Below, one piece after another: positions 1 through 37,985 of a stretch of DNA of 37,985 nucleotides; within the stretch, counting starts at the first letter, position 1; each line of letters begins with the position of its first letter. The position numbers and the translations under genes were made by a program. The DNA is taken from the NCBI GenBank assembly GCA_016203935.1, contig JACQLU010000030.1:1-37985 (forward strand), in the 5' to 3' direction. A model generated the notes under the pieces. The model was not told the DNA's origin. It made no database searches and saw only the letters and a program-made list of their open reading frames with translations. Source of the stretch: Parcubacteria group bacterium (GTDB taxonomy: Bacteria; Patescibacteriota; JACQLU01).

Positions 1-31
1 TTAGACATTAGAAATTTAAATTAATTATTGT

Positions 32-1918
32 ATGCCAAAAATCATCGGCATCGATCTCGGCACCACCCTTTCTGAAATGGCGGTGATGGAAGGGGGGAAA
101 CCCACCATTATCCCTAATCGCGAAGGCAGCCGCCTTACCCCGTCGGTCGTCGCCATTACCAAAAACGGCGAACGGGTCGTAGGGCAAATCGCGAGACGCC
201 AAGCGATTACCAACCCTAAAAACACGCTCTTTTCCGTGAAGCGCCTCATCGGGCGTCGCTTCGACGATCCGCAAGTAGAGCGCGATAGAAAGTGGCTTCC
301 CTATGATATCCGTAAGAGCGAAAAAGGCGAGGGGGTCGAAGTCAAGATGGGCGACCGCTGGTATGCGCCGCAGGAGATCTCCGCCATGGTGCTCGCGAAA
401 CTCAAGGCCGACGCCGAAGAGTATCTGGGCGATAAGGTCGAAGAAGCGATCATCACCGTACCGGCATATTTTGACGATTCCCAACGCCAGGCGACCAAAG
501 ACGCGGGACAAATTGCCGGGCTTAAGGTCCGAAGGGTCTTAAATGAGCCAACCGCGGCGGCGCTCGCCTATGGTCTCGATAAGAATAAGAACGAGCGGAT
601 CCTCATCTACGATTTGGGCGGGGGAACCTTTGACGTCTCGATTCTCGAAGTGGGGGATAATACTATTGAGGTCAAAGCCACTAATGGCGATACCCATCTT
701 GGCGGAGACGATTTCGACCAGCGGATCATCAATTGGATCACTGCTGAGTTTAAGAAAGAGACCGGCATCGACCTTGGGAAAGATCAGCTCGCCCTTCAGC
801 GGCTTAAGGAAGCGGCCGAGAAGGCGAAGCACGAGCTCTCGACCACCCTCGAGACCGAAATCAACCAGCCCTTTATCACCACCGACGCCGAGGGACCCAA
901 GCATCTCCTTCTTAAGCTTACCCGTGTCCAACTTGAGAATCTCGTAGGCGATCTTATCGATCGCACCTTTGAGCCAGTAACAATTGCTCTTACCGATGCG
1001 AAGCTTACTCCCAAGGATATCGATCAGGTGGTGTTAGTGGGAGGGCAGACGCGCATGCCGGCGATCCAGGCGAGGGTCGAGGATTACTTTGGAAAGAAAG
1101 CCAACAAAACGATCAATCCGGATGAGGTGGTTGCGGTCGGCGCCGCGGTGGAAGCAGGAGTCCTTACCGGCGAGGTGAAAGATATTTTGCTCCTCGATGT
1201 CACGCCGCTTTCGCTATCGATTGAAACCTTAGGCGGTGTCGCCACTAAAATGATCGAAAAGAATACTACCATTCCTACTTCGCGCACCCAGGTCTTCTCC
1301 ACCGCCGCCGATAGTCAGACTTCAGTCGAGATCAAAATCTATCAGGGTGAACGTGAGTTTGCGGCCGACAACAAGCTTTTGGGTACGTTTGTGCTCGACG
1401 GCATCCCGCCCGCGCCCCGCGGCCTTCCGCAGATTGAGGTAACGTACGATATCGACGCCAACGGTATTCTCAATGTATCGGCCAAAGATAAGGCGACCGG
1501 TAAGGAGCAGAAGATTACCATCAAAGCGTCGGCCGGATTATCAAAAGAAGAGATCGCGCGTATGGAGAAAGAGGCCGCAAGCCATGCCGCCGAGGATCAC
1601 AAGCGCAAAGAACGGGTAGAGGCGGCGAACACCGCGGATACGCTCATCTATACTGCCGAGAAGACGCTCAAGGAAGCGGGTGATAAAGTAGCGGCTGATG
1701 CCAAAAAGACAGTCGAAAACAAGATCGAGGAGCTTAAGAAGATCAAAAATGAAGGAACTACCGAGGAGATCAAACTCGCCATGGATGCGCTCTCTGCCGA
1801 ACTACAGAAGGTGGGCGCAGAACTCTATCGGGCGGCCCAGCAAAAGCCCGGCGCGAATCCTGATGATACGAAGCCCAAGGATGAAGGACCGGTGAAGGAA
1901 GGCGAGGTCGAAAAATAA
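32..1918 (+). CDS. dnaK: Molecular chaperone DnaK (Hsp70)
   Basis: 628 aa ORF starting [18 protein letters not shown], with [14 protein letters not shown] and [14 protein letters not shown] motifs. Confidence 0.98.
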
Positions 1919-2068
1919 CCCATTCACCCCGTTAGATGCTCTATTCGAAGTTACCTTGAGGGAGTTACCGTCGATTGATGAAACAATCAGACCATCGCCT
2001 TCTTGCCGAAGCATCTAACGGGGCAGGCACTAACTACCACCAATATTTACACTAATATCCACTAAGTA

Positions 2069-3019
2069 ATGTCTTTTCGACTGCCGCCTGCATGGATCCC
2101 GCATACGATGGCGACCATTCTTCTTTCGGGAAGCGGAGCCCTTTTTTGGTGGCTTCTTACGAATACCCTACGCGGCGGAGGATTAAGCATCGAAGCGCTT
2201 CTCAAGCTTGCCGGTATCGCCTTGTTCCTTCTTGTGGGCACGGTACTTACAGTCGTGGGGAGCCGCAACCGCCTGTGGCTTGGAGTGACCGCAGGTCTTA
2301 TACTGACGAGTTCGCTCTTCTTTAGTCCCGAGCGCGAGTGGCTTCTTCCTTTCATCGTGTTGGGTATTGGTGCAATACTGATAGGTGCTCGCCACGCGTG
2401 GAGGGAAAGTGAGGAGAGGATTCGCTTCTCTCCCGAGCGCACGGCGCGCGCACTGGCGCCGTTCGTTGGATTTACCCTTGCCGTGATGATCGGAGTAACC
2501 GCCTTTCTCTTTACCAAACCCAACGCTACGGTGACCATTTCGAGAGCGCTTGTGCGTTCGTCACTTGATCTCGTAATGCCGCGGGTGGTAAGCCAGTATC
2601 GTTCTGATATGACCGTAGCAGAACTACTTAACGAGATCGTGAGCATGCAAGACGTAGCACAGAGTGAGGAGTTTCTTAGCCTTCCTCGTACCGAGCAAGA
2701 AAGATTGGTTACCGAAGCAGCCGAGGAGATGCGGCTTGGGTTTGAAAAGAGCCTCGGTCGACCGATTCCGGCGCGCGGTGTAGTCTCGGACGCAGCCGCC
2801 GAGATTCTCAATGAGCAGCTTAAGCGGCTTACCGCTCCCTATCAGGTTCTCTTTCCGTACGTGAATGGACTCACCGCCTATGTGGTGGCGCGGACTCTTT
2901 TTGTGCCCGTGGCATGGCTTGCGCTGCCGCTTACCGCGGCGCTCGTAAGTCTCCTTCGTGCGCTCGGCGTGCTTAAGACCAGTATAAAACAAGTGGAGAA
3001 GACGGTCGTCACATTTTGA
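2069..3019 (+). CDS. Multi-pass membrane protein, unknown function
   Basis: 316 aa ORF between dnaK and dnaJ with several hydrophobic segments; no recognised domain. Confidence 0.8.
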   Translation: MSFRLPPAWIPHTMATILLSGSGALFWWLLTNTLRGGGLSIEALLKLAGIALFLLVGTVLTVVGSRNRLWLGVTAGLILTSSLFFSPEREWLLPFIVLGIGAILIGARHAWRESEERIRFSPERTARALAPFVGFTLAVMIGVTAFLFTKPNATVTISRALVRSSLDLVMPRVVSQYRSDMTVAELLNEIVSMQDVAQSEEFLSLPRTEQERLVTEAAEEMRLGFEKSLGRPIPARGVVSDAAAEILNEQLKRLTAPYQVLFPYVNGLTAYVVARTLFVPVAWLALPLTAALVSLLRALGVLKTSIKQVEKTVVTF

Positions 3020-3145
3020 CTAAGTGTAAAATGCAAAGTTCAAAAATCAAAATTAAAGAATTTGCCTACGGCAATGATTTTGAATTTTGACTTTTGTCCG
3101 CCAAAAGGCGGATCTGCCTTAGGCATGACATTTTGAACTAATTCT

Positions 3146-4243
3146 GTGGCCCAAGACTACTATCACATCTTAGGAGTATCGAAAGGCGCTTCGCCGGATG
3201 AGATCAAGCGGGCGTATCGCAAGCTTGCCCATGAGTATCATCCGGATAAAGCGGGCGGCAATGAAGCTAAGTTTAAAGAGATAAACGAAGCGTATCAGAT
3301 ACTCTCTGATTCCACCAAGCGCACCCAGTACGATCAGTTTGGGAGCACCTTTGCTACCAATGGCGGTGCCGCGGCGGGGCAGGGTTTTGGCGGTTTTCCA
3401 TTTTCCGCCCAAGGCGGATCCCCGCCTACCGGCGAGGCAGGCGCCTTCGGCGAAGGATTCAATTTTGGCAACTTCGACGATCTCTCCGATATTTTCTCGA
3501 CTTTCTTTGGAGGGCAGCGCACCGGTGGAAGGAGAGCTCGCCGCAGGACCGTGCCCGAGATTACGCTTGATCTTAATTTAGAAGAGGCAGCGTTCGGCGG
3601 AGAGAAAGCGATTACCCTTGAGCATGATGTTGTCTGTACAAGGTGCAAGGGGACCGGCGCCGAGCCGGGAGCCAAGAAAATTCGCTGCGCAACCTGTCAG
3701 GGAAAGGGAGAAGTGCGGCGTACGGAGTCCACTCCGTTTGGGTCCTTTTCAAGTGTGAGCGAGTGCCCTACTTGTCATGGTGAGGGATCACGCCCGGAGA
3801 AAGTATGTAGTACGTGTCAAGGGAGGGGAGAGACGCGGAGCCGAAAGACGATCACGATAAACATCCCTCCCGGCATTGACAATGGTCAAACTATCAAGGT
3901 GAGCGGCCGAGATGGCAGGGACGAGCTTTACGTGACGATCCGCGTCCGTTCTCATCCCAAGTTTCGCCGCGACGAGAGTAATCTTTATACCGAGGAGGCG
4001 GTGAGTCTTGCCGATGCCGTATTGGGAAGCAGTCTTACCATCTCGACGCTTAAGGGAAGTGTGAAACTAAAAATTCCCCCCGGCACACAACCCGAAACCA
4101 CCTTCCGTATCCGCGGCGAGGGGGTGCCTATGCTCCATCACGAGAGCGTCCGCGGCGATCTCTTGGTAAAGGTCCACGTGGCGATACCGGAGAGATTAAC
4201 CCCCGAACAGCGCAACCTCTTTGCAAAGTTAGGTAAGATGTAG
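3146..4243 (+). CDS. dnaJ: Molecular chaperone DnaJ (GTG start)
   Basis: J domain [37 protein letters not shown]-rich linker, four CxxCxGxG-type zinc repeats. Confidence 0.97.
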
Positions 4244-4400
4244 AGACCGGTGGTACAATAGACGGAAGAGATACTTATAGATATATAGATATTTGTTCCG
4301 ACCGCGGTCGGAACGATATTCGTCGTGGTACACAATGAATATCTACGAGTATCGGTCGCGCGAGAGCGACCAAGTATCTATAAATATCAGCATCGAATAT

Positions 4401-4922
4401 ATGCCTTTCGACATCTCGACGAGTTCCCTCTCTGCTAGTGACCTTCTCATCTTTGTTCTCTTTATTGTAGCCGTTCTTCTCTATGGTTTAAGTCTTGGGC
4501 GCAAGCGCATGACCATCATGCTCGTTGCGCTCTATATGGCGCTCGCGATCGTACAGGGACTTTCGTTTTTGCCCGATTCTTTCCTACGCGATCGCATTCC
4601 TGATGAGAGGGTTTTTGCAGTGTACGGAGGCATCTTTATTGGTGCGGCACTCATATTATACGTGCTTTTATCGCGTTCGGTGGTGCGGCGGATTTCGCGC
4701 GATGGATCGAGTGGAGTGCTCGTTACGATCCTCATGAGTCTTCTCCATATAGGCTTTATCACCTCGGTGCTTCTTTCCTTGGCAACCGACGAATTTCTTG
4801 CTACCCTATCACCGTTTACTGAAAAGATCTTTGTTGAGGGGGTAGCGCGGTTCCTCTGGCTCATCGCTCCCATTGTTTCGCTCGTCTTTTTAGGTGGACG
4901 GAGGCAGAGAGAAGAACCTTAA
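4401..4922 (+). CDS. Small membrane protein, unknown function
   Basis: Internal ATG at 4401 is preferred because the upstream extension runs through a repeat (TATCTATAA/GGTCGC palindrome); several TM-like segments. Confidence 0.6.
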   Translation: MPFDISTSSLSASDLLIFVLFIVAVLLYGLSLGRKRMTIMLVALYMALAIVQGLSFLPDSFLRDRIPDERVFAVYGGIFIGAALILYVLLSRSVVRRISRDGSSGVLVTILMSLLHIGFITSVLLSLATDEFLATLSPFTEKIFVEGVARFLWLIAPIVSLVFLGGRRQREEP

Positions 4923-4962
4923 TTAGACATTAGAAATTGGTCATTAGATATTCCAAATGTAT

Positions 4963-5059
4963 GCGCCCATAGCTTCCGCCACAGGCGGATCAGCCTCGGG
5001 CTGACAATGGCAGAGCAGGGTCGCCTGAGGCGACCAAGGTTGCAGGCCCGCCCAGCACC
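4963..5059 (+). pseudogene. Decayed tRNA-Lys copy interrupted by two palindromic repeats
   Basis: GCGCCCATAGCT|30-nt insert|CAATGGCAGAGCAGGG|TCGCCTGAGGCGA|CCAAGGTTGCAGG aligns to the intact tRNA at 5067; T arm and 3' acceptor corrupted. Confidence 0.8.
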
Positions 5060-5066
5060 TTTCTTT

Positions 5067-5138
5067 GCGCCCATAGCTCAATGGTAGAGCAGGGGCCTTT
5101 TAAGCCCAAGGTTGTAGGTTCGAGCCCTACTGGGCGCA
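5067..5138 (+). tRNA. tRNA-Lys (anticodon TTT)
   Basis: Cloverleaf: acceptor GCGCCCA/TGGGCGC, D stem GCTC/GAGC, anticodon loop CTTTTAA, T arm GTAGG-TTCGAGC-CCTAC, discriminator A; G27-A43 mismatch. Confidence 0.93.
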
Positions 5139-5155
5139 ATGTTTTGGATACATCA

Positions 5156-5230
5156 TCTAAGGTTCAGGGTTCGCCCCGAGATAAACTCAGGGCGCTACGG
5201 GTTCATCCCGGGCGAGCCCTACTGGGCGCA
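5156..5230 (+). pseudogene. 3' half-tRNA copy with an insert in the T loop
   Basis: AAGGTTCAGGGTTCG|39-nt palindromic insert|CGAGCCCTACTGGGCGCA, compared with intact AAGGTTGTAGGTTCGAGCCCTACTGGGCGCA. Confidence 0.75.
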
Positions 5231-5299
5231 AAAGGATATTTAGGCATATAGCGTTTAGACATTAGAAATTAGTCATTAGGCATTTTTGTTTTCCTTTTT

Positions 5300-6070
5300 A
5301 TGTCCCCACTCTTTTGGTGGATCTTCGGCATCATCGCTTTCCTTATCCTCGCTGGACTTAGGGTTATAGACCAATACGAGCGGGGAGTGATTTTAACCCT
5401 CGGGAAATATGCCGGTACTCGCGGCCCCGGACTCACGTGGATCCTTATAGTATTCCAGCGGATGGTAAAGGTTGATTTGCGAATTGCGACCACCGACATT
5501 CCCCAGCAAGAGGTCATCACGCGCGACAATGTCACCGTCGGTATTAACGCGGTGGTCTATTTTAGAGTTGAAAGCGCTGAAAAAGCGATCTTGGAAGTGC
5601 AGGATTTTCGGCAGGCGGTTGCTTTGTACGCGCAGGCGGCCTTACGGGATGTGATTGGCGGAGTGGAACTTGATTCTTTGCTTTCCGAACGGGATAAGAT
5701 TGCTGATGAAATAAAGAAGATCGTGGATGCGGCTACCGATCCATGGGGCGTTGATGTAGGAACGATCAAGCTTCAGGATATCGAACTTCCCCAAGACATG
5801 AAGCGGGTGATGGCGAAGCAAGCGGAAGCCGAGCGGGAACGGCGTGCGATTATTATTCAGGCGGCAGGGGAATATAGTGCGGCCGAAAAGTTATCCCAAG
5901 CAGCGCAGGTTTTAAGCTCGGTACCGAGTGGAATTTCCTTACGAACACTCCAGACCATTGAAAAGATTAACCCCGATCCTTCAAAGACGGTCATCTTTGC
6001 GCTTCCTATCGAGTTTTTGGAAGGCATAAAATCCCTTGCCAGCTTTCTTAAGAGTAAGACGAAAGAGTAG
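5300..6070 (+). CDS. SPFH/Band 7 (stomatin/slipin-like) membrane protein
   Basis: VIDQYERGVILTLGKYAGTRGPGLTWILIVFQRMVKVDLRIATTDIPQQEVITRDNVTV is a typical SPFH signature. Confidence 0.95.
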   Translation: MSPLFWWIFGIIAFLILAGLRVIDQYERGVILTLGKYAGTRGPGLTWILIVFQRMVKVDLRIATTDIPQQEVITRDNVTVGINAVVYFRVESAEKAILEVQDFRQAVALYAQAALRDVIGGVELDSLLSERDKIADEIKKIVDAATDPWGVDVGTIKLQDIELPQDMKRVMAKQAEAERERRAIIIQAAGEYSAAEKLSQAAQVLSSVPSGISLRTLQTIEKINPDPSKTVIFALPIEFLEGIKSLASFLKSKTKE

Positions 6071-6551
6071 AACCAATCTCAAAAATATCCTCTCTGTCAT
6101 CCCAGACCGCGCCTGCCCGCCTCTGGAGGGATCTGGGATCCAGAAATAAGGTAGTTTTTAGAGAATAAATGTTTTCCCCATCATTGAGGAAAAGTAGCAT
6201 AGGAAGCTGCCGCTTCCTCATATCTGCATGTGGATAACATGTGGGAATCACTTTAGTGATGACGCAAAAATAGCAAATAAATCGATCAAGAGAATTACAA
6301 AAGTGGCATATAATAGCGAAAAAACCGCATAAGAAAGCGGATTTTTTGTTATACACAAAAAGACTATTGACAGCTTTTTACCCGCCTGCTAGGATTGCAA
6401 CATCGGAGGGTAAAGAGAGTGGCGTTGCAATTCCAAAGCCAGGATGGCTTTCGTGAGCAGGAGGCGGTAAAACGCCATCTGCGCATGAAGCCCGCTTGAC
6501 AGCGGAAAAGCAGGAGCCCCCAAAGCTCCAGTTGCGATCGGAACTCTCTGG

Positions 6552-6621
6552 TATAATGTTTCCGCCTTTTGGCGGAGCATAAGGGGCTGTCACTTCACGG
6601 TGCCAGCCCTTCTTCTTTTTT
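6552..6621 (+). ncRNA. Very short transcription unit: TATAAT followed by a terminator
   Basis: TATAAT at 6552-6557; GGGGCTGtcacttcacggtgCCAGCCC then TTCTTCTTTTTT at 6581-6621. Confidence 0.4.
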
Positions 6622-6768
6622 ATCCTCCCGTCCGTAAACTCTGGCTTTTCTTTTTCTATTTCCTATCGAAGTTAATGTGGAGTAGCAATACCTCGAGCCA
6701 AAATTGGCTTATTTAAGCCATAGAATTGACATTTTAGGTTGACTTTTCGTCTAAAGTCCCTTGGCCCC

Positions 6769-6797
6769 TTGACAGGAATTTCAGAATAGTGTACATT
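6769..6797 (+). promoter_or_regulatory. Sigma70-like promoter
   Basis: TTGACA-17 nt-TACATT. Confidence 0.7.
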
Positions 6798-6802
6798 GCC
6801 GG

Positions 6803-7069
6803 AGTCAGGCTAGGTGCGTGTGGGCCTCTCCATCCCATGACGCTGAAGGACCGGAACTTCAGCCGAGCACGACAAACCCCCGAGCCGCCGGGGTGCCATC
6901 ATTGAACCGTGCAGAGAGCGGGCCGGAGTCTGCACGGAGGAGATAAGGGAGGGTAATCCTGACCGCTGGAAGAGGCCTAGCGTCGTCCGGTAGGCAGCGA
7001 AAAGGTTCCCTCCCGCTTTCACAATCAGTATAGATAGCCGGTGCTCATAAAGCCCGGCTTTATTTTTTA
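6803..7069 (+). ncRNA. Candidate structured RNA (~265 nt)
   Basis: Between promoter 6769-6797 and terminator 7036-7069. Hairpins GCTGAAG/CTTCAGC, CCCC/GGGG, GTGCAGA/TCTGCAC, GGGAGGG/CCCTCCC; possible pseudoknot GTCAGG/CCTGAC with GGGCCTCT/AGAGGCCT. Confidence 0.5.
7036..7069 (+). terminator. Intrinsic terminator
   Basis: AGCCGGtgctcataaagcCCGGCTttatttttt. Confidence 0.7.
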
Positions 7070-7148
7070 CCAAGCCGGTTACCCTAGCTTTTTCTTTTTT
7101 TGTGAATGACCTTTTTAAAACACGGCCGCCCCTCAAAAAAGGACAGTT

Positions 7149-7177
7149 TTGACACTCTCACACAATAGTGTTAGTCT
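7149..7177 (+). promoter_or_regulatory. Promoter of the 7227 gene
   Basis: TTGACA-17 nt-TAGTCT. Confidence 0.5.
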
Positions 7178-7226
7178 ATGAAATCTATCCCCGGGCACGG
7201 AATGTGCTGGGATGGTAGGAGGGACG

Positions 7227-7586
7227 ATGCAAATCTCCGTCTACCAACACAGTGCCAGTGACTTCAAAGTCGCCTGGCAAACGGAAGACGGTCGCCGCGA
7301 GGAGGTGCATACCATGTTCGACTTGGGTGGAGCAATAAGCTTTGCCCTCGGACTGAAGTGCGCCGCCCTAGGCCGTGGCGAGCCTACGCTCTTATCCTTC
7401 AATCTCAAGGATCCTCTCATGAACCGCGGGTTCTTTGAGGGGTTCCGGAGGGGATGCAAGGATCCGCGCGTTAGGCAAGATGGCTCCGGGTACACCTTCC
7501 ACGAGCGCACAAGGTCTCCCGTCCCCCAGTTCTCTGGCACAACAAACGCTTCGCTGTGCCAGGTGATTCGGGAGTCGGTCCACTAA
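7227..7586 (+). CDS. Small uncharacterised protein
   Basis: SD-like GGAGGG then ATG at 7227 (MQISVYQHSASDFKVAWQTEDGR...); promoter upstream and terminator at 7661-7690. Confidence 0.65.
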   Translation: MQISVYQHSASDFKVAWQTEDGRREEVHTMFDLGGAISFALGLKCAALGRGEPTLLSFNLKDPLMNRGFFEGFRRGCKDPRVRQDGSGYTFHERTRSPVPQFSGTTNASLCQVIRESVH

Positions 7587-7660
7587 GCGCTCGTAAACGG
7601 TCACTCCACAAGACCTCAACTTTGTGGACGCGAAGGTCGCAGCGTAACCGCGACCCCTAG

Positions 7661-7690
7661 ACGCCGATAGCAGCATCGGCGTTTTTCTTT
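7661..7690 (+). terminator. Intrinsic terminator
   Basis: ACGCCGATagcagcATCGGCGTttttctttt. Confidence 0.85.
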
Positions 7691-7701
7691 TCCCTCCTAT
7701 T

Positions 7702-7730
7702 TTGACAACACAGCCTCTTGTTGCTAATAA
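7702..7730 (+). promoter_or_regulatory. Sigma70-like promoter
   Basis: TTGACA-17 nt-TAATAA. Confidence 0.7.
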
Positions 7731-7750
7731 TCCTTCTAAGGAGGTCAATT

Positions 7751-7963
7751 ATGACAGAACAAAGCTACTACGAGTTTTTGAACGGAGGAGAAGCTTCGGG
7801 TGAATACTTGCGTTGCCAGACGTGTAAGGAGACATTTTTCTGGCGCGGTATAGGAGGAGCAAAAGGTCCTCGCCCAAGATTTTGTCCCTGTTGCGGACGA
7901 TCCACATCGTCGGATCGCTCAGGCGGGCGACCGGTCGTGAGGAGATCAAAAGGTATATCATAA
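7751..7963 (+). CDS. Zinc-ribbon small protein
   Basis: AAGGAGG SD then ATG at 7751; CQTC...CPCC pattern; terminator-like hairpin at 7977-8017. Confidence 0.75.
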   Translation: MTEQSYYEFLNGGEASGEYLRCQTCKETFFWRGIGGAKGPRPRFCPCCGRSTSSDRSGGRPVVRRSKGIS

Positions 7964-8104
7964 GTCATTCAGTGCTCGCCGGTTCGGGGATTTCCTCCTC
8001 GGCCGGCGTTTCATTTTCCGCGAATACCAAAGCAGGGGACTGTCCCTACTCCAGCTGCCAGATTTTGAAAAATAGTTGTTGTGTGCTACACTTCACTACA
8101 AACC

Positions 8105-8306
8105 CGATCCTAATGAATCCGAATGGATCCGAATGCCCCGAATAGCTAAACCCTAATTACCAAAACTCTAAATTCTAAACAATGACCAAATTACCAAAAT
8201 TCAAATAATCAAAACATTTTGGATTTTGAGCATTGGAACATTGGGATTTGTTTAGGATTTGTAGCTTCATTAGGATCATTCGGATCTATTTGTAGATTAG
8301 GATCGC
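8105..8306. repeat. Nested inverted-repeat intergenic element, CGATCC...GGATCG ends
   Basis: CGATCCTAATGAATCCGAATGG...CATTCGGATCTATTTGTAGATTAGGATCG; related to 14428-14519 and 36247-36416. Confidence 0.75.
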
Positions 8307-8312
8307 TTTTCT

Positions 8313-9161
8313 ATGCGTCGCAACCGCCTCACCATCACTCTAAGAAACGACCTCCTCAAACTTCTTGACGGCACCATTGACGGTGCCGAGATCAGAAACC
8401 GTTCGCATGCGATAGAGCGCCTTCTCGGGAAGGCGCTCTATCCACGTGTGACCAAGGCGGTCGTGCTCGCGGCCGGGGAAGGCGTAAAGATGCGCCCGTT
8501 TACCTACGAGATGCCGAAGACGATGCTTCCGGTAAAAGGCCGACCGATCTTAGAGCATGCGATTGAGCTTCTCCGTTCCCACGAGCTAAGGGACATTGTG
8601 ATCGTGATTGGGCGTCTCGGTGAGAAGATTCGCGCCCATTTTAGCGACGGGAAACATTTTGGCGTAACTATCACGTATGTGGAACAATCCGCGAAGCCTA
8701 TCGGCACCGCGGCGGCACTCTTGGCTGCGAAACCGTACGTGGGAAGCGGTCCCGTGCTTGTGATGTATGGGGACGTGCTCGCCGATATCAACCTTGCGGA
8801 ATTCATTGAGTTTCACCGTAATGAAAAAGGGGTCGCGACCATGGCGCTTACTTCGGTTGCCGATCCCTCTATTTATGGCGCGGTGGGGCTTGCCGGCACG
8901 CGTGTCTGTGAAATTACCGAAAAGCCAACGAAGAGCAATACCACGTCGCGTGTGATAAACGCCGGTATCTACGTCTTTGAACCCGAAGCGCTCGGCGCAC
9001 TTTCCAAGGACGCGGTGAGCCTCGAGCGTGACCTTTTCCCCGCACTTTGCAAAGAAGGCAAGCTCATGGGGTATCCCTTCGCGGGTAAGTGGTTCGATAT
9101 CGGCACTCCCGCGATCTACGAGAGGGCACTCAATGAGTGGAAGCAGAGCTCAAAACAATAA
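8313..9161 (+). CDS. Sugar-1-phosphate nucleotidyltransferase with N-terminal ribbon-helix-helix-like segment
   Basis: N-terminus RLTITLRNDLLKLLDGTIDGAEIRNRSHAIERLLGKAL; then AVVLAAGEGVKMRPFTYEMPKTMLPVKGRPILEH. Confidence 0.9.
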   Translation: MRRNRLTITLRNDLLKLLDGTIDGAEIRNRSHAIERLLGKALYPRVTKAVVLAAGEGVKMRPFTYEMPKTMLPVKGRPILEHAIELLRSHELRDIVIVIGRLGEKIRAHFSDGKHFGVTITYVEQSAKPIGTAAALLAAKPYVGSGPVLVMYGDVLADINLAEFIEFHRNEKGVATMALTSVADPSIYGAVGLAGTRVCEITEKPTKSNTTSRVINAGIYVFEPEALGALSKDAVSLERDLFPALCKEGKLMGYPFAGKWFDIGTPAIYERALNEWKQSSKQ

Positions 9162-9358
9162 TCTGGTTAGTCAAGCAAACCTTTCGATGGTCATTCTGAA
9201 CAACGTGAAGAATCTCGAGATCCTTCGCTTCGCTCAGGATGACTTTTGTTTTAAGAGAGGATCTGTGTTGTGGATGACATTTGTTGTTGAGGAAGCGTGC
9301 CATGCTATAATGAAATAGTAAATTTTGAACTTTGGATTTTGGACTTTGAACTTCTTAC

Positions 9359-10225
9359 ATGTCTCACCCACTCCATGACGAAAAACTGAAAGAATTAGAG
9401 TTAAAGGCGCTTGAGGTGCGGAGGCTCCTCATCGAAATGCTGGTCGAGGCGAAGAGCGGGCACACTGCCGGCCCACTGGGGATGGCCGACATTTTTACCG
9501 CGTTCTATTTTCATATCTTAGATCACGACCCCAAAAATCCCGAGTGGCCCGAACGCGACCGCTTGATTCTCTCAAATGGTCACATTGTTCCGATCCGCTA
9601 TGCCGTCATGGCCCTCGCCGGCTATTTCCCGGTGGAAGAGGCAAAGAAGACGTTAAGAAAATTCGGTTCGCGCCTACAAGGGCATCCCGAGCGGGAACGA
9701 CTCCCCGGCATGGAGACTACTTCGGGGCCGCTCGGTTCCGGCTTAAGCCAAGCCGCCGGTATCGCGTACGGCGCGAAGATGGATAAACGCCGTTTCCGCG
9801 TCTATTGCCTTATGTCTGATGGCGAGCAGGATGCGGGGAATGTCTGGGAGGGAGCGATGTTTGCGGCCAAATACAAGCTTAATAACCTAACCGCCATCAT
9901 CGACCGTAATAATATTCAGATTAACGGGATGACCGAAGAGGTGATGCCGCTTGAGCCTTTGGAAGATAAATACAAAGCCTTTGGCTGGCACGTGCTCCAC
10001 GTAGACGGGCACAATGTGCGCCACTTCGTTGATGCGATTGAACACGCGCAGGCGGTCTATGAGAAACCAACGGTGATTATCGCGCACACCATTCCGGGAA
10101 AGGGCATCGAAGAGATCGAATTCGATTACCTCTGGCACGGCAAACCGCCGAAGCCGGAGGAAGGAAAGAAGTTTTTGGATGAATTGAGGACACTCGGCGG
10201 CAAAATCCGAAGCGAGCACGAATAA
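9359..10225 (+). CDS. Transketolase, N-terminal (TPP-binding) subunit
   Basis: KSGHTAGPLGMADIFTAFYFHIL; MSDGEQDAGNVWEGAMFAAKYKLNNLTAIIDRNNIQ. Confidence 0.95.
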   Translation: MSHPLHDEKLKELELKALEVRRLLIEMLVEAKSGHTAGPLGMADIFTAFYFHILDHDPKNPEWPERDRLILSNGHIVPIRYAVMALAGYFPVEEAKKTLRKFGSRLQGHPERERLPGMETTSGPLGSGLSQAAGIAYGAKMDKRRFRVYCLMSDGEQDAGNVWEGAMFAAKYKLNNLTAIIDRNNIQINGMTEEVMPLEPLEDKYKAFGWHVLHVDGHNVRHFVDAIEHAQAVYEKPTVIIAHTIPGKGIEEIEFDYLWHGKPPKPEEGKKFLDELRTLGGKIRSEHE

Positions 10226-10255
10226 GAGGTTGCATAAGTAACTTTATCCCCATCC

Positions 10256-11242
10256 ATGCTCAATCCCAACGCCCATCTAGTCTCCAATTGGAACGACCGT
10301 ACCAAGATCGAGATGCTCCCGACGCGCGATGGGTTTGGGAAGGGTTTGGTTGCCGCGGGCGAGAAGGATCCTCGCGTCGTGGTGCTGTGCGCTGACCTTG
10401 CCGAATCCACACGCGCAATGTGGTTTAAAGAAAAATTCCCCGATCGTTATATTGAGATCGGCGTTGCCGAGCAGAACCTTGCCACCGTAGCCTCCGGACT
10501 CGCCGCGTATGGCAAGATTCCTTTTATTACTTCGTACGCCGCGTTTAGCCCCGGCCGCAACAACGAACAGATTCGCACAACCATTGCGCTTAATAATGTG
10601 CCGGTAAAGATTGGAGGGGCGCACGCGGGGATCTCGGTTGGGCCCGATGGCGCAACCCACCAGGCGCTTGAAGACGCTGGGCTCATGCGGATGCTTCCGC
10701 GCATGACCGTGCTTATTCCGTGTGATGCCGTGGAAGCAGAGAAGGCGACCGTCGCGGCCGCATCGCTTCCCGGACCCGTCTACATCCGCTTCGGTCGCGA
10801 AAAGTCAGCGGTCTTGACCACCAAGGAGACGCCCTTTCAAGTCGGCAAAGCCGAAGTCTATCGCGAGGGAAACGACGCAACCATCATTGCCGCCGGCATG
10901 CTACTTTATAACGCGCTTCTCGCCGCCGAAGAACTTGGCAAAGAAGGTCTCGATATTCGCGTCGTCAATAGTCATACCTTAAAGCCAATCGATAGCGAGA
11001 CAATCGTGGCCGCCGCGAGAGAGACCGGCGCGATTGTGACCGTTGAAGAGCATCAAATCTATGGCGGACTTGGATCGGCAGTGGCCGAGGTGATCGTAGC
11101 GCATCAGCCGGTACCCATGGAATTTATTGGCGTCCGCGACCGCTTTGGCGAATCCGGAGAACCCGCGGAGCTCATCGAAGCCTTCGGCCTAGGAGTAAGT
11201 CATATCAAGGAGGCAGTGAAGAAAGTAATCGAGCGGAAATAA
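10256..11242 (+). CDS. Transketolase, C-terminal subunit
   Basis: IEIGVAEQNLATVASGLAAYGKIPFITSYAAF and downstream transketolase C-terminal pattern. Confidence 0.95.
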   Translation: MLNPNAHLVSNWNDRTKIEMLPTRDGFGKGLVAAGEKDPRVVVLCADLAESTRAMWFKEKFPDRYIEIGVAEQNLATVASGLAAYGKIPFITSYAAFSPGRNNEQIRTTIALNNVPVKIGGAHAGISVGPDGATHQALEDAGLMRMLPRMTVLIPCDAVEAEKATVAAASLPGPVYIRFGREKSAVLTTKETPFQVGKAEVYREGNDATIIAAGMLLYNALLAAEELGKEGLDIRVVNSHTLKPIDSETIVAAARETGAIVTVEEHQIYGGLGSAVAEVIVAHQPVPMEFIGVRDRFGESGEPAELIEAFGLGVSHIKEAVKKVIERK

Positions 11243-11334
11243 AATTTCTAATTACCTAATTCCTAATGTCTCATCAATGCCTAATGATCTAATGACTAAA
11301 GTTAGAAATTAGACATTGGGAATTTTTGTTTGAT

Positions 11335-13299
11335 ATGTCTCGCTCTCTCGTTCTCGGTAACGGAAAGCTTCTCATCTCATTTGACCAGCACGCGCAGGTG
11401 CGGGATTTTTACTATCCCCACGTAGGGTTTCTTAATCACGTCAATGGCGAAAGCCACAAGCTCGGGGTGTGGGTGGATGGACTCTTCTCGTGGCTCTTCT
11501 GGCCGGAGTGGGAGACCCGGATTGACTATCGCGAAGAGACGATGGTTGGTTTAACCACCGCCCGCAACCAACGGCTCAAGATTCGTCTCGTGATTGAAGA
11601 TGCGGTCTATAATGAAGAACCAATTTATCTACGCAAGATCACGGTTGAGAATTTGACCGATTCGCCCCGCAACGTCCGGCTCTTCTTTGGGCAGGAATTC
11701 ACCATCGGAGGCCGCCACTCCATGTCGACCGCCTATTTTGATCCCTATAACCGTTCGGTGATCCACTATCGCGGCCGCTATCTTTTTTTGATCAATGGCA
11801 GGCGGGGGAGTCAAGGCATCGATCAATATACTGTAGGTATGGCGCACTACGCCGGCTACGAAGGCTCGTGGCGCGACGCCGAGGATGGACAGCTCTCCTC
11901 AAACCCCATCGAGCATGGGTCGGTCGATTCGGTGGTGCAGTTCTCCTTCTCGCTCCCCGCGCATACCGCCGAAGCGGTTCACTACTGGATCGCGGTGGGT
12001 CGAAAAATGAGCGACGTACAGCGTCTCAATTGGTACGTCATCAACCGAACACCAGGACACCTTCTCACCACCACGCAGGACTTCTGGCGCGCGTGGCTTC
12101 ATAAAGAAAATATTCATTTTCATAATCTTGCCCCCAAGGTCATCGCGCTTTTTCAAAAGTCACTTCTCATCATCCGTACCCACGTTGACCACGGCGGTGC
12201 CATTCTCGCCTCGGCCGATTCCGATATGCTCCAAAATGGCAAGGACACCTACGAATACACCTGGCCGCGCGACGGCGCCCTTGTCGCCTACGCACTTGAT
12301 CAAGCAGGCTACACTGAACTCACCGAGCGCTTCTTTGAATTCATGGGTTCGGTAATCCATCACGAGGGTTTTCTCCTTCATAAGTACCAATCAGATCGGG
12401 CGCTGGGCAGTTCGTGGCACCCGTGGGTCACGAACGGTCGGATCCAGCTCCCTATTCAAGAAGATGAGACGGCGCTCGTGCTCTGGGCGTTTTGGCACCA
12501 CTACCTCGCCACACAGGATATCGAGTTCGTGGAGTCGCTCTATAATGACTTTATTAAACGCGCCGCCGACTTTCTGATATTCTATCGAGACGCCGAGACC
12601 AAACTTCCCAAACCGAGTTACGAACTGTGGGAGGAACATCGCGGGGTATCCACCTTTACCACATTTACGGTGGTCGCGGCACTTCGTGCTTCAGCCCAGT
12701 TTGCCGAGTTACTCGGAAAGACTTCCGAAGCAAGTCGCTACCGGAGCGCGGCCGAGGAGACCGCCAAGGCGATCCCGCGGCTCTTCGATGAAACCCGCGG
12801 CAGTTTCATCCGTATGTTAAAGGAGATGGCCGATGGGAGTCTCACCCCCGATACCACGATCGACGCCGCAAGTCTCTTTGGCGCGATCGGTTTTGGAATC
12901 CTTTCGCCGAGTGACCCTTTGGTCGTAAAGACCGTACACGCGCTTGATGCTTCTCTCAAAGTACCAACCGTGATGGGTGGCTATGCGCGCTACGAGGGCG
13001 ATCAATATTATCGGGCAGATCCCGCGACTACCGGAAATCCATGGATTATCACCACGCTCTGGCGGGTGCTCTACGATATTGAGAACGCCAAAAAACGCGA
13101 CGAGCTTAAGGCGGTTTCCCAAGCACTTGAGTGGGTAGCCGACCGGGCGCTTCCCTCGGGGGTGCTTCCGGAGCAGATCGATCCGCATCATGGGCTTCCC
13201 ATATCCGCCGCCCCGCTCACGTGGAGCCACGCGACATTGGTGAGCACCGTGATCGCGTATCTACGAAAGATGGAGGCACTTACCGAGAAGGAGGTTTAA
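11335..13299 (+). CDS. Glycoside hydrolase family 15 (glucoamylase-like)
   Basis: GKDTYEYTWPRDGALVAYALDQAGY and late YEGDQYYRADPATTGNPWIITTLW; ATG at 11335 preferred. Confidence 0.92.
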   Translation: MSRSLVLGNGKLLISFDQHAQVRDFYYPHVGFLNHVNGESHKLGVWVDGLFSWLFWPEWETRIDYREETMVGLTTARNQRLKIRLVIEDAVYNEEPIYLRKITVENLTDSPRNVRLFFGQEFTIGGRHSMSTAYFDPYNRSVIHYRGRYLFLINGRRGSQGIDQYTVGMAHYAGYEGSWRDAEDGQLSSNPIEHGSVDSVVQFSFSLPAHTAEAVHYWIAVGRKMSDVQRLNWYVINRTPGHLLTTTQDFWRAWLHKENIHFHNLAPKVIALFQKSLLIIRTHVDHGGAILASADSDMLQNGKDTYEYTWPRDGALVAYALDQAGYTELTERFFEFMGSVIHHEGFLLHKYQSDRALGSSWHPWVTNGRIQLPIQEDETALVLWAFWHHYLATQDIEFVESLYNDFIKRAADFLIFYRDAETKLPKPSYELWEEHRGVSTFTTFTVVAALRASAQFAELLGKTSEASRYRSAAEETAKAIPRLFDETRGSFIRMLKEMADGSLTPDTTIDAASLFGAIGFGILSPSDPLVVKTVHALDASLKVPTVMGGYARYEGDQYYRADPATTGNPWIITTLWRVLYDIENAKKRDELKAVSQALEWVADRALPSGVLPEQIDPHHGLPISAAPLTWSHATLVSTVIAYLRKMEALTEKEV

Positions 13300-13319
13300 C
13301 CTTTTTTCACTATGTTCTT

Positions 13320-13862
13320 ATGAAGAAGTTCGTGGGACCCCTCATCGCAATCGCGGTTCTTATCGGAGGAATATATCTTCTTACTCTCTGGTCACAAGCG
13401 CGCAAGGAAGGGTTGCCCGGTCGCGCCGTAGCGGCGCAGGGACGAAACCATATTGCCGAAGCTGCCGCGCATGAACCATACAATACCACACCGCCGACGT
13501 CGGGTCCCCACTATGGCTATACCGCGCCGTGGGGCGTGCACGCGGAACATGTGGCTGACGAGGTGGTGGTGCACAATCTTGAACACGGGGGAGTCATCGT
13601 AAATTATGATTGCAATCGTTCGGGGGAGAATCTTTCGGAGGATGAGCGAGCAAACGCATGTGAGGAGTTGGTGAGTCAACTCACCGATATCACCACCCAG
13701 TATCGGGTGAAAGTACTGCAACATCCGTATGAGGAACTAGATTATCCTATTGTGCTCACCGCGTGGGGACGGATCATGGAGCTTGATCGCTTTGATAAAG
13801 ATCTGATTCAAAAGTTCATCCGCGCGTTTAGGGATAAAGGACCAGAGCGGACGATTGAATAG
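13320..13862 (+). CDS. DUF3105 domain membrane-anchored protein
   Basis: N-terminal TM; YNTTPPTSGPHYGYTAPWGVH...VVHNLEHGGVIVNYDC. Confidence 0.9.
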   Translation: MKKFVGPLIAIAVLIGGIYLLTLWSQARKEGLPGRAVAAQGRNHIAEAAAHEPYNTTPPTSGPHYGYTAPWGVHAEHVADEVVVHNLEHGGVIVNYDCNRSGENLSEDERANACEELVSQLTDITTQYRVKVLQHPYEELDYPIVLTAWGRIMELDRFDKDLIQKFIRAFRDKGPERTIE

Positions 13863-13974
13863 AATGACTAATTCCTAATTTCTAATGTCTAAAATGGCTA
13901 AGAAGAATTTTGTGGTTAAATCATTCGGTCATTAGGATTTGATTAGACATTAGAGAATTAGTCATTAGACATTT

Positions 13975-14427
13975 ATGAAAGTTTATTTCGGCGCTGACCA
14001 TCGTGGATTTCACCTCAAGGAGAAACTCAAAGCCTTTCTTAGCGGGAAGGGATATGAGGTGATTGATCTGGGAAATGATCGGTTGGAGCCGGGCGACGAC
14101 TACACCGCGTTTGCGCTCAAAGTTGCCAACGCCGTCGCCGAACATCCGCGGGAAGATCGAGGGATTCTCCTCTGCGGCTCCGGCGTGGGTGTCGATATCA
14201 CCGCGAATAAAATTGATGGTATCCGTTCGGCACTGGTGGCAGATGAAGCGCGTGCCCGAACCTCGCGCACCGATGATGATACGAATGTGCTGGCGCTTCC
14301 CGCCGACACTATAGAAGAGGCGCTCGCCGAGCGTATCGCCGTGGCGTGGCTCACCACCCCATTTTCTGGCACCGAACGCCATCAACGCAGGTTAAAAGAT
14401 ATTGAGGAGATTGAGAAGCATAACTAG
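13975..14427 (+). CDS. rpiB: Ribose-5-phosphate isomerase B (RpiB/LacA/LacB family)
   Basis: MKVYFGADHRGFHLKEKLKAFL; ILLCGSGVGVDITANKIDGIRSA. Confidence 0.95.
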   Translation: MKVYFGADHRGFHLKEKLKAFLSGKGYEVIDLGNDRLEPGDDYTAFALKVANAVAEHPREDRGILLCGSGVGVDITANKIDGIRSALVADEARARTSRTDDDTNVLALPADTIEEALAERIAVAWLTTPFSGTERHQRRLKDIEEIEKHN

Positions 14428-14519
14428 CGATCCGAATGCTCCTAATTACATCCGAATCTACAAATATCCGATCCGAATTATTCGTATCATTCGGATGTCA
14501 TTCGTAGATTAGGATCGCG
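14428..14519. repeat. Terminal-inverted-repeat intergenic element
   Basis: GCGATCC...GGATCGC ends; CCGAAT/ATTCGG words inverted around the centre. Confidence 0.8.
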
Positions 14520-14524
14520 TAGAT

Positions 14525-15175
14525 ATGATCGAAATCATCCCCGCCATTCTCGAAGACCATTTTCGTAACGTAGAGCGGAAGATCCGCAAAGTGGAATCGC
14601 TTGTGGAGTGGATTCAGCTTGACGTGGTCGATGGACATTTTGTTCATCACAAGACGTGGAACTCACCGCACGATCTTCCTAAACTTCGTACCAAAGCGAA
14701 AATCGAGGCCGATCTCATGATTGTGAATCCCGAGCTTTACGTGGATGACTGGATCGAAGGGGGTGCTAACCGTATCATGGTACATGTTGAGGTAGTACAC
14801 GATTGGGAGGAGATTATACGAGAGTGTAGGCATGCACACGTAGAGATCGGCGCATCGTTCAACCCCGAGACAGCTATTGATGTCATTCTGCCATTGCTTG
14901 GCAAGATCGATTCCGTACTCTTGTTAGGGGTTGCACCGGGGTTTGGTCACCAACCGTTTCAGCCCGAAGTTCTTGAGAAGGTCAAACTGCTGCATGCCAA
15001 AGCGCCTACGCTTCCCATCGAAGTCGACGGCGGAATCAATCCCGATACTATAGGTTCAATCGCCAAAGCCGGCGCCACCCGTTTCGCCGCGGGAAGTTAC
15101 ATCTTCCGCGACGACGATCCCTCCGATGAAATTGCGTTATTGAAAAAATTAGCAGAAGAAGCGGTAGCTTCCTAG
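14525..15175 (+). CDS. Ribulose-phosphate 3-epimerase-like TIM-barrel protein
   Basis: WIQLDVVDGHFVHH and LPIEVDGGINPDTIGSIAKAGATRFAAGSYIF; metal-ligand positions altered (see findings). Confidence 0.85.
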   Translation: MIEIIPAILEDHFRNVERKIRKVESLVEWIQLDVVDGHFVHHKTWNSPHDLPKLRTKAKIEADLMIVNPELYVDDWIEGGANRIMVHVEVVHDWEEIIRECRHAHVEIGASFNPETAIDVILPLLGKIDSVLLLGVAPGFGHQPFQPEVLEKVKLLHAKAPTLPIEVDGGINPDTIGSIAKAGATRFAAGSYIFRDDDPSDEIALLKKLAEEAVAS

Positions 15176-15189
15176 ATACTTATATCAAA

Positions 15190-16185
15190 ATGTATATGTT
15201 CGACATCATTGCCATCGGCGACGCCACGATTGACGTGTTTCTTGAGCTCGATCCTCACGACGTGAAGGTGCTCACCGATCCAGAAAGCAAAGGTGAATAT
15301 CTTGCCATTCCCTATGCAGAGAAAGTGCCGGTTCAAAGTGTTGTCGAGGTGAATGCCGTGGGCAACGCCGCCAATAACGCCATAGGATCAGCTCGTTTGG
15401 GACTCAAAGCCTCCCTCTACGCCGTGGTGGGCGACGACGAGCGCGGTCACGGCATTAAGAAGGCTCTTCTCCACGAACGGGTGTCGCCAAACTATATACA
15501 GTTTGACCACGGAAAACGAACCAACTATTCGGTGGTTTTGAATCTCAAAGAAGAGCGGACGATTCTTGTCTATCATGAGCACCGGGATTACCAGCTTCCG
15601 AATTTTGCGCCGGCCAAATGGTACTACTATACTTCGATTGGTAAGGATCACGCCCAGATTCACGCGCCATTAGTTGACCAAGTGACCAAGAAAAAAGTGA
15701 AACTCGGCTTTAATCCGGGCACGCACCAGCTCCGCGAGGGTCTTTCAATCTTACAGCCGATTCTCGCAGTTACTGAAGTTCTCTTTGTGAACGCCGAGGA
15801 GTCCGAAACTCTGACGGGAGAGAAATTTACACGGAGTCGCGAAGGATTCAAATGGATGCTCGGTAAGCTTACCTCTCACGGTCCCAAGATTGCGGTAATC
15901 TCAGATGGCCCACGCGGATCGTACGCCTTCGATGGCACGCACGCGTATTTCCTTCCCATTTATGATACTCCGGTGGTGGAACGGACCGGCGTAGGGGATA
16001 GCTATGCCACCGCGTTTGTCGCAGCCCTCATTCACGGTGAGAATGTAGCCGAGGCGATGCGCTGGGGAACCTTCAATGCCTCCTCGGTGATTCAGTATAT
16101 CGGAGCGCAGAAAGGGCTTCTCACGAGGCGGGAAATGGAGAAGCTTCTTAGGGAGCATACGGAGTTGCAACCGGCAATAATATAG
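15190..16185 (+). CDS. PfkB-family carbohydrate kinase
   Basis: AIGDATIDVFLEL and C-terminal GVGDSYATAFVAALI. Confidence 0.93.
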   Translation: MYMFDIIAIGDATIDVFLELDPHDVKVLTDPESKGEYLAIPYAEKVPVQSVVEVNAVGNAANNAIGSARLGLKASLYAVVGDDERGHGIKKALLHERVSPNYIQFDHGKRTNYSVVLNLKEERTILVYHEHRDYQLPNFAPAKWYYYTSIGKDHAQIHAPLVDQVTKKKVKLGFNPGTHQLREGLSILQPILAVTEVLFVNAEESETLTGEKFTRSREGFKWMLGKLTSHGPKIAVISDGPRGSYAFDGTHAYFLPIYDTPVVERTGVGDSYATAFVAALIHGENVAEAMRWGTFNASSVIQYIGAQKGLLTRREMEKLLREHTELQPAII

Positions 16186-16380
16186 CCACCGCGCAACAGG
16201 CTACCAAGTAAGATGATTCAATGTCTAATTGACTAATTTCTAATGTCGAATTAATGGATGAAATGTCTAATGTCTAAATTCTTTCCCCTTGTTCCATTGG
16301 TCATTAGGATATTAGACATTGATTAGTAATTAGAAATTAGACATTAGAAATTTTCCGGTTAGTGTCTCTTGTCGTTTAAC

Positions 16381-17304
16381 ATGCTTGTTTCTGGTAAAGA
16401 CATTCTTATTCCAGCCTTCGAGCGGCGATATGCCGTCGGTGCTTTTAATGTCAACAACCTCGAAATTCTGCAAGCGATCATCGAGGCGGCGGTCGCCGAG
16501 CGATCGCCCGTGATTGTCCAAACGAGCGAGGGTGCGATTGCGTACGCGGGGATGGAGGAATTAGTTGAGATGATCACAGTTGCTGCCAATGAACACGATA
16601 TCCCGGTGGTCTTACACCTTGACCACGGAAAGAATCTTGAGGTAGTTGAGCAGGCGCTTGACTCCGGGTATACCTCGGTGATGTACGATGGTTCGGCGCT
16701 TCCCTTCGAGGAGAATGCGGCGAATACAAAGCGCGTGGTAGAGAAAGCCCACGCAAAAGGGATCTGGGTTGAGGCTGAACTTGGCGCGCTTCGCGGGGTT
16801 GAGGATTTCGTTTCGGTAGCAGAGCGTGACGCCACGTTTACCGATCCTAAGGAGGCCCGTGCGTTTGTGCAAGCGACTCACTGTGACGCCTTGGCCGTTG
16901 CCGTCGGAACTTCACACGGCGCATATAAGTTTAAAGGTGAGGCCCAGCTTGACTTTGCAAGACTTGCCAAGATCCACGAAATGGTTACCATTCCCCTCGT
17001 CCTCCACGGCGCGAGCGGTATCCCCCATGAACTTATCGAAAAAGCCGAAGCACATGGCGGAGAGTTCGGCGAGGCCCAAGGGGTTCCGGATGAGGCTATC
17101 AAAAAAGCGATCGCCCTCGGCATCGCCAAAATCAATATCGATTCAGATCTTAGGCTCGCTTTCACCGCGGGCCTACGGGTTACCCTTGATGAGAAGCCAG
17201 CCGAGTTTGATCCACGCAAAATCCTTGCCGGCGCGAAAGAACTTATAACCAAAGTAGTTCGTGCCAAGATACAACTTTTCGGTAGTTCCGGTAAAGCATA
17301 TTAG
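16381..17304 (+). CDS. fba: Class II fructose-bisphosphate aldolase
   Basis: GAFNVNNLEILQAI; VVLHLDHGKNLE; GTSHGAYKFKGEAQLDF; LVLHGASGIP. Confidence 0.95.
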   Translation: MLVSGKDILIPAFERRYAVGAFNVNNLEILQAIIEAAVAERSPVIVQTSEGAIAYAGMEELVEMITVAANEHDIPVVLHLDHGKNLEVVEQALDSGYTSVMYDGSALPFEENAANTKRVVEKAHAKGIWVEAELGALRGVEDFVSVAERDATFTDPKEARAFVQATHCDALAVAVGTSHGAYKFKGEAQLDFARLAKIHEMVTIPLVLHGASGIPHELIEKAEAHGGEFGEAQGVPDEAIKKAIALGIAKINIDSDLRLAFTAGLRVTLDEKPAEFDPRKILAGAKELITKVVRAKIQLFGSSGKAY

Positions 17305-17309
17305 TCATT

Positions 17310-17675
17310 TCACGAACGGAGGATTTCTTTCACTTTCTTCGCAATATCGCCCGCCGAGAGATTGGCTTTCACGAGGTAATCGGTCGCGCCAAGGGCCTTC
17401 CCTTTCGCAATATCCGCATCTTGCCCAAGGTTCGTGAGCATCATGATCGGAATCGCTTTGGTCGCCGGACTCTTTTTTAGTTCGGTGAGTACGGTAAATC
17501 CGTCCACTTTAGGCAGAATAATATCGAGAATGATGAGGGCGGGTTTCAATTTCTGCGCCTGGGTGAGTCCCTCTTCGCCGTCAATCGCGAGCGTCACCTC
17601 AAACCCCTCATTCGCGAGTTTCGTTTTTAAAATATTCCCTAAGAATTGGTCGTCTTCGACAAGTAATATATGCAT
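17310..17675 (-). CDS. Response regulator receiver domain protein
   Basis: HILLVEDDQFLGNILKTKL...PALIILDIILPKVDGFTVLTELK...YLVKANLS. Confidence 0.95.
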   Translation of the reverse strand: MHILLVEDDQFLGNILKTKLANEGFEVTLAIDGEEGLTQAQKLKPALIILDIILPKVDGFTVLTELKKSPATKAIPIMMLTNLGQDADIAKGKALGATDYLVKANLSAGDIAKKVKEILRS

Positions 17676-17778
17676 ACTGATACTGGTAGATAGTTATAGA
17701 TACTGAGAGATACTCGTTATACGAACAATAAGTATCTACAAGTATCGGTCGCCTGTGGCGACCAAGTATCGATAAGTA

Positions 17779-19092
17779 TCAATTTGTAGCTATTGGTAAC
17801 GTAATCGTCACGGTGGTTCCTTGATTCTCCTCTGATTCTATAGTAACGCTCCCCCCGTGGCCGTCAATGATGCGTTTGGTAAGGTAGAGACCAAGGCCAG
17901 AACCGATGTTCTCCTGTGAAGTGGCGTTGCGCGCCCTAAAAAAGCGCTCGAAAATCCGTTTCTGGTCGCCCTTAGGGATGCCGATCCCCTCGTCGCGTAT
18001 CGTGAGGAGAAACATTCTATGCTTACGTGAAACGCTGACCACGATTTTCTTTCCGCGTGGCGTATAGGTGAGTGCGTTATCGGCCACGTTCATGATCGCG
18101 TGTTTCACCGCAAGGGGGTTGACATTGAGGAGAGTCTCCCCAAGACCCGCGTCCTCGTTCCAGGTGAGGTGAAGTCCGCGCTCGACCGCGCCGGTCGTGA
18201 GAAATGTTTTGATCTCTTCAAGGAGTGCAGTCACTTTAACCGATTCGTGCGCCCTTGTCTCTTGATCAGCCATCCGCACCACACCCAGAAGTTCATCGAC
18301 AAACCGGAGCATCTTCGTATTGGCGCGTGCCCCGTGGATGAGAATATCACGCTGGGCATCGGTGAGTGTTCCGGCATCCCCGTCCAACAGGTATTGGAAC
18401 GCCCACTTCACTGCGGCGATCGGGGTCTTGAGTTGATGCGAGGCGAACGAGATGAACTCGTTCTTTTCCCGTTCGACTTTGGCGAGCTGTTTATTCACGG
18501 TGAGGAGCTTGGTAATGTAGTCCTCAACCTTCTGCCGTTGCGATTCGAGGTCAAACTGTTGAATTGCGTAGCGGCGGCTCTCAATGACAAAGAGCGAGAG
18601 CACGAGTGCTTCAAAAACCGTCATGCCGATCGCCGAGGGGCCGAGCCGGTACCAGTTATGGAGTCCCAGCGCGAGGGTCGCGAGTGTCAGCAGTATCGCG
18701 ATCTGTCGCTTGGTATAGAGGGAGAGGTCGGCCATCACCACGATAAGGACTAAGATAAAGAGCAAAAACCCGGCAAGCCTCGGCTCGATAAGCCACATTG
18801 TAAAGGTGATGAGGCCAAGGAATGCGGCGTCGATCACTACGTACCCCCAACGCACAAGGGGAATGCGGGGGAAGACGTAGTAGGTGACGGCGAGGAGTGC
18901 CACGAGCACAAAAAAGAGAAAAACCGTGCGTGTCTCCACGATCGGCTGGAAGAGAATGGCGACAAGCGCCACCACCGAGAGGAACGCGAGTCCGGTGAGG
19001 GTTGCCGAGACCACCTGCGTCCGGGGGATCACCGGCGTTGCTTCGGCCAATTTTTTATGGAGTGGGATCGGTGCTGGTGTAGGACTATCCAT
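17779..19092 (-). CDS. Membrane sensor histidine kinase
   Basis: FISFASHQLKTPIAAVKW (H box), HAIMNVADNALTYTP (N), IRDEGIGIPKGDQKRIFERFFRA, GSGLGLYLTKRII. Confidence 0.95.
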   Translation of the reverse strand: MDSPTPAPIPLHKKLAEATPVIPRTQVVSATLTGLAFLSVVALVAILFQPIVETRTVFLFFVLVALLAVTYYVFPRIPLVRWGYVVIDAAFLGLITFTMWLIEPRLAGFLLFILVLIVVMADLSLYTKRQIAILLTLATLALGLHNWYRLGPSAIGMTVFEALVLSLFVIESRRYAIQQFDLESQRQKVEDYITKLLTVNKQLAKVEREKNEFISFASHQLKTPIAAVKWAFQYLLDGDAGTLTDAQRDILIHGARANTKMLRFVDELLGVVRMADQETRAHESVKVTALLEEIKTFLTTGAVERGLHLTWNEDAGLGETLLNVNPLAVKHAIMNVADNALTYTPRGKKIVVSVSRKHRMFLLTIRDEGIGIPKGDQKRIFERFFRARNATSQENIGSGLGLYLTKRIIDGHGGSVTIESEENQGTTVTITLPIATN

Positions 19093-19256
19093 ACAAATCC
19101 ATCATACAATTAAGACCCTCCCATTGGCAAAATGCTCTTTTCCTGATAAAATGCACTCGTGCCGTGAGCAATTCCAAATTCCAAAGTCCAAATGTCAAAT
19201 GAAGCTCGAAATCCAACATTTTGATATTTGAACTTTGGATTTTGACATTTAAACGT

Positions 19257-21014
19257 ATGTCTTTCCCCATCTTGAGAGGTAGCTCTCTTCGCGAAACTGA
19301 AGTCGGCAAGAAGGTGACCGTCCACGGCTGGGTCCATTCTCGCCGCGACCACGGCGGTCTTATTTTTATTGACCTTAGGGACTTTGGCGGACTTTTACAG
19401 GTTGCGTTCCACCCGGAGTCGCATCCCGAGGTATTTAAACTCGCCGAATCAATCCGTTCTGAAGACGTCATCCGGGTAACCGGTACCCTCATTACCCGTC
19501 CCGCAAGCATGGTGAATCCCAAGCTTGCGACCGGCAAGGTGGAACTCACCGCCGAAGAACTTATCATTTTTTCTAAGGCGGCAACGCCTCCGTTTGAGGT
19601 GAGCGCCGATACGCTTTCGGTCAATGAAGAGACGCGGCTAAAGTATCGCTATCTTGATCTAAGAAGTGAGCGAATGCGCCGCAATATCCGTATGCGCCAC
19701 CGGGTGATTAAGTTTCTCCGCGACTATCTTGATAAAGAAGGATTTGTCGAGATTGAGACCCCCATCCTCACCAAGAGTACGCCCGAGGGTGCCCGCGATT
19801 TTCTCGTTCCTTCGCGCCTCCATCCCGGTTCGTTCTATGCCCTTCCCCAGTCGCCCCAGCAGTATAAGCAGCTTCTCATGGTGGGTGGCATAGAGCGCTA
19901 CTTTCAGATTGCGCGCTGCTTTCGCGATGAGGATCAGCGTGGCGACCGGCAAGCCGAGTTTACCCAGCTTGATATGGAGATGAGTTTTGTAGGCCGCGAC
20001 GATGTACTCATGCTTATCGAGGGGCTCTTTACCCAACTTGTCGAGACGCTCTATCCCGAGAAGAAGATCATGCAAAAACCGTGGCCGCGCCTTACCTATC
20101 ACGAGGTGATGGAGAAGTACGGCATCGATAAACCCGATATTCGTTTTGGTCTTGAACTCACCGATATTACCGAGCTTGCTCACGCGAGTGAGTTTAAAGT
20201 TTTTAAGGAAGCGAAGCTGGTTAAGGGGATTACGGCGGCGCAGAGCTTTTCGCGCAGCGAGATGGACGAGCTAGAAGCGTTTGCGAAAGAGGAAGGAGCC
20301 AAAGGGCTCGCGTCGGCCAAGGTGACCGCGGATGGCTTTGAATCGCAGATTGCAAAATATTTTTCTTTGGAATTACAAAAGAAGATCGCCACGGCGATGC
20401 AGGCGAAAGAAGGGGATACCCTCATGTGGGTGGCCGATGAGAAGTTTAAAGCGAATGAGGTGCTGGCAGCCTTACGCAATCATCTTGGCGATACACTAAA
20501 GCTGCGAGATCCAAACCTCCTCGCCTTTGCCTTTGTAGTTGATTTTCCGCTCTTTGAGGAAGGGAAACTGGAAAACGGCCACTTCGCGCCTTCGCATCAC
20601 ATGTTCACCATGCCCAAAGAGGAGGATCTCAAGCTTCTCGATACTGACCCAGCCAAAGCGCGATCGTATCAGTACGACTTTGTCTTGAATGGTTACGAGG
20701 TGGGTGGGGGGAGTATTCGTATTCATGATCCAAAGATTCAGGAGAAGATTTTTTCTTTGATCGGTTTCACCGAAAAAGAGAAGCAGTACTTCTCGCACAT
20801 GCTCAAGGCATTTTCTTACGGCGTCCCTCCCCACGGCGGTATCGCGCCGGGCATTGATCGGCTCCTCATGATTTTACAAAACGAACCCAATATCCGCGAG
20901 GTAATCGCCTTTCCCAAAAACCAAACCGCCCAAGACCTCATGATGGATGCACCTTCGTGGGTCAGCGAGGAGCAACTACGCGAACTTTCCATAAAAGTTA
21001 CCAAACGCGAATAG
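19257..21014 (+). CDS. aspS: Aspartyl-tRNA synthetase
   Basis: VHGWVHSRRDHGGLIFIDLRDFGG; FRDEDQRGDRQAEFTQLDMEMSF; PPHGGIAPGIDRLLMIL. Confidence 0.97.
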   Translation: MSFPILRGSSLRETEVGKKVTVHGWVHSRRDHGGLIFIDLRDFGGLLQVAFHPESHPEVFKLAESIRSEDVIRVTGTLITRPASMVNPKLATGKVELTAEELIIFSKAATPPFEVSADTLSVNEETRLKYRYLDLRSERMRRNIRMRHRVIKFLRDYLDKEGFVEIETPILTKSTPEGARDFLVPSRLHPGSFYALPQSPQQYKQLLMVGGIERYFQIARCFRDEDQRGDRQAEFTQLDMEMSFVGRDDVLMLIEGLFTQLVETLYPEKKIMQKPWPRLTYHEVMEKYGIDKPDIRFGLELTDITELAHASEFKVFKEAKLVKGITAAQSFSRSEMDELEAFAKEEGAKGLASAKVTADGFESQIAKYFSLELQKKIATAMQAKEGDTLMWVADEKFKANEVLAALRNHLGDTLKLRDPNLLAFAFVVDFPLFEEGKLENGHFAPSHHMFTMPKEEDLKLLDTDPAKARSYQYDFVLNGYEVGGGSIRIHDPKIQEKIFSLIGFTEKEKQYFSHMLKAFSYGVPPHGGIAPGIDRLLMILQNEPNIREVIAFPKNQTAQDLMMDAPSWVSEEQLRELSIKVTKRE

Positions 21015-21109
21015 ACGCCAATTGGAACGCGAATTCACGCGAAGTAACTCCTCTCCGTTTCCCCTCTTAATATAAGAGGGGATGTAAGGGGAGTTACTCT
21101 CTTAGTTTC

Positions 21110-21138
21110 TTGACAGAAATCAGCCAATATACTATAGT
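21110..21138 (+). promoter_or_regulatory. Sigma70-like promoter
   Basis: TTGACA-17 nt-TATAGT. Confidence 0.85.
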
Positions 21139-21144
21139 GCACCC

Positions 21145-21411
21145 TGCAATGCCCCTCGGGATGCAGAAGGCATCCTTGGCCAGGGGCTTGCGAGGTGAGC
21201 GACCTGTCCCTCGCCACCCGCGTTTGTCGGGTCGGGCTTTCAGGGATGGTGGGCGTAGGGGCCCACGTACCCTGCGGGACAGGTCGCAGAAACAAGGGAG
21301 GGGTTGATTTCTTTGCCCCCGGCACCTTCCAAGGCGCCTTGGGTGGCATAACGCCCCTCCCCAACGATAGTGCCGGCGCTGCTGCAGTAAGCGCCGGCCA
21401 TTTCTTTCCTC
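21145..21411 (+). ncRNA. Candidate structured RNA
   Basis: Follows promoter 21110-21138; 12-bp GCGACCTGTCCC/GGGACAGGTCGC, GCCCCT/AGGGGC, GGATGC/GCATCC; ends in GCCGGCGCT/AGCGCCGGC hairpin at 21372-21398. Confidence 0.55.
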
Positions 21412-21684
21412 TCCCCACCTCCTTCCCTCTTACCTTTTATGGTCAAAAGGGCGTCTCGGAACCCGTTGCCACATAGCAACATTACGGTTCCTGCCAGTAC
21501 GACAACTGGCATTCTTATTTTCCGCGACTATCCGCGTTTAGATCCGCGATAATCCGCTTCTAGACGGACATTTGGTCATTAGGATTTGTTTAGGCATTAG
21601 GAATTAGTCATTAGGCATTTTCATGGAGAATGGCTTATTCTAGCCGTTTTTCAACCGGTACAGGTAGACCTACCCCCTAAGGTA

Positions 21685-21713
21685 TTGACAAGATTGTGAT
21701 GGTGTGCTATATT
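21685..21713 (+). promoter_or_regulatory. Sigma70-like promoter
   Basis: TTGACA-17 nt-TATATT. Confidence 0.88.
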
Positions 21714-21719
21714 GTGTCG

Positions 21720-21920
21720 TCATGATCGAAATGGATGTAGAGGACGCAGCGAAAAGGCACCTTTACAACCTACCAGAAATGCCCCAAGCCGCTTAGCGGT
21801 GTAAGGCGTGATTCCGAGCGGAACACTTCTTGGGAGAGAAGGTGATCCGCGAGAATACTGGTGTTAGTAATACCTGCATTTACAAGGGCAGGTTGGGATC
21901 TCTCCCAACCTGCCCTTTTT
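21720..21920 (+). ncRNA. ~200-nt transcript, structured RNA and/or mRNA of a 24-aa leaderless ORF
   Basis: Promoter plus strong terminator GGGCAGGTTGGGAtctcTCCCAACCTGCCCttttt (21884-21920). ORF 21722-21796 MIEMDVEDAAKRHLYNLPEMPQAA starts about 9 nt after the -10. Confidence 0.6.
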
Positions 21921-22297
21921 GGTCTCTCTAAAATATTTAATCCTGTGGCTTCTGACCAATACTGGTCGCCTAAGGCGACGAGTACAAGCGGTCAGATCCG
22001 CAGGCTGACTGGTTTGGTAAGTATCTGCGTAGTTCCGCGTTTAGATCTGCGTGGTTCTGCGTTCAGATATTCTCTTGGGTTACACCGCCCATAGCGCGAT
22101 ACGCGCGTTGCATGAGAGAGAATACACCAAATCCTTCGACCTGCGGATGAGAGGAGCAGCGCGTCGAGCGTGTTAAGAAAGGAGGCAAACTCGACGCAAG
22201 GAAGAAGCGGCAAAAGTCTGTCCGGGGACGACGAGCGGCGATCGCAAATCAACATTCGCCACAATCGTTAATTCCACCCCGGCAGACTGGGAGTATC

Positions 22298-22489
22298 GTG
22301 GCCCGTTTTGTCACATCATATGACGGTCGGTATGACAGTGAGGAACGGAGACTGGCGGCTCATGACAGAGAAGCCGCCGACCTCCGTCGCGGGGGATCAG
22401 CGCGTATCATGAAAGAAATCCCGCCAGCTGGCCCCCGCGGAATCCTCGTAACCTTTGCGCGCTTTCAGGTCGCCACCGGCGGGTGGTGA
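22298..22489 (+). CDS. Possible small basic protein (GTG start)
   Basis: MARFVTSYDGRYDSEERRLAAHDREAADLRRGG...; followed by hairpin 22504-22533. Confidence 0.35.
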   Translation: MARFVTSYDGRYDSEERRLAAHDREAADLRRGGSARIMKEIPPAGPRGILVTFARFQVATGGW

Positions 22490-22537
22490 GCGACCACAAC
22501 CCCACGGGTGGGAGACCACAAATCTCCCACCCGCACT

Positions 22538-22582
22538 CTTTCTCTAAAGTTTGAAAAAAGTTTCAAGCTTTTGAGAAGGAGG
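22538..22582 (+). promoter_or_regulatory. SD-sequestering hairpin E1
   Basis: CTTTCTCTAAAGTTTGA / TTCAAGCTTTTGAGAAGG, ~17 pairs with one T-T mismatch, next to AAGGAGG and tiny ORF MKRC* (22587-22601). Confidence 0.6.
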
Positions 22583-22597
22583 AATAATGAAACGATG

Positions 22598-22627
22598 TTG
22601 ACAGGCCGGGGCGCGGCGGCCTATAAA
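22598..22627 (+). promoter_or_regulatory. Promoter-like sequence
   Basis: TTGACA-18 nt-TATAAA, GC-rich spacer; overlaps a GGCGCGG/CCGCGCC inverted repeat. Confidence 0.45.
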
Positions 22628-22633
22628 AATTCC

Positions 22634-23204
22634 GCGCCATCACTTCCCTATAGTCATAATGAAGTTTTTCTACAAACAGTCATCTCTTAACCCTGAGCTC
22701 TGACCTCTGAGCCAATGAAGGGAGGCAGAAACGAGTGCGTACAAGCATTGTTGCAAACTACGCATTCTTTTCTTCCTCTCGGAAATTATCCCCATAGTGC
22801 GGACAACACCGGGTTATACCCCGGAGGCCTCCAAATGAGGCAATATTGAGCCGCACTCGGGATATGGGAAGAGAGGGAAGACCTCCGAGACACCTGACTC
22901 CAAAATTGACGAACGGAGCAGGCAAACAGATAAGGAGGATTAAACTACAGGAAAGGAGGGTTATGCCATTCCTGTAGTTGAAATCACTGGCCAGCGCGGT
23001 GGCCTGACTAAGACCGCGCACTCAACTGCCTTAGACCGCCACGCAGCGGTCGCCCCGAGGCATTGTATCGGGAAGCCGTGGCTCCGGCCTACGAAGCGGG
23101 TGGGAGCCACAAAGGGTCGGATGAAGGCCTCCGAGAGGCCACCGTAGTCCGACCTACCACCCAGCGCAGTTGCCTGATCATCAACTGCGCTGGGAACCTT
23201 TTCT
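22634..23204 (+). ncRNA. Large candidate structured RNA region (~570 nt)
   Basis: No credible long ORF. Three-way junction AGTGCGG/CCGCACT (22796-22857) enclosing two hairpins; AACTACAGGAA/TTCCTGTAGTT; GCGCGGT/ACCGCGC; GTGGCTCC/GGGAGCCAC; GGTCGGA/TCCGACC; terminal CCCAGCGCAGTTG/CAACTGCGCTGGG. Confidence 0.5.
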
Positions 23205-23479
23205 AAGATTTGACTTTCTCGACCGTCATTCTGAGGTCGCCTTAGGCGACCGAAGAATCTCGAGAGATCCTTCGTTTCACTCAGGATGACCTTATGAGGA
23301 AGAAACGAGTTTTCGTAAGTCTCTCCCTCTTAATGTAAGAGGGAGTTGGAGGGAGTTATAACGAAGATTCTTTACATCCGCCGTCCCCGCTTCCTCTAAG
23401 TCCACTTCTGCGTTGTTCCGCGTATAGTTCTGCGTGGTTCGGCGCAATTCACGAAGTGAATTTGGCAAAAACCTCCCAA

Positions 23480-23524
23480 CTTCCCTTTAATCCATTACAC
23501 TTAAGATAATGGATTGGAGGGAGG
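23480..23524 (+). promoter_or_regulatory. SD-sequestering hairpin E2
   Basis: CTTCCCTTTAATCCATTA-cacttaaga-TAATGGATTGGAGGGAGG, 18/18 pairs including GU. Confidence 0.75.
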
Positions 23525-23616
23525 TAGAACACCCGCCGCGATCGGGTGAGTTCTGAATGTCATCACATATCGCGGTGTGGTGAGTAGTTCGTCGCCCATG
23601 AGGGCGGGGAGGCGCA

Positions 23617-24318
23617 ATGAGTTTTTTTGATTGGATTCTCCCCCTGCTGATCGGGGGAGTGGTGGCTCTTCTTTTCTGGAGGGGGCGCGAGCTCGCCCCC
23701 TGGGTCCTCTTGGCCTTCGCCCCCAGTTTTCTACCGCGCCAGCCAGTGGAGTGGGCGATACTCATCAGTGCGGTGGGGTTCTTCGTCCTTGCGGTTACTG
23801 CACATAGGGCGTTCCGTAGGGGCGATGGGTTCCGAGCAGTACTCGCGACACTGCTTGGTGTTGGTAGTATTGTCGCGATCATTTGGTTCGTCGTCCCGCT
23901 GGTTGTTCCGGGTGACCTCCGGGAACTGATAGCGCAGCCCGCAGCACAAAGTGCGGGGCCGCTGTCAGGGTTAGGGCGGCGAGCTGTTCCCCTGCAGGAG
24001 CCAGAGACCTGGCTCGAGGGGTTAGTTCGTCCGGTGCGCCGGGCGATCGACCCCTTCCGGCCGGGGTTGAGGTTCCTGCTCGGACAGTGGGATGTGGCAA
24101 CCGACTTTGCCACACCCATTGTCGCGGCGTTTGCTCTTCTCGCAATCGTCTCCTTTCTCCACACCCAGCACTGCTGGGAAGTCGGGAAGCGGCGGCGCCT
24201 CGAGGCGAGGATTCGCCGCAAGGTGGAGGCGGAGCTCCGTGCGGAGCACGAGCGGGCCGTTGGCAACGGGCCGCGGCCGCTCCTCCACACGGAGGCAAGG
24301 AGGGTGGCGACGAAATAA
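23617..24318 (+). CDS. Membrane protein, unknown function
   Basis: MSFFDWILPLLIGGVVALLFW...; several TM segments; GGGGAGG SD. Confidence 0.8.
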   Translation: MSFFDWILPLLIGGVVALLFWRGRELAPWVLLAFAPSFLPRQPVEWAILISAVGFFVLAVTAHRAFRRGDGFRAVLATLLGVGSIVAIIWFVVPLVVPGDLRELIAQPAAQSAGPLSGLGRRAVPLQEPETWLEGLVRPVRRAIDPFRPGLRFLLGQWDVATDFATPIVAAFALLAIVSFLHTQHCWEVGKRRRLEARIRRKVEAELRAEHERAVGNGPRPLLHTEARRVATK

Positions 24319-24473
24319 TAAACTGGCCGGGAGATGGCCAATCGGAGGTGACGAGTTGTTCGAGGCCACCTCCGACGAGGTGGCCGGCGAGGCAATCTAG
24401 TCCCACGTAGGTGGCCAACAATTAGACAGAGGTCACTCTTGTCGATTAAAAGACAAGACGATTCCTCTGCCGA

Positions 24474-24547
24474 CCAGCACCGAGCTTTTGCAAGGTGCTG
24501 GACTCTTCCGAGTTACGAATCCACATGCGATTGGTAACTCAGAGGAG
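24474..24547 (+). promoter_or_regulatory. GC hairpin plus SD-sequestering hairpin E3
   Basis: CCAGCACC/GGTGCTGG (24474-24501), then 24503-24521 CTCTTCCGAGTTACGAATC / 24529-24547 GATTGGTAACTCAGAGGAG, 17/19 pairs. Confidence 0.7.
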
Positions 24548-24554
24548 GTAACAA

Positions 24555-24587
24555 ATGAAAGAACACTCGCTTTTCGATCGAAAATAG
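24555..24587 (+). CDS. Possible 10-aa peptide MKEHSLFDRK encoded inside a hairpin
   Basis: GAGGAGGT SD, ATG, stop; the ORF overlaps GAACACTC...TTTTCGATCGAAAA...GAGTGTTC. Confidence 0.35.
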   Translation: MKEHSLFDRK

Positions 24588-24594
24588 AGTGTTC

Positions 24595-24622
24595 ATACTA
24601 ATGTTCTTGAGAACATTAGTAT
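24595..24622. repeat. Perfect 13-bp palindrome
   Basis: ATACTAATGTTCT-TG-AGAACATTAGTAT. Confidence 0.9.
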
Positions 24623-24689
24623 AGAAAGACATAAAAAATCCAACATACTCAAACATGTTGGAACGGTGGGAACGAAATTCGGAGAGTGA

Positions 24690-25031
24690 TTACTTCTCGG
24701 ATTCTGGGGCGAGGTCGCCAAGGTTAAGCTTGTGTCCGATACGCCGCACGCGCGGCAATACTACCTTATCCAGCGAGTCTTTGATTTCGCCAACGTCATG
24801 CTCGACAAACTTCATACGGGTCGAGAGGTTATCGACTTTCTTTTCTAATCTATCAAAACGTTGATCAACAGCATCAAAGCGCTTGTCAACCTGCTTAAAC
24901 CCTTCCTCCACGCCATTAAAGGAATTATTGATCATCTGGCGAAGGTTCTCAAACGAGGTATCCATTTTCTTGGCAAGGTCGTCGATGGTCATTTGTCCAC
25001 TATGCATTGGTTCGTGGTTTTGAGGGGACAT
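24690..25031 (-). CDS. Small coiled-coil protein
   Basis: Heptad-rich DLAKKMDTSFENLRQMINNSFNGVEEGFKQVDKRFDAVDQRFDRLEKKVDNLSTRM. Confidence 0.85.
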   Translation of the reverse strand: MSPQNHEPMHSGQMTIDDLAKKMDTSFENLRQMINNSFNGVEEGFKQVDKRFDAVDQRFDRLEKKVDNLSTRMKFVEHDVGEIKDSLDKVVLPRVRRIGHKLNLGDLAPESEK

Positions 25032-25085
25032 AGGGGGTAATGAAATTGTCTACCTCACTCTACCAAACGTCTCACGCTAAGCAAG

Positions 25086-25190
25086 TTGACAGAAGCGAGA
25101 TTTCCGATACGGTATGGTTAGCATGCTGGTCGTCACATCAGCGTCTCGTGATGACCAGCACTCTGGCCATAACCGAGCATAACGAACCCC
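25086..25190 (+). ncRNA. Candidate small hairpin RNA with promoter
   Basis: TTGACA-16 nt-TACGGT, then TGCTGGTCgTCAC...GTGAtGACCAGCA enclosed by GGTTA/TAACC. Confidence 0.4.
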
Positions 25191-25240
25191 CTTTCCAATA
25201 TTCCTAGGAATGTTGGAATAGCGCGCAGGGGCGGACGACG

Positions 25241-25666
25241 TTACTGCCTAAACGGTTGGTCAGAAAAGTAGATGATACGGTTCTTGGCAAAGTAAGTTTC
25301 GAAAGCCTCGAGAAAGAGATGCCGGCCCATGAGCGGCGGCACGTCGTTGCGACCTATGAATCCAACTGGTATTTCGCGTATAAAAGGGCCGAGCTGTACT
25401 TTAATAGTAGGAAGGAAATAGACTCTCTCTTTGCCTCCGATGCCAGAGGTGTAAAAGACTCGACACTCCTTCGCAAAATCTATCTTGAGGTCACGGCCAA
25501 AATAGAGTGGCAAAAGGGTGAAATCGGAACCGGAGTCTATAAGTAGCGAGGTCTCTTGACTCAATGTGGGGTCGCGTGGTGAAAAGAACATCGCGCGAGC
25601 AACCGGTCTATACACTTCACCAATGATTTCTGACTTCACTTTCTCGAACGCGAACTGTACGATCAT
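25241..25666 (-). CDS. Retropepsin-like aspartic protease family protein
   Basis: SLLIDSGSDFTLLPLYF (D-S-G) and late PPLMGRHLFLEAFE. Confidence 0.75.
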   Translation of the reverse strand: MIVQFAFEKVKSEIIGEVYRPVARAMFFSPRDPTLSQETSLLIDSGSDFTLLPLYFGRDLKIDFAKECRVFYTSGIGGKERVYFLPTIKVQLGPFIREIPVGFIGRNDVPPLMGRHLFLEAFETYFAKNRIIYFSDQPFRQ

Positions 25667-25890
25667 AGCACAAGGGTATCAGCACCCGAGATGTAGGTGA
25701 CAAGCGGCGTAGCGCGCGGGTGTTTCTTTCGCAACTGTTGCAAGAGTCGATACGCCTTCTCACCCGTCTTGGCGGTATAAATTTTTCCCGCCATAACAAT
25801 GACGTGTTTCCCCTTGTAACGAGGATCGCTGTATATCTTATGGGTGAGGAGATCCTCGGTTTTGGTGGTTTTGAGAGAGATTTTCTTCAT
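25663..25890 (-). CDS. DUF5678-like small protein, overlapping the retropepsin-like gene
   Basis: YKGKHVIVMAGKIYTAKTGEKAYRLLQQLRKKHPRATPLVTYI; 4-nt ATGA-type overlap. Confidence 0.7.
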   Translation of the reverse strand: MKKISLKTTKTEDLLTHKIYSDPRYKGKHVIVMAGKIYTAKTGEKAYRLLQQLRKKHPRATPLVTYISGADTLVL

Positions 25891-26067
25891 ATGATTTTTA
25901 TGAATGGATTAATCAGGGACAGTGTGACAGAATTTTGTATAAAGAACAAGCCAGTTCAAAAAAGATGACAATCAGATAGAGAGCGATTTGGGTGTGACCT
26001 GTCCAGCATTACCATAAGAGTTGGTGTTGGATACACTCATCCTCAAGTCGCTCTTTATGCCGGAGCC

Positions 26068-26120
26068 CTCCTACTCAAAGCTCATTATTGAAGTAATGAA
26101 GTATAATGAGTTTCGAGGAG
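26068..26120 (+). promoter_or_regulatory. SD-sequestering hairpin E4
   Basis: CTCCT-actc-AAAgCTCATTA ... TAATGAGTTTcgAGGAG, then G GTGAAATG. Confidence 0.6.
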
Positions 26121-26125
26121 GTGAA

Positions 26126-26551
26126 ATGAATCTTGGAAGATTATCTCGGCCGGAGTTGGCCGAGTGGGTGGCGTCCCTACCCCCTAGCTACGTGGTGGGG
26201 ATGCTGCTTGTCGGAGACCGCCTCTCTTGCATTGATGAGGCGGTCGCGTGCGAAGTTGAAAACCAGATCATCGGAGTCGCCACGATCGCACCGCGTGGCG
26301 AGATGAGCTCCGGCGTCCCCACCATTGTGGCTCTCTATATTCTTTCCGCGTTTCGCGGAAAGGGGTATGGAAAGTCGTTGATGGAGGCGGCAGTGAGGCG
26401 GTGCGTCGAACGGGGATTTTCTCGGGTGAGGGTAGATATCCTTTCCGCATACGCGAAGAGGATCATCGAATCATTGCCCGAGGATCTCAAGTCCGTGCTC
26501 GAGGTGCACGACTTGGGGAATCCACTCGATTATTTCGAGAGCCTCGAGTAA
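26126..26551 (+). CDS. GNAT-family N-acetyltransferase
   Basis: SD GAGGAGGTGAA then ATG; IVALYILSAFRGKGYGKSLMEAAVRRCVERGFSRVRVDI is the acetyl-CoA motif. Confidence 0.85.
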   Translation: MNLGRLSRPELAEWVASLPPSYVVGMLLVGDRLSCIDEAVACEVENQIIGVATIAPRGEMSSGVPTIVALYILSAFRGKGYGKSLMEAAVRRCVERGFSRVRVDILSAYAKRIIESLPEDLKSVLEVHDLGNPLDYFESLE

Positions 26552-26707
26552 CTCCCCCTCACCCCTCTTAAGATAAGAAGGGGGAATAAGAGGGGGAGTA
26601 AGGATAGGAAGAATACCCTTCGGGGGATGGGGGAGTTTGTGAATCCGCGCGGATCCTCTTACCCCAGAGGAAATTCACGCGCGCGGAGGAAAGAAAGGAG
26701 GGTCTTT

Positions 26708-26908
26708 ATGACCCTCTTCGGGCGGCTTCACTACCTGGTGGCCGCCCTCGCCGCGGGGATTGCCACCACGGCGGGGGCGGTCCTGGCGGGTCTCCCCATC
26801 GGGGCGGCCCAGGGGCTAGGGACCATCGCGGCGGTCGCGGTGGTGCTTTTCGGTCAGCGGGGGGTCGAAAGGATTTCCCGCTGGATTGAGAGGAGGTGGT
26901 TCTTGTAA
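26708..26908 (+). CDS. Small membrane protein (66 aa)
   Basis: AAAGGAGGGTCTTT-ATG; MTLFGRLHYLVAALAAGIATTAGAVLAGLPIGAAQGLGTIAAVAVVLFGQRGVERISRWIERRWFL. Confidence 0.75.
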   Translation: MTLFGRLHYLVAALAAGIATTAGAVLAGLPIGAAQGLGTIAAVAVVLFGQRGVERISRWIERRWFL

Positions 26909-26913
26909 AAAAA

Positions 26914-26990
26914 GGCAGGCGCGAGATCGCTCTCACGCCTGCCCACCTACTTTGAGTTTATCAAGAAAAAATTGGTGGATTCGGAGGAGG
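26914..26990 (+). promoter_or_regulatory. GC hairpin plus SD-sequestering hairpin E5
   Basis: GGCAGGCGCGAG.../CTCACGCCTGCC (26914-26943), then CCTACTTTGAGTTTATCAA / TTGGTGGATTCGGAGGAGG (26946-26990), 18/19 pairs. Confidence 0.8.
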
Positions 26991-27128
26991 TGATCTTGGT
27001 GAGAACTAGTTAAGGTCACTTCCACTCTCGAGACACTCCGATCTCGAAAGAGCGGAGAAATAGTTAAGAGAGTTGGCAACTCTCGTCGCGCTGGCCCTCC
27101 TGCAGCGGCGAGAGAAGTTGGAGGGGAA

Positions 27129-27782
27129 ATGAAGTTTGAGCAGATCGCGCGGCAGGCGAGGAAGCTGCTGGAGTGGAATCGCAAGATGAGGACCTCCTCT
27201 TTTTCTTACCATTTTACTGACGCAGATTACCAGAGAGAGGAGCAGCATTTGCTGGCGGTCATCGAAGGACGGCTAATTACCGTTCAGGATGATCGTTGGA
27301 GTCGTCAAGCGGCTTACCCCGTCGTGGGAGAATTTGAGATCGATGGATGGAAGTTTACCCTTCGGGGTCACGACCCTCACTTTGAGCGTTGTAATCCAGA
27401 GGAGGACTGGATTACCGCTTCGCTCGTTGAATTCCGCCGCGGCGAGATTCACTACAACCATGAAGGGCGGTGTATCGATTGCGATGAAGGGGTGGGCGCC
27501 GGCTCCGTCGAAATGTTCACCCCATCCGGCAGGAGATTCTACGCGTATTTCCGAGATGAGTGCTCGTGTGGAATCTCATCCGGGGCCCGCAAGGTCCGCC
27601 TGATATACCGGCTTGGAGAGGCATTGAAAGTGTTGCTCGGTTATTTGCCCGGTACCGAGTCACACCAGAGTGAGCTGCAAGCGGCAGCTCTCTCGTGGTA
27701 CAAGCACGAGACAGGCTCCATGGGACGCCTCAAGGCCGCAGTCCGGGCCTTGGGCGTGGGTATCGATCTTAAAGCGGACTAA
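27129..27782 (+). CDS. Uncharacterised protein (217 aa)
   Basis: GGAGGGG SD; HEGRCIDCDEGVG and DECSCGI cysteine pairs. Confidence 0.85.
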   Translation: MKFEQIARQARKLLEWNRKMRTSSFSYHFTDADYQREEQHLLAVIEGRLITVQDDRWSRQAAYPVVGEFEIDGWKFTLRGHDPHFERCNPEEDWITASLVEFRRGEIHYNHEGRCIDCDEGVGAGSVEMFTPSGRRFYAYFRDECSCGISSGARKVRLIYRLGEALKVLLGYLPGTESHQSELQAAALSWYKHETGSMGRLKAAVRALGVGIDLKAD

Positions 27783-27788
27783 ATCTGT

Positions 27789-27855
27789 GGGCACGGCCTT
27801 GTGTCGTGCCCGACTACTCTAAGTCTATCAATTAAATTTGGTAGATTTTGAGGAG
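27789..27855 (+). promoter_or_regulatory. GC hairpin plus SD-sequestering hairpin E6
   Basis: GGGCACG/CGTGCCC (27789-27811), then CTACTCTAAGTCTATCA / TGGTAGATTTTGAGGAG (27814-27855), 15/17 pairs. Confidence 0.8.
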
Positions 27856-27862
27856 GTTCAGC

Positions 27863-28048
27863 ATGAATCGAAGCAGGAGTTTTCAGGTGGTTTTCGTCGG
27901 CCCCAATGGTCCCGAAAGGGAATCATTGGGTAGGTTTGCAAACTTCCAGGATGCTGCGAGGTATGCGGAACGGCGGCATCCTCGTCAGGAGATTCTGGTT
28001 GTCTTCTCGGAGGAGGCAACTAGGATTTTTCCTGATTTGCTCCTGTAG
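27863..28048 (+). CDS. Small uncharacterised protein (61 aa)
   Basis: GAGGAGGTTCAGC-ATG; MNRSRSFQVVFVGPNGPERESLGRFANFQDAARYAERRHPRQEILVVFSEEATRIFPDLLL. Confidence 0.75.
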   Translation: MNRSRSFQVVFVGPNGPERESLGRFANFQDAARYAERRHPRQEILVVFSEEATRIFPDLLL

Positions 28049-28062
28049 ATCCGCGTTTTTTC

Positions 28063-28098
28063 GGCAGGCGTGGGGGTCGAAAGACTCTCGCGCCTGCC
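28063..28098 (+). repeat. GC-rich hairpin of the GGCAGGCG...CGCCTGCC family
   Basis: GGCAGGCGtgggggtcgaaagactctcgCGCCTGCC, same ends as 26914-26943 and similar to 29131-29158. Confidence 0.75.
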
Positions 28099-28197
28099 TA
28101 TCATATTTCTGGGTTCCTGCGGAGTTACCCTGATGTAAATCAGGACTGGAATAACACAAAAAGAAATGGAGATTAAAAAGGTTACAGGAATTACAAA

Positions 28198-28233
28198 CAA
28201 CATTCCAATATTCTCAAGAATATTGGAATGTTG
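28198..28233. repeat. Perfect 17-bp palindrome
   Basis: CAACATTCCAATATTCT-CA-AGAATATTGGAATGTTG; relatives at 25193-25218, 24595-24622 and 24640-24662. Confidence 0.9.
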
Positions 28234-28551
28234 AGAAACCTTGCTCGAAGATGGCAATTGCCTCAAATATCCACGATCGTGAAGATTTGAAGCATCGCAA
28301 GTTTGCCCTTACAGAATTTGCTACGTCCATAATCCGTCTTGTCCATAATTCCTCTCTGCGCCGAAGATAGATCAGAGCTCAAAGCTCAGAGATGAGGGAG
28401 GTTACAGGAAGTTACAAGAGGTTACAGAAAAAGGTCACCTTGGGTACCTACATTGTCTTTAGTTTCCTTCTGGATTCCTGCGTTCGCAGGAATGACAGAG
28501 GGGCGGCAATATTCACCAAACTCCATATGTAGTTATCGACCTCTATACTGT

Positions 28552-28590
28552 CTCCTCAGAGTGTATCAAGATTTGGTGGACTCTGAGGAG
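28552..28590 (+). promoter_or_regulatory. SD-sequestering hairpin E7
   Basis: CTCCTCAGAGTGTATCAA-gat-TTGGTGGACTCTGAGGAG, 17/18 pairs, SD fully paired. Confidence 0.85.
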
Positions 28591-28596
28591 GTAGAG

Positions 28597-28797
28597 ATGG
28601 CAAAAAAAATTGGTATCTGTGGGGCCTGCTTCTCAGAACAGTCGTTGCTGTTCTGGCAACTCTTTGAGCGACGGGCTCAAGGGGAGTCAGTATCCTCCTG
28701 CGGAACCTATGTTGTCGGACAACATAGGAATCAGCATGGTTGGTGTGCTGGCGCAGGCAGATCCCCACAGCCCGTGGTTGAGCTCGTAAGAGCTTAA
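28597..28797 (+). CDS. Small Cys-containing protein (66 aa)
   Basis: GAGGAGGTAGAG-ATG; MAKKIGICGACFSEQSLLFWQLFERRAQGESVSSCGTYVVGQHRNQHGW... Confidence 0.65.
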   Translation: MAKKIGICGACFSEQSLLFWQLFERRAQGESVSSCGTYVVGQHRNQHGWCAGAGRSPQPVVELVRA

Positions 28798-28816
28798 ACC
28801 ACTTAAGCCACCTCCG

Positions 28817-28911
28817 GGCTCCGACCGCGGTCGGAGCCAACTTCCTCTCAGGTCATCCCTCGCCATGCCTTGGAATGAGTCTTGATAACTACGGGGTGAG
28901 TTGGGAGGAGG
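28817..28911 (+). promoter_or_regulatory. GC hairpin plus SD-sequestering hairpin E8
   Basis: GGCTCCGACCGCGGTCGGAGCC (28817-28838), then CTTCCTCTCAGGTCATCCC (28841-28859) / GGGGTGAGTTGGGAGGAGG (28893-28911), 18/19 pairs. Confidence 0.75.
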
Positions 28912-28915
28912 TAAA

Positions 28916-29110
28916 ATGGATGTTTTGTGGCCAAAAAATTTAAGTGAAGCATTGGCCTACCATATAAAGGAGATAGTTCGTGCGGGGGGGTCCCCCAAGG
29001 AGCGCGTGACAGTTAAAAGCGTGAAATGCCCGCGAGGGAGTTTCATCGCCGTGGCTGTCAGGCATAATCCTGGTGGAGGGACCACTGTTTACCTTATTCA
29101 GGAGGAATAA
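28916..29110 (+). CDS. Small uncharacterised protein (64 aa)
   Basis: GGAGGAGGTAAA-ATG; MDVLWPKNLSEALAYHIKEIVRAGGSPKERVTVKSVKCPRGSFIAVAVRHNPGGGTTVYLIQEE. Confidence 0.75.
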   Translation: MDVLWPKNLSEALAYHIKEIVRAGGSPKERVTVKSVKCPRGSFIAVAVRHNPGGGTTVYLIQEE

Positions 29111-29130
29111 GGAAACACCCATCCCACGAG

Positions 29131-29205
29131 GGCAGGTGCGAGTAACATCGTGCCTGCCTCCCTACTCTTAGTTCATTACCAAGAGTTTAATGAATTAGGA
29201 GGAGG
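29131..29205 (+). promoter_or_regulatory. GC hairpin plus SD-sequestering hairpin E9
   Basis: GGCAGGTGCGA/TCGTGCCTGCC (29131-29158), then CCTACTCTTAGTTCATTA / TAATGAATTAGGAGGAGG (29161-29205), 17/18 pairs. Confidence 0.8.
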
Positions 29206-29308
29206 GAAATTTCTCAACGTCGTCTCTTTGCCCCATTGGGGTTGGTGTTCTTAGCCTTTGCGTGATCTCCATTATGGAGAAAATCCAACACGCGGGGCAG
29301 GGAGAAAA

Positions 29309-30058
29309 ATGTACGAGAAAGAGGAGGTTTTTGGTTGGTGCCCCGAGGGGAGCTACAAGGAGTGGCTCCTCGGTACCATGGCCAAGTATCCTACGGGTTA
29401 CAGGCCCGAGGGTATTTGGACGCAGGTCGTGCGCCTGTGTGCGCTCTTTCCTCAGCTAAGCGGCGCCGATGAGCGGATTGTTACTTTGCCACTCCCAGCG
29501 GGTGCTGAGGGATGGTTCGCCATCCCACGTTGGGAGAGGATCGCCTCGACCTACAGTGAAGCGGTCGAGAAGATGGTCAGTCTATTGCGCCCCAGCTGGC
29601 GAATGACAGAAGGTTTCGGCGAATGGTGCCCTGACTGCAAACGGCATCACAAACTGGGGCCATCATGGCTCCGCCAGCAGGAGCGAACGGTCGCCATGTT
29701 GGAAAAACTGGGCGAAGAGCAAGAGGGACACGATATTCTTGTCGTGCCGGCTCAGTTCGGCCTCGGTCATCGGGGACGCTCGGTTCGTCGCGCGCGCGAG
29801 GTTTTCGCTGGGAACGAGTTCGGCCTCGGAGCTTTCGCGGTGGGATGCATGCTCCTCACGCATCCCGAGAGGTTCGTCCAACACGGCGACCTTTCGGTCG
29901 ATTGTGCGGGGGACGAGTTTTCCGACGACTGCAGCGCGTGGGCGTTTAGCCCCTATTTCGGGTTCACCAGCGGGGTGAAAATCTTTCAATTCCGCTGGTG
30001 GGGCTATCCGGAGACCCATCATGGTACCGCCTCTGGGTTCCTGGTGGGATGGGGTTAG
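29309..30058 (+). CDS. Uncharacterised protein (249 aa) with FGEWCPDCKRHH Cys/His motif
   Basis: MYEKEEVFGWCPEGSYKEWLLGTMAKYPTGY...; ATG at 29309. Confidence 0.75.
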   Translation: MYEKEEVFGWCPEGSYKEWLLGTMAKYPTGYRPEGIWTQVVRLCALFPQLSGADERIVTLPLPAGAEGWFAIPRWERIASTYSEAVEKMVSLLRPSWRMTEGFGEWCPDCKRHHKLGPSWLRQQERTVAMLEKLGEEQEGHDILVVPAQFGLGHRGRSVRRAREVFAGNEFGLGAFAVGCMLLTHPERFVQHGDLSVDCAGDEFSDDCSAWAFSPYFGFTSGVKIFQFRWWGYPETHHGTASGFLVGWG

Positions 30059-30064
30059 GGGTTC

Positions 30065-30162
30065 GGGCAGGAGGAATTTCGAAGCTCTTGCCCACGGCTC
30101 CGGCGAAAGTCGGAGCCTCTCTTCTAAGTCTGTGAGCAATTGCTCGCGGATTTGGAAGAGAG
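30065..30162 (+). promoter_or_regulatory. Two GC hairpins plus degenerate hairpin E10 without SD
   Basis: GGGCAGGAG/CTCTTGCCC, GGCTCCG/CGGAGCC, then CTCTCTTCTAAGTCTGTGAGC / GCTCGCGGATTTGGAAGAGAG (21 pairs); 3' arm reads AGAGAG instead of GGAGG. Confidence 0.7.
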
Positions 30163-30297
30163 TGTGAACACACTAAACGACACTAATATTTACCCCGTTA
30201 GCTACGGGGTAGACACGAATAAACACTAAAGGTTACCTTGGTTACGTTTTCTGGGTCCCGGTCGCCTCAGGCGACCGCGGATGACAAACGAAACAGT

Positions 30298-30537
30298 CTA
30301 CTTTGAAGCGAAGCCGCGTTTGAGGGAGAGCGTGATCGGTAGTTGGCGCTTTGAGAACTTCTCACTTAACTCGCGAGGAAGATGTTTGGAAGCATCGAGG
30401 AACTCCATGCCAATAATTTTTCCTTGGCGATCATAGTCAAAGATAATGCCCTTTTTCACCTCGTCACTTTCAACATACCGCCCTTTGTTGAAGCGGATAT
30501 AGACCGCGTCTACCTGTTTATCATAATGGAATCTCAT
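30298..30537 (-). CDS. DUF2283 domain protein
   Basis: MRFHYDKQVDAVYIRFNKGRYVESDEVKKGIIFDYDRQGKIIGMEFLDAS. Confidence 0.9.
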   Translation of the reverse strand: MRFHYDKQVDAVYIRFNKGRYVESDEVKKGIIFDYDRQGKIIGMEFLDASKHLPRELSEKFSKRQLPITLSLKRGFASK

Positions 30538-30968
30538 AGGTATTTTCTAAATTGTGCGATGAATTCTCCAGGGACGAGTATTGGAAAAGCAACAGCCGAC
30601 TGTACTGACTCGCGAAGGAAGTCGCGGGTATTCCATGTGATCAAAGCTTTGGGTTTGGCGAGTATGGCGCTCGCGAGGATGGGAGCATCATCGGTAGGTA
30701 AGATCTTGTACGCATTCCAAATCTCGCGGCGCGAAGGCGTAGAAGCAATCTCAGGAGGAATAATCATAAAGAGCGTCCAAGCAGCAGCAAGTTGAGGAAA
30801 CTTGCTTGAGATATTTCGCTCCGCCTCCTCGATGATTTGTGGGGAAATAATAGGAATAATCCTATGAGAAAAACAGGCAGCGAGTATTTTCCCCGCTGCC
30901 CCATTTGGCGAATTAAGACCAGCAATAATAGCGCTCGTATCAAGAAAGATCCGCAACCTTTCGGGCAT
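30534..30968 (-). CDS. PIN-domain putative ribonuclease toxin
   Basis: RIFLDTSAIIAGL, conserved acidic positions, late DAPILASAILAKPKALITWNTRDF. Confidence 0.88.
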   Translation of the reverse strand: MPERLRIFLDTSAIIAGLNSPNGAAGKILAACFSHRIIPIISPQIIEEAERNISSKFPQLAAAWTLFMIIPPEIASTPSRREIWNAYKILPTDDAPILASAILAKPKALITWNTRDFLRESVQSAVAFPILVPGEFIAQFRKYL

Positions 30969-31140
30969 AACGTCTGTTCCATATCTCTTTACGAGTTTTT
31001 CTGAGTGCTCGCATGACCGCTTTTTCAGAGTAGAGGGGAGCGCCTTTCCGATTTTTGATCAACAAACCAAAGAGAAGCGACTTAAGTCGAGTTACTTCAT
31101 TTTCGAGCTTCGCTAATTTTTTTAACGAAAGTTCCTTCAT
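30940..31140 (-). CDS. Putative antitoxin (66 aa), overlaps the PIN gene
   Basis: MKELSLKKLAKLENEVTRLKSLLFGLLIKNRKGAPLYSEKAVMRALRKTRKEIWNRRYARKVADLS; overlapping operon arrangement. Confidence 0.65.
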   Translation of the reverse strand: MKELSLKKLAKLENEVTRLKSLLFGLLIKNRKGAPLYSEKAVMRALRKTRKEIWNRRYARKVADLS

Positions 31141-31184
31141 ACACTTGCATGATACCAAATCATGCCATGGTTGGTAAAGAGAGT

Positions 31185-31472
31185 TTATAGAATCGTAATT
31201 TGGTCATTCAGTATGTAAGGTTTTAAGAGCGGCTTTACGGTATCGTATTCCACAAGATCAACCTTGGTGTGGAGTGTATCCTCAAGTTGCAGTTTGAGAT
31301 CTACGAAATCAAGGAGGCTCTTATCGCGCGGAAGTTCAACAAGAATATCAACGTCGCTCGTCGCGCTCGCTTCGCCGCGCGCGACCGAACCAAAGAGGGA
31401 CGAACGGGTGACCCCGGCGGCTTTGAGAATGGGGAGTATTTTGCGTTTTATCTCTTCAATATGTGTATTCAT
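31185..31472 (-). CDS. MNT-type minimal nucleotidyltransferase
   Basis: SSLFGSVARGEASATSDVDILVELPRDKSLLDFVDLKLQLEDTLHTKVDLV. Confidence 0.92.
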   Translation of the reverse strand: MNTHIEEIKRKILPILKAAGVTRSSLFGSVARGEASATSDVDILVELPRDKSLLDFVDLKLQLEDTLHTKVDLVEYDTVKPLLKPYILNDQITIL

Positions 31473-31564
31473 AATTTTTTCGCTAAGTGTTTTTATGATA
31501 TCAGAGAAGTGACTCGAAGTCGAATGACAAATGAAGACGACTCCCGCCGGGGGCAAGAGTCGGA

Positions 31565-32263
31565 TTAGGCTTTGATGTACCATTCGTTTTGTTTAGCCTC
31601 CTCCTGCGCGAAGACGGCGAAAGCCACATTTCGAAGTTCGACGAGGTCAGCGCGCGGCGAGCCGGTAAGGTCAATCGCTATGTCAGTAATTCTTTCTACT
31701 ATCCAGTCGCCTCTCTGCCGGTGAGCTTGATACCCAAGCGTAAAGAGTGCGCCGAGGATTTCACTCTGCCTTCGCTCGAGCAACGGTACTCGCTGGATAC
31801 GATCAACAGCTTTTTGATAGTCGAGCAGAAACCAAGTGGCAATCTCTTGTAGCTGCGGGGTAAGCCAAGGCAGGCGCTGGGCGGCCGCGATGATCCTGGT
31901 GAGGAGTCGATAGTCTTCATGGCGTGTGATTACCTCCCAATCTACTCCCATGCGATCAGCAAGTTTACGAATTAACGCAAGGACTCGCTCGCGATAGGGG
32001 AGAAAGACAGCGTGTGATAAGCCGACTGGCTCATAAAGATGCATGATCACACGTTCAGGATCGAGTGCGGTGTCATATCCGAGAGTCTCTTTGATCCGCT
32101 TTGCTTGCCTCGCGCTTGCGATGAGTGTGTGCGGCGTAAGCCCCAACACCTTCGCTATCTTTCTCACGCACCATCGCAACCGGCGAGGAATATGGGAAAG
32201 TAGGAGAGGAAGTTCTTCCTCGGGCTTGAAAAGTGCCGGATCATATCGTGGCTGGCGTGGCAT
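31565..32263 (-). CDS. Uncharacterised helical protein, paralogue of 32988-33701
   Basis: ALIRKLADRMGVDWEVITRHEDYRLLTRIIAAAQR; SD GGAGGG before ATG at 32263. Confidence 0.8.
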   Translation of the reverse strand: MPRQPRYDPALFKPEEELPLLLSHIPRRLRWCVRKIAKVLGLTPHTLIASARQAKRIKETLGYDTALDPERVIMHLYEPVGLSHAVFLPYRERVLALIRKLADRMGVDWEVITRHEDYRLLTRIIAAAQRLPWLTPQLQEIATWFLLDYQKAVDRIQRVPLLERRQSEILGALFTLGYQAHRQRGDWIVERITDIAIDLTGSPRADLVELRNVAFAVFAQEEAKQNEWYIKA

Positions 32264-32489
32264 GGCATCCCTCCTTTCACACTTGTGTATAGAAATAGTA
32301 CGTATATTATGAAATGACGTCAACCTCGGGAGCGGGGTAGCATCCTGAATGGAGTTTTGTCTACGAGGGAGAGATTCTTCTCTGCCTCATCAGACAGGGC
32401 TCCGCTCGGAATGACAGGAGAGGCAAAGCCTCTCGGCTCGGAGCTCAGAGATGAGAGCTCAGGGCGTTTTGGGCGGAAGAGGGAGGGAG

Positions 32490-32720
32490 ATGAAGAAAGT
32501 AGATACCCCGCTTGCCAGCGGGGGAAGGCCAGTGCCGATTAACCAACGGTGGTTCCGTTGGTTGGCGCTGAATTTTCCCGAGGCATGCCCGGATTGTGGG
32601 CGGTCTTGGGAGGAAAAGGAGGGGATGACACTGTGCCCTAACGGGCACCACCGTTTCCCCTCTGAAGATTGGAAAGCCGAGCTCCAGCGTCAGTTGGAGC
32701 AGAAGCAGAAAGAGAGGTGA
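32490..32720 (+). CDS. Zinc-ribbon small protein (76 aa)
   Basis: GGGAGGGAG-ATG; EACPDCGRSWEEKEGMTLCPNGHH. Confidence 0.75.
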   Translation: MKKVDTPLASGGRPVPINQRWFRWLALNFPEACPDCGRSWEEKEGMTLCPNGHHRFPSEDWKAELQRQLEQKQKER

Positions 32721-32987
32721 AATTTTTGAGGAGCATCGCTTATGGCGGTTGCTCCTCAACATTCATCTGCAGATTATGCTCTCTCCCTTTCTCGCATCCA
32801 TTATAACGATGCAGGAACTGCATAGTCTGCAGTTGAATGGCATCACTAATTAGTGACCAGTCACCAGTGACCAGTGAAAGGTATTCCTGTCACTTCACTG
32901 GTTATTAAACTGGTGTATAGATGAGGCATAGCATGCCTCTTTTTTGTTTTAGAAAATAGTGTGCCCCGCATCGCTGCGGGGCGTCGG

Positions 32988-33701
32988 TCACCCTTTTATA
33001 TGGAACGTCAGAGGTCTGCGCGCCATGACTTCTTGGGCATCAGTCTGTGCCTCGGAGAGCGTCCTACGCACGACGTCTGGCGGAAGACCCAAAGCATCCG
33101 CCATTCCGCGAAGTCCGATGAGCGCCAAGCGAACACTCTTCTCGTCCACCCCCCACATATTTATGCAACAGTTGAACGCAACCGAGCCGAGCGCATCTAA
33201 CACCACCTTAGGCTTTTGCGCCATCTCCCTAAGTTTGAACGATCGCGCACGGGCCTTCTCGATATCCAGCGCGGTGACGTGGGCAATCCATCCCCATTCA
33301 ATCTCAAATGACCTGTCGGGAGGGTTGTCAGTTGCCGCAATGAGGAGTGCCACCTCGTAATACGCGCCAAATACCTCAACCACATCCCAATCGATGCGCA
33401 TTTCCCGGGCAACTTTTTTGAGGATCTCTGTGACTCGGTCGAGATGCGGGGGCGTAAGTTTCGCACTAACCGCACTTATCACTTTCCACAATTGGCATTC
33501 GTAATCAAACCGAATTCGCCTCCCTCCCATGCCGCGTTTCATTTGTTCACCGTGTCGGCGCACCTCATCGAGATTGAGTCCAAGTTCTTTTCCCATCTCC
33601 TCAAAGAGCGGGCGACACTTCTTAGGAAAAATCGCCCAGTAGAGGCCGACCAGGGAGAGCGGATTGAACGGTCTCTTTCCTTCTCGTTGGTGTTCCTCCA
33701 T
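32988..33701 (-). CDS. Uncharacterised helical protein, paralogue of 31565-32263
   Basis: EILKKVAREMRIDWDVVEVFGAYYEVALLIAATDN aligns with the neighbouring ORF. Confidence 0.8.
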   Translation of the reverse strand: MEEHQREGKRPFNPLSLVGLYWAIFPKKCRPLFEEMGKELGLNLDEVRRHGEQMKRGMGGRRIRFDYECQLWKVISAVSAKLTPPHLDRVTEILKKVAREMRIDWDVVEVFGAYYEVALLIAATDNPPDRSFEIEWGWIAHVTALDIEKARARSFKLREMAQKPKVVLDALGSVAFNCCINMWGVDEKSVRLALIGLRGMADALGLPPDVVRRTLSEAQTDAQEVMARRPLTFHIKG

Positions 33702-34005
33702 TCTGTCCTCCTGTTGATTGTCACACTAGATAGGGAAACGCCACCCGTCAAGGGCATTAATGACACGAAGAGGCAAACGCGTAAGTCCTATCCCAAACGT
33801 GAATGGAATACTTCGTCATTCTGAACCTGATCCAGAATAGAGATACGTAGCTCGATCTCTGGATTCCTGCCTACGCAGGAATGACAGACGACTAGTCACT
33901 TTCACTATTTAATGGCGTTGTTCCAAACTCTTGCCTTTCTTGAACAAATATTGTATTCTCTCCCTGCGTCTAGGTAATAGAATGTAGGTCAAAAAGGAGG
34001 ATTCG

Positions 34006-34413
34006 ATGACGAATACGATAGGCGGAACGTTTCAGGTTGTGGGAGCGGCGAAATTGGGGGAGGGAGGAAACCTTTCCTTAGTCCCTTGTGGTGATCGTTT
34101 CTGTGAACATGACGATCACTATCCTCGGACGATCAAGGTGTCAGAGGTACCGCCAGAGAGCGATACTCTCATTAAATTTGGCTCTCAAGGACGGGGTGGT
34201 GGTCTAATCTGTGATTACTATGTGCGGCGTCGTAGTGCTGGAGAGTGGTGGGTGATTACCATTGTCATCCACTCGGAAGCTACGCCGGATTCGCGAGCCA
34301 CCATTCATAAGATTCCTTTGGGTGATGTCCCGCCCCCATTGTGGCCAAAGATGAATGAGGCGGGGTATGAGGGACGAAGACTACGCATCGACGCGCACGG
34401 GCGGGCCCATTAG
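34006..34413 (+). CDS. Uncharacterised protein (135 aa)
   Basis: AAAAAGGAGGATTCG-ATG; MTNTIGGTFQVVGAAKLGEGGNLSLVPCGDRFCEHDDHYPRTIKVSEV... Confidence 0.75.
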   Translation: MTNTIGGTFQVVGAAKLGEGGNLSLVPCGDRFCEHDDHYPRTIKVSEVPPESDTLIKFGSQGRGGGLICDYYVRRRSAGEWWVITIVIHSEATPDSRATIHKIPLGDVPPPLWPKMNEAGYEGRRLRIDAHGRAH

Positions 34414-34430
34414 GGCTCGCCTTTTTCTTT
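34399..34430 (+). terminator. Intrinsic terminator
   Basis: GGGCGGGCCCattaGGGCTCGCCtttttcttt. Confidence 0.8.
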
Positions 34431-34488
34431 TGTAAACCCCGTTACCACGGGCTTACGCCCGTGGCCCTCTGGTAACGGGGTAAGCCAG

Positions 34489-34517
34489 TTGATTTAAAGC
34501 GGAATCTTTACTATAGT
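34489..34517 (+). promoter_or_regulatory. Promoter of the 34560 gene
   Basis: TTGATT-17 nt-TATAGT. Confidence 0.75.
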
Positions 34518-34559
34518 ACGGGCACTTAGGAGGGAAATATTTTCTTAAAGGAGGCATCC

Positions 34560-35294
34560 ATGGATTGGCAGGCGAGGCTGAATGCGACACTCTTTGCGGT
34601 GATTTCGTTCATCATTCCGCTCATTCCCGCGTCGCTTATCTCTTTTGCAGCAGTCCTGATCATGCGGAGTGGTGGAAAGTTTGCGACCTTCGCGGGTTTG
34701 CTTATTTTCTACTATCTCCTGTCACATGCACAACTTACAGGTTCTCAATTGACCGCGATCCTTCTCATTTTTGGCGGCGCGGCTTTCGGGATTGCGTTCC
34801 TTACCTTCCTTCGCTATCGCAAGCGGGAGGGATTCTTGTCCCTCTTTGGCCCTTGGAAGGGAATCGGCATGTTACTAACCCTGCTTTGGTTTTTTGCGCC
34901 TCTCACTTTCCTGAAACTGCCGGTCCTTATTGAGGGCGCCAAAACCGGGGTGGTGTCTCGCACGGTGAATACTCTTCTTGGGTATATACCACAACCCCAC
35001 CCCGAGCCGATTGGTCTCGCCCAACTCGATCAGATGTTGGTGGGATTATTAACCTTCTGGCAGGAGTCGGTCCGCTCAGCCAATCTCCTCATCGCGTTCC
35101 TGATTCTGTTATTTGGAGTCTTGGTTTCCTATTTCTGGGAATCGTGGGATGCGGTGCGCGGCGGTGCTACAGGAGAGAAGACCTTTCTTAGGTACATGCA
35201 GCAGATATTCCGTGCGGCCAACGCTCGTACCCCATCGGGTCCCAACCTCCGTCAATGGAGGAATACTGACCCAGATCAGGAGAAGCAGCGTTAG
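34560..35294 (+). CDS. Membrane protein (244 aa), unknown function
   Basis: AAAGGAGG SD; several TM segments MDWQARLNATLFAVISFIIPLIPASLISFAAVLIM. Confidence 0.85.
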   Translation: MDWQARLNATLFAVISFIIPLIPASLISFAAVLIMRSGGKFATFAGLLIFYYLLSHAQLTGSQLTAILLIFGGAAFGIAFLTFLRYRKREGFLSLFGPWKGIGMLLTLLWFFAPLTFLKLPVLIEGAKTGVVSRTVNTLLGYIPQPHPEPIGLAQLDQMLVGLLTFWQESVRSANLLIAFLILLFGVLVSYFWESWDAVRGGATGEKTFLRYMQQIFRAANARTPSGPNLRQWRNTDPDQEKQR

Positions 35295-35517
35295 TCTTTC
35301 GACGAGTCATCCCGCGCCACCATTGGTGCGGGACTTTTCGTTTGTTTTGGAGAGGAGATTTTGATATAGTGTGAAGGTAAACAATAGGTCATTCTGAGGT
35401 CGCCGCAGGCGACCGAAGAATCCCCGGGCTTTTCTAAGCCAATAGTGAGATCCCTGCCTGCCGGCAGGCAGGCTTCACTCCGTTCAGGATGACGTTTCAT
35501 TGATAGCGCTATCTATC

Positions 35518-36246
35518 ATGACCATCGGGAAAAACTCAGGATCATCAGTCCTCACTTCCTATCAAGTGAATCTCCCCCGTTTTTCGGGTCCTTTTGAATT
35601 GCTCCTCTCGCTCATTCAGCGCAAGGAACTTCCCTTAACCGAGGTGTCGCTTTCCGAAATCACCGAGCAGTACCTTAAATATCTCGAAACCCTTGAGACG
35701 ATCGAGCCCGGCACAATTGCCGATTTTGTGGTGGTCGCGGCACGGCTTCTCTATCTCAAATCAAAACTCCTTGCCCTCGGCGGTGAACCTGAAGAGGATG
35801 GCGAAGAGGATGACCTTGTGCGCGATCTTACCCTCTATAAGGCCTACCGCTCGATGGTCGGTTGGATCCGCCGCCGCTACCGGCAAGGACCGTGGCAGGT
35901 GTATCGGAGAGGGAACGAAGAGGTCTTCTTTTATCCCGCCCCGGAGGTAACGAAGGAGGCGCTTTTGGAATACATCGAGGGAGTGGTGTTGCCCCTACGG
36001 GCCATGATGGAGCAGGCACGTTTTACGTTCGTGCCCGAGATGAATGTGGCGGCACGAGTGAAGGAGATTATCGCGCTTATCAAGGAGCGAATCGAGCTTC
36101 GATTTCGAGAGCTCACTGGTACAAGGCCCACCCGCATCGGGCAGATTGTGAATCTCCTTGGCATTTTAGAGCTCGCGCGGCAGAAGGTCATCGAAGTAGA
36201 ACAAAAGCAGTTGTTTGAGGAGATTCTTATAAAGAAAAGTAAGTAA
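35518..36246 (+). CDS. scpA: Segregation and condensation protein A
   Basis: YQVNLPRFSGPFELLLSLIQRKELPLTEVSLSEITEQYLKYLE...FVVVAARLLYLKSKLLA. Confidence 0.95.
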   Translation: MTIGKNSGSSVLTSYQVNLPRFSGPFELLLSLIQRKELPLTEVSLSEITEQYLKYLETLETIEPGTIADFVVVAARLLYLKSKLLALGGEPEEDGEEDDLVRDLTLYKAYRSMVGWIRRRYRQGPWQVYRRGNEEVFFYPAPEVTKEALLEYIEGVVLPLRAMMEQARFTFVPEMNVAARVKEIIALIKERIELRFRELTGTRPTRIGQIVNLLGILELARQKVIEVEQKQLFEEILIKKSK

Positions 36247-36416
36247 GCGATCCGAATACTACGAATTACATCCGAATGCCCCGAATGAATCTTTTCATAA
36301 CTCCTCCCCACCTCCCCTTATCTTTCCGCCTAGGGCGGATCCGCCTCTGGCGGAAAGAGGAGGAGAAGTGGGGTTACTTTCGGATCATTCGGATGCATTA
36401 GTAGATTAGGATCGCG
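36247..36416. repeat. Nested inverted-repeat intergenic element
   Basis: GCGATCC...GGATCGC shell, inside it CTCCTCCCCACCTCCCC...GGAGGAGAAGTGGGG, inside that TTTCCGCCtagGGCGGATCCGCCtctGGCGGAAA. Confidence 0.8.
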
Positions 36417-36419
36417 TAC

Positions 36420-36938
36420 ATGTCCGATGACATTTTACAAAAACTCGAAGCCCTGCTCTTTGCCTCCGGGGAACCGGTGGAGCGAGCGACGTTACGTACC
36501 CTCCTTGAATGTACCGACGACGATCTTACCCTTGCCTTTAAAGAACTTACCGAAGTACTGAATGGGCGGGGGGTCTCACTCATCATCACCGATACCACCG
36601 CGGCGCTCGTGACCGCCGCGGCATATCGCGACCTCATCCATTCTTTCTTTACCCACGAGCAGGAGGAGAGACTCTCTGACGCCGCCCTTGAAACGCTCGC
36701 CATCATCGGCTACCGCGGACCAATCCGCGCTTCGGAACTATCCGAGATTCGCGGCGTTGATTCGAATGTGGTGCTAAGGCGCCTTCGTATCCGCGGACTC
36801 GTGGTACGAAACGACAAGACTGGTACCTATCAAGTGAGCGCCGATTTTCTTCGGCACATGGGTATCGCTTCGTCTAGGGAACTTCCCAAGTACGAAGAGC
36901 TGCATAATTTGGTGATAAAGGAAGAACCACAGGGATAA
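36420..36938 (+). CDS. scpB: Segregation and condensation protein B
   Basis: KLEALLFASGEPVERATLRTLL; ALETLAIIGYRGPIRASELSEIRGVDSNVVLRRLRIRGLV. Confidence 0.95.
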   Translation: MSDDILQKLEALLFASGEPVERATLRTLLECTDDDLTLAFKELTEVLNGRGVSLIITDTTAALVTAAAYRDLIHSFFTHEQEERLSDAALETLAIIGYRGPIRASELSEIRGVDSNVVLRRLRIRGLVVRNDKTGTYQVSADFLRHMGIASSRELPKYEELHNLVIKEEPQG

Positions 36939-36982
36939 TTCAACACTTTTTACTTTTGCATTTTGAATTTTTAATTTGATTG

Positions 36983-37924
36983 ATGCTGCGTCCTCTTCTC
37001 ATCGCATTGGTTATGCTCATAAGCGCCCTCCGCGCCCGCTCGATTGCCACCGAAGCGCCGATCCTGACCGCGCCGATAGTGCAGGGAAGCGGAGAGGAGA
37101 CGCGGCCGTCGTATCTTAAGCTTGCGAACCCTCGGCCGCCGTGGCACGTGGGAGACGTAAGCGTCGCTCTTGGCGCGAGCGCATTCTTAGTTATTGACGC
37201 CGCCACTGACGAGGTATTGATTGCCAAGAACGCCGAGAGCGAGTTCCCTATCGCTTCCCTCACTAAACTTATTACCGCGCTCACGCTTACCGAGCGCCTC
37301 GCGGTCGATACGCACGCGGCCGTCATCTTTTCAAAGAATGCCGTCGCAAGCTTTGGAGGTACCCTTGGGTTTCAAGAGGGCGAGGAATTTTCTACTGAGA
37401 ATCTTATTAAAAGTATGCTCATCGCGTCGGATAACGATAGCGCGGTGGCGCTTGCTGAGTATGCGCAAGGAGACGAAGCGGCGTTTACCGAGCGAATGAA
37501 GGAAGAAGCGCGTGCGATTGGATTGAAACACACGAAGATTGCCAATGCGACCGGGCTTGATGCCGAGGGAAGCGTGAGCACCGCCCGCGACATAGCAACC
37601 GCGGTCCGTTACCTCCATTCGTTTCAACCCAATCTTTTTGCCATGCTCGGCACGAGGAGTGAGGTAATCGAAAGCCGAGCCGGGAGAGGGGTGCAGCTTC
37701 TCTCTACCAATTCATTATTGGGGAGCGACGCGCGCATACTCGCCGGCAAGACCGGCTTTACCGACGAAGCGAGGGGGACGCTCGCCGTCTATGCGAAAGA
37801 ACCCGAATCGGGAGGAGAGGTTATCGCGGTCATTTTGGGAAGTGAAGATAGGTTTGCCGAGATGGGGAAGCTGCTGGATGAAGTATTTATGAGCTACGAG
37901 TGGCCTTCTCCACACGAGAGTTGA
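36983..37924 (+). CDS. D-alanyl-D-alanine carboxypeptidase (serine type, PBP5-like)
   Basis: PIASLTKLITALT (SxxK), IASDNDSAVALAEY (SxN), LAGKTGFTDEARGTLAVYA (KTG). Confidence 0.95.
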   Translation: MLRPLLIALVMLISALRARSIATEAPILTAPIVQGSGEETRPSYLKLANPRPPWHVGDVSVALGASAFLVIDAATDEVLIAKNAESEFPIASLTKLITALTLTERLAVDTHAAVIFSKNAVASFGGTLGFQEGEEFSTENLIKSMLIASDNDSAVALAEYAQGDEAAFTERMKEEARAIGLKHTKIANATGLDAEGSVSTARDIATAVRYLHSFQPNLFAMLGTRSEVIESRAGRGVQLLSTNSLLGSDARILAGKTGFTDEARGTLAVYAKEPESGGEVIAVILGSEDRFAEMGKLLDEVFMSYEWPSPHES

Positions 37925-37985
37925 GAATTTCTGATGTCTAATCAAAGGACGAATGACTAATGTCTAATTTCTAATATCTAATCAA

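Follow-up and report, generated by a model that had tools for sequence, protein, structure and literature searches.

Organization of the tRNA-Lys locus

The question raised by this locus is how an intact tRNA-Lys gene came to lie between two damaged copies of itself, each interrupted by short palindromes. The stretch under study, referred to below as the window, is a contig of 38 kb belonging to a genome of 1.0 Mb in 97 contigs (G000). The nearest relatives of the SPFH protein encoded next to the tRNA block come from Parcubacteria-type MAGs, and the genome is accordingly assigned here to Patescibacteria. A tRNA-Lys(UUU) is the sole tRNA gene called in the window by ARAGORN and Rfam, and the flanking copies were called by neither ARAGORN nor the Rfam tRNA search. 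The original prediction that the gene is flanked by two decayed copies was confirmed by direct repeats and by gapped alignment of the tRNA-Lys with its own flanks, which gave a score of 33.3 (z = 24.5 against shuffled sequences) and is not a chance match; the flanks are derived from tRNA and are not unrelated sequence. The segments common to the copies and the intact gene are exact or nearly exact (Table 1), and the 3' end of the right copy is a 19-nt exact repeat, CGAGCCCTACTGGGCGCAA, whose positions 5213-5231 correspond to 5121-5139 of the intact tRNA.

A single outer tRNA-Lys, split into a left 5' part and a right 3' part, was also considered and is not preferred. Because the left and right parts overlap around positions 40-53, two tRNA-Lys copies are the simpler reading. 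When the adjacent SPFH gene was used to search for synteny, no relative was found to have a tRNA-Lys in the corresponding position. The dispersed repeat TTAGACATTAGAAATT(A/G)GTCATTAG brackets the whole tRNA block in direct orientation, and CCCGCC-rich segments like the spacer of the window also precede nested tRNAs in genomes G021 and G059.

Table 1. Features of the tRNA-Lys block and its surroundings in the window
Feature	Coordinates	Strand	Basis or remark
Intergenic repeat TTAGACATTAGAAATT.. left of the tRNA block	4923-4952	+	Direct repeat D1; dispersed in genome
Left (5') tRNA-Lys copy, about positions 1-53, two interruptions	4963-5046	+	Direct repeats D2, D4, D5; alignment z = 24.5
Left copy, segment 1: GCGCCCATAGCT	4963-4974		Identical to intact tRNA-Lys
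D-arm insert, 30 nt, between AGCT and CAATGG: TCCGCCACAGGCGGA+TCAGCCTCGGGCTGA	4975-5004	.	Sequence reading; tandem 15+15 pairs 0 in shuffles
Left copy, segment 2 (after D-arm insert): CAATGGcAGAGCAGGG	5005-5020		15/16 match to intact tRNA-Lys
Hairpin GGTCGCCTGAGGCGACC (17 nt, core TCGCCTGAGGCGA at 5021-5033) replacing the anticodon stem-loop of the left copy	5019-5035	.	Exact copies elsewhere in genome
Left copy, last segment: CCAAGGTTGcAGG	5034-5046		
GC-rich spacer CCCGCCCAGCACCTTTCTT ahead of the intact tRNA-Lys	5047-5065	+	Read from sequence
Intact tRNA-Lys(UUU), gene anticodon TTT	5067-5138	+	ARAGORN 5066-5139; Rfam RF00005, 73.3 bits at 5067-5138
Right (3') tRNA-Lys copy, about position 40 to 3' end	about 5159-5231	+	Direct repeats D2, D3; 19-nt exact match
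Right copy, first segment: AAGGTTCAGGGTTC	5159-5172		
T-loop insert of the right copy, 41 nt between GGTTC and GAGCCC	5173-5213	.	39-41 nt; two abutting hairpins, 21 + 20 nt
D1 repeat, second copy, right of the tRNA block	5255-5284	+	Direct repeat D1; 90% identical

The inserts and their repeat families

The D-arm insert consists of two abutting 15-nt hairpins, each having a 6-bp stem and a 3-nt loop. It is seamless, as the tRNA sequence resumes across the insert with no base lost or duplicated. At the anticodon arm of the same copy the tRNA bases are replaced and not cleanly split. The palindromes originally proposed for these two arms were both recovered, the first as an insert of exactly 30 nt and the second in place of the anticodon stem-loop. 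The palindromic insert proposed for the T loop of the right copy was likewise found, as a double hairpin of 39-41 nt that can be read as 41 nt between C56 and G57; its break point recurs in tRNA-Asn and tRNA-Ile of G060, in tRNA-Thr of G027, and in Glu-CTC and Lys-CTT of G000.

All inserts had been expected to match repeat families of the window, and this held for the hairpins of the left copy. The sequence TCGCCNNNGGCGA occurs 6 times in the window where 0.05 are expected and at 43 sites in the genome (control 0), and TCNGCCNNNGGCNGA occurs at 19 genomic sites (control 2); both are dispersed across the genome with variable loops. It did not hold for the T-loop insert of the right copy, for which neither the window nor the examined 401 kb contains another match; a relative of 88% identity is present in G021. 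The 15-mers are mostly found in tandem pairs, some of them imperfect. Exact tandem 15+15 pairs are present in several Parcubacteria genomes, with essentially none in shuffled sequences and none in the sampled non-Patescibacteria and Saccharibacteria loci. No Rfam family, those of group I introns and other known catalytic RNAs included, matched the inserts of the window and 20 loci at gathering scores. Short hairpins with conserved stems, variable loops and tandem doubles, the characters by which repetitive hairpin and double-hairpin elements are recognized, are all seen here.

Nesting of TCGCC/TCCGCC hairpins in larger palindromes was modest (6/55, p = 0.005). At window 36325-36354 and in loci L153, L154, L156, L157 and L158 such nesting was read: several larger CCCCTCTT..AAGAGGGG palindromes have a TCCGCC double hairpin in their middle, and GGTCGCC hairpins were found within GATACT.. 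and CATTCTGAG..GAAGAATC repeats.

Recurrence of interrupted tRNA copies

One common threshold was applied to G000 together with five genomes that are related to it or belong to its phylum. Of the 193 distinct tRNAs in these six Patescibacteria genomes, 38 had a similar copy no more than 500 nt away, compared with 3/52 in four other bacteria (p = 0.02), a rough comparison since the control tRNAs were the best-scoring ones. One of the three control cases, a tRNA-Met in a genome reached via a Cloacimonadota locus, has both a nuclease gene and a hairpin-interrupted copy, which shows that the phenomenon is not confined to one phylum. The automatic scan of G000 flagged seven tRNAs (Lys-TTT, Asn, Pro-GGG, Arg-GCG, Gly-TCC, Glu-TTC and Ser-GGA); three weaker copies below the automatic threshold (Glu-CTC, Lys-CTT and Ala-CGC) were added by reading, on which they rest.

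Automatic scoring gave 25 clean insertions, of which 18 were in loops (eight in the anticodon loop, five in the T loop, three in the D loop and two in the variable loop) and seven elsewhere. The anticodon-loop breaks cluster at 34/35 or within one base of it, and the T-loop breaks at 56/57; such recurrence at conserved tRNA loops would be expected of SegB-like elements, which are considered below. Exact 30-nt 15+15 inserts interrupt four tRNA copies in three genomes: Lys in G000, Cys and Ala in G021, and Asn in G060. Anticodon-arm bases were lost in the copy of the window and also in the G000 Arg and G060 Asn copies. The observations support the conclusion that tRNA copies are interrupted by hairpin elements and that these strike tRNA loops repeatedly.

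A tRNA-independent scan was made of 287 genomes of the phylum, using the double-hairpin pattern alone and the reversed pattern as control. The related double-hairpin pattern occurred 26 times in 9 of the 287 genomes, and the reversed pattern gave 0. The scan landed again in tRNA copies: joining the flanks restored tRNA sequence at L299 (Cys, score 37.5), L301 (Glu, 25.5) and L309 (Ile, 35.0), the null maximum being 12.9. The Cys insertion at 34/35 was in this way found anew in an unrelated genome (L299) by a scan blind to tRNAs, while the Glu copy of L301 carries several hairpins and the Ile copy of L309 a T-loop double hairpin.

Filled and empty sites, for which relatives were to be compared, were found between two sister species of one genus. 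At 56/57 the Thr copy of G027 holds a double hairpin of 66 nt, which the same copy in G005 lacks. G005 has an intact tRNA-Tyr; its counterpart in G027 is interrupted at several points and encloses another tRNA-Tyr, different from it and intact. Since each of the two genomes is a single contig, assembly error is an unlikely cause.

tRNA genes nested within tRNA genes

An intact tRNA was found inside an outer tRNA of the same isotype for Ser and Gly in G000, Pro in G021, Ile, Ala-TGC and Ala-CGC in G059, and Tyr and Val in G027. In six outer copies from nested loci 105 of 107 pairs are kept, a descriptive count since the stems were chosen by reading, and one that includes 7 acceptor pairs from the window. 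Where a pair is not the same as in the inner copy, pairing is nevertheless retained in 26 of 28 cases. The stems thus stay paired although many pairs have changed; the outer tRNA genes are not old pseudogenes, and either worked as tRNAs until recently or are still constrained.

A GIY-YIG nuclease gene beside affected tRNAs

A GIY-YIG protein of 86 aa was first seen beside the interrupted tRNA-Cys of L299. A profile was built from GIY-YIG hits of the L299 type and run over all fetched loci. A GIY-YIG gene lies within 250 nt of 9 of the 51 tRNAs with copies and of 3 of the 280 tRNAs without (p = 3.9e-6). Two of these three share a locus with an affected tRNA; the third (Trp, L251) has, by reading, interrupted tRNA-like repeats on both sides. 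Interrupted copies without a nearby nuclease gene number 42/51. Each of the eight nuclease genes in 290 kb of loci (L195-L261) has a tRNA no more than 150 nt away (p = 2e-6). Ten of the tRNA-adjacent proteins matched Pfam PF01541; the proteins are single-domain, of about 75-86 aa, and are encoded by cellular genes in Patescibacteria. A phage origin is unsupported: with viral contigs two queries gave no relative and one query a single 33% match.

In the clearest loci an outer, interrupted tRNA encloses both the nuclease gene and an intact tRNA of its own isotype. Clearest of all is the tRNA-Val of G027, in which the outer tRNA-Val (acceptor GGACGGT/ACCGTCC) is split by a segment that carries the nuclease gene together with a tRNA-Val and is bounded by the terminal inverted repeat TCCCGATT/AATCGGGA. 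The Asn locus of G060 has exactly the plan of the window, with a left 5' copy, an intact gene and a right 3' copy, plus a nuclease gene. At the Tyr locus of G005 the nuclease gene lies between two near-identical interrupted copies, and the Cys locus of G021 is also among those whose architecture, with a nuclease, supports homing. No GIY-YIG gene was found in the window, in the 401 kb (about 40%) of G000 that were sampled, or beside the tRNAs of G000.

At the tRNA-Leu locus of G027 (L206) tandem interrupted tRNA-Leu fragments with the same insert precede the intact gene and a GIY-YIG gene follows it, which resembles segmental amplification. In L304 (1555-1791) a GIY-YIG gene with an adjacent double hairpin, having no tRNA within 400 nt, lies just after an apparent 16S rRNA 3' end.

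Proposed mechanism and comparison with known systems

SegB of phage T6 is a free-standing GIY-YIG enzyme that cuts within tRNA genes at the motif RAWTSGAAC and drives tandem amplification of tRNA-Tyr together with segB (PMC13096335). By our own comparison this motif is the reverse complement of the T-loop sequence GTTCGAATY. The loci described here are like SegB of T-even phages, whose gene lies in a tRNA cluster (PMC13096335), in the GIY-YIG domain, in the position of the gene beside tRNAs, in the tandem tRNA copies and in the resemblance of the SegB motif to the T loop. They are unlike it in that the Patescibacteria genes are cellular and encode one domain of about 75-86 aa, the copies are plugged by hairpins, tRNAs are nested in tRNAs, cutting is putative and the window itself is without the gene. 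The SegB parallel suggests a sequence in which tRNA loops are cut by the Patescibacteria enzymes, tandem partial copies arise during repair, a tRNA that is resistant or a replacement is installed, and the cut is plugged by hairpins.

The reading that we prefer, and hold with middling confidence, is that the window is what remains, in eroded form, of repeated invasion of a tRNA gene by a SegB-like, tRNA-homing cycle that leaves hairpin-plugged remnants. A SegB-like GIY-YIG nuclease would cut tRNA genes at conserved loops, and repair of the break would bring into the locus a copy of the nuclease gene along with a tRNA, either working or a replacement, and would also give rise to tandem partial tRNA copies. 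Hairpin elements, joined at the break or entering the exposed loops as single strands, would plug the cut sites, and the plugged copies, no longer tRNA genes, would decay. In G000 the nuclease gene may have been lost from the locus or may act from elsewhere. With the window lacking a nuclease gene and none being found in the sampled 40% of the genome, the homing model at this locus rests on analogy of plan. Cutting, homing and hairpin joining are inferred steps of this model. Against homing, the source of the hairpins and their joining are unexplained by homing alone, 7 of the 25 break points lie outside loops, most interrupted copies (the 42/51 above) are without a nuclease gene nearby, and the anticodon arm in the window shows replacement of tRNA bases and no clean split.

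Tentatively, and with more doubt than belief, we extend this to an unrecognised tRNA-replacing homing element of Patescibacteria, in which a single-domain GIY-YIG gene and a same-isotype replacement tRNA would enter the loop of a resident tRNA gene, and double-hairpin plugs would immunise the locus and leave interrupted copies behind. If this is right, the small single-domain GIY-YIG proteins beside these tRNA genes have a function, tRNA genes that are essential and single-copy are invaded and replaced time and again, and one source of the tRNA-like fragments missed by annotation tools is explained. The seamless 30-nt double hairpins in hairpin loops are a rare natural record of palindrome entry into DNA, since the adjacent intact tRNA shows the former empty site. 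A literature search, mainly of non-subscription papers, found none on interrupted tRNA copies or on tRNA-adjacent GIY-YIG genes in Patescibacteria.

The Rickettsia palindromic elements are likewise palindromic repeats found inserted in the genes of a reduced genome, but are longer than the inserts described here. The hairpins resemble the repetitive hairpin elements of sponge mitochondria and the double-hairpin elements of fungal mitochondria (PMC2800124) in their size of about 15-18 nt, conserved stems, variable loops, tandem doubles and insertion into genes, and differ from them in being bacterial, seamless in tRNA loops and associated with a nuclease. Like REP, BIME and REPIN sequences with their RAYT (PMC3116915, PMC6006769), they are short, dispersed, extragenic palindromes that are often paired; unlike them, they were seen with no guide tetranucleotide, and G021 has them but lacks a Y1_Tnp match. 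REP-targeting insertion sequences such as IS1397 (PMC1525189) similarly have a palindrome as target, but IS1397 is a full transposon whereas the inserts here are tiny hairpins and the targets tRNA loops. The defining features of a REP or of a SegB element are in full present for neither in the window; by analogy, the hairpins appear to work like mitochondrial hairpin elements and paired REPs, and the nuclease of the related loci like SegB.

Alternative explanations

Self-contained palindromes of the REP/REPIN type, mobilised in single-stranded form by a Y1 (RAYT/IS200-like) transposase, could enter the loops of extruded or single-stranded hairpins, tRNA genes being struck because their DNA folds and only duplicates surviving the damage. 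This explanation fits the seamless insertion without target duplication, the tandem pairing of the hairpins and the finding that larger palindromes have some of these hairpins in their middle, and IS200-type enzymes require single-stranded DNA (PMC6006769). Y1_Tnp genes are present in 7 of 10 genomes tested, that of G000, RAYT-like and the only one found there, running off a contig end (L194, G000:C38:1-572). However, G021, with a completeness score of 100%, contains the scanned variant as seven exact double hairpins and gives no Y1_Tnp match, which weakens Y1 as the sole engine. In the flanks listed, neither GTAG nor GTGG was seen as a guide at the foot of the hairpins, and the GIY-YIG association is left unexplained. 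We regard this explanation as unlikely, if still a serious one.

Ordinary tandem duplication with neutral decay, the hairpins growing by template switching or landing randomly in non-coding DNA, is improbable. Damaged tRNA copies do occur in the control bacteria (the 3/52 above), hairpins are common in intergenic DNA, and their enrichment near tRNAs over the intergenic expectation is weak (p = 0.06). Evidence to the contrary comes from inserts of exactly 30 nt that recur at the same loop positions in genomes unrelated to each other, from stems specific to a family, and from the association with the nuclease. The original prediction had envisaged duplication followed by insertion of small palindromic elements, or elements that target tRNA loops; the interrupted copies and the repeated striking of loops stood, while passive duplication with random insertion misses the GIY-YIG association and the nesting.

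Even less credence is given to interrupted copies as working tRNA genes from which the hairpins are removed by splicing, as in the split or intron-containing tRNAs of archaea. The kept pairs of the outer tRNAs would agree with this, as would the several breaks at 34/35, a known intron position. However, the tRNA-splicing endonuclease domain PF01974 was found in 0 of 6 genomes while four archaeal controls matched, so that archaeal-type splicing is unsupported. Of the two outcomes named as refuting the original prediction, flanks unrelated to tRNA or spliced and expressed copies, neither was encountered. The inserts of 20 loci are without an Rfam match, intact same-isotype tRNAs adjoin the interrupted copies, and the copies of the window, G000 Arg and G060 Asn have lost anticodon-arm bases.

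Least probable of all is that the copies are attachment-site remnants left by an element that had integrated. Integration by tyrosine recombinases at tRNA genes produces a second copy of the 3' end, such 3'-end fragments are common at integration sites (PMC9897764), and the exact 19-nt repeat does begin in the T loop. Against this, just 73 bp separate the two repeats, there is a 5' copy as well, both copies are interrupted by hairpins, and the nine window proteins scanned gave no integrase domain.

Other arrangements around tRNA genes

In Saccharibacteria (L066, L072 and L078) the intact tRNA-Phe gene has upstream of it a 5' part of tRNA-Phe with a D-loop hairpin of the GCTTC-NNN-GAAGC type, which appears to be orthologous among several species. 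Orthologous tRNA-Gly copies upstream of tRNA-Gly (L067 and L071) have a three-hairpin insert of about 85 nt between the D arm and the anticodon arm; its structure is apparently conserved while the sequence differs, and it may be a structured RNA. In L125, L133 and L134 inverted repeats of 12-16 nt lie just outside the acceptor stem of intact tRNAs, giving the impression of a longer hairpin with the tRNA at its tip.
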